Shown: piece by piece, positions 1 through 64,000 of the stretch
How positions within the stretch are numbered: position 1 is the first letter of the stretch
Layout of the letters: each line of letters starts with the position of its first letter
DNA from: Catellatospora bangladeshensis
Lineage (GTDB): Bacteria; Actinomycetota; Actinomycetes; Mycobacteriales; Micromonosporaceae
Direction of reading: 5' to 3'
Length of the DNA: 64,000 nucleotides
Assembly (NCBI RefSeq): GCF_016862575.1
Contig: NZ_BONF01000034.1
Coordinates: forward strand, 62,001 to 126,000
The notes under the pieces: model-generated
Database searches by the model: none
Told to the model about the DNA's origin: nothing
Seen by the model: the letters and a program-made list of their open reading frames with translations, nothing else
Program-made: the position numbers and the translations under genes

Positions 1-753
1 GTCCTCGTACGCGTAGACGGCTTTGACCCGCTCACCGGCCACGACGGTCTCGCCGGCCCATACCACCATCTCCCGCCGCAGGACCGGCTTGAGCCACGGG
101 AAGCCGGCCAGCCACCTGTTGTCGAACGCGATGGCCGCCTGCCGGTCGCCCTCCGTGGGCTGCGCGGCGGGCCGGCCCGCCGCGAGCACCGCCTCGGTGG
201 CCCTGCCCAGCGCCGCGCTGATCGGGCTGGTGCCCTTGCGCAGCTGCACCGACCGCGGGGAGATCCGCAGCATCTGCCGGTGCCCGCGCAGGAAGAGGTG
301 GTGACCCTGCCGGGTCAGACCGTGCTCGTCCAGCGCCAGCGACGACAGCACCAGGTCGTGGGCGTATCGGCCGTCGTTGACCAGCGCGTGGCCGGTGTGG
401 TGGTCGCCGCCGCTCAGCTCGGCGTACCCGTTGGGGTGGTGGCTGTGCCAGAGCCCCAGGAACTCCACGTCCGGATGCTCCTGGATCAGCCGCTGGTACA
501 CCCGGAACTGGTACTCGTTGTCGGAGTAGTGGTGCACCGCCGACCGGTCCGCGAGCGGGCCGTCGTCGATGAAGCCGCCGACGACGATCCGCAGCTTCGC
601 CAGCTCGCGCCGCCAACTGCGCGACGAGGCGTCGAAGTCGCCCTCGATCCACCCGACGAACTTGCCGCCGACCTCGTAGTCGGGGCTGGCCCCGATCTCG
701 TCGCGGACACGCTCCAGCACGTCCTCGTAGAACTCCAGGATCAGCTCGCTCAT
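1..753 (-). CDS. JAB/MPN (JAMM) metalloprotease, 3' end cut by window edge
   Basis: 251 codons are open from ATG at 753 to the window edge with no stop, so the C-terminus is missing. Residues about 20-120 carry a JAMM-type zinc site: Glu27 in YEVGG, then H103-S-H105 followed by S114-G-G-D117. JAMM proteins cleave isopeptide or peptide bonds next to ubiquitin-like modifiers. The HSH to Ser spacing is eight residues, one more than in classic eukaryotic JAMM, but I recall such spacing in bacterial E1/E2-linked JAB proteins. The start overlaps the stop of the E1-like gene by 4 bases (ATGA), so the two are translationally coupled. Expected role: processing or removal of the modifier of this cassette. 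Family call is strong; substrate is unknown. Confidence 0.85.
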   Translation of the reverse strand, partial: MSELILEFYEDVLERVRDEIGASPDYEVGGKFVGWIEGDFDASSRSWRRELAKLRIVVGGFIDDGPLADRSAVHHYSDNEYQFRVYQRLIQEHPDVEFLGLWHSHHPNGYAELSGGDHHTGHALVNDGRYAHDLVLSSLALDEHGLTRQGHHLFLRGHRQMLRISPRSVQLRKGTSPISAALGRATEAVLAAGRPAAQPTEGDRQAAIAFDNRWLAGFPWLKPVLRREMVVWAGETVVAGERVKAVYAYED

Positions 754-1604
754 GCCGCGCCCTCCGGCGTGGCGTCCTCCGGCGTGCCGCCGCAGTCGAG
801 GTAGCAGCTGCGCTGGGGCTTCACGAGGACCCGGGTCGTCGCGTAGTGGTGCGCGAAGACGTCCTTCTCCGGCCGGATCCCCACGGTCAGCCAGTTGAAC
901 GACAGCCGCGGCACGTACGACGACCTGCCGCCCATGAGCACGCTCCAGGCCATGTGCGCGTGCAGTCCCGCCACGATCGCGATGTCGACGGGCAGGCCGG
1001 AGGTCACGAAGTCGGCGTTGCCGATGCCGTAGCGCTCCCGCCGCTCCTCGCTGGTGAGGTCGAGCGCGTTCTCCAGGTTCAGCTGGTTCGCGTCGGCGAC
1101 CATCTGCATGCACGCGAAGCAGCCGGTGGCGCCCGGCGCGTACAGGTAGATCTGGCCGCCCACGCCCGTGCGCATCACCGAACCGGTCAGGCAGGGCCGC
1201 CGCAGCCGTACGCACTCGGCGTTGATCCAGCTGCGCACGGCGGGGTTGTCCACCGCGCAGATGACCAGGTGCGACCCGGCGGCCGCCGCCTCGAAGGCGT
1301 CCGACTGCTGCACGTCGGCGGCGTGCGCGTCGACCACGGCCGCCGGGTTGCGGTCCATGATCCAGTCGTGCAGCACGTCGACCTTGGGCCTGCCCAGGTC
1401 GGCGCGGCGGCCGGGGTGCTTCACCAGGTTGACCGGCTCCAGGACGTCCGGGTCGAACAGGTGCCAGCGGGCGATGCCGGCCATCGCCAGCGGCTGGAGC
1501 AGGGTCGCCCCGCCGCTGCCGAGACCGACCACGGTGACCGCCAGCTGGTTGACCGGCGAGTCCTCGAGCAGGTGCGCGATCCGTGCCGTGTCGAGCTTCT
1601 CCAT
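750..1604 (-). CDS. ThiF/E1-like adenylating enzyme
   Basis: 284 aa. The N-terminal Rossmann part has the nucleotide loop GLGSGG at 27-32, an acidic patch (FDPDVLEPVNL, 50-60) and later CAVDN at 116-120, as in ThiF/MoeB/E1 enzymes that adenylate a C-terminal carboxylate with ATP. Cys162-F-A-Cys165 and Cys267-x3-Cys271 probably bind the structural zinc. Other cysteines (116, 131, 138) could carry a thioester, but no classic E1 active-site loop is evident. It lies 6 bases after the E2-like gene and overlaps the JAB gene, so it is the middle of an E2-E1-JAB operon. Expected role: activation of the modifier or peptide substrate. Fold call strong, conjugation role inferred from context. Confidence 0.88.
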   Translation of the reverse strand: MEKLDTARIAHLLEDSPVNQLAVTVVGLGSGGATLLQPLAMAGIARWHLFDPDVLEPVNLVKHPGRRADLGRPKVDVLHDWIMDRNPAAVVDAHAADVQQSDAFEAAAAGSHLVICAVDNPAVRSWINAECVRLRRPCLTGSVMRTGVGGQIYLYAPGATGCFACMQMVADANQLNLENALDLTSEERRERYGIGNADFVTSGLPVDIAIVAGLHAHMAWSVLMGGRSSYVPRLSFNWLTVGIRPEKDVFAHHYATTRVLVKPQRSCYLDCGGTPEDATPEGAA

Positions 1605-1610
1605 CGTCGA

Positions 1611-2039
1611 TCAGTGCCCCTGTTCGGTTCCGGGCCAGTAGCCGTTGTGCCGGTACACCTCGTACTTGTTCAGCCAGATCGCGGCCTTGGCCACCGCCAC
1701 CGCCACCGAGTAGATGGGCCGCCACTGGTCGGGCCGCATGATGCACATGTTGCCCTCGACGTAGGCGTGCGGGCAGCTCTCGATCGCCCAGCCGTTCGGG
1801 AAGATCTTGGGCAGCCGGTGGGGGTAGTCCGACGGCAGCGCGACGTAGATCGCGTACTGCCGCCGCAGGTTCGTGGTGAGCTTGCCGTGCACCTGATAGG
1901 TGTTGCCGGACGCGGCCCACCGGAACTGCGGGAACGCGTTCGCGAGCCGGGCCTGCTCGACCGCCCACCGGTTCCTGCCCCGCAGGTCCTCGCCCAGGAT
2001 CAGCAGCCTGCGCGGGATGACGAAGTCGACATTGGACAT
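1611..2039 (-). CDS. E2-like (UBC-fold) conjugating protein
   Basis: 142 aa. The central part follows the E2 layout: a YPHRLPKIFP stretch (72-81) like the E2 PxxPP segment, then CPHAYVEGNMC (89-99) with candidate catalytic Cys99, a Trp106-x-Pro108 downstream, and a helix rich in Ala/Val (109-122). This mirrors the HPN...G.iCL...WSP pattern of E2 enzymes. It starts one base after the stop of the 52-aa gene and ends 6 bases before the E1-like gene, so the order is peptide, E2, E1, JAB. Expected role: accepts the activated modifier from the E1-like protein and passes it to a target. Size is typical of a minimal E2. No RING-type E3 is seen in the window. Confidence 0.8.
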   Translation of the reverse strand: MSNVDFVIPRRLLILGEDLRGRNRWAVEQARLANAFPQFRWAASGNTYQVHGKLTTNLRRQYAIYVALPSDYPHRLPKIFPNGWAIESCPHAYVEGNMCIMRPDQWRPIYSVAVAVAKAAIWLNKYEVYRHNGYWPGTEQGH

Positions 2040-2040
2040 C

Positions 2041-2199
2041 TCACATGTCCGCTCGGTAGTCGCCCTGCACGTCTACCATCGCGAGACCGCGGGCGTTCGG
2101 ATCGGAAGCGGGCTGGATCGTGCCGTCCTCGTTGATGATGATCGGCGTATCGTCCAGCTGCTCGTCGAGGAGCCGCTCGAGACGCTGCGTCTCGTTCAT
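2041..2199 (-). CDS. 52-aa protein leading a ubiquitin-like cassette
   Basis: ATG at 2199 is preceded by a perfect AGGAGG site five bases upstream, the strongest ribosome site in the cassette. The stop is one base before the E2-like start. The protein is acidic, begins MNETQRLERLLDEQLDD (a likely short helix), then a small hydrophobic turn (TPIIINEDG), and ends GDYRADM. It is too short for a beta-grasp ubiquitin fold and has no terminal Gly-Gly. Its position as first gene of a peptide-E2-E1-JAB operon makes it the obvious candidate for the conjugated or processed partner. That role is inference. I do not recognise a named family. Confidence 0.72.
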   Translation of the reverse strand: MNETQRLERLLDEQLDDTPIIINEDGTIQPASDPNARGLAMVDVQGDYRADM

Positions 2200-2214
2200 G
2201 TATTCCTCCTGAGG

Positions 2215-2470
2215 CTAGCTCCGGCCTCCCCTGCTGCCGGAGACGCGTTCGGCCTGAATGACTGCGCACACCCGGGCCACGGCGGCGGCCCCGCTCGGCC
2301 GGGCGCCGGGATCCTTCGCGAGCAGCTTGGCAATCAGCCGGTCCAGTGGGCCCGGCACCTCACGTCTGACGGACAGGACCCGGATCGGCGTCGCCGAACT
2401 GCTCCGGCGCCATGCGGGGAAGCGTGCCCAGCGCCATGTGCGGCGCGGTCATCGGGGAGAGCAGCCCGAG
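2215..2470 (-). pseudogene. Remnant of a Ser/Thr protein kinase
   Basis: Two kinase fragments lie in different frames. The first, about 2470-2360, reads MTAPHMALGTLPRMAPEQFG from 2452, matching the kinase activation segment GTxxYMAPEQ, and then hits a stop at 2360. The second, about 2375-2215, reads VPGPLDRLIAKLLAKDPGARPSG, the usual end of a bacterial kinase domain (P-L-x-x-L-I-x-x-L-L-A-K-D-P-x-x-R-P), and stops at 2215. The N-lobe, catalytic loop and the part between the fragments are absent, so this is a deletion relic. It sits between the ECF sigma gene and the ubiquitin-like cassette on the same strand, and its 3' end is 15 bases before the 52-aa start. Confidence 0.72.
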
Positions 2471-2474
2471 CCGG

Positions 2475-3776
2475 TCAGCCCAGCGCGGCGGACTTGCGCA
2501 GCAGCACCGAGCGTTCACGCAGGTTGCCGCACAGGCGTGCCGCCAGCTCCAGCTCGGCGCGCGCCTCGGCGGTGCGCCCGAGCCTGGCCAGCAGCTCCCC
2601 GCGCACGCTCGGCACCAGGTAAGACCCCGGCAGCCGGCCGGTCACCACCAGCTCGTCGACGATCTCCAGCGCCGGGCCGGGCCCCGCGGCCATCGCGACG
2701 GCCACGGCCCGGTTCAGCTCGACCACCGGCGACGGCGCCACCCGGCCCAGCGCCTCGTACAGCAGCACGATGCGCTCCCAGTCGGTGTCGGCGACCGACG
2801 GCGCCGACGCGTGGCACGCGGCGATCGCCGCCTGCAGCCCGTACGGCCCCAACCCGCGCCCGGCCGCCGAGGCGCGGCCCAGCGCGGCCAGCCCACGGCG
2901 GATCGCCGACCGGTCCCACAGCCGCCGGTCCTGGTCCTCCAGCAGCACCGGCTCCCCGTCGGGCCCGGTCCGGGCGGGGAACCGGGCGGCCGTCAGCTCG
3001 CACAGCGCCAGCAGCCCCGACACCTCCGGCTCGGCCGGCAGCAGCGCGGCCAGGGTCCGGGCCAGCCGGATCGCCTCATACGCCAGATCCCGGCGCAGCA
3101 GGCTGTCCCCGGCCGTCGCCGTCGAACCCTCCGTGAAGATCACATAGAGCACGCTCAGCACACTGCCGAGCCGCTCACGCCGCTGCTCGGCGGCGGGCAG
3201 CTCGAACGGCACGTGCGCCGCGGCGATCGTCTTCTTGGCCCGGGTGATCCGCGCCTGCACGGTGGGCACCGGCACCAGGAACGCCCGCGCGATCTCCTCG
3301 CTGGACAGTCCGCCGACCGCGCGCAGCGTCAGCGCCACCCGCGCCTCCGGCGCCAGCACCGGATGGCACGCGATGAAGATCAGCGAGAGGATGTCGTCGT
3401 CGATCCGGTCCGGGTCCCACAGCTCCCCCGACCGGTCGGCGGGCACCGTCACGCCCGCGCTGTGCTCACCCTCGCCGAGCCCGCGGGCCAGCATCGCGTA
3501 CCGCTCGTCGCGGGCCGACCGCCGCCGGAACACGTCGATCGCCCGCCGCCGCGCGGTGGCCAGCAGCCAGCCCACCGCGTCCCGGGGCGCACCGTCGCGC
3601 GACCAGGACACCAGCGCCTCGGCCACCGCCTCCTGCGCGACGTCCTCGGCCAGCGCGAAGTCACCGGTGTAGCGGGCCAGCGCCGCCACGATCCGGGCGG
3701 ACTCGATGCGCCAGACGGCCTCGACGGCCCGCCGCGCCGACTCGGCGATCAGCGGGCCGTCGGTGGCGGCGTCCAT
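2475..3776 (-). CDS. ECF42-type RNA polymerase sigma factor
   Basis: 433 aa from ATG at 3776, which overlaps the stop of the DGPF gene by one base (TGATG). Residues about 1-170 hold sigma region 2 (LAEDVAQEAVAEAL, VGWLLATARRRAIDVFRRR) and region 4 (LTLRAVGGLSSEEIARAFLV, RITRAKKTI). The remaining roughly 250 residues are an alpha-helical, TPR-like extension, the hallmark of ECF42 sigma factors, which need it for activity and are not controlled by a classic anti-sigma. A longer upstream reading is open but runs through the partner gene in another frame, so I reject it. ECF42 genes are typically next to DGPF/YCII genes, as here. Confidence 0.93.
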   Translation of the reverse strand: MDAATDGPLIAESARRAVEAVWRIESARIVAALARYTGDFALAEDVAQEAVAEALVSWSRDGAPRDAVGWLLATARRRAIDVFRRRSARDERYAMLARGLGEGEHSAGVTVPADRSGELWDPDRIDDDILSLIFIACHPVLAPEARVALTLRAVGGLSSEEIARAFLVPVPTVQARITRAKKTIAAAHVPFELPAAEQRRERLGSVLSVLYVIFTEGSTATAGDSLLRRDLAYEAIRLARTLAALLPAEPEVSGLLALCELTAARFPARTGPDGEPVLLEDQDRRLWDRSAIRRGLAALGRASAAGRGLGPYGLQAAIAACHASAPSVADTDWERIVLLYEALGRVAPSPVVELNRAVAVAMAAGPGPALEIVDELVVTGRLPGSYLVPSVRGELLARLGRTAEARAELELAARLCGNLRERSVLLRKSAALG

Positions 3777-4195
3777 CAGAGCTGACCGGTCCGCTCGCGC
3801 CACGCCCGCTCCCGGATGATCCACTCGTTGTCCTGCGGGAACTCGTCGATGGTCGGCACCCGGCGGATCTCGCACTTCGAGCCGGCCGTCGCGGGCATCC
3901 GCTTGGCCCACTCCACGGCCTCCTCCTTGGTGGCCACGTCGATCAGGTAGAAGCCGCCGAACAGCTCCTTCGTCTCGCCGTACGGGCCGTCGGTCACCAC
4001 CGGCGTCTCGCCGCTGTAGTCGACCACCACACCCTGGCCCGCGTCGTCCAGGCCCTCGGCGGCGACCAGCACACCGGCCCGGATCAGCTCCTCGTTGAAG
4101 CGGCCGACCGTCTCCAGCATCTCCTCGAACGGGGTCTCCATCATCTTCGCGAGCGACTCGTCCGTCGCGCGCATGATCAGCATGTACTTCGCCAT
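3776..4195 (-). CDS. YCII/DGPF family protein, partner of ECF42 sigma
   Basis: 139 aa. Start chosen at ATG 4195 (MAKYMLIM), with AAGGAG eight bases upstream. The family signature is present as VTDGPYGETKELFGGFYLID near residue 65, with Tyr instead of Phe in DGPF. The fold is the ferredoxin-like YCII alpha-beta barrel, and no catalytic function is established for DGPF proteins. Such genes are common targets and neighbours of ECF42 sigma factors, which have been linked to stress responses. The two genes form a coupled unit with a one-base overlap. Confidence 0.92.
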   Translation of the reverse strand: MAKYMLIMRATDESLAKMMETPFEEMLETVGRFNEELIRAGVLVAAEGLDDAGQGVVVDYSGETPVVTDGPYGETKELFGGFYLIDVATKEEAVEWAKRMPATAGSKCEIRRVPTIDEFPQDNEWIIRERAWRERTGQL

Positions 4196-4336
4196 CTCGG
4201 TTCTCCTTGCCGTTCGGGGCCGTCTTTCGACCCTCTCACCCCGAGGTCGAACAGGCCTCCCGCAGATCGACACGTCGCCCGGATTATTTTCGGGAGACTT
4301 TCCGCCCCGCCGTTTCCGCTGGTAGCGGCGCTGCAG

Positions 4337-5467
4337 TCAGCTCGGGGCCGCCGCGCCGACCAGCCGCGGGTGCATGTCCGGGAACGAGCCGTCACCGAAC
4401 ATGATCCGCGCCGCCGCGGCCCGCCCGGCGCCCGTTCGCAGGAACGCCACCGCGGCCTCCGCCGCCGCCACGGAACGGATGCCCGTGGACAGGCGGCGCA
4501 GCAGCAGCCGCCCCCGGAACCGGGCGCGCAGCGCGTTGCCGTCATACCGGCGCAGCACCTGCTCGTCGCCGGTGCGCAGGTAGTCGGCCGTGACCGCCGC
4601 GGCCAGCTCCGACATCCGCAGGCACGGGTCGAGCCCACCCGCCGTCAGCGGCGACACCGCACCGGCCGCGTCGCCGACCAGCAGCCCACCCGGGCAGGCC
4701 AGCCGCCGCAGCACCCCGCCCACCGGGATCGGGCCACCCCGGCGCTCGACCGGGCCGACCGGCGCGGCCCGTCCGGGTGCGGTCTCGGCGAACTGCTCCA
4801 GCAGGTGGCGTACGCCGCTGCGCATTGCCTCCGGGTGACCCGCGACCCCGACGTGTGCGTGCTCGCCGTCGTCGATGACCCAACCCAGGTAGCCGGGCGC
4901 GACCCTCGGGTCCAGCACGCAGTGAAACGCCGGCGACGTCGTGCCGGACGCGATGGGGTGAACCAGCTCGGCGCCCACCAGAAACCGCCGGTTGACGTCC
5001 AGCCCCAGGTCACGGGCCACCCGCGAGCGGGCCCCGTCCGCGCCGACGACGAACCGGGCCGCCACCGGCTCCGCACCCTCCAGCCGCACTACTCCCCCAG
5101 CCGTCCCGTCATAGCGCACGCCCAGCAGCACCTGCACCCCGGCCGCCTCCGCCGCGCGGTGTGCGTGCTCGTAGACGGCCGCCATGTCGGCCACCCGGTA
5201 CTCGTCGCGGTCGCTGGCCAGATGCACCGGCGCTCGCCGCGACGGCGGGTAGAGCAGCACGTCGCGGACACCGGGCCCGAGCAGGTGGCCGGGCAGGTCG
5301 AAGTCGTCGAGGGTACGCCGCACGAAGATCCCCGTCGTACGGATGCCCGCCGCCAGGGACCTGCGCCGGTCCACCACCATCACCGTCAGCTCGCGTCCGG
5401 CGAGCAGCCGGGCCGTGTGCAGCCCGGCCAGACCCGCACCCACCACGAGCACATCCACTGTCCGCAT
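4337..5467 (-). CDS. FAD-dependent oxidoreductase, geranylgeranyl-reductase/hydroxylase type
   Basis: 376 aa. The N-terminal FAD Rossmann motif is VVGAGLAGLHTARLL (about 8-22) followed by VVDRRR. A GADGARSRVAR motif lies near 145, and the second FAD motif VGDAAGAVSPLTAGGLDPCL is near 265-284, as in geranylgeranyl reductases and p-hydroxybenzoate-hydroxylase-like enzymes. It is a cytosolic flavoprotein; reduction of a prenyl or other hydrophobic substrate is possible, but the substrate cannot be read from sequence. It stands alone between the YCII gene (141-base gap) and the Sel1 gene (167-base gap). Confidence 0.82.
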   Translation of the reverse strand: MRTVDVLVVGAGLAGLHTARLLAGRELTVMVVDRRRSLAAGIRTTGIFVRRTLDDFDLPGHLLGPGVRDVLLYPPSRRAPVHLASDRDEYRVADMAAVYEHAHRAAEAAGVQVLLGVRYDGTAGGVVRLEGAEPVAARFVVGADGARSRVARDLGLDVNRRFLVGAELVHPIASGTTSPAFHCVLDPRVAPGYLGWVIDDGEHAHVGVAGHPEAMRSGVRHLLEQFAETAPGRAAPVGPVERRGGPIPVGGVLRRLACPGGLLVGDAAGAVSPLTAGGLDPCLRMSELAAAVTADYLRTGDEQVLRRYDGNALRARFRGRLLLRRLSTGIRSVAAAEAAVAFLRTGAGRAAAARIMFGDGSFPDMHPRLVGAAAPS

Positions 5468-5634
5468 GCCCAGCGACGGTAGGTGCGGCGACGGCCGTCA
5501 GCGGCGGTCAGCACGCTAACGGCCCGACATCTCCACAGCTCCGCCACAACCCGAAAAACGGATGTCACACCAGCTCAGGAGGCATGCGCTGCGGGCGCTC
5601 CCAGGTCACCGGCGATGCCGTCCCGGCCGGGCCG

Positions 5635-6222
5635 TCACCCGTTCGCGACGTCGTACGGCCCGCCAGCCGCGAGCAGGCGCTGCGCGCCGGGGTGGCCGTT
5701 CGCGGCGGCGGCCATGAACCACGGCTTCGCGGCCGCCAGGCCATCGGTCTCCTCGACCAGGCGGCCCAGGTCCCACTGGGCGCTGGTCAGCCCCGCCTCG
5801 GCCGCCTGCTGCAGCCACCGCCGCGCCCCGTCATGGTCGCGCCGCATCTTGAAGCCCAGGCCGAGGGCGTACGCAGCCTGCGGGTTGCCCGCCTCGGCCT
5901 GTGCCCGCAGCATCGCCTCGTGCCGGGCCGACCAGCGGTCGACGATCGCGGGCAGGGCGAAGCTCCACTTTCCGGTGGCCCAGATCGCGAGCAGGCCCGC
6001 GAACAGCCACAGCGCCCGGCCGACGGTGCCGGCCGTGCTGTCGACGCCGGTGAAGAACATGATCAGTCCGGCCACGATGAACAGCAGCAGGCTCACCAGC
6101 ATCACGAGTGAGCTGGCATTGGCCCCGGGCGCCGAGTTGAAGGTCGCCGTCCTGCGCAGCACCCACCAGAACACCGGCCCGCCGAGGATCATCACCAGGG
6201 TCAACAGCATGACGGTGTCCAT
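5635..6222 (-). CDS. Membrane protein with C-terminal Sel1-like repeats
   Basis: 195 aa. Three predicted membrane helices (about 3-22, 38-60 and 67-87) are followed by a soluble tail with two Sel1-like helical hairpins, QAEAGNPQAAYALGLGFK and then a block ending AANGHPGAQRLLAAGG. Sel1 repeats usually mediate protein contacts, so this may be a membrane-anchored adaptor. The region upstream of the start (6223-6300) contains short AT-rich patches that may hold its promoter. No operon partner. Function unknown. Confidence 0.75.
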   Translation of the reverse strand: MDTVMLLTLVMILGGPVFWWVLRRTATFNSAPGANASSLVMLVSLLLFIVAGLIMFFTGVDSTAGTVGRALWLFAGLLAIWATGKWSFALPAIVDRWSARHEAMLRAQAEAGNPQAAYALGLGFKMRRDHDGARRWLQQAAEAGLTSAQWDLGRLVEETDGLAAAKPWFMAAAANGHPGAQRLLAAGGPYDVANG

Positions 6223-6518
6223 GGGGCTCCCTTTGACGTATGCCTGTTCAGACCGGACGACACCGGCCTGTGGAGAATCGCGGCAGGCCCTAGATTAGTG
6301 CTTGTCATCAATTTGCAACCAGCGAAGTGATCGTCCTTTTCGGCTGTGATGCCGCCGAGCCAACCGTGGCCACAGGCCCTGCCACCATGAGGACCGAGCA
6401 GCAGCGTTCGCCGTGTCGAACAGACCACGATATGCACTAACAGTTCTGACCAGCACGGACGCACCTCGGCCCGCTGAACGCGGTTGCCTGATCGGGATCT
6501 TGATGGCGAGGTATCCGG
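6223..6518. other. Intergenic stretch without a recognisable gene
   Basis: 296 bases. The first 100 bases upstream of the Sel1 gene are AT-richer than the surroundings and include a TTGCAAATTGATGACAAG patch on the minus strand that could be promoter sequence. No open frame with protein-like composition was found, and no repeat or RNA structure stood out. Confidence 0.4.
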
Positions 6519-6963
6519 GTGACCAACGAGCAGTGGCCTCCGGAGTGGTGCCTGACCGCGACGCTGCCGCCCTACCCGTACCGCCCGGACGGCCCGTAGG
6601 GACACCTGCGCAGCCAGAAGATCTTCCCCGCCGGGGCGAAGCTCTATGTGATCGGGTTCGCGGGCATGGGCGAGACGATGATCGTCGTCGGGTACGCCCA
6701 CGACCGGCACAGCCCGGTATGTTCGCACATCAAGACCAGGTATCTCGGCGGGCTCGGCTGGTCTACCGGCCCGCCGTCCTGCGGGCAATCCGGGTGGCGG
6801 AGATCGAGCATCCACGCGCCACCGACCGCTGGTGGGTCGACTTCCGTGGCGGGCCACCTACCAGACCGCAGACCCGGCATACGGCGAGCACCTGGCCCGG
6901 ATAACGGCAAGATTGCAGCGAGCGCAGCACGGCCCGCCGGTGCCGCCGTCGGGCGAACGGTAG
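6519..6963 (+). pseudogene. Broken small hypothetical protein gene
   Basis: Protein-like sequence continues across three frames. From GTG 6519 the frame reads VTNEQWPPEWC... into an in-frame TAG at 6597, then continues in the same frame as HLRSQKIFPAGAKLYVIGFAG to about 6715. Sense then moves to another frame (LVYRPAVLRAIRVAEIEHPR, around 6745-6845) and finally to a third (WRATYQTADPAYGEHLARI...) that ends at 6963. One nonsense change and two frameshifts imply a dead gene of about 145 codons. The layout resembles small actinobacterial hypothetical proteins of which I recall no function. Confidence 0.6.
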
Positions 6964-7112
6964 GCTGCGGCGGCGCCATGGTGATCGACGGCCTTCGCCG
7001 GTGCCGTGAACGTGCGGAATTGATCGCTGGCTTCAACCCGAGGCAAGCGCGGTGCAGAGGTGGGCTTCGGCCTTAGGGAGGGCAGCCCAGGACACGGAGC
7101 GGCACTGTCGTG

Positions 7113-7631
7113 CTAGGAGGACGTGATGGCGCGAATAACGCCGGGATGAAAAACCAAGTGTAGTAGTCCTCCCAGTAAAACACTCAATGTGAAGTAGATG
7201 ACGAATCCACGCACACCCGTGTAGAACAAGTAGTTGAATAAGGCTATAAGGGTCGTGGCAGATATTATCAGCGTCAGGATTCCCAAGAGCCTTGTAGGAC
7301 GCACTATCCACATAATGTGAGGCAGCGCGTAACCGGTAATTAGCCCGAGAGCGAACCCGCCGAGATGGAACGACGGAAAGCCGCCAACCTGAAATTGTGG
7401 CAGCTGTATGCGTCCTGCCACCGTAACGACATACAGTGCAAATACGACCAAGCCTGCCCAGAATCCTGCCCATCCCGACACTTTCGACTCGTGGTTCTTC
7501 GCACCACCTGGAAGCAGCAGAGCGATCACAAACAGCGCAAAGAGGATGCAAGGGATTATCCCCAGAATTACGATTCCGTAGACGACTTCCAACATCGCGC
7601 TCCAAGATTTGTGCCGCCCGGATTGCGTCAT
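7113..7631 (-). CDS. Multi-pass membrane protein of low GC content
   Basis: 172 aa, ATG at 7631 with AGGA six bases upstream. Strongly hydrophobic segments at about 12-43, 51-74, 91-111, 115-136 and 138-160 predict four to six membrane helices. No catalytic motif is seen. Base composition is near 50% GC and codons such as ATA, TTA and AAT are frequent, quite unlike the roughly 72% GC neighbours. This marks a recent import. The flanks (a broken gene upstream and a non-coding stretch downstream) support an acquired, eroding island. Function unknown. Confidence 0.7.
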   Translation of the reverse strand: MTQSGRHKSWSAMLEVVYGIVILGIIPCILFALFVIALLLPGGAKNHESKVSGWAGFWAGLVVFALYVVTVAGRIQLPQFQVGGFPSFHLGGFALGLITGYALPHIMWIVRPTRLLGILTLIISATTLIALFNYLFYTGVRGFVIYFTLSVLLGGLLHLVFHPGVIRAITSS

Positions 7632-8269
7632 GTTTCCTACTGGCGCGCCCGAGACGTTCTGCCGGAATTGTATCCATCAGCGGTGTTGGTGCAGCGCAAA
7701 ACAGGCACATGGGGCAGTGGCGGGCGGGTACCACGTTGTGCTATCGGGATTGATCAGTACAGCAGTTACAGCTCGCGGCCCGAACCCTCGCGCTCTGCCG
7801 TCAAACTTCATCGACAACCTGGTCCGACGGCGGGCCGTTGATGTCGTTTCCTGCGCTACTTCACACTCTGGACCGCCTGACCGAACCGGACGACGCGCAC
7901 GACTACAGAGCAGCTGATCACCGGCAAGGTCTGGTCACGCGCGCAGCTCACCCGCGTCACGGGCGCGCTCGGGGTTCGTCGACGCCGACCTATTGTCATC
8001 GAGGCTCGACTGAGTGACAGTGGACCGCTGCGCGATTAAGGCTGCGCCCTGGTTGCACGCAGTGGACCAGCGCCGTGTTCAAGAATGTCGCCTGGAGAAC
8101 TGCCGCTGGCGCTACGCGACCTTCACCGGGCTGCACGCCGCGGCAGACATCGCGCCGATCGGCTGTTTCCTGGCCGAAACCGTGTTCGACCGATGCAGCT
8201 ATAAGTGCTGGGCATTTGACGGACGCCGACCCAGCGCGCTCGCAGTTGACCCACCCCCAGACGCATAGC
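7632..8269. other. Non-coding or eroded stretch
   Basis: About 640 bases of intermediate GC with no convincing gene. Two short open stretches look vaguely protein-like on the plus strand: 7906-8037 (reads KVWSRAQLTRVTGALGVRRR) and 8014-8268 (84 codons, GTG-type start, two CxxxxC pairs near QECRLENCRW). Neither has a good ribosome site or a family I recognise. They may be tails of decayed genes belonging to the same scar as the broken gene at 6519-6963. Confidence 0.4.
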
Positions 8270-8302
8270 GAGGGCGGCTGCCCCGTGACGGCAGCCGCCC
8301 TC
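8270..8302 (-). terminator. Hairpin terminator of the M4 protease gene
   Basis: Perfect 13-bp stem GAGGGCGGCTGCC / GGCAGCCGCCCTC with a 7-base loop, starting 13 bases after the M4 stop codon. No long T-run follows, as is usual in high-GC actinomycetes. Confidence 0.8.
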
Positions 8303-8314
8303 TTCCCCCTTACC

Positions 8315-10675
8315 TCAGCAGGCGCCCTGGTCTGACCAGACCGCCCAGGACCCGGGCGCTCCCGGCTCGGCACCGGTCGACCACCAGGTCGCCTTCCACC
8401 GCCGCCCGTTGTGCGAGACGAGGTCGTCTGGCACATACGCGGTGGTGGAGCTCCATGCGGGCAGGCTGCCGCAGCCGCCACCACCGCCGGTCACGGTCAG
8501 AGTGAAGGTGGCGGTACGCGTCGCGGAGCTGCCCGCACCCGTCACCGTCAGCGTGTACGTCCCCGGCGCCGCGCTCGCCCCGACGGCGACCGACAGCGTC
8601 GCCCCGGCGCCCGAGGTCACCGACGACGGGCTGACCGACGCGGTCACCCCGGTCGGCGCGCCGGTCACCGACAGGTTCACCGTCTGCGCGCTGCCCGAGG
8701 TGGTCGTGGTGCCCACGCTCGCGCTGGTGGAGCCGCCGGCCGCGACGGTCGCGGAGGCCGGCGACAGCGACACGGCGAAGTCGTCGCCACCGGGCACGGT
8801 GGTGACCGTGACGGTGTACGTCGCCGTGTGCGTGGCGTTCGGCCCGGTGCCGGTGACGGTGACCGCCGCCGAGCCGGTCGCCGCCGAAGCGCTCGCGGTC
8901 AGCGTCAGCGTGCTGGACCCGCCGGAGGTGACCGACGACGGGCTGAAGCTGGCCGTCACCCCGGACGGCAGGCCGCTCGCGGTCAGGCTGACCGTCTGCG
9001 CGCTGCCGGAGGTGGTGGCGGTGCTGACGGTCGTGCTGACGCTGCTGCCGCGCTGCACCGTACCGCTGCCGGGGCTGACCGTCAGCGAGAAGTCGTTGCC
9101 CGGCGCAATGCTGCACTGGGCCTCACCGGACTGCGCGGGCACGCTGACCGCGTCCCAGGCCGCCTTCACCGTGCGGCACTCCGCCGACGACGCGCCGAAC
9201 AGGTTCACGGCCGCGCGCAGCGTCGCCGTGCGCACGTTGACGTAGCGCCAGCTCGACGTCTTCAGGTTGAGCGCGGCCATGTAGATCTGGCCCGCCTTCT
9301 GGATGCCGATGCCGGTGACCGTCGAGCCGTTGCAGGTCGGGCTGGCCGGGTTGCCGCCGCCCCCGGCCGAGCCGATCGCGGTCAGGTAGAACCAGTGGTT
9401 GTTCGGGCCGGCCGCGGCGTGCACCTCGGTGTTCGGGATGGCCGAGCTGTAGCAGTTCGGGTCGCCGAGCGCCTGCGGGTTGTACATGTTGCGGATCGGG
9501 CCCTGCCCGACGAGGTTGACCTCCTCGCCGACGAGGTAGTCCGGCGGGTCGTTGGGGTTGTTGGCGTACGCCTCGGTGAGCGCGCCGAAGATGTCGCCCG
9601 TGGACTCGTTGATGCCGCCGTTCTCGTTGCCGGATCCGGCGCCACCGGGGGTGGTCTGGAAGATCGCGTGGCCGTACTCGTGCGCGACGACGTCGATCGG
9701 GGTGGCCTGGCCGGTGCCCGCCTGGTTGCGGCCGAAGTTGGTGTAGCTGCCGTTCCAGTACGCGTTGACCTCGGCGAGGCCGACCCGGGCGGGGAAGCCG
9801 CCGCCGCTGCCGTTGATGCCGTTGCGGCCGAGCCAGGAGCTGAGCATGTCCCACTCGCGCTGCACGGCATAGAGCGCGTCGACGCAGGCGGTCTCCAGGT
9901 TCGTGCCGGAGCCGTTGCCCCAGTTGTCGTCGGTGCCGGTGTACGCGGCGCCGTTCTGGCCGCCGCAGCGGATGCCGGGCCGGGTGTTGTCGGTCATCGA
10001 CCAGGAGCTGCCGGAGCCGCTGGTGGTGATGCTGACCTGGCCGTTGTAGTAGCCGTTGCCGGTGCCCATGCGCACGTCGTCGCGCACGTCGAGCACGGCG
10101 GCCGTGTGCGCGTCGACGACGACGTGCAGGCGGCTGGGCGCACCGGCCTTGACGCCTTCGAGCACGACGGCGTACGCGAGCCGGTCGCCGCGCTCGCCCG
10201 CGTGCACGGCGAGCTGCGCCGGGGTGAGCTGCCGGACCTTGTCGAGCTGCTTGCGCGCGACGGTCTCGGCGCGCGCCGCGGTGATCTTCGGGGTGGTCGT
10301 GGTGAGGGTGACGCCGCGGCCGAGCGCGGAGGCGGTGTCGCGCACGGCGCCCTTGGCGTCGGTGACCACGACGGCGTCGCCGCCGAGCACGGGCAGGCCG
10401 CGGTAGGTGCGCTCGTAGGACACGTACTGGAAGCCACCCGAGCCGGACACGACGTCGCGGCGCAGGAAGGATTCGTCGGGGCCCTTGGCGAGGGCGTCGT
10501 AGCCGCTGTTCGCGGCGCGGTCGGCGGCGGCCGCCGCGAGCACGGCCGGGTCGGCGGCCGGGGCGGGTGCGGCGGCGGGACTGTCGATGGCGCCGGACAC
10601 GCCCGGGATCACCAGGGCGAGGCCCACGGCCGCGGCGGTGGCCGCGAGCGTGATCCGTATGCCGATGGACTTCAC
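8315..10675 (-). CDS. Secreted M4 (thermolysin-family) metalloprotease with C-terminal binding module
   Basis: 786 aa. Start set at GTG 10675 (AAGGAG nine bases upstream), which puts a signal peptide (KSIGIRITLAATAAAVGLALV) at the N-terminus; the longer open frame is not needed. Order: signal peptide, FTP/PepSY-type propeptide (about 50-190), catalytic domain (about 205-520) with zinc motif H332-E-Y-G-H336 and third ligand near Glu357 (GGINESTGD). Two repeated Ig-like/beta domains of about 85 residues follow (FSLTVSPGSGTV and FAVSLSPASATV). The C-terminal CBM5/12-like module is WSSTTAYVPDDLVSHNGRRW...WWSTGAEPG. It is an exported, self-processed neutral protease, probably held on polysaccharide. 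The neighbour S1 protease has the same tail. Confidence 0.95.
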   Translation of the reverse strand: MKSIGIRITLAATAAAVGLALVIPGVSGAIDSPAAAPAPAADPAVLAAAAADRAANSGYDALAKGPDESFLRRDVVSGSGGFQYVSYERTYRGLPVLGGDAVVVTDAKGAVRDTASALGRGVTLTTTTPKITAARAETVARKQLDKVRQLTPAQLAVHAGERGDRLAYAVVLEGVKAGAPSRLHVVVDAHTAAVLDVRDDVRMGTGNGYYNGQVSITTSGSGSSWSMTDNTRPGIRCGGQNGAAYTGTDDNWGNGSGTNLETACVDALYAVQREWDMLSSWLGRNGINGSGGGFPARVGLAEVNAYWNGSYTNFGRNQAGTGQATPIDVVAHEYGHAIFQTTPGGAGSGNENGGINESTGDIFGALTEAYANNPNDPPDYLVGEEVNLVGQGPIRNMYNPQALGDPNCYSSAIPNTEVHAAAGPNNHWFYLTAIGSAGGGGNPASPTCNGSTVTGIGIQKAGQIYMAALNLKTSSWRYVNVRTATLRAAVNLFGASSAECRTVKAAWDAVSVPAQSGEAQCSIAPGNDFSLTVSPGSGTVQRGSSVSTTVSTATTSGSAQTVSLTASGLPSGVTASFSPSSVTSGGSSTLTLTASASAATGSAAVTVTGTGPNATHTATYTVTVTTVPGGDDFAVSLSPASATVAAGGSTSASVGTTTTSGSAQTVNLSVTGAPTGVTASVSPSSVTSGAGATLSVAVGASAAPGTYTLTVTGAGSSATRTATFTLTVTGGGGGCGSLPAWSSTTAYVPDDLVSHNGRRWKATWWSTGAEPGAPGSWAVWSDQGAC

Positions 10676-10711
10676 GAGGACGGACTCCTTAGGAAGGGGT
10701 GTGCGGGGGGT

Positions 10712-10748
10712 GGTGGCCTGGGCGTTTCTCCAGGACGCCCAGGCCACC
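10712..10748 (-). terminator. Hairpin terminator between the S1 and M4 protease genes
   Basis: Perfect 14-bp stem GGTGGCCTGGGCGT / ACGCCCAGGCCACC with a 9-base loop, 20 bases after the S1 protease stop and 37 bases before the M4 start. It suggests the two proteases are separate transcripts or that M4 is expressed by partial readthrough. Confidence 0.75.
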
Positions 10749-10767
10749 TGATGGGGAGGAACGCTTG

Positions 10768-12120
10768 CTAGCAGGAGCCCTTGTCGGCCCAGACGGCCCA
10801 GGACCCGGCCGCGCCGGGCTCGGCGCCGGTGGACCACCAGGTGGCCTCGTAGCGGCGGCCGTTGTAGGAGACGGTCGCGCCGGGCGCGTACGCCGTGGTG
10901 GCGCTCCAACCGGGCAGCCCGCCGCAGCCCGGCGGCGGGCCGGTCGGGCCCGCGGTCGGGGTGGGGCCGGTGCTCGGCGGGGTGCCGCCGCTGACGGTCA
11001 GGGTCAGGCCGTAGGTCTGCAGGATCTCGTTGACCGGCTGGAAGTAGGTGGTGCCGCCGGAGCTGCAGTTGCCCGAGCCGCCCGAGGTGACACCCTGCGC
11101 CTGGTCACCGGCGATGAGCGAGCCGCCGGAGTCGCCGGGCTCGGCGCAGACGTTGGTCCGGATCAGACCGGACACGGTGCCCTGGGAGTAGGTCACCGAG
11201 CTGTTGAGAGCGTTGATGGTGCCGCAGTGCCAGCCCGTGGTCGAGCCCGAGCGGCACACCGACGCGCCGACCCCGGCCGCCTGCGAACCGGCCACGGGCA
11301 CCGTGCCCGAGTAGCGGTTGACCAGCGCGCGGGGCGTGTTCCCGGCGGCGGTGCGGACCCAGGCGTAGTCGTTGCCCGGGAAGCTGGACCCGGCGAAGCT
11401 GCCGCTGGGCTGGGTGGTGCTCGCGCCGGTGCTGCCGCAGTGCCCGGCGGTGACGAAGCCGCCGGTGACCGCGAAGCCGACCGAGCAGCGGGTGCCGCTG
11501 CCGATGTAGTACGCGTTGCCGCCGATGATGTCGATCAGCGGGCGCGGCTGCTCGGTGCTGACCTCGTAGCGCACGCTCGCGGCGTCGAGGCCGGCGGCGG
11601 CGGCCCAGGTGCGGGCCGCGTCGAGGGCGCCGTCGTGGTACATGACGACGACCTTGTTGGTGCGCACGTCCGGGTACCAGCCGGGCACCTGCTTGGGCGC
11701 GGCGGCGGCGCGGCGGTCGAGGCGGGCGGCCGCCGCGGCGAGCCCGGCCTCGCTGCGCTCGACGACGACCGGGACAGCACCGGCGGCCCGGACCCGGGCG
11801 CTGTCGGCGCGGCGGGTCACCGCGACGGTGAGCTGGGAGGCGTCGGTGTTGAGGTACGCGCCGCCGAAGCCGTCGCCGAGGACCCGGCGCAGGCCGTCCT
11901 CGGTGCGGGCGAACGCGGCCTCGCGGCCGAGCCGGGACAGCGCCTGCTCCGGGCTGACGCCCAGGGTGCGGGCGAGCTCGGCGACCATGCCGCGGTCGGC
12001 GTGCACGGGTGCGGCAGCGGGGGCGGTGCTGCCGGCCATCGCGGTCGGCGCGACGAGCAGGGCCGCGGCAAGCCCTGTCGCGGCAAGCACGGTAGTGATC
12101 AAAGTGGATCTGTTGGCCAT
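10768..12120 (-). CDS. Secreted S1 (alpha-lytic/streptogrisin-type) serine protease with binding module
   Basis: 450 aa. A signal peptide (about 1-29) is followed by an alpha-lytic-type propeptide (40-200). The mature chymotrypsin-like domain starts near DIIGGNAYYIGSG, with triad His227 (TAGHCG), Asp251 (GNDYAWV) and Ser331 (EPGDSGGSL), and Cys pairs for disulfides. A Pro/Thr/Gly linker leads to a CBM5/12-like module (WSATTAYAPGATVSYNGRRY...WWSTGAEPGAAGSW). Streptogrisins are exported with a propeptide that folds then releases the protease. The module matches that of the M4 protease almost residue for residue in its second half. The upstream spacer to the divergent methyltransferase gene contains a palindrome. 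Confidence 0.95.
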   Translation of the reverse strand: MANRSTLITTVLAATGLAAALLVAPTAMAGSTAPAAAPVHADRGMVAELARTLGVSPEQALSRLGREAAFARTEDGLRRVLGDGFGGAYLNTDASQLTVAVTRRADSARVRAAGAVPVVVERSEAGLAAAAARLDRRAAAAPKQVPGWYPDVRTNKVVVMYHDGALDAARTWAAAAGLDAASVRYEVSTEQPRPLIDIIGGNAYYIGSGTRCSVGFAVTGGFVTAGHCGSTGASTTQPSGSFAGSSFPGNDYAWVRTAAGNTPRALVNRYSGTVPVAGSQAAGVGASVCRSGSTTGWHCGTINALNSSVTYSQGTVSGLIRTNVCAEPGDSGGSLIAGDQAQGVTSGGSGNCSSGGTTYFQPVNEILQTYGLTLTVSGGTPPSTGPTPTAGPTGPPPGCGGLPGWSATTAYAPGATVSYNGRRYEATWWSTGAEPGAAGSWAVWADKGSC

Positions 12121-12174
12121 GCCTGGAATCTAGGAAGACCACTGTTAACTTTGTACTATCGAATAGCTCATATT

Positions 12175-12191
12175 GTTTACGGTAAGTAAAC
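12175..12191. promoter_or_regulatory. Palindrome in the divergent S1 protease/methyltransferase spacer
   Basis: GTTTAC-GGTAA-GTAAAC, a perfect 6-bp inverted repeat with a 5-base centre, in a short AT-rich spacer 55 bases upstream of the protease start. Candidate operator; no dedicated regulator gene is adjacent. Confidence 0.4.
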
Positions 12192-12230
12192 CGGTGGACA
12201 GCCCTGACCTGCGCATCGATGATCGCGAGC

Positions 12231-12983
12231 ATGCGACATGAGGACGTATGGGACGCCGAGGCCGCGCAGCGCTACGACACCCCGGGCACCGGCATGTTCG
12301 CGCCCGAGGTGCTGGAGCCCACCGTGGACCGCCTGGCCGCGCTGGCCGGTGACGGTGCCGCGCTGGAGTTCGCCGTCGGCACCGGGCGGGTGGCCCTCCC
12401 GCTGGCCGCGCGTGGCGTGCCCGTCTCCGGCATCGAGCTGTGCCAGCCGATGATCGAGCAGCTCCGCACCAAAGCGGACGAGACGGCGCTGCCCGTGGTG
12501 CACGGCGACATGGCCACCGCCGTCGCACCGGGCCGGTTCACCCTGGTCTACCTCGTCTACAACGGGATCTCGAACCTGCTCACCCAGGCCGAGCAGGTCG
12601 CCTGCTTCCGCAACGCCGCCCGCCACCTGGTCCCCGGCGGCCGATTCGTGATCGAGCTGTGGGTGCCCGACCTGCGCCGCCTGCCCCCGGGCCAGCCCGG
12701 CATGATCTTCGGCAGCGAGCCCGGGTACATCGGGCTGGACACGTACGACGTGCTGCGACAGCAGGTCGTGTCGCACCACTTCCGGTTCAGCGAGGGCCGC
12801 CAGGCCCGCGTGTTCCGCAGCCCGCACCGCTACGTCTGGCCGGCCGAGCTGGACCTGATGGCGCAGCTCGCCGGGTTCGAGCTGGAGTCACGGCACGCCG
12901 ACTGGGCCGGGACGCCGTTCACCGCCGACTCGCGCGACCATGTCTCGGTGTACCGCCTCTCGCAGGCTGTCACAGGCGGCTGA
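12231..12983 (+). CDS. Class I SAM-dependent methyltransferase
   Basis: 250 aa from ATG 12231 (MRHEDVWDAEAAQRYD); an ATG at 12219 adds four residues and cannot be excluded because neither has a clear ribosome site. Motif I appears as ALEFAVGTGRVALPLAARG (about 44-62), then a SAM-binding acidic strand VSGIELCQPMI, a motif-II-like HGDM, and a post-I LVPGGRFVIELW segment near 140. This is the standard Methyltransf_25/11 fold; the substrate is unknown. It is followed after 12 bases by a RibD-type reductase, so the two may be co-transcribed. Confidence 0.85.
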   Translation: MRHEDVWDAEAAQRYDTPGTGMFAPEVLEPTVDRLAALAGDGAALEFAVGTGRVALPLAARGVPVSGIELCQPMIEQLRTKADETALPVVHGDMATAVAPGRFTLVYLVYNGISNLLTQAEQVACFRNAARHLVPGGRFVIELWVPDLRRLPPGQPGMIFGSEPGYIGLDTYDVLRQQVVSHHFRFSEGRQARVFRSPHRYVWPAELDLMAQLAGFELESRHADWAGTPFTADSRDHVSVYRLSQAVTGG

Positions 12984-12995
12984 CATCATTCTGGG

Positions 12996-13562
12996 ATGGG
13001 CAAGCTGATCTATTCCATGATCACGTCGCTTGACGGTTTCGTCAGCGACCGCGACGGCAACTTCGGCTGGGGCGCGCCGGAGCCCGAGACGCACGCCTTC
13101 ATCAACGAACGCGCCCGCGCCTTCGGCACCTACCTGGTCGGACGCAAGATGTACGAGGTCATGTCGTACTGGGAGACCGCCGACGCCGAGCCGGACCAGC
13201 CGCCGCACATCCTGGAGTACGCGAAGATCTGGCAGGCCGTCGACAAGATCGTGTACTCGACCACGCTCGCCGAGCCGTCCACCCGGCGCACCCGGATCGA
13301 GCGGACCTTCGACCCGGACGCGGTGCGCGCGCTCAAGGCCGAGTCCGACCGCGATCTCACCATCGACGGCCCGACCCTCGCCGCGCAGGCGATCCGCGCC
13401 GGGCTGGTCGACGAGTACCAGCTGTTCGTCGGCCCGGCGATCGTCGGCGGCGGCAACCCCTTCTTCCCCGCCGACGTCCGTGCCGAGCTGGACCTGCTGG
13501 AGGAGCGCAGGTTCGCCAACGACGTGCTGTTCCTGAGGTACGCCGCCAAGCACGGAGGTTGA
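12996..13562 (+). CDS. RibD-C/dihydrofolate-reductase-like protein
   Basis: 188 aa. The start of the fold is KLIYSMITSLDGFVSDRDG, followed by YLVGRKMYEVM (near 45), DLTIDGPTLAAQAIRAGLVDE (near 120) and the conserved GPAIVGGGNPFF close to the end. These are the marks of RibD C-terminal domain proteins (YyaP/YwjB type), which bind NADPH; most stand-alone members have no proven substrate. It starts 12 bases after the methyltransferase stop and ends at a strong bidirectional terminator. Confidence 0.9.
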   Translation: MGKLIYSMITSLDGFVSDRDGNFGWGAPEPETHAFINERARAFGTYLVGRKMYEVMSYWETADAEPDQPPHILEYAKIWQAVDKIVYSTTLAEPSTRRTRIERTFDPDAVRALKAESDRDLTIDGPTLAAQAIRAGLVDEYQLFVGPAIVGGGNPFFPADVRAELDLLEERRFANDVLFLRYAAKHGG

Positions 13563-13566
13563 CCAC

Positions 13567-13602
13567 CTCATCCGGTGCCGGCGGCTGCCCGCGCCGGATG
13601 AG
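13567..13602. terminator. Bidirectional terminator hairpin
   Basis: Perfect 9-bp stem CTCATCCGG / CCGGATGAG enclosing a GC-rich inner hairpin, between the convergent RibD-like gene (ends 13562) and the small Cys-rich gene (ends 13603). Confidence 0.8.
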
Positions 13603-13800
13603 CTAGAGGTTGTCGATCCAACCCGGTCCCGAGGGGCAATGAACGCATGCATCGAGCCGGCAGGCGTCGATGAGGCCACGGTGGCGCTCGTCGGTCCCCG
13701 GGCAGTCCGGTTCGGCACACGTACCGGTGTCGTCCTCGTGCACCAGCACGGTCCCCTCGCACCGCACCGGGATCGGCGTTCCATCGGCCATTCGTCCCAT
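13603..13800 (-). CDS. Small Cys-rich hypothetical protein
   Basis: 65 aa starting at ATG 13800. Five cysteines are present: Cys14, then CAEPDCPG (a CxxxxC) and CRLDACVHCPSG (Cx4CxxC), which suggests a small metal-binding knuckle. No signal peptide. The preceding bases include AAGGAG near the start. It stands alone between a terminator and the upstream of the RCC1 gene. Function unknown; treated as real because the composition is protein-like and similar small proteins are common in actinomycetes. Confidence 0.55.
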   Translation of the reverse strand: MGRMADGTPIPVRCEGTVLVHEDDTGTCAEPDCPGTDERHRGLIDACRLDACVHCPSGPGWIDNL

Positions 13801-13921
13801 TGAACGGCTCCTTCCCGCCGGATGCGCTGATCATCCCAGACGCGAGTGGTGCCCACCGCGACGAAGCCCTCGACTGCGCGACGCGCCATCGGCGGGCCGC
13901 CTACTGCCCCGACGCCCACCG

Positions 13922-15955
13922 TCAGGCGGGCGGGACGACCACGCTCCAGCCGATGGCACGGGCCGAGGCGACGCTGCTGGTCGCGGTCACTCCGGGCCAC
14001 GTTCCAGCGGCCACGCCGCCGCTGTCGCCCGCGACGGTGGACAGCAGCCCGCCGCCGCTGCCGGTGGTCGAGGTGCGCGGGGTGACCGTGCCGGGCACGG
14101 TCCACGACCCGGTCGAGCTGAGCTTCTGCACCCAGTAGCTGACCACCGTCGAGCCGCCCGCGGCCACGGCCACCGCCGCGGTCGGGTGCGTGGTCTTGGT
14201 GGCCGTGTCCTCCAGCGACCCGGTGACGGTGACCGGACCGGCGCCGGAGTACGCGACCAGCACCAGGCTGGCCTTGGTGAAGGCGTCGAGCGTGGTGCTC
14301 ACCGCCGACCCGGCCGTCCCGGCGGCCGCGGTGCGGGTGAACACCCAGGACCGCAGGTCGGTGCCGTCGCTGCGGGTGCCGAGCAGGGTCCACCCGGCCG
14401 GGGTGGTGGTGGTCGCGGCGCGGTTGCCGGACAGGAACAGCACCAGCGTGTCCCCCGCCTGCACGCTCGCGGGCACGGTCACCGTCGGGGTCATCGTGTT
14501 GGCGTCGCTGCCCACCGCCGCCCGGAAGGCCACGTTGCCGGTCGGCGGCGTCGCCGTGACGGTGACCGTGCGGGTCAGGCTGCCGGTGAGCCCGTCGTCG
14601 TCGGTCACGGTGAGCGTCACCGGGTAGCTGCCCGCCGCGTCGTAGGTGTGCGAGGTGCTCGCGCTGCTGCCCGTGGCGCCGTCGCCGAACGTCCAGGCGT
14701 ATCCCGTCACGACACCGTCCGGGTCGGACGAGCCGCTGCCGTTGAACGTGCAGGCCAGCGCGGTGCAGGAGAAGCTGAACGCGGCGGTGGGCTCCTGGTC
14801 CGGCGGAGGCGGCCCGTTCGGGACCAGCACCGCCGAGTACGCCTGGCCGCCGCCTCCCGCCACGGTCACCCCGGTCAGGCCGGTCGCGGTGACCGCGCGG
14901 GTCCGGCTGGTGGTGGTGCCGTCGCCGAGCTGGCCGCTGGCGTTGTAGCCCCACGTCATGACGGTGCCGTTCGCCATCGCGGCGATGCCGTGGTCACGTC
15001 CGGACGCGATGGACACCGCGGAGGTCACCCCGATGACGGAGACCGGCCGGGTGCGGTCGGTGGTGGTGCCGTCGCCCAGCTCGGAGCGGTAGTTGCGGCC
15101 CCAGGACAGCACCTGCCCGTCGGCGCGCAGCGCGTAAGAATGGTGCGCGCCGCCGATGACCTCGGTGATCCCCGACGCGATGATCTGGACGGGTGACGTC
15201 CGGTCGGTGAGGGTGCCGTCGCCGACCTGGCCGTACTCGTTCCAGCCCCAGGCCCACAGCGAGCCGTCGGACAGTTTCGCCAGGCCGTGGTTGCGGCCGC
15301 CCGCGATCGACTCGACGCCGGTCAGCGAACCCACCCGGACCGGAGTGCTGCGGTTGGTCGTGGTGCCGTCGCCGAGCGCGCCGGTGTCGTTGAGGCCCCA
15401 GGCCGCCGCCCAGCCGTTGGCGCGGATGGCGTAGCTCATGTCCCGCCCGGCGGCGATGCGCACCGCGTCGGTCAGGCCCGACACCAGCACCGGCGAGCGC
15501 CGGTTGGTGGTGGACCCGTCGCCGAGCTGGCCGGTGGTGTTCAGGCCCCACGTGTAGACGGCGCCCGAGGCGGTGCGGGCCAGGGAGTGGTCGTGGCCGG
15601 ACGCGACCTCGACGATGACGGGCAGGCCCGGCACGATCACGGGCGTGGACCGGTTGGTCAGGTCGCCGAGGCCGAGCTGCCCGAACGCGTTGCCTCCCCA
15701 GGTCCACACCCGGCCGGACGCGTCGAGCGCGACGACGTGGTCCCGTCCCCCGGCGAGCTGCACGAGGTCGGTGACGGCGGTGACCGGGCCGGCCGTGAGC
15801 CGCGACGTGGTGGTGCCGTTGCCGAGCTGGCCGAGGCTGTTGCCGCCCCAGGTGTACGCGGTGTAGGTGACGTCGGCGGCGTCGGCCGCCGTGGCGGCGG
15901 GCAACCCGACCGCGACCAGCACCCCGACCAGCACCGCACCCAGCTGTCTACGCAT
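13922..15955 (-). CDS. Secreted RCC1-repeat beta-propeller protein with PKD domain
   Basis: 677 aa from ATG 15955 (MRRQLGAVLVG, GGGAG upstream); 12 extra residues in the open frame are dropped because the signal peptide then starts cleanly. After the signal peptide (1-27) come seven RCC1 repeats of about 50 residues, each with a core like YTWGGNSLGQLGNGTTTSR, enough for a full seven-bladed propeller. A PKD domain follows (about 400-480; SSDPDGVVTGYAWTFGDG), then a roughly 200-residue beta-rich domain (AFRAAVGSDANTMTPTVTV...). It is probably exported and used for surface adhesion or ligand binding. No enzyme motif. It is a lone gene. Confidence 0.92.
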   Translation of the reverse strand: MRRQLGAVLVGVLVAVGLPAATAADAADVTYTAYTWGGNSLGQLGNGTTTSRLTAGPVTAVTDLVQLAGGRDHVVALDASGRVWTWGGNAFGQLGLGDLTNRSTPVIVPGLPVIVEVASGHDHSLARTASGAVYTWGLNTTGQLGDGSTTNRRSPVLVSGLTDAVRIAAGRDMSYAIRANGWAAAWGLNDTGALGDGTTTNRSTPVRVGSLTGVESIAGGRNHGLAKLSDGSLWAWGWNEYGQVGDGTLTDRTSPVQIIASGITEVIGGAHHSYALRADGQVLSWGRNYRSELGDGTTTDRTRPVSVIGVTSAVSIASGRDHGIAAMANGTVMTWGYNASGQLGDGTTTSRTRAVTATGLTGVTVAGGGGQAYSAVLVPNGPPPPDQEPTAAFSFSCTALACTFNGSGSSDPDGVVTGYAWTFGDGATGSSASTSHTYDAAGSYPVTLTVTDDDGLTGSLTRTVTVTATPPTGNVAFRAAVGSDANTMTPTVTVPASVQAGDTLVLFLSGNRAATTTTPAGWTLLGTRSDGTDLRSWVFTRTAAAGTAGSAVSTTLDAFTKASLVLVAYSGAGPVTVTGSLEDTATKTTHPTAAVAVAAGGSTVVSYWVQKLSSTGSWTVPGTVTPRTSTTGSGGGLLSTVAGDSGGVAAGTWPGVTATSSVASARAIGWSVVVPPA

Positions 15956-16127
15956 GCACGACTCCCGCCCCATAGGTCTGCGCGAATGCAATCACGCGCG
16001 GGCGGCCGGGCGGCAGCGTCGGTTCAGGTGGTCTTTTCGTCCGTGCATCCGGGACGGTCGCGTCGTCGGGCCGACCCGGAACGAGCGATCCGGTCCACTC
16101 CGGATGGACCGGACCGCCCGGCGGCGC

Positions 16128-17006
16128 TCAGCCGCGCACCAGCTCCCGCACCCGGGGCACGACCTCCTCCGTGAACCGCTGGAGCTGGTCCAGTTCGGAC
16201 ATCGCGGGCCAGAACACGAACGTGTCGAAGCGCAGCTCGCGTGCCCATCCGGCCAGAGTCTGCGCCCAGACCTCGGCCGGGCCGAACAGGCCCTTGCCGC
16301 GGTGGCCGCCGCCGATCAGGCCCAGCACGTTGTACAGGCGGCGCACGTCACCGGTCCCCCTGCCCGCGGCGACGGCGGCCCGGTCGATGAGGGCCTGCTT
16401 GGCGGGCACCTCCTCCGGCGGCACGTAGATGTTCAGCGGGCAGATCCAGCCGTCGGCCAGCTCGCCGATCAGGCCGAGCATGCGCGGTCCCTGCGCGCCC
16501 ACCCACACCGGCACGCGGTGCGGCGGGACCGGGCCGGGCTGGTATCCGCCGACGCGGTGGTGCCGCCCGTCCAGCCCGATCGGGCCGTCCGCGTCCAGCG
16601 CCGCGCGCAGCAGCGCCAGCGCCTCGGCGGTGAACTCGACGGCCTGCCCGCCGCGTACGGCGTGGCCGCCCATCCCGGCGACCGCGTCCGGGAAGCCGCC
16701 GGAGCCGACGCCCAGCTCGACCCGGCCGCTGGTCAGCACGTCCAGCGAGGCGGCGGCCTTGGCCAGCATCGGGGCCGGGCGCAGCGCCAGGTCGGCCACG
16801 TCGGTGAGCAGCCCGATCCGCTCGGTGCGGGCGCCCAGGTGGGTGAGCGCGGTCCAGGTGTCCAGGTGCCCCGGCTGGTACGGGTGGTCCTGCACCGCGA
16901 TCAGGTCCAGCCCGGCCCGGTCGGCGGCCTGGGCCAGCTCGGTCATCGCCGCCGGGTCGTGCGCGCCGGGGGTCACCGCGACACCGAAACGCAGCTGCTC
17001 AGCCAT
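16128..17006 (-). CDS. LLM-class (F420-type) oxidoreductase
   Basis: 292 aa. TIM-barrel luciferase-like features are RFGVAVTPG at the start, AVQDHPYQPG (near 38), RIGLLTDVADLALRPAPMLAKAAASLD (63-89), GRVELGVGSGGF and VPVWVGAQGPRMLGLIGELADGW (near 170). This fits the actinobacterial F420-dependent group, although FMN use cannot be excluded. Its start overlaps the end of the hemerythrin gene by 8 bases, so it is translationally coupled to it. Substrate unknown; the pairing with a hemerythrin protein and a facing HxlR regulator suggests a redox or nitrosative-stress role, by inference. Confidence 0.88.
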   Translation of the reverse strand: MAEQLRFGVAVTPGAHDPAAMTELAQAADRAGLDLIAVQDHPYQPGHLDTWTALTHLGARTERIGLLTDVADLALRPAPMLAKAAASLDVLTSGRVELGVGSGGFPDAVAGMGGHAVRGGQAVEFTAEALALLRAALDADGPIGLDGRHHRVGGYQPGPVPPHRVPVWVGAQGPRMLGLIGELADGWICPLNIYVPPEEVPAKQALIDRAAVAAGRGTGDVRRLYNVLGLIGGGHRGKGLFGPAEVWAQTLAGWARELRFDTFVFWPAMSELDQLQRFTEEVVPRVRELVRG

Positions 17007-17508
17007 GGTGCGGCCACCTCTTCCAGGTCGCCAGCACGGGCGCCAGCGACTCCTCCTCGAACGCCAGGTGCTCCAGCAGGTGATCGGAGAGCGTGCGCAG
17101 CGCCGCCACCAGCTTCTCGCGTACCGCCCGGTCGTCGCCGCCCAAGGCGCGGGCCGCGCCCTCGACCTGGTCGAGCAGCCCGGAGACCAGCCGGTGGTCG
17201 GCCTCCAGGCGGTCGACGGTCTCCTTCAAATGGGGCGCAGAGCGGCGCACCGCGGGAAACAGCAGCGCGCTCTCCAGGCTGTGGTGGTGGTGCACCACCT
17301 GGCAGTAGGACAGGCAGTTGGCCTTGAGCTGGAACAGGGGGCCGCTGGACTGCAGCCGCCGGAGACCCTCCTGCAGCGCGGCGGCGGGCGCCCCGGCGGC
17401 GGCCTCGTCGGCCAGCCGGCGCACAGTCGCCAGATCGCGGCGCAGCATGTCGTGGATCCAGCGCAGCTCCGCCAGCAGCGGGCTCTCCGTTGATCGTGTT
17501 TGACTCAC
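16999..17508 (-). CDS. Hemerythrin-like HHE-domain protein
   Basis: 169 aa. Likely metal ligands are spread as in hemerythrins: His19 in RWIHDML, the VVHHHHSLESALLFP segment (71-85, HxxxE type), LEADHRLV (near 103) and LLEHLAFEEESLAPVL (near 145). HHE domains bind a di-iron centre and sense or carry O2 or NO. Soluble, no signal peptide. First gene of a two-gene unit with the LLM oxidoreductase and divergent from an HxlR-family regulator with a 64-base spacer. Confidence 0.9.
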   Translation of the reverse strand: MSQTRSTESPLLAELRWIHDMLRRDLATVRRLADEAAAGAPAAALQEGLRRLQSSGPLFQLKANCLSYCQVVHHHHSLESALLFPAVRRSAPHLKETVDRLEADHRLVSGLLDQVEGAARALGGDDRAVREKLVAALRTLSDHLLEHLAFEEESLAPVLATWKRWPHHG

Positions 17509-17536
17509 CGCCCCAGCTTGTCGTCGGCCCCGGCGC

Positions 17537-17573
17537 TGGGCAAACCGCTGGTTAGCTACTTACTATAGGTTAG
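17537..17573 (+). promoter_or_regulatory. Promoter of the HxlR gene, probably leaderless, with GGTTAG direct repeats
   Basis: TGGGCA (17537-17542), an 18-base spacer and TACTAT (17561-17566) put transcription start at about 17573, the GTG start codon itself. Two copies of GGTTAG (17550-17555 and 17568-17573) flank the -10 and lie between the divergent genes. They could be regulator contacts, by inference. Confidence 0.5.
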
Positions 17574-17941
17574 TGACCACGGCTCAGCACTCCCCCGGCC
17601 TGCACCTCGACCACCCCAGCGACGCCGCCTGCCGCTCGTTCCAGCCCGTGCTGGAGCTGCTCGGACGCCGCTGGGTCGGCATGGTCCTGCTCGCCGGGCA
17701 GCGCGGCGCCCGCCGCTTCGGGCAGTACCGCGCCTTCGTGCACGGCATCTCCGACCGGGTCCTCACCCAGCGCCTGCGCGAGCTGGAACAGGTCGGCCTG
17801 CTCGAACGCCAGGTGATCCCCAGCACGCCGGTGCAGATCCTCTACGCGCCCACGGCCCGGGGCACCGAGCTGATCGACGCCATGCAGCCGCTGTTCGAGT
17901 GGACCGCCCGCAACCCAGGCGCCCTCGACAAGCTGCCGTGA
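17573..17941 (+). CDS. HxlR-family winged-helix regulator
   Basis: 122 aa, GTG start. The MarR-like HxlR fold is clear: FQPVLELLGRRWVGMVLLAG (24-43), FGQYRAFVHGISDRVLTQRLRELEQVGLLERQV (51-84, recognition helix around ISDRVLTQRL), then a wing with Tyr-Ala-Pro-Thr. Cys22 (AACRSF) sits where redox-sensing HxlR members such as YodB and HypR carry their reactive cysteine. It faces the hemerythrin/LLM pair across a 64-base spacer and is the natural candidate to regulate it and itself. Redox control is inference. Confidence 0.88.
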   Translation: MTTAQHSPGLHLDHPSDAACRSFQPVLELLGRRWVGMVLLAGQRGARRFGQYRAFVHGISDRVLTQRLRELEQVGLLERQVIPSTPVQILYAPTARGTELIDAMQPLFEWTARNPGALDKLP

Positions 17942-17996
17942 CGCCTGTCAGCCGCTGACGCGCCGCCCCGCCGGCGCCCGGGAGTAGGTTGCCGGG

Positions 17997-19166
17997 GTGA
18001 CCGGCATCGACAACGGACAGTTCGCCACGCTGCTGCACGCCTACGGCCGGGCGGACGACACCCCGGCGCACCTGGCCGCGCTCGCCGAGCGCGACCCGGC
18101 GGGCCGCAGCGCGGCGCTGAACCACCTCTGGTCGGCAGTGCTTCACCAGGGGACGCCGTGGACGGCGACACCACCGGCCGCCGTCGCGATCGCCGGACTG
18201 GCCGGCGACCCGCGGCTGGCCGGCACCGAGGATGCCGAACTGCGGGCGGAGCTGATCCGCTTCCTCGCCGCCGTCGCCGAGGCCGGCCTGGTCCGCAAAG
18301 ACCTCGACGAGCTGGCCCCGCCCGCCGGCTTCGACGTGAACGCCGCGCTGGCGGCGGCCTTCGGCGCCGACGACGAGGAGGCGATCTACGGCGACGAGAT
18401 CCTCGGCAACGCCGTGTACGGCCGCGCGATCCAGGGCTGCCGCGACGTGGTCCCCACGCTGCTCACCGCGGCCACGACCGCGCTGGCCGACCCCGATCCG
18501 GGGGTACGCGCAGCGGCAACCCATGCCGTCGGCGCCTGCGGCAAGGTGCTGGACGCCACGAGGCAGGGTCGGCTGCTGGAGCAGCGCCTCGACACGCTCG
18601 CCGCGGCAGCCGGGCCGGACGAGCGCGCCGCGCTGGTGCTGGCCATGGGCGACCTCGCCCTCGAACCACGCGCCTACCTGGACGATCCGCATCCCGGCGT
18701 GCGCGCGTGTGCGGCGCTCGCGCCCATGCTCGCCGACGACCCGGCCGCCACCGCCGAGCTGCTCGCCGCGCTGGCCGACCCCGCCGCGACCGACACCTGG
18801 TTCGCGCACCGGCCGCCGCAGCTGCGCGGGCGCATCCGGTTCGCCCTCGTGCAGGCCGTGCTCGAACGGGTCCACGACGCGGACCGCCTGCTGCCGGTGG
18901 CGCTGGCCATCGCGCCGGTCGCGAGCCCGTACACCGTCCGCGAGGACTGGGGCCCGCTGCTGCGCGCCCTGTTTCCCGCCGGGACCACCGGCGAGCTGTC
19001 CCCGGTGCAGCGCCGCTACCTCGGCGCGCTCGTCCAGAACGCGGACCTGTGGGTTCCCGGCGACGGGACCGTCGGCCTGGAGATGCGCGACGCGGGCCTG
19101 CCGTACGACCGCGACGCGTGCCGACGCCTGGTTGAGGGCGGGGCACTCGGGTCGCCGCCCGGTTAG
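17997..19166 (+). CDS. HEAT-like repeat protein
   Basis: 389 aa, GTG start. The sequence is almost entirely alpha-helical and rich in Ala and Leu. It contains repeated helix pairs with a DPDPGVRAAATHAVG (near 165) and DDPHPGVRACAALAPMLADDP (near 225) pattern typical of HEAT/armadillo-type scaffolds. No catalytic motif, membrane segment or signal peptide. Similar Micromonospora and Streptomyces proteins are annotated only as HEAT-repeat or hypothetical. It begins 55 bases after the HxlR gene on the same strand but a link is not shown. It probably binds a protein partner. Confidence 0.72.
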   Translation: MTGIDNGQFATLLHAYGRADDTPAHLAALAERDPAGRSAALNHLWSAVLHQGTPWTATPPAAVAIAGLAGDPRLAGTEDAELRAELIRFLAAVAEAGLVRKDLDELAPPAGFDVNAALAAAFGADDEEAIYGDEILGNAVYGRAIQGCRDVVPTLLTAATTALADPDPGVRAAATHAVGACGKVLDATRQGRLLEQRLDTLAAAAGPDERAALVLAMGDLALEPRAYLDDPHPGVRACAALAPMLADDPAATAELLAALADPAATDTWFAHRPPQLRGRIRFALVQAVLERVHDADRLLPVALAIAPVASPYTVREDWGPLLRALFPAGTTGELSPVQRRYLGALVQNADLWVPGDGTVGLEMRDAGLPYDRDACRRLVEGGALGSPPG

Positions 19167-19170
19167 GTCG

Positions 19171-19713
19171 TCAGTCGCCGGTGCCGGAGCCGTCGAAACG
19201 TGCCTCGGCGGTCACCCGCGCCGCCGGAAACAGCGACTGCCAGTGCTCCTTGGCGCCCTCGACGGGGCCCGTGGTGGTGAATTCACTGATGCGCCGGCAC
19301 CGGTAGGATCGCCCGCCGCGCAGTTCGAGGGTGAGGGTCGTCCGGTAGGACCGGAAGGCGATGTCCGGATCGTAGGGTGAGATCCTGGTGAGAAGACGGA
19401 TGTTCCCGACATCTGCCACGGCGACCTGGTCCACGCGGCCGGTTACCGTACGCAGGCGAAGCTCCGGCGCCGTGCCGCTGACCGACCGGATCTCGATCAC
19501 CTTCCGGCGGTCCCCTAGCCAGTAACCGAACCCGAGCAGCCCGACGAGCACTGCGCCGCCCGCCACCACCGAGCCGTGGACCGGCCAGCCGGTTACGGCC
19601 GCCAGCAGGCCGCCCACGGCGACGAGCGCGGTCACGGTGGCCCGCAGGATCCAGCGTCGCCAGTTCCGGCCCTGGTCTTGGGCCTGCCACAGCACTCCAT
19701 CGGTCAGCGTCAT
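19171..19713 (-). CDS. Membrane-anchored hypothetical protein
   Basis: 180 aa starting at ATG 19713 (MTLTDGVLWQ); the much longer open frame upstream is a shadow of neighbouring genes. Two hydrophobic helices (about 24-44 and 47-66) are followed by a soluble beta-rich domain of about 110 residues (IEIRSVSGTAPELRLR, ITLTLELRGG-like strands), which could be a PH-like fold. It ends 4 bases after the convergent HEAT gene. Family not recognised. Confidence 0.68.
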   Translation of the reverse strand: MTLTDGVLWQAQDQGRNWRRWILRATVTALVAVGGLLAAVTGWPVHGSVVAGGAVLVGLLGFGYWLGDRRKVIEIRSVSGTAPELRLRTVTGRVDQVAVADVGNIRLLTRISPYDPDIAFRSYRTTLTLELRGGRSYRCRRISEFTTTGPVEGAKEHWQSLFPAARVTAEARFDGSGTGD

Positions 19714-19781
19714 TCGCCCATGGTCGCGAATGGAGTCAATCCGCCGCCGCCCGTGCATTCGGTGGCGCAGGACACGCGTGA

Positions 19782-21227
19782 TCACCCGGGGCGGTGCCGC
19801 CGTCGCTCGGCGGGCATGTGTTCCAGCGCGACGGGCGGCACGAACTCGTCGACGAGGGTGCGGTGCCAGCGGTCGCCGGTGGCCCGCCGCTCGGCCCGGT
19901 CGGTGAAGCGGTAGCGGTACAGCAGCGCCCGCACGTAGGTCGGGGGCGCGTCGGGGAACGGGTTGTGGCGCAGCAGGCGCAGCACCGGCCGGTCGTCGGC
20001 CAGCAGCCGCCCGAGCAGCGTGAGCAGCCACGGGTGGGCGTGCAGCGGCGACATCGCGGCGAACCACATCAGCCAGTCCAGGCGCAGGTGGTACGGCGCG
20101 ACCTGGGGTGGCAGCCGGCGGGGGTCGCCGGGTTTGCCCTTGAAGCCGTACTCCTGCCAGACGGTGTCGGGGCCGGGGAGGCGGTCGCGGGTGCCCTCGA
20201 TGACGATCTCGTGCCGGACCTTGGTCACGCTGCCGAACGCGCCGTAGGTGTTGACCAGGCGCAGCGAGTCGAAGCTGGTGTTCATCAGCTGGTGCCGGGA
20301 GAACAGGTTGCGCGCCGGGCGGTAGCTGAGCACCAGCACCAGCACCACGACGGCCGCGACGAGGGCCACGAACCAGACCGGCCCGGGACCGGCGGCCGGG
20401 GCCGCACCGAGCAGCGGCGAGTAGTCGATCACCGACGCGGCCAGGATGATCGCCATCCAGTTGAGCCAGGAGAAGTTGCCGGAGGCGACCAGCCACAGCT
20501 GGGTGACCAGGATGATCGTGGCGGCCACGCTCGCCACGGGCTGCGGCAGGAACAGCCCGAACGGCACCACCAGCTGCGTGAAATGGTTGGCCAGCACCTC
20601 GGCCCGGTGCAGCGGGCGGGGCAGCAGGTGGAACAGGCGGCTCAGCGGGCCGGGCATCGGCTGGGTCTGGTGGTGGTAGTAGAGGCAGGTCAGGTCGCGC
20701 CAGCACCGGTCGCCGCGCATCTTGATCAGTCCGGCGCCGAACTCCAGCCGGAACAGCAGCCACCGCAGCAGCCACATCACCGCCACCGGCGCCCCGACCG
20801 AGGCGTTGCCCAGGAACACGGCGAGGAATCCGGCCTCGACCAGCAGGCTCTCCCAGCCGAAGGCGTACCAGAGCTGGCCGACGTTGACGATCGACAGGTA
20901 CAGCGCCCACAGCAGCAGCCAGAGCGCCATCGCGAGCCACAGTGGAACGTGGTCGCCCGCCCCGGCCAGTAGGGCCGCCGACACGGCCACCCCGGTCCAC
21001 GCCACCACCGCCAGGAAGCGGTCGGAGTAGTGCAGGTAGAAGACGCTCGGCGCCTGCCGCCACGGGATCCGGGCCAGGAAGCGCGGCACCGGGGTGAGCC
21101 CGTGGTCGCCCAGCAGCGCCCGGAACTGGTTCACCGCCACCAGGAACGCGACCAGGTAGATCGCGGCGAGGCCGCGCTGGAAGACCATCCGGCCCCACCA
21201 CTGGTCCTGTGCGGTGAACCAGTCCAT
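19782..21227 (-). CDS. Lipase maturation factor family membrane protein
   Basis: 481 aa. Family marks are the N-terminal WGRMVFQRGLAAIYLVAF, ALLGDHGLTPVPRFLARIP (near 40-58), LWYAFGWESLLVEAGFLAVFL (near 120), RLEFGAGLIKMRGDRCWRDLTCLYYHHQTQPMPGPLS (160-196) and the soluble C-terminal domain with MNTSFDSLRLVNTYGAFGSVTKVRHEIVIEGT and WLMWFAAMSP. Eight to ten membrane helices fill the first 320 residues. In animals LMF1 assists lipase folding in the ER; bacterial members have no proven role. It follows the FAD oxidoreductase gene after 3 bases, so the two are one operon. Confidence 0.93.
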   Translation of the reverse strand: MDWFTAQDQWWGRMVFQRGLAAIYLVAFLVAVNQFRALLGDHGLTPVPRFLARIPWRQAPSVFYLHYSDRFLAVVAWTGVAVSAALLAGAGDHVPLWLAMALWLLLWALYLSIVNVGQLWYAFGWESLLVEAGFLAVFLGNASVGAPVAVMWLLRWLLFRLEFGAGLIKMRGDRCWRDLTCLYYHHQTQPMPGPLSRLFHLLPRPLHRAEVLANHFTQLVVPFGLFLPQPVASVAATIILVTQLWLVASGNFSWLNWMAIILAASVIDYSPLLGAAPAAGPGPVWFVALVAAVVVLVLVLSYRPARNLFSRHQLMNTSFDSLRLVNTYGAFGSVTKVRHEIVIEGTRDRLPGPDTVWQEYGFKGKPGDPRRLPPQVAPYHLRLDWLMWFAAMSPLHAHPWLLTLLGRLLADDRPVLRLLRHNPFPDAPPTYVRALLYRYRFTDRAERRATGDRWHRTLVDEFVPPVALEHMPAERRRHRPG

Positions 21228-21230
21228 GGC

Positions 21231-22694
21231 TCAGCCGTCCGCCGGGGCCCGGATGCCGAACACGCGCCGCAGCGCCACCCGGGCGGCGTGGTAGCCGCAC
21301 ATGCCGTGCACGCCGGGGCCGGGCGGGGTCGCCGACGAGCACAGGAACACGGCGGGGTGGGCGGTGGCGTACGGCACGGGCGCGAGCGTCGGCCGCAGCA
21401 GCAGGTGCAGGCCGTCGCACCGGCCACCGGCGATGTCGCCGCCGAGGTAGTTCGGGTTGCGCCGCTGCACCTCGGCGGGCCCGGCGACCGCGCGGGCGAG
21501 CACCAGGTCCCGGAAGCCGGGGGCGAACCGTTCCAGCTGCGCCTCGATCGCGGCGGTGAGGTCGCCGTCCCAGCCGTTCGGCACGTGCGCGTACGCCCAG
21601 AACACCTGCTGCCCGGCGGGGGCGCGGCCGGGGTCCCAGCGGCCGGGCTGCGCGGTGATCAGGAAGGGGTGGTCCGCGGTCCTGCCCGCGCGCACGGCGC
21701 ACAGTGAGGCGTCGATGTCGGCCATGCTCGGCCCGAGGTGCACGGTGCCCGCCTCGCGGCAGGCGGGCGCGGTCCACGGCACCGGGCCGGACAGCGCGTA
21801 GTCGATCTTGAATACGGCCGGGCCGGGTTGCAGGGCGCGCAGCCGCCGCCGGTAGCCCTCCGGCAGCATCCCCGCCGCCAGCGCGGCCAGGTGCCGCGGC
21901 ACCACGTCCAGCAGGTACGCCCGCGCCCGGGGCAGCTCGTCGAGATGGCTCACCGGGCAGCCGGTCACCACCTTCCCGCCGAGTTCACGCAGGTACGCCG
22001 CGAGCGCGTCGGACAGCCGCTGCGACCCGCCCCGGACCATCGGCCAGCTCACGGCGTGCGCGGCCAGCGCGAACATCAGCGCGACGCCACCGGTCCCAAC
22101 CGTGCGCAGCGGCGTGGGCACGTGCGCGGCCAGCCCGGAGACCAGCGCCCGCGCGTGCCGGCCGCGGAACCGGTGCGCCAGCAGCGCCGCCGGCAGCGCC
22201 CCGGGCAGCCCGAACCGGGCCAGCAGCAGCGGGTGGCGGGGCGGGACCGCCAGCGGCGGGCGCATCACGTCCACCGACAGCTCGTCCCAGCGGCCCAGGA
22301 ACGGCCCGACCAGCCGCCGGTACGTGGGCCCGTCCATCCCGAGGGAGGCGGCCGTAGCCGCGACGGAGCGGGCGAGCGTCGCCGCCGTGCCGTCGGGGAA
22401 CGGGTGCGCCAGCGCCACGTCGGGCTCCACCCAGTGCAGCCCGTGGCGCTCCAGCGGCCAGGCCCGGAACACGGGCGAGCCCGCGCCCAGCGGGTGCACC
22501 GCCGAGCAGGGGTCGTGCCAGAAGCCGGGCAGGGTCAGCTCCTCGGTGCGGGCGCCGCCCCCGACGGTGTCACCGGCCTCGTACGCGATCACGCGCAGCC
22601 CCGCCCGGGCGAGCGTCACCGCGGCGGCGAGCCCGTTCGGGCCGGTGCCCACCACCACCGCGTCGACGTCGAACCTGCCGGCAGCGCCCACCAC
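21231..22694 (-). CDS. Phytoene-desaturase-like NAD(P)/FAD-dependent oxidoreductase
   Basis: 487 aa. N-terminal FAD motif [20 protein letters not shown] (13-32), then [21 protein letters not shown], typical of CrtI/PYROXD2-type oxidoreductases. The C-terminal end has LFLRP-like repeats and a final [12 protein letters not shown] helix, and [20 protein letters not shown] near 430 closes the FAD site. There are no other carotenoid genes nearby, so carotenoid desaturation is not implied. Coupling with a lipase maturation factor suggests a membrane lipid or prenyl substrate, by inference. First gene of the two-gene unit. Confidence 0.88.
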
Positions 22695-22761
22695 GCTCCG
22701 CTCCGCTACGAGTGCCCTCGGTCCAGCCCTTTACCCGCGGCGTCCGGCTTTGACACCTGCG

Positions 22762-24090
22762 TTAGCCCGGCTCCGGCGCGCACACGCGGTTCCGGCCGGC
22801 GCGTTTGGCGTCGTAGAGCGCCCCGTCGGCGCGCTCGACCAGCTCCCCGGCGGTCCGCCCGTGCTCGGGATAGGCGACCACCCCGAAACTCGCGGTGACC
22901 GCCACCGACCGCTCCTGGTACACGGTGGCCATGCGCGCGATCGCCTGGCGCAGCCGCTCGGCGATGGCCATCGCCGCCTCGTGTCCGGCGCCGGGCAGCA
23001 GCACGCCGAACTCCTCTCCGCCGAGCCGGGCGGCCACGTCGTCGGCCCGCAGCTCCCGCTGCAGCACCGCGCCCACGTGGCGCAGCACCGCGTCGCCGCC
23101 GAGGTGCCCGTACTCGTCGTTGATCGCCTTGAAGTGGTCGAGATCCATGATCAACAGGGCCAGCGCGTCGCCGCCGCGTTCGGCACGGGCCAGGTCGCGG
23201 GCCAGGCTGGTGCGGAACGCGCGCCGGTTGTGCAGGCCGGTGAGCGCGTCGGTGGTGGCCAGGTCGGTGAGGACCGCGCGGCGCTCGGCGATGCGCTCCG
23301 CCATCGTGTTGAACGCGGCGGCCAGCTCGCGCACCTCACCTCGGGAGGACACCTCCGCCCGCACGTCGTACTCGCCCTCGGCGTAGCGGTGCGCCACCGC
23401 GGTCAGCCGCCGCAGATCGTGCACCAGGCCCCGGGACAGCGCCCAGCCGAGCGCCAGCGCGACGGCCATGCCGCCCAGCGCGGCGATGATCGTGTTCCGC
23501 CGGGCGGTCGCGCCCGAGTCGAGCAGGTCATGGGTGAGGTCGGTGTAGTCCAGCAGCACCGCGCCGACGATGCCGGCATCGGTCCGGATCGGCACGACCA
23601 CCAGGCTGAGCACCTCCTGGCCGGCGTCGTGGCTGATCACGCGGGGCAGGCCGTCGCGGATGGTGGCCGCGATCTGGCCTCCGGCGTCCGCGCCGAGCTG
23701 CCGCGACTGCGCCTCGGGCATGGTCGCCGCCAGCACGTTGCGCCGCAGGTCGACGATCTCGATGTCCCCGCCCACGTGGGCCCGCAGCTCTTCCAGGTGC
23801 TGCCGCAGCCGGGCCGGGTCCGTCTCCTGCCCGCCTGCCGCGTCCTCGCCGACGTCGTGCGCGATCACCTCGGCCAGTTGCTGCGCCTCGGCCCGCGCCC
23901 CGCGGACCCCGGCAGCGCGCTGCTCCCGCTCGGCCAGCAGGCCCAGCAGCGGCAGCAGCGCCGCCAGCACCACGATGAGCAGGGTGAGCCGCGGGCCGAC
24001 GCGGGCGAACCGGTCGCGCACGGTCGACGGCCGCGATGTGCCCGGAGACCAGGGCAGCCGGGTGAAATAGCGCCTGATGTCCGTTCTCAT
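22762..24090 (-). CDS. Membrane diguanylate cyclase (periplasmic sensor, HAMP, GGDEF)
   Basis: 442 aa from ATG 24090 (GGTGGGG upstream); an upstream ATG at 24138 has no ribosome site. Layout: helix about 35-55, an extracellular sensor region of about 130 residues, a second helix (about 185-207), a HAMP segment (LSRGLVHDLRRLTAVAHRYAEGEYDV) and a GGDEF domain with LTGLHNRRAF and the active-site motif GGEEF (near 365). It makes cyclic di-GMP from GTP. An I-site RxxD is not obvious before GGEEF, though LRADDVAARLGGEEF lies there. No EAL domain here; a GGDEF-EAL protein is encoded at 43850-45574. Confidence 0.92.
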   Translation of the reverse strand: MRTDIRRYFTRLPWSPGTSRPSTVRDRFARVGPRLTLLIVVLAALLPLLGLLAEREQRAAGVRGARAEAQQLAEVIAHDVGEDAAGGQETDPARLRQHLEELRAHVGGDIEIVDLRRNVLAATMPEAQSRQLGADAGGQIAATIRDGLPRVISHDAGQEVLSLVVVPIRTDAGIVGAVLLDYTDLTHDLLDSGATARRNTIIAALGGMAVALALGWALSRGLVHDLRRLTAVAHRYAEGEYDVRAEVSSRGEVRELAAAFNTMAERIAERRAVLTDLATTDALTGLHNRRAFRTSLARDLARAERGGDALALLIMDLDHFKAINDEYGHLGGDAVLRHVGAVLQRELRADDVAARLGGEEFGVLLPGAGHEAAMAIAERLRQAIARMATVYQERSVAVTASFGVVAYPEHGRTAGELVERADGALYDAKRAGRNRVCAPEPG

Positions 24091-24456
24091 CGCGGGGTCC
24101 CCACCGCCGGGCACCGCGCTGAACAGCGCATACGGCAACAGTAGCGACCCGGCCGGACCCCGGCGCCCGGAGCGCCGGACGGATGACGCGCGCCCCGCCG
24201 GTGGTTACCCTTCGTGAGGGTCAAGCCGTTCCCGGTGGGAGGTGACGACCATGGGGGCTGCCGGTGTCAGGCGGGCTCGGGACGCGGCCCGTCCGGCGGC
24301 GCCGCCGGTCCTGATCGAACCCGGGCACGTCACGCCGCATCCGCCGGGTTGATCTACCGGTTAGGAGGTCGGAAGTCCCGGTCGCGGCGGGCACTTCGCT
24401 CCTGGCGACAGGAGCCGCCGTCGCGTGCACTGGAGCCACAACGTACGGAGGGACCG
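24091..24456. other. Divergent intergenic stretch with a possible 33-aa ORF
   Basis: About 366 bases between the diguanylate cyclase and the nitroreductase genes. The only candidate coding is a plus-strand ORF at 24251-24352, listed separately. Several GC-rich hairpins are possible but none is a clear terminator or riboswitch. Confidence 0.4.
24251..24352 (+). CDS. Possible 33-aa leader or small protein
   Basis: ATG at 24251 follows a good ribosome site (GGGAGGTG, six bases upstream) and the frame ends with TGA at 24352, 104 bases before the nitroreductase start. The product is basic at the front (MGAAGVRRARDAARPAAPP) and ends GHVTPHPPG. It could be a leader peptide or a random frame. Confidence 0.3.
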   Translation: MGAAGVRRARDAARPAAPPVLIEPGHVTPHPPG

Positions 24457-25446
24457 ATGACCACATCGCACGGCGCACCGGGCGCCGCGTACGCGCAGGC
24501 CGCGGAGGCGGCCGGGCGCGCACCGTCGATCCACAACACCCAGCCGTGGCACTGGTCGGTCCACCCCGACCGGCTCGAACTGCGCACCGACCCCTCGCGC
24601 GCGCTGCCCGGCACCGACCCCGACGGCCGGATGCTGACCGTCAGCTGCGGCGCCGCGCTGCACCACGCGGAGGTCGCGCTGCGCGCCGCCGGGCATGACG
24701 TCGACGTGCGAATGCTGCCCGACCCCGCCGATCCCGGCCTGCTGGCCGTGCTGACCTCGGCGGCCGGGGCACCGGTCACGCCCGAGGCGATGCGGCTGAT
24801 GCAGGCGCTGCGGCTGCGGCACACCGACCGGCGGCCCACCGTCGGCGTCGCGGTCACCGCCGAGCAGGTCGACGAGCTGCGCGAGATCGCCGGGCAGTAC
24901 GGCGTGCACCTGCACCGGCTCAACCCCGACCAGGTCACCGACCTGGTGGTCGCCGTGTCGCGCGCCGAGGACGCGGCCGCCGCCGAACCCGCCTGGCAGG
25001 CCGAGACGGCGCGCTGGACCGGGCCGGACCGTCCCGCGGGGGCGGGGCTTCCGCCCGAGGTCATCCCCGACCGGCGGCCCGAGACCGACGTCGGCGAGCG
25101 CGACTTCGGCACCCGCGGCACCCTGGAGGTCGGCGGCGGGCACGACAAGGCCTCCACCTACGTCGTGCTGTTCGGCGACGACGACGACCGGGCCGCGTGG
25201 CTGCGCGCCGGGCAGGCCCTGTCGGCGGTATGGCTGCACGCGACCGCGCAGGGGCTCGCCGTGCTGCCGTTCAGCCAGGTCGTCGAGATCGACGGCACCC
25301 GGGCCATGATGCGCCGGATCCTGTCCCAGCTCGGGCACGCGTACATCGTGCTGCGGCTGGGGGCGGCCGACCCGGAGCACGGGCTGCCCGGCCGCACCCC
25401 GCGGCTGGCGTTCGACGAGACCACCAGCGTGGACGCCGGCGACTGA
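24457..25446 (+). CDS. Acg-family nitroreductase-like protein
   Basis: 329 aa. Start at ATG 24457 with GGAGG upstream; longer open frames are ignored because the nitroreductase fold begins here (AAGRAPSIHNTQPWHWSVHPDRLELRTD). Recognisable are the N-terminal FMN-binding SIHNTQPW motif (about 18-25), LRHTDRRPTV (near 125), and ALSAVWLHATAQGLAVLPFSQ (near 260). This is the two-domain Acg type known from Mycobacterium tuberculosis Rv2032, a DosR-controlled flavin protein implicated in dormancy; enzymatic nitroreduction by that group has not been demonstrated convincingly. It is a lone gene facing away from the diguanylate cyclase. Confidence 0.88.
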   Translation: MTTSHGAPGAAYAQAAEAAGRAPSIHNTQPWHWSVHPDRLELRTDPSRALPGTDPDGRMLTVSCGAALHHAEVALRAAGHDVDVRMLPDPADPGLLAVLTSAAGAPVTPEAMRLMQALRLRHTDRRPTVGVAVTAEQVDELREIAGQYGVHLHRLNPDQVTDLVVAVSRAEDAAAAEPAWQAETARWTGPDRPAGAGLPPEVIPDRRPETDVGERDFGTRGTLEVGGGHDKASTYVVLFGDDDDRAAWLRAGQALSAVWLHATAQGLAVLPFSQVVEIDGTRAMMRRILSQLGHAYIVLRLGAADPEHGLPGRTPRLAFDETTSVDAGD

Positions 25447-25462
25447 GCGGACGGGCGCGGTG

Positions 25463-26173
25463 TCAGCGCAGCGGGCCGTACACCGTGTCCCACGGCGCCG
25501 CCAGCAGCTCGCGGGCGGCTCCGTCCACGAGCTGCGGCGCACCGTAGGCGAGCGCCGCCTCGCGCAGCGCACCGAAGGCGGAGTCCCACGGCTCGGCCAC
25601 CACGTGCTCGCCGTCGCCGTCCACCACCCACGCTCCCGGCCCGCCGCGCAGCCGGGCACTGGCCTGGAGCACCGTGCCCAGCAGCCCGAGCCCGGATCCG
25701 ACGGGTGAGTGCAGCCCCCACCCGCGTGGCTGTTCCGACCACCGCCGCCACGCGGCCGTGTACGCATGCCCGGCCTCGGGGCTCCGGGCCGCGGCCAGCC
25801 GGTGCGCCGTCGGCTCGTCCAGGGCCTGCCCGGCCTCGACGACCCGCGCCACCGCGGCGCCGTGCGCGCCGAACGGCAGCGCCGGGGACACCTCGGCCAC
25901 CACCTCGACGCAGCTCGCATGGGTGTATCCGGCGCCCGGCACGATCCTCGCCGTGATCTCGGCCAGCGCCGCCACCTCCGGCTCCGGCTCCGGGGGCACG
26001 ATCTCCACCTGCCACAACCGGCCCGGCCAGCGATTCACCAGCACACGGTCGGGCGCCGTGTACACCACCAGCCACGGCGGCCGGGGCGACGGCATGCGCA
26101 CCAGCCCACCGGCCGCGGCCGAGCGCGCGTGGTCCGGGGCCGACTCGTCGATCCACAGGTAACCCGACACCAT
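25463..26173 (-). CDS. Hypothetical actinobacterial protein
   Basis: 236 aa from ATG 26173 (GGAGG upstream); the longer frame is not supported. Soluble, without signal peptide or motif. It has an alternating strand pattern at the front (PWLVVYTAPDRVLVNRWPG), an Ala-rich middle and a Trp-rich pair of segments (WRRWSEQPRGWGLHSPVG and HVVAEPWDSAFGALREAALAYG). It is convergent with the nitroreductase gene and divergent from the ABC-F gene. I do not recognise its family. Confidence 0.68.
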   Translation of the reverse strand: MVSGYLWIDESAPDHARSAAAGGLVRMPSPRPPWLVVYTAPDRVLVNRWPGRLWQVEIVPPEPEPEVAALAEITARIVPGAGYTHASCVEVVAEVSPALPFGAHGAAVARVVEAGQALDEPTAHRLAAARSPEAGHAYTAAWRRWSEQPRGWGLHSPVGSGLGLLGTVLQASARLRGGPGAWVVDGDGEHVVAEPWDSAFGALREAALAYGAPQLVDGAARELLAAPWDTVYGPLR

Positions 26174-26351
26174 CCGCGCCTCCTCCGTCTCCGCCGACCC
26201 TAGGGAGCGGGGGTGATCCGCGCTATCCGTTTGCAGGTCGCGGCAGACGCGGCGTATCTTGGTCGGCGATGTGAGCCACTGACGCCATCCCGCACCCGCG
26301 ACCGAGGCACCGCCCGGCGGGTGATCGAATCGACCTCGTCGGTGGTGTCCC

Positions 26352-27963
<1,612 letters not shown>

Positions 27964-27965
<2 letters not shown>

Positions 27966-28011
27966 TCGAAGCTCCGCCACGCCGTTTCGGCAGCGTGGCG
28001 GGGCTTCGATC
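27964..28011. terminator. Bidirectional terminator hairpin
   Basis: 19-bp stem GATCGAAGCTCCGCCACGC / GCGTGGCGGGGCTTCGATC with one G-U pair and a 10-base loop, immediately after the ABC-F stop and before the WYL regulator stop. The CCGCCAC/GTGGCGG core recurs in hairpins at 35000 and 53565. Confidence 0.8.
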
Positions 28012-28022
28012 CACAAGGCAGG

Positions 28023-28982
28023 TCAGCCGGCGGCGCGCTGGTAGCGGTCGGCGAGGCGGCGCAGGGCGGCGGACAGCTCGGGCGCGTCGTGCACGGTGAA
28101 GTCGGCGTCGAGCAAGCCGATCCACATCGCCATGGTCTCGGCGGTGTCCGCGCCGGTGGTGACCGCGCACGTGTGCTCGTCGATCACCTCGACCGAACCG
28201 GCCGTGGCGGGCAGCCGCTGCGCGATGACCTCGGCGGGCGCGTGCACCACGATGCGCGCCCGGTAGTGCCAGGTCGCGGTGGACACACCACGGGAGACGT
28301 AGGCGGCGAGGTCCTCGGCGGGCAGCGGGCGCGGTGCGAACCGGGGCCCGCCGGGCGTACGCGGCTCGATCCGGTCCACCCGGAACGTGCGCCAGTCGCC
28401 GCGCTGCACGTCGTAGGCGACCAGGTACCACTTACGCCCCCAGTTGACCAGGCGGTAGGGCTCGGCCTCGCGGCGGGTCGCGGTGCCGTCGTGGGCGCGG
28501 TAGTCGAACCGGACCCGCTCGTGGTCGCGGCAGGCCGCCGCCAGGGTGGTGAGCACCTGCGGGTCCACCTCCGGCCCGCGCCGCCGGGCCGGCACCGCCA
28601 CGGTGTACGTCTGCAGCGCGTTCACCCGCCGCCGCAGCCGCACGGGCAGCACCTGCTCCACTTTGGCCAGCGCCCGCAGCGAGGTGTCCTCCACCCCGGC
28701 GATGGAACCGGCCGCCGCGGTGCGCAGCCCGACCGCGACCGCCACCGCCTCCTCGTCGTCGAGCAGCAGCGGGGGCAGGTTCGCCCCGGCGCCCAGCCGG
28801 TAGCCGCCGACGGCGCCACGGGTGGCGTGTACCGGATAGCCGAGGTTGCGCAGCCGGTCGACGTCGTTGCGCACGGTCCGGGTGCTCACCTCCAGGCGCC
28901 CGGCCAGCTCGGTGCCGGACCATTCGCGCGGGGTCTGCAGCAGGGACAGCAGTTTGAGCAGGCGGGCCGAGGTCTCCAACAT
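28023..28982 (-). CDS. WYL-domain DeoR-type transcriptional regulator
   Basis: 319 aa. N-terminal winged helix ARLLKLLSLLQTPREWSGTELAGRLEVSTRTVRNDVDRLRNLGYPV (5-50), then the YafY/PafBC-type WYL domain with RVRFDYRAHDG (near 150), YRLVNWGRKWYLVAYDVQRGDWRTFRVDRI (190-220) and a C-terminal WCX segment. WYL regulators often respond to single-stranded nucleic acid or other ligands. It is divergent from a DHA2 MFS transporter across a 64-base spacer carrying a perfect 23-bp palindrome, so it is the probable regulator of the exporter. Confidence 0.9.
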   Translation of the reverse strand: MLETSARLLKLLSLLQTPREWSGTELAGRLEVSTRTVRNDVDRLRNLGYPVHATRGAVGGYRLGAGANLPPLLLDDEEAVAVAVGLRTAAAGSIAGVEDTSLRALAKVEQVLPVRLRRRVNALQTYTVAVPARRRGPEVDPQVLTTLAAACRDHERVRFDYRAHDGTATRREAEPYRLVNWGRKWYLVAYDVQRGDWRTFRVDRIEPRTPGGPRFAPRPLPAEDLAAYVSRGVSTATWHYRARIVVHAPAEVIAQRLPATAGSVEVIDEHTCAVTTGADTAETMAMWIGLLDADFTVHDAPELSAALRRLADRYQRAAG

Positions 28983-29003
28983 GTTTTCGATTCTGCCGTA
29001 CGC

Positions 29004-29026
29004 ATTAGGAACGTACCGTTCCTAAT
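29004..29026. promoter_or_regulatory. Operator-like palindrome in the WYL/MFS spacer
   Basis: ATTAGGAACG-TAC-CGTTCCTAAT, a perfect 10-bp inverted repeat with a 3-base centre. It lies 21 bases before the WYL start and 20 bases before the MFS start. This is the only symmetric site in the spacer and is a strong candidate binding site for the WYL regulator. Confidence 0.65.
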
Positions 29027-29046
29027 GGCCTGACAGGGTCTACGGC

Positions 29047-30534
29047 ATGGAGAACATCAGCAACGGCCGCCGCTGGCTCGGCCTCATGGCGATCCTCGCC
29101 GCGACCCTCATGAACCTGCTCGACTCGACGGTCGTCAACGTCGCCGCCCCCGCCATCCTGGCCGACCTGCACGGCACCTACGTCGATCTGCAGTGGATCG
29201 CCGCCGGATACACCCTCGCCCTGGCCGTGGGCCTGCTCACCGGCGGGCGCCTGGGCGACATGTTCGGCCGCCGCCGGGTCCTGCTCGTCGGGGTCGTCGG
29301 CTTCGTCGCCGCGTCCGCGCTGTGCGCTGCGGCCTGGTCGCCCGAGTCGCTCATCGCGGCCCGCATCGTGCAGGGCCTGTTCGGCGCCGTGATGATCCCG
29401 CAGGGCTTCGGGCTGATCCGGGACCTGTTCGGCCCAGCGGAGGTCGGCAAGGCGTTCGGGGTGTTCGGCCCGGCCATCGGCCTGTCCACCATCCTCGGCC
29501 CGGTGGTGTCCGGCCTGCTCGTCGACGCGGACGTGCTCGGCACCGGCTGGCGCATGGTGTTCGCGATCAACCTGCCGCTCGGCGCGTTCGCGCTGATCGC
29601 CGGGCTGCGTACGCTCCCCGCCGGGCGCGGCGTGATGCGGCCGCGGCGGCTGGACGCGACCGGGGCGGTGCTCGCCGCGGTGGGCATGTTCCTGCTGGTG
29701 TTCCCGCTGATGCAGGGCCGCGAGCTGGGCTGGCCGGCCTGGATCTGGGTCATGCTGGCCGCCTCGGTGGTGGTGCTCGCGCTGTTCACCGCCCACCAGC
29801 AGCGCCGTCGCGGCGCGGGCCGTACGCCGCTGGTGGAGCTGAGCGTGTTCGGCAAGCGCTCGTACACCTCGGGTGCGCTGTTCGTCCTGGTCTTCTTCGG
29901 TGCCATCGTCGGCTTCTCGCTCGCGGTCGGCCTGTTCCTCCAGCTCGGCCTCGGCCACAGCCCGCTGCGGGCGAGCGTGACCATGTCGGCGTGGGCGATC
30001 GGCGCGTTCCTCGGCTCCGGCTTCAGCGCCGGGGCCATGGCGAAGCTCGGCCGGCGCATCCTGCACCTGGGCCTGACCCTGATGACCGTGGGCCTGATCC
30101 TGCTCTACGCCGTGTTCACCCAGTACGGCCTGGGCGTCGGCGGCTGGACGCTGGCGCTGCCGCTGCTGGTGTACGGCCTGGGCATGGGAATGATCTTCGT
30201 GCCGCTGTTCGACGTGATCATGGGTGAGATCGCCGACCACGAGGTGGGTTCGGCCTCGGGCATCCTGGAGTCGATCCAGCAGCTCGGCGCCTCGCTGGGG
30301 GTCGCGGTGCTGGGCACGGTGTTCTTCGCCGCGGCGGGCACGACCGGCCAGGCGGCCGGGTTCCTGCTGGCCTCCGAGCGGGTCACCCTGGTCGCCATCG
30401 CGCTGACCGTGGCCGCGTTCGGCCTGGCATTCCTGCTCCCCCGCCACGCCCGCCGACCCGAGCGGCCCGCCGCGGCCGTCGCGGAGGAGCCGGTGGTCGC
30501 CGAGCTGCCGGAGCGGGAGCCCGCGCTGGTCTGA
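29047..30534 (+). CDS. DHA2 (EmrB/QacA) MFS multidrug transporter
   Basis: 495 aa. Fourteen predicted membrane helices. Motif A is GRLGDMFGRRRVLLVG (near 65-80), helix 1 has MNLLDSTVVNVAAPAI, and the DHA2 motif C-like segment is present (GPAIGLSTILGPVVSGLLV, near 145-163). DHA2 exporters use the proton gradient to pump drugs or metabolites outward. The WYL regulator lies divergent with a shared palindrome, and a perfect hairpin terminator follows the stop. Confidence 0.92.
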   Translation: MENISNGRRWLGLMAILAATLMNLLDSTVVNVAAPAILADLHGTYVDLQWIAAGYTLALAVGLLTGGRLGDMFGRRRVLLVGVVGFVAASALCAAAWSPESLIAARIVQGLFGAVMIPQGFGLIRDLFGPAEVGKAFGVFGPAIGLSTILGPVVSGLLVDADVLGTGWRMVFAINLPLGAFALIAGLRTLPAGRGVMRPRRLDATGAVLAAVGMFLLVFPLMQGRELGWPAWIWVMLAASVVVLALFTAHQQRRRGAGRTPLVELSVFGKRSYTSGALFVLVFFGAIVGFSLAVGLFLQLGLGHSPLRASVTMSAWAIGAFLGSGFSAGAMAKLGRRILHLGLTLMTVGLILLYAVFTQYGLGVGGWTLALPLLVYGLGMGMIFVPLFDVIMGEIADHEVGSASGILESIQQLGASLGVAVLGTVFFAAAGTTGQAAGFLLASERVTLVAIALTVAAFGLAFLLPRHARRPERPAAAVAEEPVVAELPEREPALV

Positions 30535-30547
30535 GTGCTGCGCTCAC

Positions 30548-30578
30548 CGTGGGGGCGGCCCGATCGGGCCGCCCCCAC
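30548..30578 (+). terminator. Terminator of the MFS transporter gene
   Basis: Fully palindromic hairpin CGTGGGGGCGGCCCGATCGG... with a 13-bp stem around a GATC centre, 13 bases after the MFS stop. Very stable. Confidence 0.85.
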
Positions 30579-30631
30579 GTCATTCCACCGGCGTATTCCG
30601 TGCGCCTGATCCTCCGCATACGATCTTCGCC

Positions 30632-31867
30632 GTGCTGACCCTCCCGATGCCGCATGCCCCCGCGCGACCGACGTCCGACCTGCTCGCGTGCTACCCGGAC
30701 ATGGCGCCGCTGAGCCAGGCACTCAAGGCCCGCGACTGGGCCGCGGTGGAGTCGTACTTCGAGCAGCTGCCCGCGGAGCACGACCCGTCGATCTCAGTGG
30801 GGCTCGTCGCGGGCACCAAAGGCGTCGAGACGTTCCTGCAGCAGCAGAGCTTCTCGCCGTTGCAGGGCACGCTGCTGGGAGCCCGCCTCGTCCGCCAGGG
30901 TTGGCAGGCACGCAGCGCCGCACGGGCCGCGCTGGTCACCCGGGCTGAGTTCGTCGTCTTCCACGAGCACCTGCATCGTGCCGACGCGCTGCTTTCGCAG
31001 GTGACCAAGGAGCAGCCGGGCAATGTGGCGGCCTGGACCGAGCGGGTGCGCATATCCCGCGGCCTGGGGCTGGGCATCAAGCAGACCCGGGCCCGGTACG
31101 AGTGGGCGGCGCAGGCCCGTCCGCACCCGTACATGGCCCAGACACAGCTGCTGCAGCAGCTGTGTCCCAAGTGGGGCGGGTCTCTCGCCGCGATGCACGC
31201 TTTCGCCCGCGAGTGCGCCGAGCAGGCACCCGGCGGCTCGCTCAACGCGGCGATCATCGCGGAGGCGCACTTCGAGCACACCGGCGAGGTACGCAGCAGC
31301 CGAGTGCTGCGGGATCAGGAGTACGTCGACCGCGTGCTCTGGGCGATCGCCCGGTCGGCGGGGCACCCCGACTTCCAGCCGGTGCACGGGTGGGTGAGCG
31401 CGCTGGGCTACCTCACCGCTGCGGCCTCGCTGGTGGGGCGGCACCGCGAGGCGGCGGAGCTGTTCAGCGCGCTGGGCAACCGGGTGAACCCGCACGCGCT
31501 GGACACGTCGACCTTCCGCATGTCCAGCGCCTGGGCCCGGATGCGGGGCCGCCGGCAGGGCGCGCCGCTGGTGGCCGTGTCGCCGCACCGCCCGGCCCCG
31601 CCCGTGCCCGCCGAGCAGCCCGTACCCGAGCAGGATCTGCCGGTGGGCCTGGCGCGCCCTGGTCGTGCCGTCGCGATCGAGGTCGCCCTGCTGACAGCAT
31701 TCCTCATCGGCGGCGGCTGGTATCTGGGCAGCGCTGCGGGCGCGTGGACCCCCGAGGACGGCAAGACCGCGCAGTACGCTCTGGTCGCGCTGATGATCGC
31801 GCTGGCGGCGGGCGCGCTGCGCGTCTTCTTCGTCTTCCTGCTGCGCCTGCACCGCGGCCACTGGTGA
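30632..31867 (+). CDS. Hypothetical protein with C-terminal membrane anchor
   Basis: 411 aa, GTG start (weak ribosome site). The soluble N-terminal 320 residues are helical and repetitive, with AARAALVTRAEFVVFHEHLHRADALLSQVTKEQP and HPYMAQTQLLQQLCPKWGGSLAAMHAFA blocks like TPR or DUF4034-type proteins. A Pro-rich linker (SPHRPAPPVPAEQPVPE) precedes two membrane helices (about 345-366 and 381-403). I recognise no function. It is flanked by a terminator upstream and a convergent XRE gene 12 bases downstream. Confidence 0.62.
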   Translation: MLTLPMPHAPARPTSDLLACYPDMAPLSQALKARDWAAVESYFEQLPAEHDPSISVGLVAGTKGVETFLQQQSFSPLQGTLLGARLVRQGWQARSAARAALVTRAEFVVFHEHLHRADALLSQVTKEQPGNVAAWTERVRISRGLGLGIKQTRARYEWAAQARPHPYMAQTQLLQQLCPKWGGSLAAMHAFARECAEQAPGGSLNAAIIAEAHFEHTGEVRSSRVLRDQEYVDRVLWAIARSAGHPDFQPVHGWVSALGYLTAAASLVGRHREAAELFSALGNRVNPHALDTSTFRMSSAWARMRGRRQGAPLVAVSPHRPAPPVPAEQPVPEQDLPVGLARPGRAVAIEVALLTAFLIGGGWYLGSAAGAWTPEDGKTAQYALVALMIALAAGALRVFFVFLLRLHRGHW

Positions 31868-31879
31868 GCCAGGCGCGGC

Positions 31880-32128
31880 TCAGACCGGGATGGCCAGCTC
31901 CGCAGCCAGGTCGTTGAGGTCGAGGTCGAGGACGCGGGCCAGGTTGGCAACGGTGAAGAAGGCGGGGGTCGCGATGACGCCCTGCTCGATCTTGCGCAGG
32001 GTGTCCAGCGAGATGCCCGCCAGCAGCGCCACCTCGGCGGCACTGCGGTCGCCGCGGGCGCGTTGCAGCGTGCGGCCCAGCGCCAGCCCGCGGCGGCGCT
32101 CCTCCTCGGTCAGCGGTGTGCGTACCAT
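31880..32128 (-). CDS. XRE-family helix-turn-helix regulator
   Basis: 82 aa from ATG 32128; another ATG at 32146 would start inside the palindrome and is less likely. HTH region RGDRSAAEVALLAGISLDTLRKIEQGVIATPAFFTVANLARVLDLDLNDLAAELAIP is a complete cro/C1-type domain, with almost nothing else in the protein. It faces a methionine aminopeptidase gene whose start is 37 bases away, with a perfect palindrome between them. It is the likely repressor or activator of that gene and of itself. Confidence 0.88.
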   Translation of the reverse strand: MVRTPLTEEERRRGLALGRTLQRARGDRSAAEVALLAGISLDTLRKIEQGVIATPAFFTVANLARVLDLDLNDLAAELAIPV

Positions 32129-32145
32129 GGCACCGATTCTAATCA

Positions 32146-32161
32146 TGGTATTAAAATACCA
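32146..32161. promoter_or_regulatory. Palindromic operator between XRE gene and methionine aminopeptidase
   Basis: TGGTATTAAAATACCA, a perfect 16-bp palindrome. TAAAAT (32152-32157) inside it resembles a -10 for the aminopeptidase gene, placing transcription start near 32165, the ATG itself. XRE binding here would occlude that promoter. Confidence 0.65.
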
Positions 32162-32164
32162 CCC

Positions 32165-32932
32165 ATGGTCATCCTGAGAACCGCCGCCGAGATCGCCGCC
32201 ATGCGCGAGTCCGGCCGCATCGTCGCCCGCACCCTGTCCGCCGTCTCCGCCGCCGCCCGGCCGGGGGTACGCCTCGACGAACTCAACCTGCTGGCCGCCG
32301 ACCTGATCGCAGCCGAAGGCGCCAAGCCCTCGTTCCTCGGCTACCACCCGCGCTGGGCGCCCATGCCCTACCCCGCCGTGGTGTGCCTGTCGGTGAACGA
32401 CCACATCGTGCACGGCATCCCCGGCCGCCACGTGCTCGCGGAGGGCGACCTGCTCTCCGTCGACTGCGGCGCCCACCTCGACGGATACCACGCCGACGCG
32501 GCGGTCACCGTCGGCGTCGGCGCGATCGACGAGCACGCCCGCGCTCTTAAGGAGACCGCGGAGCGGGCGCTCGCCGCGGGCATCGCCGCGGCCGTGCCGG
32601 GCAACCGGATCGGCGACATCTCCCACGCCGTCGAGACCGCCGCCCGCGCCGCCGGTTACGGCCTGCCCGAGGGCATGGGCGGGCACGGCATCGGCACCCG
32701 GATGCACGAGGACCCGTCGGTGCCGAACACTGGCCGGCCGGGACGCGGTCTGGTGCTGCGGGAGGGCCTGGTCATCGCGATCGAGCCGATGCTGGTGGAG
32801 AGCGGCAGCGACGACTCCGTGACCGCCGCCGACGGCTGGACCATCCGCACGGCCGACGGCAGCCGCGCCGCGCATGCCGAACACACCATCGCGGTGACCA
32901 CCGACGGTCCGGTCGTGCTCACCACTGCGTGA
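32165..32932 (+). CDS. map: Methionine aminopeptidase, type I
   Basis: 255 aa. Removes N-terminal Met from nascent proteins. The pita-bread metal site is intact: VDCGAHLDGYHADAAVTV gives the two Asp ligands, GHGIGTRMHEDP the His and its helper, AIEPM and HAEHTIAV the two Glu ligands. Length is typical for a type I enzyme without the N-terminal zinc extension. The ATG is probably at the very start of a leaderless mRNA. The tight pairing with a divergent XRE regulator and palindrome is unusual for a housekeeping gene and suggests this is a secondary, conditionally expressed copy. Confidence 0.93.
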   Translation: MVILRTAAEIAAMRESGRIVARTLSAVSAAARPGVRLDELNLLAADLIAAEGAKPSFLGYHPRWAPMPYPAVVCLSVNDHIVHGIPGRHVLAEGDLLSVDCGAHLDGYHADAAVTVGVGAIDEHARALKETAERALAAGIAAAVPGNRIGDISHAVETAARAAGYGLPEGMGGHGIGTRMHEDPSVPNTGRPGRGLVLREGLVIAIEPMLVESGSDDSVTAADGWTIRTADGSRAAHAEHTIAVTTDGPVVLTTA

Positions 32933-33054
32933 GCACGGCATACCTCGTTTGGCCGACAAGTTTCCCTGGAGTAGCTTGAGCGGACACGATCACGCTGGAC
33001 CGGCGTATACGACGGGGTAACCGCACCAGCGGAGTCAGGCTTGGAGGCCGCAAC

Positions 33055-33867
33055 ATGACTTCGTACACCGTCACGATCACCCCCGACGACCCGGAGCTCG
33101 CCGTCACCACCGTCCGCCTCGACCTGGTGGACGGCGCGGCGACCGTACGCGAGCTGCGCCTGCAGCCCGGCAGCGGGGGCGGCCTGCGCCCGGGCGACCT
33201 CCCCGTCCTGGACCTCAACCAGCTGGTGCAGACCGTCATCGCCGCGACCGGCGGCTCGGCGGCGGCGCCCGCACCGGCCCCGGCAGGGCGGACGGCGAAG
33301 GCGCAGTCCGCAGCGGCTGAGGCCACGCAGACGGGCACCGCGCAGGCACCCGCGAGCGCGGCTCCGGCCAAGGCCACGACGACCGGCCGGGCCCCGGCGA
33401 AGGCAGCCAAGGCGGCCCGTTCCGAGGCCGCCCCCGCCAAGGCAGGCCGGGCTCCGGCCAGGCGGGCCCCGGCGGCCGGGGCGGCGGCCGAGGGGCGGGC
33501 GAAGGCCGACGCCGCGATGGCCGCCGTCACCAAGGCGAGCGCCGCGAAGGCGTCGGCGCGCCGCACCGCCCGGACGGCGGACAGCCCGGCGAAGGCCACC
33601 ACTGCCAAGGCCGCTCCGGCGAAGGCCACGGCCCGCAGTGCGGCACCGGCGAAGGCCACCCGCAAGGCGGTCGCGCCCGAGGCGTCCGGCAACGGCGCGG
33701 GCACCGGCGCGGGCAGCCGGACCTACCGGCGGCTGCCGGACGACTTCGCCGAGGTGCTGCGCCAGGCCGGCAGCAGCGCCAGCGTCATCGCCGACCACTA
33801 CGGCGTGCCGCGGCACACCGCGTACGGCTGGATCCGCACCGCGGGCCGCAAGACCACCGCTGCCTGA
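33055..33867 (+). CDS. Histone-H1-like protein with C-terminal helix-turn-helix
   Basis: 270 aa, GGAGG ten bases before ATG. Three parts: an N-terminal alpha-beta domain (1-62, TSYTVTITPDDPELAVTTVRLDLVDGAATVRELRLQ) of no named family I recognise; a linker of about 140 residues built from Ala-Pro-Ala-Lys-Ala repeats, many Lys and Arg, like eukaryotic H1 tails and mycobacterial HupB; and a C-terminal helix-turn-helix (LPDDFAEVLRQAGSSASVIADHYGVPRHTAYGWIR). The basic tail with a specific DNA reader suggests a nucleoid protein. DNA binding is inferred from composition and the HTH. Confidence 0.75.
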   Translation: MTSYTVTITPDDPELAVTTVRLDLVDGAATVRELRLQPGSGGGLRPGDLPVLDLNQLVQTVIAATGGSAAAPAPAPAGRTAKAQSAAAEATQTGTAQAPASAAPAKATTTGRAPAKAAKAARSEAAPAKAGRAPARRAPAAGAAAEGRAKADAAMAAVTKASAAKASARRTARTADSPAKATTAKAAPAKATARSAAPAKATRKAVAPEASGNGAGTGAGSRTYRRLPDDFAEVLRQAGSSASVIADHYGVPRHTAYGWIRTAGRKTTAA

Positions 33868-34148
33868 CGCAACCGAATTGACGCCCGGCGGGTCGGGAAG
33901 TCGTCTCCCGGACACTTCCCGCACCCGCCGCCGGCACCGAATGGTAATAGTGCACACAACCGCCGTGGCCTCGTTCACAGCGCGCCGGCATCCGCACTGT
34001 CCAGGGACGACGCTGTAATACATCCGTCATCGAAGAACGATCGGCGGAGCTGCGGATATTCAAGAGACTTCACGGCCGCGCACCTTCCAGAATTCCTTTC
34101 ACGCGCCACCGTGGCGCTCCCGAAAGGGCATACCGCGAAGGAATGGAA
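33868..34148. other. Intergenic stretch with a hairpin next to a start site
   Basis: 281 bases. The only clear structure is a hairpin at 34095-34127: outer arms CCTTTC/GAAAGG enclose GCGCCAC-C-GTGGCGC, 22 bases before the NlpC/P60-like start. I looked for a c-di-AMP (ydaO) riboswitch, often found upstream of such genes, and did not recognise one. Confidence 0.4.
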
Positions 34149-34991
34149 GTGCGGAACACCACCAGGCGGCTCGCGATCACGGCGACCACCGTCGTCGCAT
34201 CGCTCGCCCTCACCCTGACCCCGGCCGCGGCCGGCGGCCCACAGGCCGATTCCGTCCAGGGCAGCCAGCTCGCCGCCACCGCGACCGAACTGATCACCAA
34301 CCTCGACGCGATCGGCTGGCCGGCCGAGCGCGCCTACAACTACTACGGCACGCCGAGCCGCGTCACGCTCGGCACCCCGAACCAGCCGACCACGTACCTC
34401 AACGTGAGCCAGTGCGCCACGTTCGTGCGGCGGCTCATGTCGCACCGGTTCGCCTGGGCGACCAGCTCGTGGTTCACCGCCGAGTTCGGCGACAGCTTCC
34501 CCGACAGCGCGGAGTTCCACGACGCGTTCGCCGCCGATCTCGACCGGACCGACGACATCCCCGACATCCGGGGCTTCGAGCTGCACGTCTTCCCGTACTT
34601 CAACCTGGAGGCCGGGGACATCATGGCGATCCGGTACGACGACGGCTCGTCCGGCGGCAGCGGCCACATGGCGATCATCGGCACCGGCAGCCACCTCGTC
34701 GACGACACGCACCCGAGCTACCGCGAGTGGGCGATCCGGGTCATGGACAGCACGTCGTCGCCGCACGGCGTGCCTGCCGCGGGCCACGACTTCCCGGACA
34801 CCCGCTTCTACCTCGACCCGCAGACCGGCCGCTGGACCGAGGCCGACGGCGCCGGGGCGGGCTGGATGTTCATCCGCACCGCCCGCGCCGACGGCGCGAT
34901 CATCTCGCACAGCTGGAGCGCGGACGACGACACCTGGCACACCGTGGCCGACCGCCCGATCAACTTCGGCCGGATCGACCTGTACGCCTGA
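34149..34991 (+). CDS. Secreted NlpC/P60-like cysteine-hydrolase fold protein
   Basis: 280 aa. GTG 34149 is chosen over ATG 34143 because AAGGA is then seven bases upstream instead of one. A signal peptide (RRLAITATTVVASLALTLTPAAA) is followed by a domain resembling papain-fold peptidoglycan hydrolases: NVSQCATFVRRLMSHRF gives a candidate nucleophile Cys and EAGDIMAIRYDDGSSGGSGHMAIIG a candidate His. The order is NlpC/P60-like but the catalytic pairing is not certain. It probably acts outside the cell on the wall. A hairpin terminator follows. Confidence 0.6.
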   Translation: MRNTTRRLAITATTVVASLALTLTPAAAGGPQADSVQGSQLAATATELITNLDAIGWPAERAYNYYGTPSRVTLGTPNQPTTYLNVSQCATFVRRLMSHRFAWATSSWFTAEFGDSFPDSAEFHDAFAADLDRTDDIPDIRGFELHVFPYFNLEAGDIMAIRYDDGSSGGSGHMAIIGTGSHLVDDTHPSYREWAIRVMDSTSSPHGVPAAGHDFPDTRFYLDPQTGRWTEADGAGAGWMFIRTARADGAIISHSWSADDDTWHTVADRPINFGRIDLYA

Positions 34992-34999
34992 CACACACA

Positions 35000-35037
35000 A
35001 GCGCCCGCCATGCCGTTGCAGCGGCGTGGCGGGCGCT
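35000..35037. terminator. Bidirectional terminator hairpin
   Basis: 16-bp stem AGCGCCCGCCATGCCG / CGGCGTGGCGGGCGCT with one wobble pair and a 6-base loop, between the convergent NlpC/P60-like gene (ends 34991) and the hotdog thioesterase gene (ends 35047). Confidence 0.8.
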
Positions 35038-35046
35038 CGCGCACGG

Positions 35047-35493
35047 TCACCCCTTGGCGCGTGGCGGCCTGCCCACCGGCATGATGGTGGCCAGCATCGT
35101 CGCGACGTGGCGCTCCTTGCCGTCCTTGACCGCGTACACATCGGAGCTGGCGATCACCAGCCGCGACGACGCCCGGATCACCCGGCCGCGCCCGACCAGC
35201 CTGTCCCCGATCGCGGGGGCGAGCAGGTGCAGCTTGTACTCCGCGGTCACCACGTCGCCGACGACCGAGGCCGCGGCCCAGGCGCACGCGTTGTCGGCCA
35301 CGCACCCGACCACCGCGCCGTGCGCGAAGCCGTGGTGCTGGGTCAGCTCGGGGCGGATCGGCAGCTGCAGCTCGGCGATCCCCTTGCCGCACTCCAGGAT
35401 CTCCGCGCCGAGCAGCGCGTTGAACGGCGAGGCCTTGATGACCTCGCGCATGATCTCCAAGGTGGCGACAGGGCGGTCGTCGATCGGTTCCAT
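35047..35493 (-). CDS. PaaI-type hotdog thioesterase
   Basis: 148 aa, ATG 35493 with GGAGG upstream. The hotdog core is recognisable: FNALLGAEILECGKGIAELQLPIRPEL then QHHGFAHGAVVGCVADNACAWAA, the HG(A/V) helix typical of 4-hydroxybenzoyl-CoA/PaaI thioesterases, and KLHLLAPAIGDRLVGRGRV. Such enzymes hydrolyse acyl-CoA or acyl-ACP thioesters. It is the last gene of the seven-gene acyl operon, 37 bases after the acyl-AMP ligase, and may release or edit the acyl chain. Confidence 0.88.
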   Translation of the reverse strand: MEPIDDRPVATLEIMREVIKASPFNALLGAEILECGKGIAELQLPIRPELTQHHGFAHGAVVGCVADNACAWAAASVVGDVVTAEYKLHLLAPAIGDRLVGRGRVIRASSRLVIASSDVYAVKDGKERHVATMLATIMPVGRPPRAKG

Positions 35494-35530
35494 CGGTCCT
35501 CCGGGCAGGTCGAGGGGCGGGTTTGCAGGG

Positions 35531-37246
35531 TCAGGCCGGGGCGGGCGCGCGCGGCGCCCACAGGTCGAAGTCGGCGTCGAGGTAGCGGCGCCGGGCCGCG
35601 GCCCGCATGATCTTGCCGCTGCTGGTCTTCTGCAGCTGGACGGGCTTGGTCAGCACGATGTCGCCCAGCGCCACGTCGTGCTCGCGGGTCACCGCGGCAC
35701 GGATCGACGAGACGACATCCATCCGGTCAGCTTCCCACAGCTGCTCGCGCCGGACCTCTTGAACCACGACCAGCCGCTCCCCGTCCGGCCCGGGGACCGA
35801 GAACGCCGCACAGCCGCCCTCCTGCAGCGCCTCGTGCGCGGCCTGGACGGTGAATTCGATGTCCTGCGGGTAGAGGTTGCGACCCCGAATGATGATCATG
35901 TCCTTGAGCCGGCCCACCACGTACAGCTCGCCTTCGAGCAGGAAACCCAGGTCTCCGGTACGCAGATACGCGTCCTCGTCACCCGCGAGCCGGCCGTGGA
36001 ACGTCGCCGCCGTGGCCGCCTCGTTGCGCCAGTACCCCTGGGTGACGTTGCCGCCGCTGACCCAGATCTCGCCGATGTCGCCGTCGCCGCACGGCCGCCC
36101 GGTCTCCGGGTCGACGATGCGCACCCGCTGCCCCGGCGCGACGGTGCCCGACCCGACGAGCGTCTGGCCGCGACCGGGCTCGGCGGGCTCGTAGCGGCGG
36201 GCGGCGAGGGCGTCCACGTCGGCCTCGCACGTCCGCGCACCGCGTCCCGGACCCGCACCGGCGACCATCAGCGTGGCCTCGGCGAGCCCGTAGCAGGGGA
36301 AGTGCGCCTGCGCGCGGAAACCGACCGGCGCGAACGTCTCGGTGAACCGCCGCAGGGTGTCGTGCCGCACCGGCTCCGCGCCGTTGAACGCGATCCGCCA
36401 GCCGCTCAGGTCCACGTCCGGCAGGCCCTGCTTCTGGGCGCGGGCGACGCACGCGTCGTAGGCGAAGTTCGGGCCGCCGCTGGTGTGCGCGCGGTATCGG
36501 GAGACGGCCGTCAGCCAGCGCAGCGGCCACCGGATGAACACCAGCGGCGACATCAGCACGCTGGTCGAGCCGACGTAGAGCGGGTTGAGCACGTTCCCGA
36601 TCAGGCCCTGGTCGTGGTAGAGCGGCGCCCAGCCGACGACGGTGGAGTCCGCGTCGTGGCCGAAGGCGCGCGTCATGTGCTCCTGGTTGGCGATCAGGTT
36701 GCCGTGGCTCACCATCACGCCCTTGGGCGCGGCCGTCGAACCGGACGTGTACTGCAGGAACGCGATGTCCCCGGCGTCGCACGCGATCGGCTCGAAGCCG
36801 CCGCCCGGGGCCGGGTCCAGCCGGTCCACCTCCAGCCAGGCCGCCGACGCGGCCAGCTCCGGCAGGTTGCGGCGGGCCGATTCGGCCAGGGTGCTGTCGG
36901 TGAGCACCACGGCGGGCGCGCAGTCGGCGATGACGCTGAGCGTGGCGTCCTGGATGCGGTGCTTGCGCGGCCGGTTGACCGGCACGGCGATCACCCTGGC
37001 CAGCAGGCAGCCGAAGTATCCGACGACGAAGTCCAGCCCCGGCGGGAACAGCAGCAGCGCCCGGTCGCCCGGCGCGCACAGCCCGGTCAGCCGCTCGGCC
37101 ACCGCCAGCGCCCGCCGGTGCAGCTCGGCGTAGGTGAGCGCGGCCGCCTCGGTCTCGTCCTCGCCGAGGAAGACGTACGCCCGGCGGTCCGGCGTCCGCG
37201 CCGCGCGGGCGGCCAGGATCTCAGGAAACAACGGTGGCACGCGCAC
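35531..37246 (-). CDS. Fatty acyl-AMP ligase (FAAL)
   Basis: 571 aa, GTG 37246 with GAAGGG upstream. Adenylation motifs are [21 protein letters not shown] (A3-like), the FAAL-type [38 protein letters not shown] and [18 protein letters not shown], then [37 protein letters not shown]. These are diagnostic of FAALs, which load fatty acids as acyl-AMP onto an acyl carrier protein rather than CoA. Its 5' end overlaps the thioesterase II gene by 26 bases. The free ACP encoded at 40095-40373 is its probable partner. Confidence 0.93.
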
Positions 37247-37961
37247 GGATCCCTTCGGCGATCGTCGCCGCGATCGCGACCCGGTGCTGCTGGTGGAAGA
37301 AGTGGTCGCCGGAGAACGTGTGGACCCGGAACGGGCCGTCGGTGTGCTCACCCCAGGCGTGCACCTCGTCGGCGTCGACCACGGGGTCCTCGGTGCCGAC
37401 GAACGCGTCGACCGGGCAGCCGAGCCGGGGCTGCGGCCCGAACACGTACTCCTCGGTCAGCTCCAGGTCCGCTTTGATCAGCGGGACGGCGTACCGCAGG
37501 AAGGATCTGCTGCCCCCGCCGCTGAGGGTGCCGCCGGAGGTCTCCAGCGCGGCGGCGAACTCGTCGTCGGGCAGGCGGTGGATCTGCGGGCGGCGGGCGG
37601 GCAGCTGCGGCGCGCGGCGTCCGGACAGGAACAGGTGCACCGGCGGGGTGCCCGCCGCGGTCAGGTGCCGGGCCAGCTCGAACGCGATGATCGCGCCCAT
37701 GCTGTGCCCGTAGAGGGCCAGCGGCCGGTCGAGTTCCGCGCGCAGCTGTGCGGCCAGCCCGGCCACCGCCGCCTCGACGGTACGCAGCGCGGGCAGCGCG
37801 GCCAGGTCCTCCCGGCCCGGCAGCTGTGCCCGCACCGGCAGCACCGACGGCGGGAACAACCCCAGCCAGCGGCTGAACGACCCGGCGCCGCCACCCGCGT
37901 GGGGCAGGCACAGCAGCGCGACGGGCGCATCGGACGGCTCGTAACGCAGCCAGCCCTTCAT
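37221..37961 (-). CDS. Type II thioesterase (alpha/beta hydrolase)
   Basis: 246 aa, ATG 37961 overlapping the P450 stop by 4 bases. Family signature: [36 protein letters not shown] (start), then the nucleophile elbow [17 protein letters not shown] with the catalytic Ser, [12 protein letters not shown], and [10 protein letters not shown] with the catalytic His; Asp lies in DEDPV-like [15 protein letters not shown]. Type II thioesterases clear or release acyl chains from carrier proteins in PKS/NRPS and fatty-acid systems. Here the only carrier in the operon is the stand-alone ACP, so chain release is the likely task. Confidence 0.93.
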
Positions 37962-39193
37962 CGGCCGCCCCGCACGGTGACGGGCAGCGCCTTCAGGCCG
38001 CGGATGATGAAGCTCTGGTCCTGCCAGTCGAGGTCGCCGGAGGCGAGTTCGAGGTGCTCCGGACGCCGGTAGAGGGTCTCGAACACGACGGCGGCCTGCG
38101 CCTCGGCCAGCAGGCCGCCCAGGCAGCCATGCATGCCGTGGCCGAAGGCCAGGTGCCGCCGGGCGTCGCGGGTGATGTCGAACTCGTCGGGCCGGGCGAA
38201 CACCTCCGGGTCGCGGTTGGCCGCGCCCAGGCACACCAGCACCTGGTCACCCGGTGCGATGCGCTGGCCGCCGAGTTCGACCTCGCGGGTGGCCAGGCGC
38301 TTGGTCTGCTGCAGCGGGCAGTCGTAGCGCAGCGCCTCGTCGACCATGCGCGGCACCAGCTCCGGCTCGCGGCGCAGCAGCTCATCCTGGTCCGGGTGCT
38401 GCAGCAGGGCCAGCAGCGCGTTGCCGATCAGCGACTTGGTGGTCTCGTTGCCCGCGACGAAGCACATGACGCAGACGAACACCAGCTCCTCGTCGGTGAG
38501 CCGGTCACCGCCCGCGGTGGTCGTGGCGAGCAGCCGGCTGATCAGGTCGTCGCCGGGCTCGGCGCGGCGGGCGGCGACCACCTCGTCCAGGGCCTTGGCG
38601 AAGGTGGCGACGACCTCGCGGACGTGCGCGAAGTCCTCGCTCTTCATCAGGCCTGGTTCGAGCAGGAAGCGCACGTCGTGGGTCCACTGCCCGACCTGGG
38701 CGCGCAGGCCGTCCGGCAGTCCCATCCAGTCGCACATGACGTCGACGGGCAGCCGGGCGGCGACGTCGGCGACGAAGTCCCCGCCGCCGTTTCGCCATAC
38801 CCCGTCGATCAGCTCCGCCGCGCGGGCGGCGATGCGCGGGCGCAGCTGCGCCACGGCGGGGGCGGTGAAGACCCGGTTGACGATGCCGCGCAGCCGGGCG
38901 TGCTCCGGGTTGTCGGTGAAGACCAGCGACTTCTCGCCCAGCCGTTCGAGCTGGCCGACGTCGTCGTAGCCGAAGCGGGCGGCGTGCTGGCGGACCAGGC
39001 TCGGGATGAGCCCGGCGCCGAAGGTGCGGTCGTGCAGCACCTCGCGCACCTCGGCGTGCCGGGTCAGCACCCACATACCCATCGTCCGATGCACCGGTTT
39101 CGTTTCGCGCAGCTGCCGGTACGCCGGATACGGGTCGCGCCGGAACTCGGCGCTGAACGGGTTGAACCGGGCCTGGGCCGCCTGCACGCTCAT
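37958..39193 (-). CDS. Cytochrome P450
   Basis: 411 aa, ATG 39193 with an ATGA overlap with the methyltransferase stop. I-helix [16 protein letters not shown] (the AGxxT pattern), ExxR as EALRYD, and heme ligand Cys357 in [11 protein letters not shown]. The proline-rich N-terminus typical of bacterial class I P450s is present. It probably hydroxylates or desaturates the ACP-bound or free acyl chain. No ferredoxin or reductase gene is found in the cluster, so redox partners must come from elsewhere. Confidence 0.94.
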
Positions 39194-40098
39194 CGTGGCG
39201 TCACTCCTCGCGCGTCGAACAGCCTGCCGCTGTACGGCCGGAACACCAGGCGCAGCAGGCACAGCTTGCCCATCCGGAAGCCGAGCGCGGACAGCTTGAG
39301 ATAGCGCGTGTACCGGGCGACCGTCTCCGGCCCGGCCACCTCGACGGCCAGCTCGCGGTTGGCGCGCAGCCGCCGCCCCCACTCCTCCAGCGTGCGCGCG
39401 TAGTCCAGCCGCCCGTTGCTCACCGACTCGATCTCGAACACGCCCTCGGCGGCCTGCGCGATCTCGGCGAACGTGGGCAGGTCGGCGTTGGGGAAGATCT
39501 CCTGCTGGATGAAGCTGCTCGCATCCGAGGGCGACATGTTGGCGTACGCGATGGTCTGCAGCGACAGGGCGCCGTCGTCGTGCAGCCAGCCGCGGCAGCG
39601 CTCGAAGAACTCGCGGTAGATCCGCGCCTTCTCGGCAGGGGACTCGTCTGGCCGGGCGAAGTGCTCGAACGCGCCGATCGAGATGATGCCGTCGTACTTC
39701 TCGGCCGGCTGGTGGTGCATCCAGTTCTCGATGCGGACCTCGACGCCGGGCAGGCCCTGCGCCCGCACGTACGCCGCCTGCTCCTCGCTGAGGGTCAGCC
39801 CGACCGAGCGAGCGACGCCGTGCGTGGCGGCCAGCCGGTCCAGGATCGCGCCCCAGCCGCAGCCGATGTCGAGCACGTTGCGGGCCCGGGGCGCGCGCAC
39901 CGCGTCGAGGTGGTGGCGCAGCTTGCGTTCCTGCGCCCGCTCCAGCGTGTCGTCCGGGCCGTCCCACAGCGCGCAGGAGTAGCTCAGCGAGTCGTCCAGC
40001 CAGAGCCGGTAGAAGTCGTTGCCGACGTCGTAGTGGTGCCGGATCGCGGCCGCCGCCTCGTCGGCGCGCTGCGCCTGGGTCTGCACCGCCACGGTCAC
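39190..40098 (-). CDS. Cyclopropane-fatty-acid-synthase-family methyltransferase
   Basis: 302 aa, GTG 40098 overlapping the ACP stop (GTGA). CMAS/CfaS signatures: HHYDVGNDFYRLWLDDSLSYSCALW at the start, VLDIGCGWGAILDRLA (SAM site), GLTLSEEQAAYVRAQGL and the active-site segment ISIGAFEHFAR. The enzyme adds a methyl or methylene group from SAM across an acyl double bond, so it matches a desaturase in the same operon. Product could be a cyclopropane, methyl-branched or methoxy group; this cannot be decided from sequence. Confidence 0.92.
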   Translation of the reverse strand: MTVAVQTQAQRADEAAAAIRHHYDVGNDFYRLWLDDSLSYSCALWDGPDDTLERAQERKLRHHLDAVRAPRARNVLDIGCGWGAILDRLAATHGVARSVGLTLSEEQAAYVRAQGLPGVEVRIENWMHHQPAEKYDGIISIGAFEHFARPDESPAEKARIYREFFERCRGWLHDDGALSLQTIAYANMSPSDASSFIQQEIFPNADLPTFAEIAQAAEGVFEIESVSNGRLDYARTLEEWGRRLRANRELAVEVAGPETVARYTRYLKLSALGFRMGKLCLLRLVFRPYSGRLFDARGVTPR

Positions 40099-40373
40099 TG
40101 CTCGCGTTGCTGCTGGATGGCCGTGTGCAGGTAGGCGCTCACGGCGTTGAGGGTCGGGTTCTCGAACAGCGCCTCGGGCGGCAGGTCGACGCCGTAGCGC
40201 TCCTCGATGTCGATCAGCAGCGACACGGCCAGCGCCGAGTCGAGGCCGAGCCGGTCGAAGTCGGCGGCGGGGTCCACGTCGGCCACCGGGATCTCCAGCA
40301 GCTCCGCCACGGCCTGGCGGCACCACGCGGTGAGGTCGTCCTGGGTCAGGCTGGCGATGTCGCTTGTGGTCAT
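40095..40373 (-). CDS. Stand-alone acyl carrier protein
   Basis: 92 aa, ATG 40373 with AAGGAA upstream. Four-helix ACP with the 4'-phosphopantetheine attachment Ser46 in RLGLDSALAVSLL, followed by DIEERYGVDLPPEALFENPTL. It is 11 bases after the desaturase gene. Together with the FAAL it forms the loading pair of the operon. The Gly-Leu-Asp-Ser motif and acidic helix III face look functional. It is clearly not the primary-metabolism AcpP gene, because it is inside a dedicated cluster. Confidence 0.93.
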   Translation of the reverse strand: MTTSDIASLTQDDLTAWCRQAVAELLEIPVADVDPAADFDRLGLDSALAVSLLIDIEERYGVDLPPEALFENPTLNAVSAYLHTAIQQQREQ

Positions 40374-40384
40374 CTGCGGGTTCC

Positions 40385-41389
40385 TTACGCTGCGGCGTTG
40401 GCGGAGGCGGCACGGCGGTCGAGGCGCTTGGCCACCCGCCGGTCCTTGGTGGGCAGTTTCAGATCGGTGGCCAGCCCGGCCACGGCGAGCATCCGGATCA
40501 CCCAGTAGCCGGGGTCCAGCCGATACCAGTCCAGGCCGAACGAGGGCGAGTCGGGGAACGCGTGGTGGTTGTTGTGCCAGGACTCGCCGAGGGTGAGCAG
40601 GGCGAACACGCCGCCGTTGCGGCTGTTCTCGCGGGATTCGTAGGCCTTGGTGCCGAACATGTGCAGGAAGGAGTTGATCGCCCAGACGATGTGCTCCAGG
40701 ATGAAGATCCGCGCCAGGCCGCCCCAGAGCAGGCCGCTGACCGCGCCCTGCCAGCTCATGAAGACCAGGCCGCCGATGACGCCCGGCAGGACCAGGCCAA
40801 GCACGACCCAGTAGTAGTACAGCCGCGCGACGCGGATCAGCGGCTTGTTCTTCAGCAGGTCCGGTGCGTAGTGGACGATGTTCGGGTACTCGTGGCGGCG
40901 CATCCACAGAAAGTGCGAGTGCATCAGGCCGCGCAGCCGGCCCGTGAACCCGCCGCCGGACAGGTTGGGCGAGTGCGGGTCGCCCTCGCGGTCGCTGCAC
41001 TCGTGGTGGCGGCGGTGCAGCGCCACCCAGGAGACCATGCCGCCCTGCCCGGCCATCGAGCCGAGGATCGCCAGCGCCGCGGCCACCCAAGGCTTGGCCC
41101 GGAAGGTGCGGTGGGTGAACAGGCGGTGGTAGCCGACGGTCACGCCGATGCCGGTGAGCAGCCACATACCGAACAGCAGCAACAGCTCGACGACACCGAA
41201 CGGGTGGACCCAGAGGAACGCGATCGCGGCCGCCATCCCGAAGAACGGAAGGACGTCGAACAGGAGGAAGTGACGCCTTTGCAGGCGATGGATATAAGGA
41301 TTGCTGATTGCTTTCTTACGATGGTCCGCCCCGCTCTCGACCACGAAGTCGGCATTGTGGGTGGCGAACACCGAACCGTCCTGCGCCAT
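40385..41389 (-). CDS. Acyl desaturase (membrane fatty acid desaturase)
   Basis: 334 aa. Histidine boxes are intact: HRLFTH (near 83), HRRHH (near 120) and ESWHNNHHAFPDS (near 265), the di-iron site of delta-9-type membrane desaturases. Four membrane helices lie at about 46-90 and 185-220. It is the first gene of the operon. Either a substrate carrier-bound acyl chain or acyl-CoA could be used; pairing with FAAL and ACP suggests the carrier-bound form, by inference. Confidence 0.93.
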   Translation of the reverse strand: MAQDGSVFATHNADFVVESGADHRKKAISNPYIHRLQRRHFLLFDVLPFFGMAAAIAFLWVHPFGVVELLLLFGMWLLTGIGVTVGYHRLFTHRTFRAKPWVAAALAILGSMAGQGGMVSWVALHRRHHECSDREGDPHSPNLSGGGFTGRLRGLMHSHFLWMRRHEYPNIVHYAPDLLKNKPLIRVARLYYYWVVLGLVLPGVIGGLVFMSWQGAVSGLLWGGLARIFILEHIVWAINSFLHMFGTKAYESRENSRNGGVFALLTLGESWHNNHHAFPDSPSFGLDWYRLDPGYWVIRMLAVAGLATDLKLPTKDRRVAKRLDRRAASANAAA

Positions 41390-41725
41390 CTCAACCCCCG
41401 TCCCTGAGGCAGCCTTGAATATTGAGATGTTTCAGTGCAACAGGGAGCCATGCTAGGCGAGCCGTCCGGGCACCGCAAGACGATGTAGGGCCCTCGGCGT
41501 GCAAAAATGTCGTGAACAAACTCTCACGGGCGGCCTACAACCATAGACGCGAGCTGATGTAGTGCCTGGTCATGTGGCGTGTCGGCGGCGCCGCGCGAAG
41601 GCACGGTAAACCATCCGACACCGACCGTCCACGTTGGACCCGTGATTCACGCGGAATTCACCGGAGTGGCGATCCGGGCCGTGGTTCCCCGGTCGGTGAA
41701 TCGTCACATGCGCATACGGTGGGCG
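41390..41725. other. Upstream region of the acyl operon
   Basis: 336 bases between the desaturase start and the YciO gene end. The minus-strand promoter at 41450-41478 is listed separately, with a 5' untranslated region of about 53 bases. Otherwise no gene or strong repeat; an AT-richer patch (41500-41560) follows. Confidence 0.5.
41450..41478 (-). promoter_or_regulatory. Promoter of the acyl-modification operon
   Basis: On the minus strand, TTGCGG (41478-41473), a 17-base spacer and TAGCAT (41455-41450). Both hexamers match housekeeping-type consensus in at least four positions and the spacing is ideal. Predicted start is near 41443, 53 bases before the desaturase ATG. Confidence 0.5.
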
Positions 41726-42346
41726 CTATTCGAAACGGGACGGGTCCCCGGCCCCGACGCGCAGGATCTCCGGCTCGCCCTCGGACAGGTCGACCACCGT
41801 GGTGGGCTCGGTGCCGCACTCGCCCGAGTCGATCACCGCGTCGACCTGGTGGTCGAGGCGTTCCTTGATCTCCCAGCCCTGCGTCATCGGCTCCTCGTCG
41901 CCGGGCAGCAGCAGGGTGCTGGAGACCAGCGGCTCGCCCAGCTCCTCCAGCAGCGCGAGCGCGACCGGGTGGTCCGGGATGCGCACCCCGACGGTGTGCT
42001 TCTTCGGGTGCAGCATGCGCCGGGGCACCTCCCGCAGCGCCGGCAGGATGAACGTGTACCGGCCCGGCGTAGCCGCCTTGACCAGCCGGAACACCGAGTT
42101 GTCCACCTTGACGAACTGGCCCAGCTGCGCGAAGTCGCGGCAGACCAGGGTGAAGTGGTGCCGCTCGTCCAGCTTCCGGATGTCGCGGATGCGGTCGAGC
42201 CCGGCCTTGTCGCCGAGCTTGCAGCCGAAGGCGAAACAGGAGTCGGTGGGGTAGGCGATCAGCCCGCCCTCGCGCACGATGTCGACGACCTGACGGATCG
42301 CACGGGGTTGCGGGTTGTCCGGGTGCACGTCGAAATACCTGGCCAC
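41726..42346 (-). CDS. YciO/Sua5/YrdC-family protein
   Basis: 206 aa. The YrdC-like RNA-binding fold starts ARYFDVHPDNPQPRAIRQVVDIVREGGLIAYPTDSCFAFGCKLGD, followed by RKLDERHHFTLVCRDFAQLGQFVKVDN and ATPGRYTFILPALREVPRRML. It ends TTVVDLSEGEPEILRVGAGD. Sua5/TsaC makes threonylcarbamoyl-AMP for the tRNA t6A modification; YciO members are shorter and have weak activity. Length and the KRT-type residues suggest the YciO branch. It is a single gene with a weak ribosome site. Confidence 0.85.
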   Translation of the reverse strand: MARYFDVHPDNPQPRAIRQVVDIVREGGLIAYPTDSCFAFGCKLGDKAGLDRIRDIRKLDERHHFTLVCRDFAQLGQFVKVDNSVFRLVKAATPGRYTFILPALREVPRRMLHPKKHTVGVRIPDHPVALALLEELGEPLVSSTLLLPGDEEPMTQGWEIKERLDHQVDAVIDSGECGTEPTTVVDLSEGEPEILRVGAGDPSRFE

Positions 42347-42400
42347 ACGCCGAGAGTAGTACGCCGAGCCGCTGATGCGGGCCGCACACGCGAAGCGTCT

Positions 42401-43465
42401 TCAGCGCACCAGCGGCAGCACGTGCTCGCCGACCCGGCGCGCCTCCTCCAGGTGCGGCCACGCGGACAGGATGAACTCGTCCACGCCCAGCGCGGCGTAC
42501 TCGCTGAGCCGCTCGGCGACCTCGGCGTAGCTGCCCACCAGCGCGGTGCCCGCGCCCTCGCGGACCAGGCCCACGCCCGCCCACAGGTTCGGCGCGACGA
42601 CCAGGCTGTCGGCCCGGCCGCCGTGCAGCGCGGCCATGCGCGCCTGGCCCACCGACTCCATCTTCGCGAACCGCTGCTGGGCGGCGGCGATGCGCGCCGG
42701 ATCCATTCCCGACAGCAGCCGGTCCGCCTCCGCCCACGCCTCGTCGGCGGTCGGCCGGGCGATGACGTGGATGCGCAGGCCCAGCCGCAGGCTGCGGCCC
42801 GCTGCGGCGGCCAGCGCCCGCATCCGGGTCACCCGCTCGCCGATCGCCGCGGGCGGCTCGCCCCACATCAGGTACACGTCCGACAGGCGCGCGGCGACCT
42901 GCTCGGCGGCCGGTGACGCACCGCCGAAGTAGATCGGCGGCGCGGGGTCCAGCGGGCCCGCCAGGCCGCCCGCCTCGACCCGGTAGTGGCTGCCCCGGTA
43001 GTCGAACTTCTCCCCGGCCCAGCAGCGCCGGATGACCTCCAGGCAGTCCGCCGTGCGGTCGTAGCGCTCGCCGTGGTCGAGGAAGTCCCCGTACGCGCGC
43101 TGCTCAGCCCCGTCGCCGCCGGTCACCGCGTTGAGCGCGAGCCGCCCGCCGGACATCGCCTGGAACGCCTCGGCCTGCTGGGCGATCAGCGTGGGCAGCG
43201 CGAAGCCGGTGCGGAACGCGACGAGCAGTTTCAGCCGCTCGGTGTGCTGGGCCACGGCCGCGCACACGATCCACGGGTCCGGGCAGGCCGCGCCGACCGG
43301 GGTGAGCGCGGCCGTGAAGCCGGAACGCTCGGCGGCGCGGGCCACGTCGGCGAGGTAGCCGATGGACGCGGTGCGGGTGTGCCGGGCCGCCCCGGCGGCG
43401 ACCGTCGCGGACCCGACCTCGTGACCGTCACCCGAGGTGGGCAGGAACCAATGGAACTGGGTCAT
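42401..43465 (-). CDS. LLM-class flavin-dependent oxidoreductase (SsuD-like)
   Basis: 354 aa, ATG 43465 with GAGGAG upstream. Like FMNH2-dependent alkanesulfonate monooxygenases it opens MTQFHWFLPTSGDGH, then AAERSGFTAALTPVGAACPDPWIVCAA, FRTGFALPTLIAQQAEAFQAMSGGRLALNAVTGGD and FDYRGSHYRVEAGGL. SsuD uses reduced flavin from a partner reductase to cleave C-S bonds in sulfonates. There is no ssuABC or ssuE nearby, so the sulfur substrate is only a family-based guess. Single gene. Confidence 0.85.
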   Translation of the reverse strand: MTQFHWFLPTSGDGHEVGSATVAAGAARHTRTASIGYLADVARAAERSGFTAALTPVGAACPDPWIVCAAVAQHTERLKLLVAFRTGFALPTLIAQQAEAFQAMSGGRLALNAVTGGDGAEQRAYGDFLDHGERYDRTADCLEVIRRCWAGEKFDYRGSHYRVEAGGLAGPLDPAPPIYFGGASPAAEQVAARLSDVYLMWGEPPAAIGERVTRMRALAAAAGRSLRLGLRIHVIARPTADEAWAEADRLLSGMDPARIAAAQQRFAKMESVGQARMAALHGGRADSLVVAPNLWAGVGLVREGAGTALVGSYAEVAERLSEYAALGVDEFILSAWPHLEEARRVGEHVLPLVR

Positions 43466-43849
43466 GGGACGGTCTCCTCGCTCAGCCCGGCACGCCATTC
43501 CTATATTTCCGACCGGCACGATAGCTTATGCGGCGCCCGGCGGCGACGACAGACCGCCCGGCGCTTGCAGCTCGTCCTGGCACCCCTGCGGCCCGGTCGC
43601 GAATGAAGCACAAGACAGTGCCTTCCGCTCAGATACCGCTTATTGGTGAACAGCACCACCAATGCCGCGGCTCACATCGGATACGCGCTAGAAAACGGAC
43701 ATCGAGCGCGGTACGTCGGAGACGGTTGACCGTCGATGCGGCGACCTGCATGGATACGCGGCGAAAGCCGGACGGCGGGACGCTGACCAGGGAAAACCTT
43801 TTCCAGAAGTCGTTAGCCTGGGATACGACCCCGAACCTGAGGAGGGACC
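43466..43849. other. Intergenic stretch with two small palindromes
   Basis: 384 bases, somewhat less GC-rich than neighbours. ATTGGTG/CACCAAT (43642-43663) forms a 7-bp hairpin. GGAAAACCTTTTCC (43791-43804) is a perfect 14-bp palindrome 46 bases before the GGDEF-EAL start and may be an operator. No gene was found. Confidence 0.45.
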
Positions 43850-45574
43850 GTGCCCCACGCTTCCCCACTCGACATGCTGGCCCGCGAACTCGCGGTGATC
43901 GACGCGAAAGCCGGCTGCGACCGCCTCGCCGCGATCCTGCGGCCCGACCCGCAGGCGACCTCGGTCGCCGTCGCCCACGGTGACCGGCTGGGCCTGGTGA
44001 TGCGCCACCGCTTCGACGCCGCGGCGGCGGCCGGGCGGGCGGGCGCCGACGTGCCCGCCGCCGCCCTCGCCTACTGGCACCCCCTGCGGCTGCCCGGACG
44101 GACCACCGCCGTCGCCGCCTCGGAGCAGGTACACGCCCGCCCTCGCGAGCACCGCTATGACGACGTACTGGTCGACCTGGAGGGCGGCGGCCTCGGCGTG
44201 ATCCCGGCGGTCCGGCTGTTCGACGTCGTCGCCACGCAGTTCGCCGAGCGCGCCCACTACGACGACCTCACCGGCCTGATCAACCGCGCCAAGTTCCTCG
44301 ACCTGCTGATGGCCGCCTGCGCCGCCACCGAGCAGGACGGCGACGAGGTCGCGGTGGCGTTCATCGACCTGGACGGCATGAAACGCATCAACGACCGGCT
44401 CGGGCACCGCCAGGGCGACGCCGCCCTGGCCCAGGTCGGGCGCCGGCTGCGCGAGGCGACCCGGCCCGGCGAGGTGGCCGCCCGCCTCGGCGGCGACGAG
44501 TTCGCCGTGCTCTCGCGGTTCCCCCGCGACGGCGACCCCGCCGCCGTCGCCGAAGACCTCGGCCGTAGGTGCCTGCTGGCCATCACCGCCCGTGACGGCC
44601 GCGCGGACGCCGTGCCCCGCATGCGGGCCAGCATCGGCGTTGCGGTGACCGCACGGTGCGCCGATCCGCAGGCCCTCGTCGACACGGCCGACGCGCTGAT
44701 GTATCGGGCCAAGCAGGCCGGCGGCAACCGCGTCGAACTCGAGGCGGAACCCTGCGCGACGCCGGCCCGCCCGTCGGCGGCCGCGGGCCGCGACCGGCTG
44801 GCCACCGCGCTCGAACAGGGCGAGCTGCGGCTGTACTACCAGCCGATCGTGCGGCTGAGCGACCACCGCGTCCAGTCGATCGAGGCGCTGATCCGCTGGC
44901 AGCATCCCGAGCACGGCCTGCTCAGCCCGGGGCGCTTCCTGCCGGCGGTGCACGAGGCCGGGCTGATGCCGCAGCTCGACGAGTGGGTGCTGCGGCGTGC
45001 CTGCACCGACCTGACCGGCCTGATCGCCTCGCTGGGCCATGCCGCCGCGCCCGACCAGGTCAACGTGAACCTCTCCACGTCCACCCTGGCCACTGCCTTC
45101 GACGACACGGTGCTCGCCGCGCTGCACGAGACCGGCCTGGCGGCGCACCGGCTGCGGATCGAGCTGCCGGAGGACGCCGAGCTGGAGGCGCTGTCGGCGG
45201 CCCGCGCACGGCTGGAGCGGCTGACCCGGCACGGGGTCCTGCTCACCCTCGACGACATGGGCGCGGGCTCCACCAACCTGCGCTACCTGTCCTCGCTCAC
45301 GGTGCAGGGCATGAAGATCGACCAGGGGTTCGTGGGCGGCATGCTGCACAACTCCCGCGACCACGCGGTGGTCAAGCTGCTCACCGACCTCGGCCACGGC
45401 CTCGGCATGCGGGTGACCGCCGAGGGCGTGGAGAACGGCGAGCAGCTCGCGGCGCTGACCGAACTCGGGGTGGGCTTCGCCCAGGGATACCACCTGGGCA
45501 TGCCGCAGCCGCTGCCGGAGCTGCGGCAGCGGCTCGCCCGCGAAGCCGCGGCGTCAGGTCCAGCGGTCGCCTAG
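43850..45574 (+). CDS. GGDEF-EAL protein (cyclic di-GMP turnover)
   Basis: 574 aa, GTG start with GAGGAGG upstream. About 130 N-terminal residues may be a sensory region (no membrane segment seen). GGDEF domain: LTGLINRAKFLD and ARLGGDEFAVLS, the active-site motif intact. EAL domain: QSIEALIRWQHPEHGLLSPGRFLP (EAL motif), QVNVNLSTST, IELPED, LDDMGAGSTNLRYLSSLTVQGMKIDQGFV (DDFGTG becomes DDMGAG) and VTAEGVENGEQL. The catalytic residues look kept, so it could make and destroy c-di-GMP. The 3' end overlaps the mannosyltransferase gene by 21 bases tail to tail. Confidence 0.93.
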   Translation: MPHASPLDMLARELAVIDAKAGCDRLAAILRPDPQATSVAVAHGDRLGLVMRHRFDAAAAAGRAGADVPAAALAYWHPLRLPGRTTAVAASEQVHARPREHRYDDVLVDLEGGGLGVIPAVRLFDVVATQFAERAHYDDLTGLINRAKFLDLLMAACAATEQDGDEVAVAFIDLDGMKRINDRLGHRQGDAALAQVGRRLREATRPGEVAARLGGDEFAVLSRFPRDGDPAAVAEDLGRRCLLAITARDGRADAVPRMRASIGVAVTARCADPQALVDTADALMYRAKQAGGNRVELEAEPCATPARPSAAAGRDRLATALEQGELRLYYQPIVRLSDHRVQSIEALIRWQHPEHGLLSPGRFLPAVHEAGLMPQLDEWVLRRACTDLTGLIASLGHAAAPDQVNVNLSTSTLATAFDDTVLAALHETGLAAHRLRIELPEDAELEALSAARARLERLTRHGVLLTLDDMGAGSTNLRYLSSLTVQGMKIDQGFVGGMLHNSRDHAVVKLLTDLGHGLGMRVTAEGVENGEQLAALTELGVGFAQGYHLGMPQPLPELRQRLAREAAASGPAVA

Positions 45575-47116
45575 CAGCAGGCGCCTGCCCCAGTCGTCGT
45601 ACGGGATCGACTCGCCCGTGTACAGCGGATGGAACCACGCGAACGCGAGCACCACCAGCAGCACGTACGCGCCCGCGATGACCGCCCCGGCCAGCCGCCG
45701 GTTCTCGTCCGGCGGCCGGCCCGGCGGGTTCGTCATGATCGCGCCGAGCACGAACACCACGGCCAGGATCAGGAACGGCTCGGCGGGCATGGCGTAGAAG
45801 TAGAACATCGTGCGCTGGGGGTAGAAGAACCACGGGATCAGCGCCGCGCCCGCCATCGCCAGGATCGCCGCGGCCCGCCAGTCGCGGCGGGCGATGCCGA
45901 ACCAGAGCGCCGCGCCCAGCGCGGGCAGGAAGCTCCACCACAGCAGCGGCGTGCCCAGCAGCAGCACGTCGGCCATGCACTTGTCGGCCCCGCACAGCGC
46001 GTCGCCGTTGCGGTAGAACAGCACCGGGCGGCCCAGCAGCAGCCACTGGATCGGCGCCCACTCCCCCGCCGACTGGTAGGCGTGCGGGTTGGTGGCCGTC
46101 GTGATCGCCTGGTGCGAGCCGTACGCCAGCTCGTGGTACTGCATGAGGTTGCGCAGCGCGCCCCAGACGGGCGGCTCGTCCTGACCGCTGTCGCGCAGCC
46201 AGTGCCGGGCGTAGCCGCCGTCGCCGGCCAGCCAGCCGCTCCACGACGACAGGTACACGGCCAGCATGATCGGCAGCCCCGCCAGCAGCCAGCCGATCTC
46301 GTCGAGCAAGGTGTCGCGGATCGGGTTGCGGACCCCGACGCTGCGCCGCGCGCCGACCTCCCACCACAGGATCAGTACGACGAACACCGGCACGAACGCC
46401 AGCGCCGACCACTTGACCGCCAGCGCGCAGCCCAGCAGCGCGGCGGTGGCCAGCCGCCACCACGGCACCGCGTGCGGCGGGCGGCTGCCGCGTCCGCGCC
46501 CGGCCGGGTCGCCGCCGCTCTCGACGAACCGCAGCCACCTGGCCCGGCGCTGGTCCCGGTCGCGCAGCAGCGCGCCGAACGCGGCGAGCACGAAGAACAT
46601 CAGGAAGATGTCGAGCAGCGCGGTGCGCGACAGCACGAAGTGCATGCCGTCGAAGGCCATCAGGACGCCGGCCGCGCAGCCCAGCATCATCGAGCCGAAC
46701 AGGCGCATCGCGATGCGGGTGAACATCAGCACCGAGACGGTGCCGAAGACGGCGGCGGCCAGGCGCCAGCCCGCCTCGTGGTAGCCGAGGACCTGCTCGC
46801 CGAGCCCGATGATCCACTTGCCGAGGGGCGGGTGCACCACGTAGCCGGCGGTGTTGTCCTTCTCGTTCCACTCGAAGCCCTTTTCCCACAGCCAGTGGGC
46901 GTCGGTGGCGTAGTAGGTCTCGTCGAAGATCTTGCCCGGCGGCTTGGCCAGGTTGTTCAGCCGCAGCAGGCCGGCGAGCAGGGTCACCAGGAGCGCGGCG
47001 GGCCAGGCGTACGGGTCCAGCACCGGTGGCGCGAGGCGGCGGCGCAGCACATCGGACACGGGCGTCGCGGAGGTGCCCGCCTGTCGGGGGCGCGGCAGCA
47101 GGACCGTACGGGGCAT
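45554..47116 (-). CDS. pmt: Protein O-mannosyltransferase (PMT, GT39)
   Basis: 520 aa, ATG 47116. Membrane enzyme with about eleven helices. The catalytic acidic loop FDETYYATDAHWLWEKGFEW lies near 55-75, and PPLGKWIIGLGEQVLG and MNLMQYHELAYGSHQAI-type segments (NLMQYHELAYGSHQAITTATNPHAYQS) are the typical PMT motifs. In actinomycetes PMT transfers mannose from polyprenol-phosphate-mannose to exported proteins such as the secreted enzymes of this window. Overlaps the GGDEF-EAL gene end by 21 bases in convergent orientation. An upstream longer frame is not used. Confidence 0.93.
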   Translation of the reverse strand: MPRTVLLPRPRQAGTSATPVSDVLRRRLAPPVLDPYAWPAALLVTLLAGLLRLNNLAKPPGKIFDETYYATDAHWLWEKGFEWNEKDNTAGYVVHPPLGKWIIGLGEQVLGYHEAGWRLAAAVFGTVSVLMFTRIAMRLFGSMMLGCAAGVLMAFDGMHFVLSRTALLDIFLMFFVLAAFGALLRDRDQRRARWLRFVESGGDPAGRGRGSRPPHAVPWWRLATAALLGCALAVKWSALAFVPVFVVLILWWEVGARRSVGVRNPIRDTLLDEIGWLLAGLPIMLAVYLSSWSGWLAGDGGYARHWLRDSGQDEPPVWGALRNLMQYHELAYGSHQAITTATNPHAYQSAGEWAPIQWLLLGRPVLFYRNGDALCGADKCMADVLLLGTPLLWWSFLPALGAALWFGIARRDWRAAAILAMAGAALIPWFFYPQRTMFYFYAMPAEPFLILAVVFVLGAIMTNPPGRPPDENRRLAGAVIAGAYVLLVVLAFAWFHPLYTGESIPYDDWGRRLLLGDRWT

Positions 47117-47294
47117 GGCCGCATGGTAGGCGCTCGTGATCCCGCCCGCCGCCCGGCGTCTCCCGGCGGAGGATAGAGAACGGTTACGCCACACGGCTTG
47201 TGTGATCGCCGACGCCTGCACTATGTTCTGTGCACTCAGCGGGGGGAACCGTTTACGAAAGATCGATGCAGCTCTGCCGTAAAGGACCGCGACA

Positions 47295-50180
47295 ATGACC
47301 CTGTCCCGCCGTCGCCTGCTGCAGGCAGGTGGCGCCACCGCCCTCGGCACGCTCACCATTCCCGCCCTGGCGATGCCCGCGCACGCCGCCGACGAGTTCG
47401 ACACCCTGCGCCTGCGCTACCGCGACTCCATCACCGGCACCGGATACGACCCGGCGAGCGAACCCTTCGCCTCCCGGCTGGCCGTCATCGGCGAGGTCGC
47501 CGCGCAGCGCCGGGCCGCCATGACGCCCGGCGCCGCGGCCCTCTGGCCCGACCTGCCGCTGAACGTCTCGTCCTCGCTCACCGCGAGCTACTCGCGGCTG
47601 CGCGCGATGGCCCTGGCCTGGGCGCTGCCGGGCACCGGCCTGACCGGGAACACCACCCTGCGCGGCGAGATCATCGCCGGGCTGGACCAGCTGCACGCGG
47701 CCGTCTACAAGCCGTCCACCACCTGGTTCGGCAACTGGTGGGACTGGAACATCGGCACCCCGCAGACGCTGCTGGACGTCATGGCCCTGCTCTACGACCA
47801 CCTCACCGCGACGCAGATCGGCAACTGGCTCGCCGCCGTGGACACCTTCACCCCGGCCGTCGCGCCGCTGCTCAACGGCGGGGCGAGCACCGGGGCGAAC
47901 CGGTCCGACGTGTGCCTGGTCATCGCCCGCCGGGGCATCGTCGGCAGGAACGCCGCGAAGATCGCCGCCGCCCGCGACGGGCTGTCCCCCATCTTCGAGT
48001 ACGTGCGCACCGGCGACGGCTACTACGAGGACGGCTCCTTCATCCAGCACACCGTCGTGCCGTACGCGGGCACCTACGGCGCGGCGCTGCTGTCGGGCCT
48101 GGCCGGGCTGTTCGGGCTGCTGGCCGGATCGACCTGGGCGGTGACCGACCCGCGCCGGCAGATCGCGTTCGACGCGATGACCCGCTCCTGGGCGCCGTTC
48201 GTCTACAACGGCCTGATCATGGACTGCGTCAGCGGGCGCGGGGTCAGCCGCGGCCTGTCCGTCGGCGACGCGCTCGGCGTCCAGGGCGACGACCACGTAC
48301 GCGGGCACGGCATCACCGCGAGCTTCGTACGCATGGCCGACGCCGCCTCGCCCGCCGAGGCGACTGCCTGGCGGGCCATGGCCAAGGGCTGGATCCAGCG
48401 CGAGTACTGGGGCAACCTCGCCGACGACCCGGTGCTGAGCCTGCCCTCGCTGGCCGCCTGCCTGGCGGTGCGCGACAACGCCGCGATCACCGCGGCCCCC
48501 GAGCCGGTCGAGCACCGGCTGTTCGCCGCGCAGGACCAGGCGGTGCACCGCCGCGCGGGCTGGGCCGCGGCGATCGCGATGTGCTCCAAGCGCACCACGT
48601 ACTACGAGACCGGCAACGGCGAGCACCTCAAGGGCTGGCACACCAACAACGGGATGCTCTACCACTGGGGCTCCACCTGGGGCAACGGGCAGTACTCGGA
48701 CGCGTTCTGGCCGACCGTGGACCCGTACCGGCTGCCGGGCACCACCACGTCGAAGAAGGCGCTGGCCGACGGCGCGGGCGGGACGTGGGGCGCGCCCGAC
48801 CCGGGCACGAGCTGGGTGGGCGGTGCGAGCGACGGCGTGTTCGCCGCGCTCGGGCAGGACACCCGTGGCCTGCAGTCGACCCTGCAGGCGAGGAAGTCGT
48901 GGTTCTGCCTCGACGACGGCATCGTCTGCCTCGGCGCGGGCATCAGCTGCACCGACGGCACGCCCGTCGAGACCATCGTGGACAACCGCAACCTCGGCGC
49001 CGGCACCGGCGTCCAGCCGCTGACCGTGAACGGGACCGCGCAGCCGACCACGATCGGCTGGTCGGCGACGCTGACCGGGGTGAGCTGGGCGCACAACTCG
49101 TTCGCCGGCATCGTGTTCCCCGGCGGTGCGACGGTCAAGGCGCTGCGCGAGAACCGCTCCGGGAGCTGGTCGCAGATCAACACGGGCGGCACCACCGAGA
49201 TCCTCAGCCGCAAGTACCTGACGCTCTACGTCGACCACGGCGTCGACCCGACCGCGGGGTCCTACCGTTACATCCTGCTGCCGGGCGCCGACACGGCCAC
49301 CACCGCGGCGCGGGCCGCCGCGCCGACCGTGACCGTGCTTGCCAACACCGCGAACGTGCAGGCGATCAGCGACACCGCGACCGGTGTGACCGCCGCGAAC
49401 TTCTTCACCGCGGGCACCGCCGGGCCGATCACGGTCAGCGCACCCTGCTCGGTGCTGATGCGGGAGTCAGGCGGGCAGCTCAGGGTCACCGTGGCCGACC
49501 CGACCCGGGCCGCCACCACGATCACCGTGACCATCGCCCGCAGCGGCTACGGCACGGCCTCCGGCGACGGGCGGATCAGCGTCACCGGGCTCAGCCCGAT
49601 CACGCTGGTGGCCGAGGTCGGCGGGGCGCTGGGCGGCAGCCGTACCATCACCTTCGGCAGCGGGGCCGCGGTCACCGGCGGGCAGCACCTGTCGCTGTCC
49701 CCCACCGCCGACGCCTACGTCCGCGACGGCGGCTACGCCACCGTCAACTACGGCGCGGACAGCACACTGGTGGTCAAGAACGACGCCGCCGGGTATGCCC
49801 GCCGCGCGTACCTCAAATTCGACCTGACCTCGCTGCCCGCCGCGCCGAAACGCGCCGTGCTCTGGGTCAGCGGCAACACCTCCGACTCGGCCGGCACCCA
49901 CACGACCGTGTCCGCGTACGCCGTCAGCGCCGACGGCTGGACCGAGGGCGGCGTCACCTGGAACACCGCCCCCGCGCTCGGCAGCCTGCTGTCGACCGCG
50001 CCGCTGTGCCAGGTCGCCGACTGGATCCCGCTGGACGTGACCGCGTTCGTGCAGGCCCAGCACGCGGGCGACCGGACCGCCACGATCGCGCTGTGGCAGG
50101 CCGCCCCCGGCCGCGCGACGGTCCTCAACAGCCGCACCAACTCCACCCGCCCACCGTTCCTGCAGGTGGTCACCGGTTGA
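47295..50180 (+). CDS. Secreted polysaccharide lyase family 8 with C-terminal CBM-like domain
   Basis: 961 aa. The N-terminus SRRRLLQAGGATALGTLTIPALA has a twin-arginine-like signal, so Tat export is possible. The helical lyase domain has WWDWNIGTPQTLLDVM (catalytic Asn region) and GSFIQHTVVPYAGTYG (catalytic His and Tyr), then beta domains. It belongs to PL8, which cleaves hyaluronate, chondroitin or xanthan by beta-elimination. The last 165 residues form a DNRLRE/CBM96-like jelly roll (SPTADAYVRDGGYATVNYGADSTLVVKNDAAGYARRAYLKFDL). It may be mannosylated by the neighbouring PMT, by inference. A hairpin terminator follows. Confidence 0.92.
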   Translation: MTLSRRRLLQAGGATALGTLTIPALAMPAHAADEFDTLRLRYRDSITGTGYDPASEPFASRLAVIGEVAAQRRAAMTPGAAALWPDLPLNVSSSLTASYSRLRAMALAWALPGTGLTGNTTLRGEIIAGLDQLHAAVYKPSTTWFGNWWDWNIGTPQTLLDVMALLYDHLTATQIGNWLAAVDTFTPAVAPLLNGGASTGANRSDVCLVIARRGIVGRNAAKIAAARDGLSPIFEYVRTGDGYYEDGSFIQHTVVPYAGTYGAALLSGLAGLFGLLAGSTWAVTDPRRQIAFDAMTRSWAPFVYNGLIMDCVSGRGVSRGLSVGDALGVQGDDHVRGHGITASFVRMADAASPAEATAWRAMAKGWIQREYWGNLADDPVLSLPSLAACLAVRDNAAITAAPEPVEHRLFAAQDQAVHRRAGWAAAIAMCSKRTTYYETGNGEHLKGWHTNNGMLYHWGSTWGNGQYSDAFWPTVDPYRLPGTTTSKKALADGAGGTWGAPDPGTSWVGGASDGVFAALGQDTRGLQSTLQARKSWFCLDDGIVCLGAGISCTDGTPVETIVDNRNLGAGTGVQPLTVNGTAQPTTIGWSATLTGVSWAHNSFAGIVFPGGATVKALRENRSGSWSQINTGGTTEILSRKYLTLYVDHGVDPTAGSYRYILLPGADTATTAARAAAPTVTVLANTANVQAISDTATGVTAANFFTAGTAGPITVSAPCSVLMRESGGQLRVTVADPTRAATTITVTIARSGYGTASGDGRISVTGLSPITLVAEVGGALGGSRTITFGSGAAVTGGQHLSLSPTADAYVRDGGYATVNYGADSTLVVKNDAAGYARRAYLKFDLTSLPAAPKRAVLWVSGNTSDSAGTHTTVSAYAVSADGWTEGGVTWNTAPALGSLLSTAPLCQVADWIPLDVTAFVQAQHAGDRTATIALWQAAPGRATVLNSRTNSTRPPFLQVVTG

Positions 50181-50187
50181 GCGGTGC

Positions 50188-50229
50188 CGGCATGCCCGCC
50201 CTCCCACCTGCGGGACGGCGGGCATGCCG
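50188..50229. terminator. Bidirectional terminator hairpin
   Basis: Perfect 13-bp stem CGGCATGCCCGCC / GGCGGGCATGCCG with a 16-base loop, 8 bases after the PL8 stop and just before the stop of the convergent membrane protein gene. Confidence 0.8.
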
Positions 50230-50234
50230 ATCGG

Positions 50235-51341
50235 TCAGGTCGTGGCGACGCGCTGCGGCTGCGTACGCCGCGAGGGCAGCAGCGCGAGCGCGAGCCCGAG
50301 CAGGGCGCTGGCGCAGCCCGCCACCAGGAACAGCGAGAACACCGGCTGGCCCAGCCACTCCCACAGCGGATGCCAGCGCGGATGCGGCTCGCCGAGGTGG
50401 TGTTCCACCATGAACGGCACCGTGAAGAGCACCGGCAGCCACCACAACCCCATCGTCACGCCGAACAGGACGTTGACCGGGACGCGCACCGGATGCGGGG
50501 CCTGCGTGCGGCGGCTCGCCCAGCCGAACAGCAGCCAGCCCATGGCCGCGCCGAGCAGCCCTCCGACGACGGCGGCGGGCCACACGGCGGCCGGGGTCGT
50601 CCGGCTCAGGCTGACCGCCAGGTAGGTGCTGTCGGCGTGCTGCTGGGGGTAGAGCTCCAGCTCCAGCGTCGTGTTCCCGCGCTTGGCGAACAGCCTGGTG
50701 TCCTGCGGGATCGTGGCCGGATCGCACGGCGGGCCGGCACACCCGTACATGTCGTTGTGCGTCGCCGGGTACACGGTCCAGCCGCCGTCGCGCAGCCGCT
50801 GCTCGGCCACCGCCGCGGTCTGGTCGAGTGGCAGGGACGGGAAGCCGGTGCGGGAGGCCCCGGTCGCCGTCAGCGCATACTCACCGCCGTCGCCGAACAG
50901 CAGGTCGTTGACGGAGTTCAGGCTCAGCGGCTCGCCGTAGATCGCGAACAGGGTCTCCGCCGGATAGATCTCGCCGGGCGCGAACTGCTGTCCGGGCAGC
51001 ACGTCGGCCAGGATCGCGGCGGCCTCCGCGCGGTCCGGCATCGGCGGCGACGTCTCCCAGGCGAGGCGGGTGGCCAGCGCCGCGGTGAACAGCCCGCAGA
51101 TGACGGCGGTGAACACGGCCCAGGTGACCACGGAGCGGCTCCTCGGCCGGCCGAGCCGGGCGCGCAGGCCGTGGCCGATCAGGTTGGCGGCCTCGCGGGC
51201 CGTGGGCCGGGCCCGGCCGGGCGGCGCCGCTTCGAGCAGCGTCGCGAGCAGCTCCTCGCCGCGCGCGCGGCGGTAGGCGCGGGGGTAGCACAGCAGCAGC
51301 CGCCGGTAGCGGCGTGCCAGCGGGTCGGAGGTCACCGGCAT
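50235..51341 (-). CDS. Membrane protein of a PadR-linked unit
   Basis: 368 aa from ATG 51341, chosen because GAGAGG is six bases upstream; ATG 51359 would add six residues. The N-terminal helix LARRYRRLLLCYPRAYRRARGEELLATLLEAAPPGRARPT is typical of actinobacterial proteins encoded next to PadR regulators. Membrane helices lie at about 80-100, 270-290, 305-325 and 350-368; between them is a soluble beta-rich loop. Function unknown. It starts 24 bases after the PadR stop, so the two are one operon. Confidence 0.78.
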   Translation of the reverse strand: MPVTSDPLARRYRRLLLCYPRAYRRARGEELLATLLEAAPPGRARPTAREAANLIGHGLRARLGRPRSRSVVTWAVFTAVICGLFTAALATRLAWETSPPMPDRAEAAAILADVLPGQQFAPGEIYPAETLFAIYGEPLSLNSVNDLLFGDGGEYALTATGASRTGFPSLPLDQTAAVAEQRLRDGGWTVYPATHNDMYGCAGPPCDPATIPQDTRLFAKRGNTTLELELYPQQHADSTYLAVSLSRTTPAAVWPAAVVGGLLGAAMGWLLFGWASRRTQAPHPVRVPVNVLFGVTMGLWWLPVLFTVPFMVEHHLGEPHPRWHPLWEWLGQPVFSLFLVAGCASALLGLALALLPSRRTQPQRVATT

Positions 51342-51365
51342 GGTCTGCCTCTCGGACATGGCCGG

Positions 51366-51695
51366 TCAGGCCGTCTGGGGTCGCAGGGTGCGCAGCCGGG
51401 TCTCGGCCGCGGTGGTGAGCCGGCGCATGCGGGCGGTCTCGGCCTCCAGCGCGGTGACTCCGCCGGGGGTGAGCCGGTAGTAGCGGCGCAGGCGGCCGTC
51501 GACGGTCTCCTCGCGGTCCAGCTCGACGAGCCCTTCGGCGGCGAGCCGGTCCAGCGCGGTGTAGAGGGTGCCGGGCAGCAGCGACGTCCGGCCCCCGGAC
51601 AGCTCGCCGACGTCCTGGATGATGGCGTATCCGTACCGCGGCCCGGAGGCCAGTGCGGTGAGGATCAGGTAGGTGGGCTCACGCATGGGTGGCAT
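51366..51695 (-). CDS. PadR-family transcriptional regulator
   Basis: 109 aa. The winged helix is REPTYLILTALASGPRYGYAIIQDVGELSGGRTSLLPGTLYTALDRLAAEGLVELDREETVDGRLRRYYRLTPGG, a textbook PadR domain, followed by a short C-terminal helix for dimerisation. The gene is preceded by a well-formed promoter whose start matches the ATG, so it is probably leaderless. It is co-transcribed with the membrane protein gene downstream and probably represses its own promoter. Confidence 0.93.
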   Translation of the reverse strand: MPPMREPTYLILTALASGPRYGYAIIQDVGELSGGRTSLLPGTLYTALDRLAAEGLVELDREETVDGRLRRYYRLTPGGVTALEAETARMRRLTTAAETRLRTLRPQTA

Positions 51696-51701
51696 GCACG
51701 G

Positions 51702-51730
51702 ACCATAGTTAAATGATCAATACATGTCAA
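51702..51730 (-). promoter_or_regulatory. Promoter of the PadR gene (leaderless)
   Basis: On the minus strand TTGACA (51730-51725), 17 bases, TATGGT (51707-51702). The -10 ends six bases before 51695, the A of the start codon, so transcription begins at the ATG. The site lies in an AT-rich patch with ATGATCAATACAT, which could hold the PadR operator. Confidence 0.75.
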
Positions 51731-51774
51731 GATCCGGGGCAGCCGCCGCGCTAGGGCGCGACTAGGCTCCGCCC

Positions 51775-52416
51775 ATGACCGAGCCCGCCTTCGTGACCAC
51801 CACCCGCCAGTCCTACGACGCCTTCGCCGCCGACTACACCGAGCGCTTCAGGGACGAGTACGAGGCCATCCCCATCGAGCGCGCGATGATGTCGGCGTTC
51901 GCGGCGCTGGTGCAGGCCGACGGCGGCGGCGAGGTGGTCGACGCGGGCTGCGGCGGCGGCATGAGCACGAACTACCTGCACAGCCTCGGCCTCGACGTCC
52001 GGGGCGTCGACGTCTCCCCCGGCATGCTCGCCCAGGGCCGCAGCGAGTACCCGCACCTGCGCCTGGACGAGCGCAGCATGACCGACCTCGGCGTGCCCGA
52101 CGGCTCGCTCGCCGGGATCAGCGCCGTCTACTCCGTGATCCACATCCCGGACGACGTGCTCCCGGCCCTGTTCGCCGAATTCAAGCGGGCGCTGCGGCCG
52201 GGCGGGCACCTGCTGCTGATCTTCATGAACCTGGACGAGCACATCGTGCGCACCGAGGCGTTCGGGCACACGATCCACCTGGAGTACCACATGCGCACGC
52301 CGGGGCGGATGGCCGGTTTCCTGGAGGCCGCCGGCTTCGACGTACACACCCAGACCATCCGCAAGACCCAGCCGGGCGAGAACCTGCCGCGCGCCATGCT
52401 GCTCGCGCGGAGTTGA
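51775..52416 (+). CDS. Class I SAM-dependent methyltransferase
   Basis: 213 aa. Methyltransf_11/25 motifs: VVDAGCGGGMSTNYLHSLGLDVRGVDVSPGMLAQGRSEYP (about 54-93), then MTDLGVPDGSLAGISAVYSVIHIPDDVLPALFAEFKRALRPGGHLLLIFMNLDE. It opens YDAFAADYTERFRDEYE, which is common in small-molecule methyltransferases of this type. Substrate unknown. It is divergent from the PadR gene and its end is 6 bases from the convergent small membrane protein gene. Confidence 0.88.
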   Translation: MTEPAFVTTTRQSYDAFAADYTERFRDEYEAIPIERAMMSAFAALVQADGGGEVVDAGCGGGMSTNYLHSLGLDVRGVDVSPGMLAQGRSEYPHLRLDERSMTDLGVPDGSLAGISAVYSVIHIPDDVLPALFAEFKRALRPGGHLLLIFMNLDEHIVRTEAFGHTIHLEYHMRTPGRMAGFLEAAGFDVHTQTIRKTQPGENLPRAMLLARS

Positions 52417-52422
52417 CCTGCT

Positions 52423-52611
52423 TCAGCGCAGCAGCGACCAGGCCACGCCCGCCAGCACCCCCACCACCCCCACGGTGAACCCGAACATCGGTCCGCACCC
52501 GGTCCGGTCGACGCCCATCCCCCGCACATGCAAACGCATCAGGATCACGCCCATCACCAGCATGACCGCGCTGATCGCGATGAGGACGCCCGGCGTCAGC
52601 TGCTGTCTCAT
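52423..52611 (-). CDS. Small membrane protein (62 aa)
   Basis: Two membrane helices (about 9-26 and 43-61) with a short charged loop containing RLHVRGMGVDRTGCGP. ATG 52611 overlaps the stop of the upstream membrane protein gene by 4 bases (ATGA), so the two are translated together. No family recognised. Missed easily because it is short and lies in a frame otherwise filled by shadows. Confidence 0.7.
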   Translation of the reverse strand: MRQQLTPGVLIAISAVMLVMGVILMRLHVRGMGVDRTGCGPMFGFTVGVVGVLAGVAWSLLR

Positions 52612-53501
52612 CGCGCCTCCTCCTGCTGCCGGGCCGCCAGGCCGGGCTGGTACGCCCAGCTGGCGCGGATGGCGGTCTCCGGCGGCAGGGCCATGTCGGC
52701 GGCGGGGACGGTGATCGGGTCGCGGCCGCGTACGCTCCAGCGCACCGCGAGCGGGCTGTCGGGCTGCTCGGGCGTCGGCCCGACCAGCTCGACGGCGTAC
52801 ACATCGGACCACTGCACGGGCTCGCCCAGGCGGCGCATGTGCAGTCCGTCCGCGTCGAGCGTGATCGGAGCGGCCGGGGCGGAGACGTTCCCGGGTGCAC
52901 CGCGCAGACGGCGAGTCACCGCCCGCGCTGCGAACACCACCAGCCAGAACAGCGCGGCCACGGCGAAGTTGAGCAGTCCCCGGCCGAGGTCGGCCGGGAT
53001 GCCGAGGTGAGACCAGGTCAGCCAGCCGACCACGGCGACAGCCGGGATGAGCAGCGGCCACCAGGCCCGCAGCCCATGTCGGCGCGGAATCGTCAGCGGC
53101 GCCGCGGGGAGCGGCCCGGCCCGATCCAGCAGCAGCCGCAGGTTCGGCGTCTGGGCGTGCGGCGGCAGGCCGCCCCGGAACACTCTCGGCGTGTACTCCC
53201 CGGTCATGATCACAATCCCGGGCACCGCCGGCAGCACCAGCAGGAACATCCAGCCCGGGGCGCCATGGACCGAGCCGCCCGCGATGTACATGGCCAGGCA
53301 GAAGCCGTAAAACGCGGTCATCGCCACACCTAGCAGCAGCTCCCGGGTGTACCGGTCGCGCCGGTCCAGGCGACGTACCCGGTCGGCGATCGCAGCTGCC
53401 ACGGCCGGATCGGGAAACGGCCGCCCTTGCGCGGCCAGTGCCACGGCTTCCGCGCGCTCCTGCGCGGACAGCGACGCCCAGTCCCTCGTGCTCCCGTTCA
53501 C
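52608..53501 (-). CDS. Membrane protein with PH-like C-terminal domain
   Basis: 297 aa, ATG 53501. A soluble N-terminus with a helical hairpin (SAQERAEAVALAAQGRPFPDPAVAAAIADRVRRLDRRDR, similar to the DUF1707-type N-terminal helix of other actinobacterial membrane proteins) precedes two helices (55-74 and 80-98) and another pair (148-166 and 175-195). The C-terminal 100 residues look like a PH domain (APITLDADGLHMRRLGEPVQWSDVYAVELVGPT). Function unknown. Upstream gene of a two-gene unit with the 62-aa protein. Confidence 0.72.
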   Translation of the reverse strand: MNGSTRDWASLSAQERAEAVALAAQGRPFPDPAVAAAIADRVRRLDRRDRYTRELLLGVAMTAFYGFCLAMYIAGGSVHGAPGWMFLLVLPAVPGIVIMTGEYTPRVFRGGLPPHAQTPNLRLLLDRAGPLPAAPLTIPRRHGLRAWWPLLIPAVAVVGWLTWSHLGIPADLGRGLLNFAVAALFWLVVFAARAVTRRLRGAPGNVSAPAAPITLDADGLHMRRLGEPVQWSDVYAVELVGPTPEQPDSPLAVRWSVRGRDPITVPAADMALPPETAIRASWAYQPGLAARQQEEAR

Positions 53502-53564
53502 GCACCGGACGGTAGCCGGGGCGCGCGAATCCCGCCGTCCCGGTCGTGCGCCACCCCCGCTGCT

Positions 53565-53617
53565 CGTGATCGAGGTCCCGCCACACCCCGGAACAGCGTG
53601 GCGGGACCTCGATCACG
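53565..53617. terminator. Long perfect hairpin between divergent genes
   Basis: 20-bp perfect stem CGTGATCGAGGTCCCGCCAC / GTGGCGGGACCTCGATCACG with a 13-base loop. It lies 63 bases upstream of one gene and 6 bases after the azoreductase stop, so it probably ends the azoreductase transcript. The CCGCCAC/GTGGCGG core recurs at 27964 and 35000. Confidence 0.75.
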
Positions 53618-53623
53618 GGGCGA

Positions 53624-54277
53624 TCACGCCGGCACGGCCGCCGGGCCGGTCCGGAAGCCCTCGCCCAGGTCCCGCGCCCGCCCGATGGCCTCGCTCAGGG
53701 CGGCCTCGCGCTGGTGCGGGGTGATGTCCATGGGCTGGGCGTGGATGAACCGGATGTCGGTGACGCCGACGAACCCGAAGATCGCCCGCAGGTACGGCTC
53801 CTGGAAGTCGTACGGCGCCAGGAAGCTGCCCGCCGAGTAGTCGGCGCCCCGCGCGGTGACGCACACCATGCGCCTGCCGTTCACCAGCGGCACGACCTGG
53901 CCGGTCTCGTCGTAGCGGAACAGGTAGCCCGGCTGCACGATGCAGTCGATGTAGTACTTCAGCGCGTACGGCACGCCGAAGTTCCACATCGGAGCCGTGA
54001 TCAGGTACATGTCGGCGGCAAGGAACTGCTCGATCAGCGACTCCACCTGCCGCCACGACTCCTGGTGGTTCCGGTCGATCGGGCGCCCGACCATCAGCGA
54101 GTACTTCGCCTCGATGTTGTCGCCGGCAACCGGCGGCAGCTCGTGCCGGTAGAGGTCGATCACGTCGAGCTCGACGTCGCCCTCCTGCGCGGCCAGGCCC
54201 TTGAGAAAGGCGTCCGAAACACGAAGTGAATGTGATTCGGAACCACGTGGCGTGGCGACGATGTGAAGAATGCGCAT
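53624..54277 (-). CDS. azoR: FMN-dependent NADH azoreductase
   Basis: 217 aa. The flavodoxin-like fold opens RILHIVATPRGSESHSLRVSDAFL (the FMN phosphate loop), followed by AADMYLITAPMWNFGVPYALKYYIDCIVQPGYLFRYDETG, which is diagnostic of AzoR (PMWNFGxP, FMN-contact), then VTARGADY. AzoR-type enzymes reduce azo dyes and quinones with NADH. An unrelated hairpin terminator follows. Single gene with an upstream spacer of 136 bases before the ArsR-SRPBCC gene. Confidence 0.94.
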   Translation of the reverse strand: MRILHIVATPRGSESHSLRVSDAFLKGLAAQEGDVELDVIDLYRHELPPVAGDNIEAKYSLMVGRPIDRNHQESWRQVESLIEQFLAADMYLITAPMWNFGVPYALKYYIDCIVQPGYLFRYDETGQVVPLVNGRRMVCVTARGADYSAGSFLAPYDFQEPYLRAIFGFVGVTDIRFIHAQPMDITPHQREAALSEAIGRARDLGEGFRTGPAAVPA

Positions 54278-54413
54278 GGCGTTCCTTCAGTGAATGAATG
54301 GGACGTCCAATGTAGGCATGGCCTGCGCATACGCGGATCGCATTGTCGGATTGTGGCGCTCTTTAGGCTGACGGCGGAATGGATCGCGAAGAGCGTTCGC
54401 ATACCGCCTGGCG

Positions 54414-55199
54414 TCAGCCGGCCTCGGCCATGGTGCGGCCCGTCTCCAGGAGCGTCTTGAGGTCCGACAGCAGGTGCGGCCAGCCCTGGCTGACCATGCC
54501 GGGCAGGACGCTGCCGGGCGCGAAGCCGTCGTGCACCACGGTCAGCTTCACCAGGTCGCCGACCTGCTCCAGGTCGAAGGTGACCTTCGACCGCTGCTCC
54601 GCGGCCAGCTGCGCCCGCAGGTCCTCGGCCAGGTCCACCGACTTGGCGAACTCCGGCGTGAAGGTGTGCCAGGTGTAGGACAGCCGCGTGTAGGGCTCGG
54701 CCGTCAGCACCACCTGCGCCGGGTCGGCCATGACCACGCCGTGCCGCTCCCAGGTCATGGCCGAGCCGGGCTGCCAGTCCGTGTCGAAGGTGACCTCCCA
54801 GTACCGGCTGGTGAACGCCGGGTCGGTGATCGCCTGCCAGAGCTTCTCGGGTGTGGTGCGGATGAAGGTCGTGTAGACGAATTCGTCCATGGGTTGCTGC
54901 TCCAATGCCGTCTTGAGGTCCGCGAGCGCCTGCACCCGCCCGCGGTGGTAGCGGTCGATCCAGCGGTCGGCGATGGCGTTGATCGGCTCGGCGTTGAGGA
55001 AGTGCAGCTTCTCCCGGCCCCGCCACACGGTGGTGACCAGGTTCGCCGCCTCCAGCACCGCGAGGTGCTTGCTCACCGACTGCCGCGCCATGTCCAGCCC
55101 CGCGCACAGCTCGCGCAGGGTCTGCCCGCCGCGCGCCTCCAGGCTGTCCAGCAGCGCCCGGCGGCTCGGATCCGCCAGCGCCTTGAAGACCTCGTCCAT
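54414..55199 (-). CDS. Fused ArsR-type regulator and SRPBCC (AHSA1) domain protein
   Basis: 261 aa from ATG 55199 (GTG 55211 adds four residues). Residues about 1-90 are an ArsR winged helix: DEVFKALADPSRRALLDSLEARGGQTLRELCAGLDMARQSVSKHLAVLEAANLVTTVWRGREKLHFLN. Residues 105-250 form an AHSA1/START-type pocket: EFVYTTFIRTTPEKLWQAITDPAFTSRYW and HDGFAPGSVLPGMVSQGWPHLLSDLKTLLETG. Usually the two are encoded by separate adjacent genes; here they are one. A metal-binding ArsR site is not evident, so the SRPBCC pocket may sense a hydrophobic ligand. Two candidate operators precede the start. Confidence 0.9.
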   Translation of the reverse strand: MDEVFKALADPSRRALLDSLEARGGQTLRELCAGLDMARQSVSKHLAVLEAANLVTTVWRGREKLHFLNAEPINAIADRWIDRYHRGRVQALADLKTALEQQPMDEFVYTTFIRTTPEKLWQAITDPAFTSRYWEVTFDTDWQPGSAMTWERHGVVMADPAQVVLTAEPYTRLSYTWHTFTPEFAKSVDLAEDLRAQLAAEQRSKVTFDLEQVGDLVKLTVVHDGFAPGSVLPGMVSQGWPHLLSDLKTLLETGRTMAEAG

Positions 55200-55210
55200 C
55201 CCCGTCCCCA

Positions 55211-55263
55211 CATGCAGCCATCCGGCTGCCTTTCCTCACGATAGGCAGCCGGACGGCTGCATG
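55211..55263. promoter_or_regulatory. Two tandem operator-like palindromes upstream of the ArsR-SRPBCC gene
   Basis: GCAGCC-ATCC-GGCTGC at 55214-55229 and GCAGCC-GGAC-GGCTGC at 55245-55260: the same GCAGCC-N4-GGCTGC site twice, 31 bases apart. The pair also forms one long 20-bp inverted repeat (55211-55230 with 55244-55263, one mismatch). The first copy overlaps the likely ribosome site region, fitting autorepression. Confidence 0.65.
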
Positions 55264-55453
55264 TCAAGCCGGCCCGCTGTCCGTCAGAGATGCGGTGCAA
55301 GACCGGCCGGACCACCCGGCCTCCCCTGACACCCCTGACCCGATGAGGAGCGATGCGTACTCCATCCGCATCGGACGCTGTCTTCCTGTGGCGAGCAGCC
55401 ACCACGTCGACGAGTCCTGTTCACCCGGCGCACCCGTACCCGGGGAGGTGGTG

Positions 55454-56200
55454 ATGTCCCGACGCGACACGTCCGCCCCCGGCAGCTCCCTGGAGCGCGC
55501 GGACCGCAGCCGGCCGCTGCCCGCGACGCCGTACCGCGGCTTCAAACGGCGCCGGGACCGCTTCCACGGCTGGTGGGACGGGCGGCTCGGGCGGCCCGAC
55601 GTCGCCTCAGAGGACCTCAAGACCGCCTACTGGCGGGGCCTGGAGAACCTCGCGCTGAAGATGTACCAGCAGGAGCGCGTCGCGTTCCAGGAGGAGTTCG
55701 GCCCCGCGCTGCGCCGCGCCGCCGCCGCGAAGACCGAGCTGCAGCAGTGCCACGAAGCCCTGCCCGAGCAGCGGCTCGCGGTCGAGGCCGCGCAGGCCGA
55801 GTTCGGCGACGAGAAGCTGCGCCAGGAGAAGCTGCGGGAGTCACGCGCCCCGGGCGTGCCCGACGACGTGCTCAGCCGCAACCGTGCGCTCGCCCACCAT
55901 CGCGCCCAGCTGAAGACCGCGCGGGACCGCTTCGACCAGACCCGTCTGCGCGGCGACCGCCTCGAGATCGAGATCAAGGACCTGGAGGTCCGGATCCGGC
56001 TCGGCATGGAGCAGGCCCAGTCCCGGGCCGACCTCGCCTGGCGGCACGTGTCCGAGCGCATCAACGTGTACCGGCAGTCGCTGTGCCGGTCCCACGAGTA
56101 CGGCGACGAGATCGACGCCCGGCTCGGCGACATGGCCAACCCTCCGCCGTTCCCGGACGGAGCCGACCACCCCGCGAAGACCCCCTCGGACAGGAGCTGA
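55454..56200 (+). CDS. Cytosolic coiled-coil protein of a three-gene unit
   Basis: 248 aa; ATG 55454 has GGGGAGG nine bases upstream, so the longer frame from 55295 is dropped. After a basic N-terminus (SRRDTSAPGSS...YRGFKRRRDRFHGWWDGRLGRPD), residues 60-225 form long heptad-like helices rich in Glu, Arg, Gln and Leu (EEFGPALRRAAAAKTELQQCHEALPEQRLAVEAAQAEFGDEKLRQEKLRESR... and RFDQTRLRGDRLEIEIKDLEVRIRLGMEQAQSRADLAWRHVSERI). No signal peptide or enzyme motif. It is 7 bases ahead of the membrane protein gene. It probably forms a cytosolic rod attached to that complex. Family not recognised. Confidence 0.75.
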   Translation: MSRRDTSAPGSSLERADRSRPLPATPYRGFKRRRDRFHGWWDGRLGRPDVASEDLKTAYWRGLENLALKMYQQERVAFQEEFGPALRRAAAAKTELQQCHEALPEQRLAVEAAQAEFGDEKLRQEKLRESRAPGVPDDVLSRNRALAHHRAQLKTARDRFDQTRLRGDRLEIEIKDLEVRIRLGMEQAQSRADLAWRHVSERINVYRQSLCRSHEYGDEIDARLGDMANPPPFPDGADHPAKTPSDRS

Positions 56201-56207
56201 CCGACCC

Positions 56208-57494
56208 ATGGCCCGCTACCACGCAGACCCCGGCGCCGCGGCCGGATACTACGGCTCGCTTCCGCCGCCGAACCAGGACGCCCTGCTCAGGGAGGTGGAG
56301 AGCGACCTCGCCAAGATGCCGGCCCTGGATGAGGGCCTCGGCGGCGTGCTCGACCCCGCCATCGACGCCAAGGCCGCCGGCTGGGACCACGACATCGACC
56401 TGGAGTACAAGCGGCAGGTCCAGCTCACCAAGGACGAGCTGGCCCGCATCGCGCCGGCCGCCGCCGCGCGGCAGCGGCTGGTCGACGACGCCACCGCCGA
56501 GCAGGAGACCGCCCGGCAGATGTACGACAAGGCCCACCGCGAGGCGGTCGACCCGGCATCCCGCCCCAACAGCACCGTCGTGCCCGCGCAGGCCAAGCAG
56601 TCCGGGCAGGCCCACCTCGCCATGGCGCACACCCCGCCCGGCACCGCGCTCACCCCGCACGACCCCGCCGCGGCCGCCCGCGTCCCCCGCCGCAACCCGC
56701 GGCGCGGCTACGGACCCGGCCGCGTCGACGGGCTCTCGGCCGGCGACCTGGCCCACTGGGGAGTACTGGCGCTGGCCGCGCTCGCCGACTTCGTCGCGTT
56801 CTACCAGGTGCTCGCCCTGATCCTGGGCACCCTGCCCGAGCTGCTCTACGTCGCGGTGCTCGCGGTCACCCTCATGGCGGTGTACCTGATGCACAAGGCA
56901 GGCGAGACGTTCCGCGACTTCGTCGCGCGCCACCACCCCGGCGGGGACCTGTGGATCGTCGTCGTCTGCGTGCTCGTATGGGCGCTGCTCGGCGCCGGCG
57001 CCTACTGGCTGCGGCTGACCGTCGAGGACGACGACGGCGCCAGCACCTCGCTGCTCAACTTCGGCGGCTTCGGGATCGTCGAGGACGACACCTCGACGGC
57101 CGTCAAGGCGATGGTCTTCCTCATCGTCTACGTCACCACCGGCGTCCTGGCGATGGTCGGCGCGTACCTGGCGCGTCACCCGTACACCAGCGCCTACCGC
57201 GCCGCCCGCCGCAACCTGCGGCGCAAGACCCGGCGGCTGCGCCGGATCTCCCGCCGCGCCACCAAGCTGCTCGCCCGCCAGCGCACCCTCGACGAGCGGC
57301 TGGAGGCCGAGGCCACGGTCGCCGACGGGCACCGCGGGCAGCGCCGGGCGCTGGCCTGCGTACTGAAGACGCACGTGCGCACCCAGATCGCCCAGCGGCT
57401 GCATGATCCCGAGCAGCTGCAGTACCTGCTCGGGCAGCCCATTCCGGGGTGCTCCACCCGGCCCGCGGAGAGGAACTCGGATGCGGCTGTCTGA
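56208..57494 (+). CDS. Membrane protein of a three-gene unit
   Basis: 428 aa. N-terminal part (about 1-180) is soluble, with a helical DALLREVESDLAKMPALDEGLGGVLDPAIDAK region; then four membrane helices (about 185-205, 209-231, 245-266 and 302-330) and a basic C-terminal tail (NLRRKTRRLRRISRRATKLLARQRTLDERLEAEATV) likely to face the cytosol. No known catalytic motif. It overlaps the next gene by 14 bases. Middle member linking the cytosolic coiled-coil protein and the exported OmpA-like protein, by inference. Confidence 0.78.
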   Translation: MARYHADPGAAAGYYGSLPPPNQDALLREVESDLAKMPALDEGLGGVLDPAIDAKAAGWDHDIDLEYKRQVQLTKDELARIAPAAAARQRLVDDATAEQETARQMYDKAHREAVDPASRPNSTVVPAQAKQSGQAHLAMAHTPPGTALTPHDPAAAARVPRRNPRRGYGPGRVDGLSAGDLAHWGVLALAALADFVAFYQVLALILGTLPELLYVAVLAVTLMAVYLMHKAGETFRDFVARHHPGGDLWIVVVCVLVWALLGAGAYWLRLTVEDDDGASTSLLNFGGFGIVEDDTSTAVKAMVFLIVYVTTGVLAMVGAYLARHPYTSAYRAARRNLRRKTRRLRRISRRATKLLARQRTLDERLEAEATVADGHRGQRRALACVLKTHVRTQIAQRLHDPEQLQYLLGQPIPGCSTRPAERNSDAAV

Positions 57495-58701
57495 TCGCAC
57501 CCGGCGGGGGCGCGCCCTGGCCCGCGCCGCGTCGCTGGGCGTCCTGCTCGCCACCGCCCTGCCCGCGGCCGCCTGCTCCGAGGCCTGCTGCCCGCCGGAG
57601 ATGACCTTCGCGGCACTGCCGGGGTGTCTGGAGCAGGGCGGCGAGCTGGCGCTCGCGGTCGGGGCGCGGGCCAACCAGCCCGCGCCGGTGCTGCCCGCCG
57701 ACGTGCAGACCCTGCTGCAGCGCACCGCGTACGAAGGTGACCGGATCAGCGTGTTCCGGGTCGACGGCGACCCCAAGCCGACCGGCGACGCCAAGTTCGG
57801 CAGCGGTGCGCAGAACACGGTGCGCTGGCACAAGGACCTGGAGAACTTCCAGCTGGCCATCGGCAAGGCGATCAGCGCGGTGAAGGCGGAGCAGCCCGAG
57901 GCCAACCCGCTGGAGGCGGTCGCCCGAGCCAGCGAGGCGGCGGCCGGCCAGGGCACGGTCGTCCTGATCGACTCGGGCCTGCAGACGCTGGCGCCGCTGG
58001 ACTTCCGCCAGGACGGCATGATCGACGCCGACCCGGTGGAGCTGGTCGACTTCCTGGAGAAGGAGGGCCAGCTGCCGAAGCTGGAGGGCAAGGCGCTGGT
58101 CCTGGTCGGCATCGGCACGACCGCCGAGCCGCAGCGGTCGCTCGACACGGCCCGCCGGGACAACCTGCTGGCGATCTGGCGTGAGATCGGCGAGCGGAGC
58201 GGTGCCCGGTGTGTCGAGTCCTATGTCACCGCACAGCAGACGGCCGCACCGGACGGGCTCCCGGCGGTGGGGGCCGTGACCATCCCGCCGCCGCCGAACC
58301 CGCCGAAGGGCTGCGACAGCGTCAGCATCCGCGACGCCGGGCGAGTGAAGTTCCGGCCCAACAAGGCCGAGTTCGTCAGCGAAACCGATGCGGCCGCCGA
58401 GCTGAAGGCCTACGCCGACACCGCGCTCGCGAAGGGGTATCAGGTCAAGCTGACCGGCACCACGTCCTCGGCCGGCGAGAACCGCAACACCGAGAACAAG
58501 CGGCAGCTGTCCCGCGACCGTGCCGAGGCGGTCAAGCGGATCCTGGTGGGACACGGTGTCGCCGCCGACGCCGTCACGACGTTCGGGGCGGGCATGGACT
58601 TCCCCGGCTTCGTCGCCGACCGCGACGGCAGCGGCGACCTCGTGCCGCAGCTCGCCGCCCGCAACCGGCAGGTGATCCTGGAGTTCACCGGCTGCGCGTA
58701 G
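57481..58701 (+). CDS. Exported OmpA-like domain protein
   Basis: 406 aa, ATG 57481 (GGAGAGG upstream). N-terminal export signal (RTRRGRALARAASLGVLLATALPAAACSEACC); the AAAC could be a weak lipobox. Residues about 50-230 look like a VWA-type domain (ELALAVGARANQPAPVLPADVQTLL, TVVLIDSGLQTLAPLDFRQDGMID, ALVLVGIGTTAEPQRSLD). A Pro linker leads to an OmpA-type domain (near 290-400): VKFRPNKAEFVSET, TGTTSSAGENRNTENKRQLSRDRAEAVKRILV. The usual OmpA peptidoglycan Asp (GHTD) is replaced by Ser here, while the Arg of LSxxRA is kept. It may bind peptidoglycan or another ligand. Confidence 0.82.
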   Translation: MRLSDRTRRGRALARAASLGVLLATALPAAACSEACCPPEMTFAALPGCLEQGGELALAVGARANQPAPVLPADVQTLLQRTAYEGDRISVFRVDGDPKPTGDAKFGSGAQNTVRWHKDLENFQLAIGKAISAVKAEQPEANPLEAVARASEAAAGQGTVVLIDSGLQTLAPLDFRQDGMIDADPVELVDFLEKEGQLPKLEGKALVLVGIGTTAEPQRSLDTARRDNLLAIWREIGERSGARCVESYVTAQQTAAPDGLPAVGAVTIPPPPNPPKGCDSVSIRDAGRVKFRPNKAEFVSETDAAAELKAYADTALAKGYQVKLTGTTSSAGENRNTENKRQLSRDRAEAVKRILVGHGVAADAVTTFGAGMDFPGFVADRDGSGDLVPQLAARNRQVILEFTGCA

Positions 58702-58715
58702 GCAGCACGGACACC

Positions 58716-58743
58716 GGGACCGGCCGCGCACTCGGCCGGTCCC
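58716..58743 (+). terminator. Terminator of the three-gene unit
   Basis: Perfect 11-bp stem GGGACCGGCCG / CGGCCGGTCCC with a 6-base loop, 15 bases after the OmpA-like stop. Confidence 0.8.
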
Positions 58744-58795
58744 GGCCTGCTGGATCGGCGCGGCGTAGGGTGGGCGGAGATCATCAGGAGGTCGG

Positions 58796-59566
58796 ATGAA
58801 AAGCGTCTTCGTCACCGGATCCGCCGACGGCATCGGGCTGCAGACGGCGCGCGACCTGCTCGCGGCCGGGCACCGGGTGGTGCTGCACGCCCGCGACGAG
58901 CAGCGCGCGGCGCAGGTGCGCGACGCGGTCCCCACCGCCGCGGCCGTGGTCGCCGGGGACGTGTCGTCCCTGGCGCAGACCAGGTCGCTGGCCGCGGCCG
59001 CCGCCGCGCACGGCCCCTACGACGTGGTCGTGCACAACGTCGGGGTCGGCAGCAGCAGCGAGCGCGTGGAGACCGAGGACGGCATCGAGCGCATCCTCGC
59101 CGTGAACGTGCTCGCGCCGTACCTGCTCACCGCGCTGCTGCCGCTGCCGGAGCGGCTGATCTACCTGACGTCGGGGCTGGAGTCGGGCGGCCGGGCCGAC
59201 TTCGCCGACCTGCAGTTCGAGCGCAAGCCGTGGCAGGGCATGCAGGCGTACAGCGACTCGAAGCTGCACGACGTGACGCTGGCGTTCGCGGTGGCCCGGC
59301 TGTTCCCGGCGGTGCTGAGCAACGCGGTGGACCCCGGCTGGATCAAGACGCGGATGGGCGGGCCGAACGCGCCCGACAGCCTGGCGGAGGGCGCCGAGAC
59401 GCAGGTCTGGCTGGCCACCGCCGACCCGGCCGAGGTCGGGTTCAGCGGGCGCTACCTCAAGCGGCGGCGGGATCTGCGCGCCAACCCGGCCGCCTACGAC
59501 GTGAGCGTGCAGGACCGGCTGCTGGCCGCGTGCGCGCAGCTGACCGGCGAGAAGTTTCCCGCCTGA
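58796..59566 (+). CDS. Short-chain dehydrogenase/reductase
   Basis: 256 aa, GGAGG eight bases before ATG. NAD(P) site SVFVTGSADGIGLQTARDLLAAGH (TGxxxGIG), then HARDEQ, VVHNVGVG (NNAG-like), ILAVNVLAPYLLTALL and the active-site YSDSK motif (AYSDSKLHDVTLAFAV). The Ser of the triad is in YLTSGLES. Substrate unknown. A classical SDR of cytosolic type, single gene behind a strong terminator. Confidence 0.93.
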   Translation: MKSVFVTGSADGIGLQTARDLLAAGHRVVLHARDEQRAAQVRDAVPTAAAVVAGDVSSLAQTRSLAAAAAAHGPYDVVVHNVGVGSSSERVETEDGIERILAVNVLAPYLLTALLPLPERLIYLTSGLESGGRADFADLQFERKPWQGMQAYSDSKLHDVTLAFAVARLFPAVLSNAVDPGWIKTRMGGPNAPDSLAEGAETQVWLATADPAEVGFSGRYLKRRRDLRANPAAYDVSVQDRLLAACAQLTGEKFPA

Positions 59567-59569
59567 CGG

Positions 59570-60118
59570 TCAGCCGGCGGACGCGTCGGGCAGCATGGGC
59601 GGGCAGGGCTGCGACCGCAGTTCGAAGTGCCAGATCTCGTTGGCGTAGATCTGGCACAGCCCGTACGCGCCGCCATGCCGCTGGAGCCACCGGTCGGCCT
59701 CGACCGGTCCCACGTCGACGGCGTCGCCGGTGACGTGGGTGGACCGGTCGGGGGTGTTTACCAGGCGGCGCGCCTGCTCCGGCCCGTGCTCCGCGACGGC
59801 CTCCTTCAGCAGGTGCTCCTGGTGGTCTCGGCTGCGCCAGCCAGAGTTGATCACGAGGGTCACGCCGTCGGCTCGGGCTTCGACGGCGGCCTTCCGGACG
59901 GCGTCGCGCAGCGCGGGGTCGAGCCCGGTGATCGCCGGATGGCCGTCGTCGAACGGCGACACCGGCTCGGCCAGGTAACCGTCCGCAGTGGTCAGCGCGC
60001 CGGCGGCCGACGCATCAGGCGCGAAGGCCGTGTACGCCGGCACCGCGACCGCGAGGGCGGCGGCGGCACCGACACCGGCTCGCCAGGGCAGCCGGGGACG
60101 CGGGGCTGGGCAGGTCAT
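59570..60118 (-). CDS. VanY-type M15 D-Ala-D-Ala carboxypeptidase, exported
   Basis: 182 aa from ATG 60118 (AGGAG upstream); the longer frame is not used. A signal peptide (about 12-36) is followed by the M15 domain: LVINSGWRSRDHQEHLLKEA, the zinc site STHVTGDAVDVG (His-x6-Asp), and NEIWHFEL carrying the third ligand His. M15 enzymes remove the terminal D-Ala from peptidoglycan stem peptides and, in vancomycin-resistant bacteria, confer resistance. No van operon is nearby, so a cell-wall trimming role is more likely. Ends 4 bases from the convergent SDR gene. Confidence 0.92.
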   Translation of the reverse strand: MTCPAPRPRLPWRAGVGAAAALAVAVPAYTAFAPDASAAGALTTADGYLAEPVSPFDDGHPAITGLDPALRDAVRKAAVEARADGVTLVINSGWRSRDHQEHLLKEAVAEHGPEQARRLVNTPDRSTHVTGDAVDVGPVEADRWLQRHGGAYGLCQIYANEIWHFELRSQPCPPMLPDASAG

Positions 60119-60265
60119 CTCGGAGCTCCTCTCCCGGTCACCGTGACGATCACGGTGACCCGCGAGGAACCACTCCACCACTCAGCGTGTTACCGCAGGG
60201 TGAGCCGATACCCACACATGCTGTTAACACCCACCACAGCCTCCTTAAAGGCGCGAATCGGGCGT

Positions 60266-61351
60266 TCAGTCCTGCCAGGGCTCCGCCCCGACCTCGACGA
60301 GCGCGCCGGTGCGGGCGGACTCGTCGATGGCGAGGCTGATCGCGTGGTCCTGGCACGCCGCGGCGAGCGGGTACGGCGCCGGACCCTGCTCGCGCGCCCA
60401 CAGGCCGGTGGCCTCCAGGATGGTCGCGATGGCGATCTCCTCATCGGACAGCCGCGCGCCCGCGTACGGGTTGGTGTAGACCACCTCGCCGTCGAATCCG
60501 ACGTGGTCCAGGTCGAAGCCCTCCAGGTTGAGATCGCGCCCGGTCTGGCGGCGGCGCAGCTGCGACTCGACGAACGTGCGGGTCCCCTGCAGGCGCACGA
60601 TCCGGTCGTCGGCCAGCTCGCCGAGGCTGCCGCGCACCACGATGCGGCGGCTGCGCAGCGGGTTCCACCACTGGTTGTCGGTGAAGTCGTACAGGCCGCT
60701 GCGCCCGCCGCCGAAGTCGACGGTGGCCAGCGTCGTCGTCGCCGGACGCGGGGTCGCGTCGTCGCGCCAGCCCGCCGGGGTCAGCGGGTCGGCCAGCGGC
60801 GCGGTGAAGGTGCGCGCGTGCACGCTCGCCGGGCCCAGGCCGACGCCCAGCATGCCCCGCAGCATCGACACCGCGTGGTAGCCGTGGGTGGACGACACCT
60901 GCGCCGAGGTGGGCTCCCCGATGACGCCGGTACGCAGCACCGCCAGCCGGGCCGCGTGGTCGGGCAGCAGCAGGTACTGCTCGGCGACCTGGACGCGCTC
61001 GGCCCCGCCCACCTGCTCCCAGAGGCGGCGCAGCCCGGCCAGGTCCGGTGCGGGCGGCGTCTCGGACAGCACGGGCACGCCGCGCTCGCACAGCGCCTCG
61101 ACCAGGCCGGGGTTGACGCCCCACGGCACGGAGGTGATCACGTACTCGGGGTCGCCGGTGCGCAGCAGGGCGTCCAGGTCCTGGGTGACGGGCAGCCGCC
61201 AGCGGCCGGCCACCTCGGCGGCGGCCTCGGGCGAGCGCGTCATCACGCCGGTCACCGTGAACCGCTCGGGCATCAGCTCGGCGAGCTTGAAGAAGAACTG
61301 CGCACGCCAGCCGCGCCCGACCACCGCGTACCGCACCGGGTTGTGAGTCAC
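60266..61351 (-). CDS. Gfo/Idh/MocA-family oxidoreductase
   Basis: 361 aa. N-terminal Rossmann motif YAVVGRGWRAQFFFKLAELMPERFTVTGVMTRSPEAAA (about 7-45), then EYVITSVPWGVNPGLVEALCERGVPVLSETPPAPD (the EKP-like Glu-Thr-Pro, about 88-116). The C-terminal beta domain has TTTLATVDFGGGRSGLYDFTDNQWWNPLRSRRIVVRGS. Members oxidise or reduce sugars or inositols with NAD(P). The EKP motif Lys is Thr here, so typical dehydrogenase catalysis may be altered. Single gene. Confidence 0.88.
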   Translation of the reverse strand: MTHNPVRYAVVGRGWRAQFFFKLAELMPERFTVTGVMTRSPEAAAEVAGRWRLPVTQDLDALLRTGDPEYVITSVPWGVNPGLVEALCERGVPVLSETPPAPDLAGLRRLWEQVGGAERVQVAEQYLLLPDHAARLAVLRTGVIGEPTSAQVSSTHGYHAVSMLRGMLGVGLGPASVHARTFTAPLADPLTPAGWRDDATPRPATTTLATVDFGGGRSGLYDFTDNQWWNPLRSRRIVVRGSLGELADDRIVRLQGTRTFVESQLRRRQTGRDLNLEGFDLDHVGFDGEVVYTNPYAGARLSDEEIAIATILEATGLWAREQGPAPYPLAAACQDHAISLAIDESARTGALVEVGAEPWQD

Positions 61352-61369
61352 AGCCGTACCGTACGGCAG

Positions 61370-61402
61370 CGGCGGGACCCCGCGCAGTGCGAGATCCCGC
61401 CG
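61370..61402. terminator. Terminator-like hairpin after the UvrA2 gene
   Basis: 8-bp stem CGGCGGGA / TCCCGCCG with an internal loop, between the Gfo/Idh start (61351) and the UvrA2 stop (61416). Confidence 0.55.
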
Positions 61403-61415
61403 TGAACCGTGCCGG

Positions 61416-63785
<2,370 letters not shown>

Positions 63786-64000
63786 CGTGTCTCCATCCAT
63801 GGCTTCGAGCTGCACCTGCGGCTCTGCAACGTCGGCACGGTCGCCGCAACGGTACACGTACCGTACGACGTACGGTTGCAACGGCGGCGGGCGCCGGTCA
63901 CATTTCCGCGCGCAGGGTGACGGTGCTCACGGCGACTCACCCTAACCAGGGTGGCGTGAGCTGCGCTTCTCGAATCCTGACCGGTTCACGAGGGCGGCCG
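63786..64000. other. Upstream region of the UvrA2 gene
   Basis: 215 bases up to the window edge. It holds the palindrome at 63860-63876 and a weak CACCCT-AACC-AGGGTG hairpin at 63938-63953. No coding beyond a ten-codon GTG frame on the minus strand (63930-63898), which I do not call. Confidence 0.4.
63860..63876. promoter_or_regulatory. Operator-like palindrome upstream of the UvrA2 gene
   Basis: ACCGTACG-A-CGTACGGT, a perfect 8-bp inverted repeat, 75 bases before the ATG, flanked by GGTAC-AC-GTACC (63851-63862). TetR regulators often bind sites of this form, and one may lie past the window edge. Confidence 0.6.

Follow-up and report, generated by a model that had tools for sequence, protein, structure and literature searches.

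In a 64,000-nucleotide stretch of Catellatospora bangladeshensis DNA (NZ_BONF01000034.1, positions 62,001-126,000, forward strand; hereafter, the window), we observed a four-gene cassette that is probably a ubiquitin-like conjugation set of a known sort, the new element being a tiny peptide as the candidate modifier. We assign a probability of roughly 0.55 to the reading that this is a ubiquitin-like conjugation system with the 52-aa product of the first gene as the candidate modifier. Relatives of the cassette keep the peptide, and some of them adjoin immune-type genes; it therefore probably serves as a very small protein tag. A sequence-only reading had described an E2-E1-JAB conjugation-type cassette with a tiny protein replacing the beta-grasp modifier, encoded by four packed genes in the order peptide, E2, E1, JAB with gaps of +1, +6 and -4 bases; this layout was found exactly as described, on the minus strand (Table 1), and the interpretation is supported by the presence of the peptide in all 11 cassettes compared and by an intact JAB gene.

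Table 1. Features of the cassette in window coordinates
Feature	Position	Strand	Basis or remark
AGGAGG ribosome-binding site, peptide gene	2205..2210	-	read from sequence
52-aa small protein, candidate modifier precursor	2041..2199	-	helix, hairpin and flexible C-terminal part (low-confidence model)
Conserved G-[DE]-[YF] motif, here G46-D47-Y48	2056..2064	-	G46 invariant, 11/11
Variable C-terminal tail R49-M52, possible propeptide	2044..2055	-	0-6 residues over 11 peptides
E2 (UBC-fold) enzyme, 142 aa	1611..2039	-	H91 and C99 invariant, 11/11
E1/ThiF-type adenylating enzyme, 284 aa	750..1604	-	Pfam ThiF and alignment
JAB/JAMM protease, 328 aa, of which the first 251 lie in the window	1..753	-	whole gene L002:9767-10753, minus

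The E1 matches Pfam ThiF (8.8e-31), and the E2 and JAB proteins match the respective PADLOC profiles (6.5e-11 and 7e-5) while falling under the cut-offs of Pfam UQ_con and Prok-JAB; with its score under that cut-off, the cassette JAB was not listed by a Prok-JAB search of its own genome. Among solved ubiquitin-conjugating enzymes, the 11-row E2 profile matched 2a7l best (2.1e-8), with UBE2W (2mt6) at 6.2e-8. All statements on the E2 of the 11 cassettes, including the invariance of H91 and C99, refer to corrected alignments; the E2 matches in L052 and in the type II loci introduced below rest on a four-row seed profile with a mis-framed G041 row, in which stops were read as X. The JAB-site residues E27, H103, H105, S114 and D117 named in the sequence-only reading are all in place and invariant in five aligned JAB rows, the JAMM motif being kept likewise in the 11-row alignment. 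Disruption of this gene beyond the window had been raised as an objection; the gene extends 234 bases past the window edge to a stop codon at L002:9767-9769 and is intact. The C-terminal half of the JAB protein is weakly E2-like (P 0.0034), which is suggestive only. The active-site cysteine of the E2 is C99, and the E1 has likely zinc pairs at 162/165 and 267/271. Between these pairs, where a transfer cysteine would lie, the alignment of 11 E1 sequences contains no conserved cysteine; C131 is invariant but located before the zinc pairs. Among solved structures, the E1 profile scored best with MccB enzymes (6.1e-25), and PaaA scored 6.9e-11. The ATP-site motifs of the E1, the active-site Cys of the E2 and the JAMM motif of the JAB protein occur together in one operon.

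The ten relatives were found by E1 searches in which the peptide had no part, and the gene order peptide, E2, E1, JAB is the same in all 11 cassettes, which we denote type I. Absence of the small protein from homologous loci would have spoken against the proposal, and the opposite was seen. The 11 loci are not independent, as two pairs come from the same genus. In the phylogenetic tree, the type I E1 clade is a single group (support 94/90) that includes a long branch of odd composition, the Mesorhizobium sequence, which lacks the N-terminal Gly motif. The phage and plasmid searches revealed one plasmid-borne relative of the cassette, that of Mesorhizobium AR10; this locus also carries a Phd/YefM-E2-like fusion. 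The remaining plasmid matches that we read were CBASS-like, multiubiquitin or type II loci and two loci resembling microcin C operons. Pattern scans of genome and viral collections yielded no genuine relative of the cassette, the sole match, from Vibrio, being a ThiF gene among thiamine-type genes.

The peptide gene is more than a chance open reading frame; it is real and conserved. An HMM built from four cassettes (the window's and three relatives) recovers the peptide where it should lie in all seven further loci, with E-values from 2.8e-21 to 4.8e-9, compared with 0.87 for the best other small ORF in a set of 1173. A peptide HMM whose rows include the carriers' own peptides matches 10/10 carrier genomes and 0/5 non-carriers of the same genera, and within one family, three of 110 genomes match, all of them cassette carriers. 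Purifying selection acts on the peptide no less strongly than on the E2 (dN/dS 0.15-0.21 versus 0.21-0.32, three pairs). In the closest pair, the 46 codons compared in the peptide body have no nonsynonymous change and the six of the tail have two, and in the other two pairs, the tail is a single, unchanged residue. An AGGAGG sequence stands just 5' of the ATG. The possibility that this ORF is a mere leader for E2 translation, with no protein function, is already disfavoured and, to us, hardly credible: the ORF is short, comes first in the cassette and is separated from the E2 gene by -4 bases, a four-base overlap, in 6/11 cassettes (1-5 bases in 4/11, 30 in 1/11), but its codon changes fall mostly at third positions and the constraint at the amino acid level is strong.

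Across the cassettes, the peptides are 45-57 aa long and contain an invariant Gly (11/11) followed by Asp or Glu and then Tyr or Phe (11/11) and by a tail that is variable in sequence, so that 2-8 residues stand after the Gly; two peptides end directly at [DE][YF]. D-x-x-G is present in 10/11 peptides, and cysteine is absent from all 11. The description of the product as very small and acidic holds for its size; acidity is not a family trait, the 11 peptides having pI values between 4.05 and 6.82. A single-sequence model of low confidence (pLDDT 62), too weak for a fold search, predicts a helix, a beta-hairpin and a flexible C-terminal part; the hairpin portion D25-G26 matches the C-terminus in conservation. 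None of the three type I peptides scanned had a Pfam match above the cut-off. Matches of the peptide in the PDB (best E 8.6e-9) were mostly designed repeat proteins aligned over the hairpin region only and were rejected as bias.

A canonical ubiquitin-fold modifier elsewhere in the homologous loci would have undermined the proposal; none was found nearby. No ubiquitin-like family match was detected among the cassette neighbour genes scanned, in which the sole beta-grasp match is a domain within a glutamine synthetase near one cassette (L041). The ThiS/MoaD-family genes of the ten carrier genomes other than the Mesorhizobium record, in one of which (G1476) the contig is only 7.8 kb, lie on other contigs or more than 100 kb from the cassette.

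Ternary conflict systems of the CATRA type, whole or partial, stand beside 5/11 cassettes, with the conjugation cassette as an add-on: BTAD-Macro, CATASP or CATRA-TIR genes adjoin these five, the individual counts being 5/11, 4/11 and 3/11, respectively. In addition, a CHAT-TPR gene is located approximately 0.9 kb upstream of one cassette, and a patatin-like phospholipase gene and an MBL-like gene adjoin one cassette. Of the nine CATASP genes in the ten carrier genomes, five have a type I cassette no more than a few kb away (one of them decayed); five of the ten genomes, including that of the window, have no CATASP gene. At six of the 11 cassettes, again including the window's, the examined stretch contains no CATRA-type gene, and none of the four scanned genes next to the window's cassette was recognized as an effector. 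These absences weigh against the modifier reading as set out below. A literature search found no published record of CATRA systems paired with a peptide conjugation cassette.

Ubiquitin-type conjugation is usually bound to the beta-grasp fold, with the exception of CBASS, whose effectors include TIR and in which a whole enzyme is the modifier, and in the Bil and Bub systems the modifier, E2, E1 and JAB share a single operon. The same is reported for the Ubl and polyUbl (6d, 6e) operons (PMC1779556), and Bub and Bil are named in PMC13373217. The Bil, Bub and polyUbl modifiers are beta-grasp proteins, whereas the cassette peptide is not recognizably so, and the cassette operon contains no beta-grasp modifier gene. 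Pup is a small, mostly flexible protein tag used via its C-terminus; the cassette peptide would resemble it in these respects, but its enzymes are of the ThiF/UBC/JAB kind, not PafA-type, and its C-terminus is not GG[EQ]. In CBASS, according to PMC10097602, E1 and E2 conjugate a cyclase without the ubiquitin fold via its C-terminal Gly/Ala, where the JAB protein Cap3 cuts. Type II CBASS (Cap2, an E2-E1, and Cap3) resembles the type I cassettes in combining E1, E2 and JAB with a modifier that is not ubiquitin-like, in the conserved Gly at or near the modifier C-terminus and in the phospholipase effector (PMC10097602), and in the tree the two E1s of CBASS type fall together with those of type I, albeit on long branches. 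The differences are the 45-57-aa peptide, the residues that follow its Gly, and the separate E2 and E1 genes of the cassette; the Pfam-scanned neighbours, which include four genes next to the window's cassette, contain no CD-NTase. In two plasmid CBASS loci, the presumed cyclases end in DTPQG and DAPQG, loosely like D-x-x-G of the peptide with one residue more.

Under the mechanism we propose, the peptide would be synthesized as a precursor and trimmed by JAB, most likely after the invariant Gly and less likely after Tyr/Phe; the E1 would adenylate the newly exposed C-terminus and hand the peptide straight to C99 of the E2, a direct transfer suggested by the absence of any conserved cysteine from what is usually the crossover region of the E1. 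The E2 would attach the peptide to a target lysine, and JAB would later remove it. As the likely target or beneficiary we see an immune effector or the regulator of one (the patatin, or CATRA-TIR together with BTAD-Macro), which the tag may keep silent or primed, as CBASS does with its cyclase. That the peptide is the smallest known E1-E2 modifier, without the ubiquitin fold, synthesized as a precursor, matured by the cassette's own JAB and evolved as a free-standing tag controlling CATRA-TIR and phospholipase effectors, is a tentative proposal to which we give somewhat less than even odds. True propeptides usually drift immediately after the mature Gly, so the retention of [DE][YF] in all 11 peptides appears to count against the precursor model; if cleavage were after Tyr/Phe, the two tail-less peptides imply that trimming is not demanded.

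The peptide could alternatively be a small enzyme subunit that joins E1 and E2 or gates the E1 pocket, the modifier being encoded elsewhere or being the effector itself. The conserved [DE][YF] after the Gly fits a binding motif, and part of the hairpin (D25-G26) is as strongly conserved as the C-terminus. Relevant here is a second E1/E2/JAB family (type II) with a different small protein, of 58-71 aa, next to the E1; in Bradyrhizobium, it seems to form the N-terminal part of a fusion with the E1 (16.9 bits versus 9.2 for the best of 5000 shuffles), so a free C-terminus would not be needed there. However, no homology was detected between the small proteins of the two types (hhalign probability 0.2; the HMM scored lower than the best shuffles), the residues past [DE][YF] vary whereas the Gly does not, and the cassettes tested have no ubiquitin-like modifier gene nearby; overall, we consider a subunit role unlikely.

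Two further readings appear distinctly improbable. In a RiPP pathway, the E1-like enzyme would act on the peptide in the way that MccB modifies MccA, and JAB would free the product. The kinship of the E1 with MccB and PaaA, the former acting on a free peptide, and the missing transfer cysteine fit this reading and also count against the modifier reading; the substrate would be a short ribosomal peptide. The conserved E2 with its active-site Cys, present in 11/11 cassettes, has no known role in such pathways, and neither 'E2-like' nor 'JAB' occurs in the passages searched of PMC12250964, which in 2025 reviewed the ThiF-like enzymes of RiPP pathways. The two microcin C-like plasmid loci have an MFS gene directly after ThiF and neither E2 nor JAB; no exporter was named among the cassette neighbours scanned with Pfam, some of which are immune-type genes. 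Slightly less credible still is the peptide as an antitoxin or inhibitor of a neighbouring effector, which conjugation enzymes acting on it would switch on. The first place of its gene, the toxin-like genes at some loci and the Phd/YefM-containing fusion in Mesorhizobium are compatible with such a role, but the peptide is retained where no effector is recognized, as in the window's cassette.

If the peptide is indeed the modifier, its length of approximately 50 residues would reveal how little an E1-E2 pair has to recognize, and it would offer a minimal, easily engineered tag. Considered along with the apparently unrelated small protein of type II, it would imply that tiny non-ubiquitin partners have been paired more than once with the E1-E2 enzymes of bacteria, and covalent tagging would belong in the CATRA-type immunity of actinomycetes.

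Relatives of the cassette, sought by E1 searches, show that the small protein is a real and defining part of the cassettes found. The fear attached to the sequence-only reading, that homologous loci might lack the peptide, was not borne out, the gene being present in 11/11 cassettes, always in the order peptide, E2, E1, JAB (type I hereafter). Scanned against Pfam, PADLOC and NCBIfam with E-values allowed up to 1, the window's peptide matched nothing. An HMM of four peptides detected the gene at seven later loci with E-values of 2.8e-21 to 4.8e-9, against 0.87 for the runner-up in a set of 1173 small ORFs. In whole-genome scans, an 11-row profile, built from the carriers' own peptides, recovered it in 10/10 carrier genomes and in 0/5 same-genus non-carriers, and all three genomes with the peptide among 110 of one family are cassette carriers. 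In three close pairs, the peptide shows dN/dS of 0.15-0.21, with substitutions concentrated at third positions, and E2 shows 0.21-0.32. The sole additional site of the 11-row profile in those genomes is a decayed second cassette in one carrier (G1507), in which the peptide lacks the C-terminal motif, E2 is interrupted and matches to E1 and JAB are absent; BTAD-Macro, CATASP and CATRA sequence adjoins it.

In the window, which lies in contig C34 of an 8.83-Mb genome, the coordinates bear out the tight packing proposed earlier, with gaps of +1, +6 and -4 bases, and the JAB gene, for which disruption beyond the edge would have spoken against the sequence-only reading, is intact, reaching a normal stop 234 bases further on the continuing contig (328 aa). 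An AGGAGG site stands immediately 5' of the peptide ATG; the short ORF upstream appears by eye to be a C-terminal scrap of a Ser/Thr kinase. The neighbours are plain (epimerase, glyoxalase, sigma factor, YCII). Elsewhere in the window, two proteins look by eye like secreted proteases, one thermolysin-like (HEYGH) and one a streptogrisin-like serine protease, with a similar C-terminal carbohydrate-binding-like repeat.

Coordinates of the cassette genes and other features (L numbers denote loci)
Feature	Location	Strand	Remark
52-aa peptide gene	window 2199-2041	minus	first gene of cassette, left window edge
E2-like protein gene	window 2039-1611	minus	second gene
E1/ThiF-like protein gene	window 1604-750	minus	third gene
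JAB protease gene	window 753 onward, past window edge	minus	fourth gene
Short ORF	window 2215-2358		directly upstream of peptide
Putative secreted proteases	window 8315-10909, 10768-12120	minus	
Phd/YefM-like + E2-like fusion	L014:4380-4910		Mesorhizobium
Decayed second cassette	L052:3350-6275		G1507
Fifth gene	L005:6840-7307		155 aa
Fifth gene	L041:7812-8267		151 aa
Type II small protein	L031:5961-6155		
Type II small protein	L034:4396-4590		
Type II small protein	L044:5567-5770		
Type II small protein	L042:5822-6022		
Type II small protein	L043:5744-5944		
Type II small protein	L032 near 3937-4149		
Type II small protein	L033:5501-5689		
E1 with type II-like N-terminal stretch	L015:4464-5915		Bradyrhizobium plasmid

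Across genome sets that overlap between searches, E1 matches were found in 2/354 same-family genomes at 1e-30, in 4/397 and 4/394 at 1e-25 (one and two of these type I, the remainder of a second family, type II), in 1/249 and 2/249 of further sets (the latter both type II), in 10/200 of another family (seven type I, three type II) and in 2/7 within one genus. One Mesorhizobium sp. AR10 plasmid brings type I to 11 cassettes, the window's included; with so few matches, the system is rare and patchy among the genomes searched. In a 22-row tree, the type I E1s cluster as a single group (support 94/90), with Mesorhizobium as a long branch. The Mesorhizobium cassette carries, between E2 and E1, an extra E2-like gene with a Phd/YefM-like start, by eye with Ser at the active-site Cys position. 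As annotated, its E1 is missing the N-terminal nucleotide motif, and a different frame gives a weak E1 match (E 0.0088), so this copy may be broken.

In E2, 13 residues other than the start are invariant, among them H91 and C99, and the E2 profile matches solved ubiquitin-conjugating enzymes (2a7l, 2.1e-8; UBE2W, 6.2e-8). The top match of the E1 profile is MccB (6.1e-25), followed by MoeB, ThiF and eukaryotic E1s. E1 retains two cysteine pairs, which we take by position to be zinc ligands, and an invariant C131 N-terminal to them; the alignments contain no conserved cysteine between the pairs, so E1 may pass the adenylate directly to E2. The JAB residues E27, H103, H105, S114 and D117, read originally from one sequence, are conserved in the alignments; the C-terminal half of JAB is weakly E2-like (hhalign P 0.0034).

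In the peptide, E8, L11, G26 and G46 are invariant across 11 rows, D25 and D43 nearly so, and cysteine is absent from all. The C-terminal motif is D-x-x-G-[DE]-[YF] in 10/11 and E-N-L-G-G-E-Y in Mesorhizobium; after it come tails of 0, 0, 1, 1, 1, 1, 3, 4, 4, 6 and 6 residues that have little in common from group to group. In the close relatives L038 and L039, the body is identical at the amino-acid level and the 6-residue tail carries two changes; with a single such pair, and the one-residue tails of the other two pairs unchanged, this drift signal is weak by itself. A single-sequence model hints at a helix at residues 4-14 followed by a hairpin (20-22/28-30) and then coil, no more than a hint given the mean pLDDT of 62. 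The top PDB matches of the peptide profile, designed repeat proteins aligned on the hairpin alone, were set aside.

A precedent is type II CBASS, in which, as described in PMC10097602, Cap2 (E1-E2) conjugates a cyclase without a ubiquitin fold via a C-terminal Gly or Ala, a residue that is conserved only in the presence of Cap2 and Cap3 and at which Cap3 cleaves; the Bacillus cyclase is kept on PspA until Cap3 releases it (PMC11153139). In two plasmid CBASS loci, the presumed cyclases (our assignment; annotated as a nucleotidyltransferase-domain protein and as hypothetical) end in DTPQG and DAPQG, so that, as in the peptide, an aspartate precedes a glycine, here the final residue, although the distance is one residue greater. 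On these grounds, we read the invariant glycine as the working end: JAB would remove [DE][YF] and the tail, and C99 of E2 would carry the trimmed peptide. Were the cut instead after [YF], trimming would be unnecessary in 2/11 peptides.

In line with the sequence-only reading, which saw a small protein and no beta-grasp modifier in the cassette, neither a ubiquitin-like modifier nor a CD-NTase was found among the scanned neighbour genes, one of which is a glutamine synthetase with its own beta-grasp domain, and in the 10 carriers ThiS/MoaD genes are located on different contigs or >100 kb away. A BTAD regulator-ThsA-type Macro fusion adjoins the cassette in 5/11 loci (L035, L037-L040), CATASP occurs in 4/11, and CATRA-N/C with a CAP12-type TIR domain in 3/11 (Pfam-named in L035 and L038, assigned in L039 by a profile of those two). 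Relative to the cassette, the BTAD-Macro/CATRA-type block is upstream at two of these loci and downstream at the other three. The carriers hold nine CATASP copies in five genomes, four adjoining intact cassettes and one the decayed cassette. A CHAT-TPR gene lies ~0.9 kb upstream in 1/11 loci, the Mesorhizobium locus encodes an MBL-like protein together with a patatin-like phospholipase, and one subgroup (L005, L041) shares a fifth gene without a Pfam family directly 3' of JAB. From gene position, one might guess that the target is CATRA-TIR or its Macro regulator.

The more distant E1 matches (L031-L034, L042-L044) carry a different small protein of 58-71 aa, lengths that depend on our chosen starts. 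Six loci encode it between E2 and E1; in L033, a weak match (0.033), its gene precedes E1. A profile seeded from four of the seven loci found L043 (4.7e-26) and L032 (4.4e-24); the conserved parts lie around KRMVLNPxTGKFEV and EDMRxF. The four proteins scanned had no Pfam match over cut-off, and comparison with type I peptides detected no likeness. In the Bradyrhizobium plasmid E1, whose locus also has a dsDNA nuclease-domain gene and a TIR gene, the N-terminal stretch scores 16.9 bits against this profile, where the best of 5000 shuffles reached 9.2; the first ~60 residues look like an in-frame fusion of a type II small protein to E1.

Iyer 2006 (PMC1779556) lists operons 6a-6e; among the types named in the part consulted (triple-module, E2-E1, beta-grasp Ubl, polyUbl), there is no peptide of the type I sort. 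Ubl systems within conflict operons are described in Kaur 2020 and 2021 (PMC7159879, PMC8195603), and Bub is named in PMC13373217. Literature searches, with partial coverage of key papers, returned nothing that we recognised as a peptide-E2-E1-JAB arrangement, which does not prove its absence from print. The type II family widens the story and also brings a caution, namely, that the small protein may be a partner of E1 rather than a tag. Our best reading, in which the chemistry and the target are predictions, is that the cassette represents a peptide-modifier variant of the E1-E2-JAB systems with immune links.
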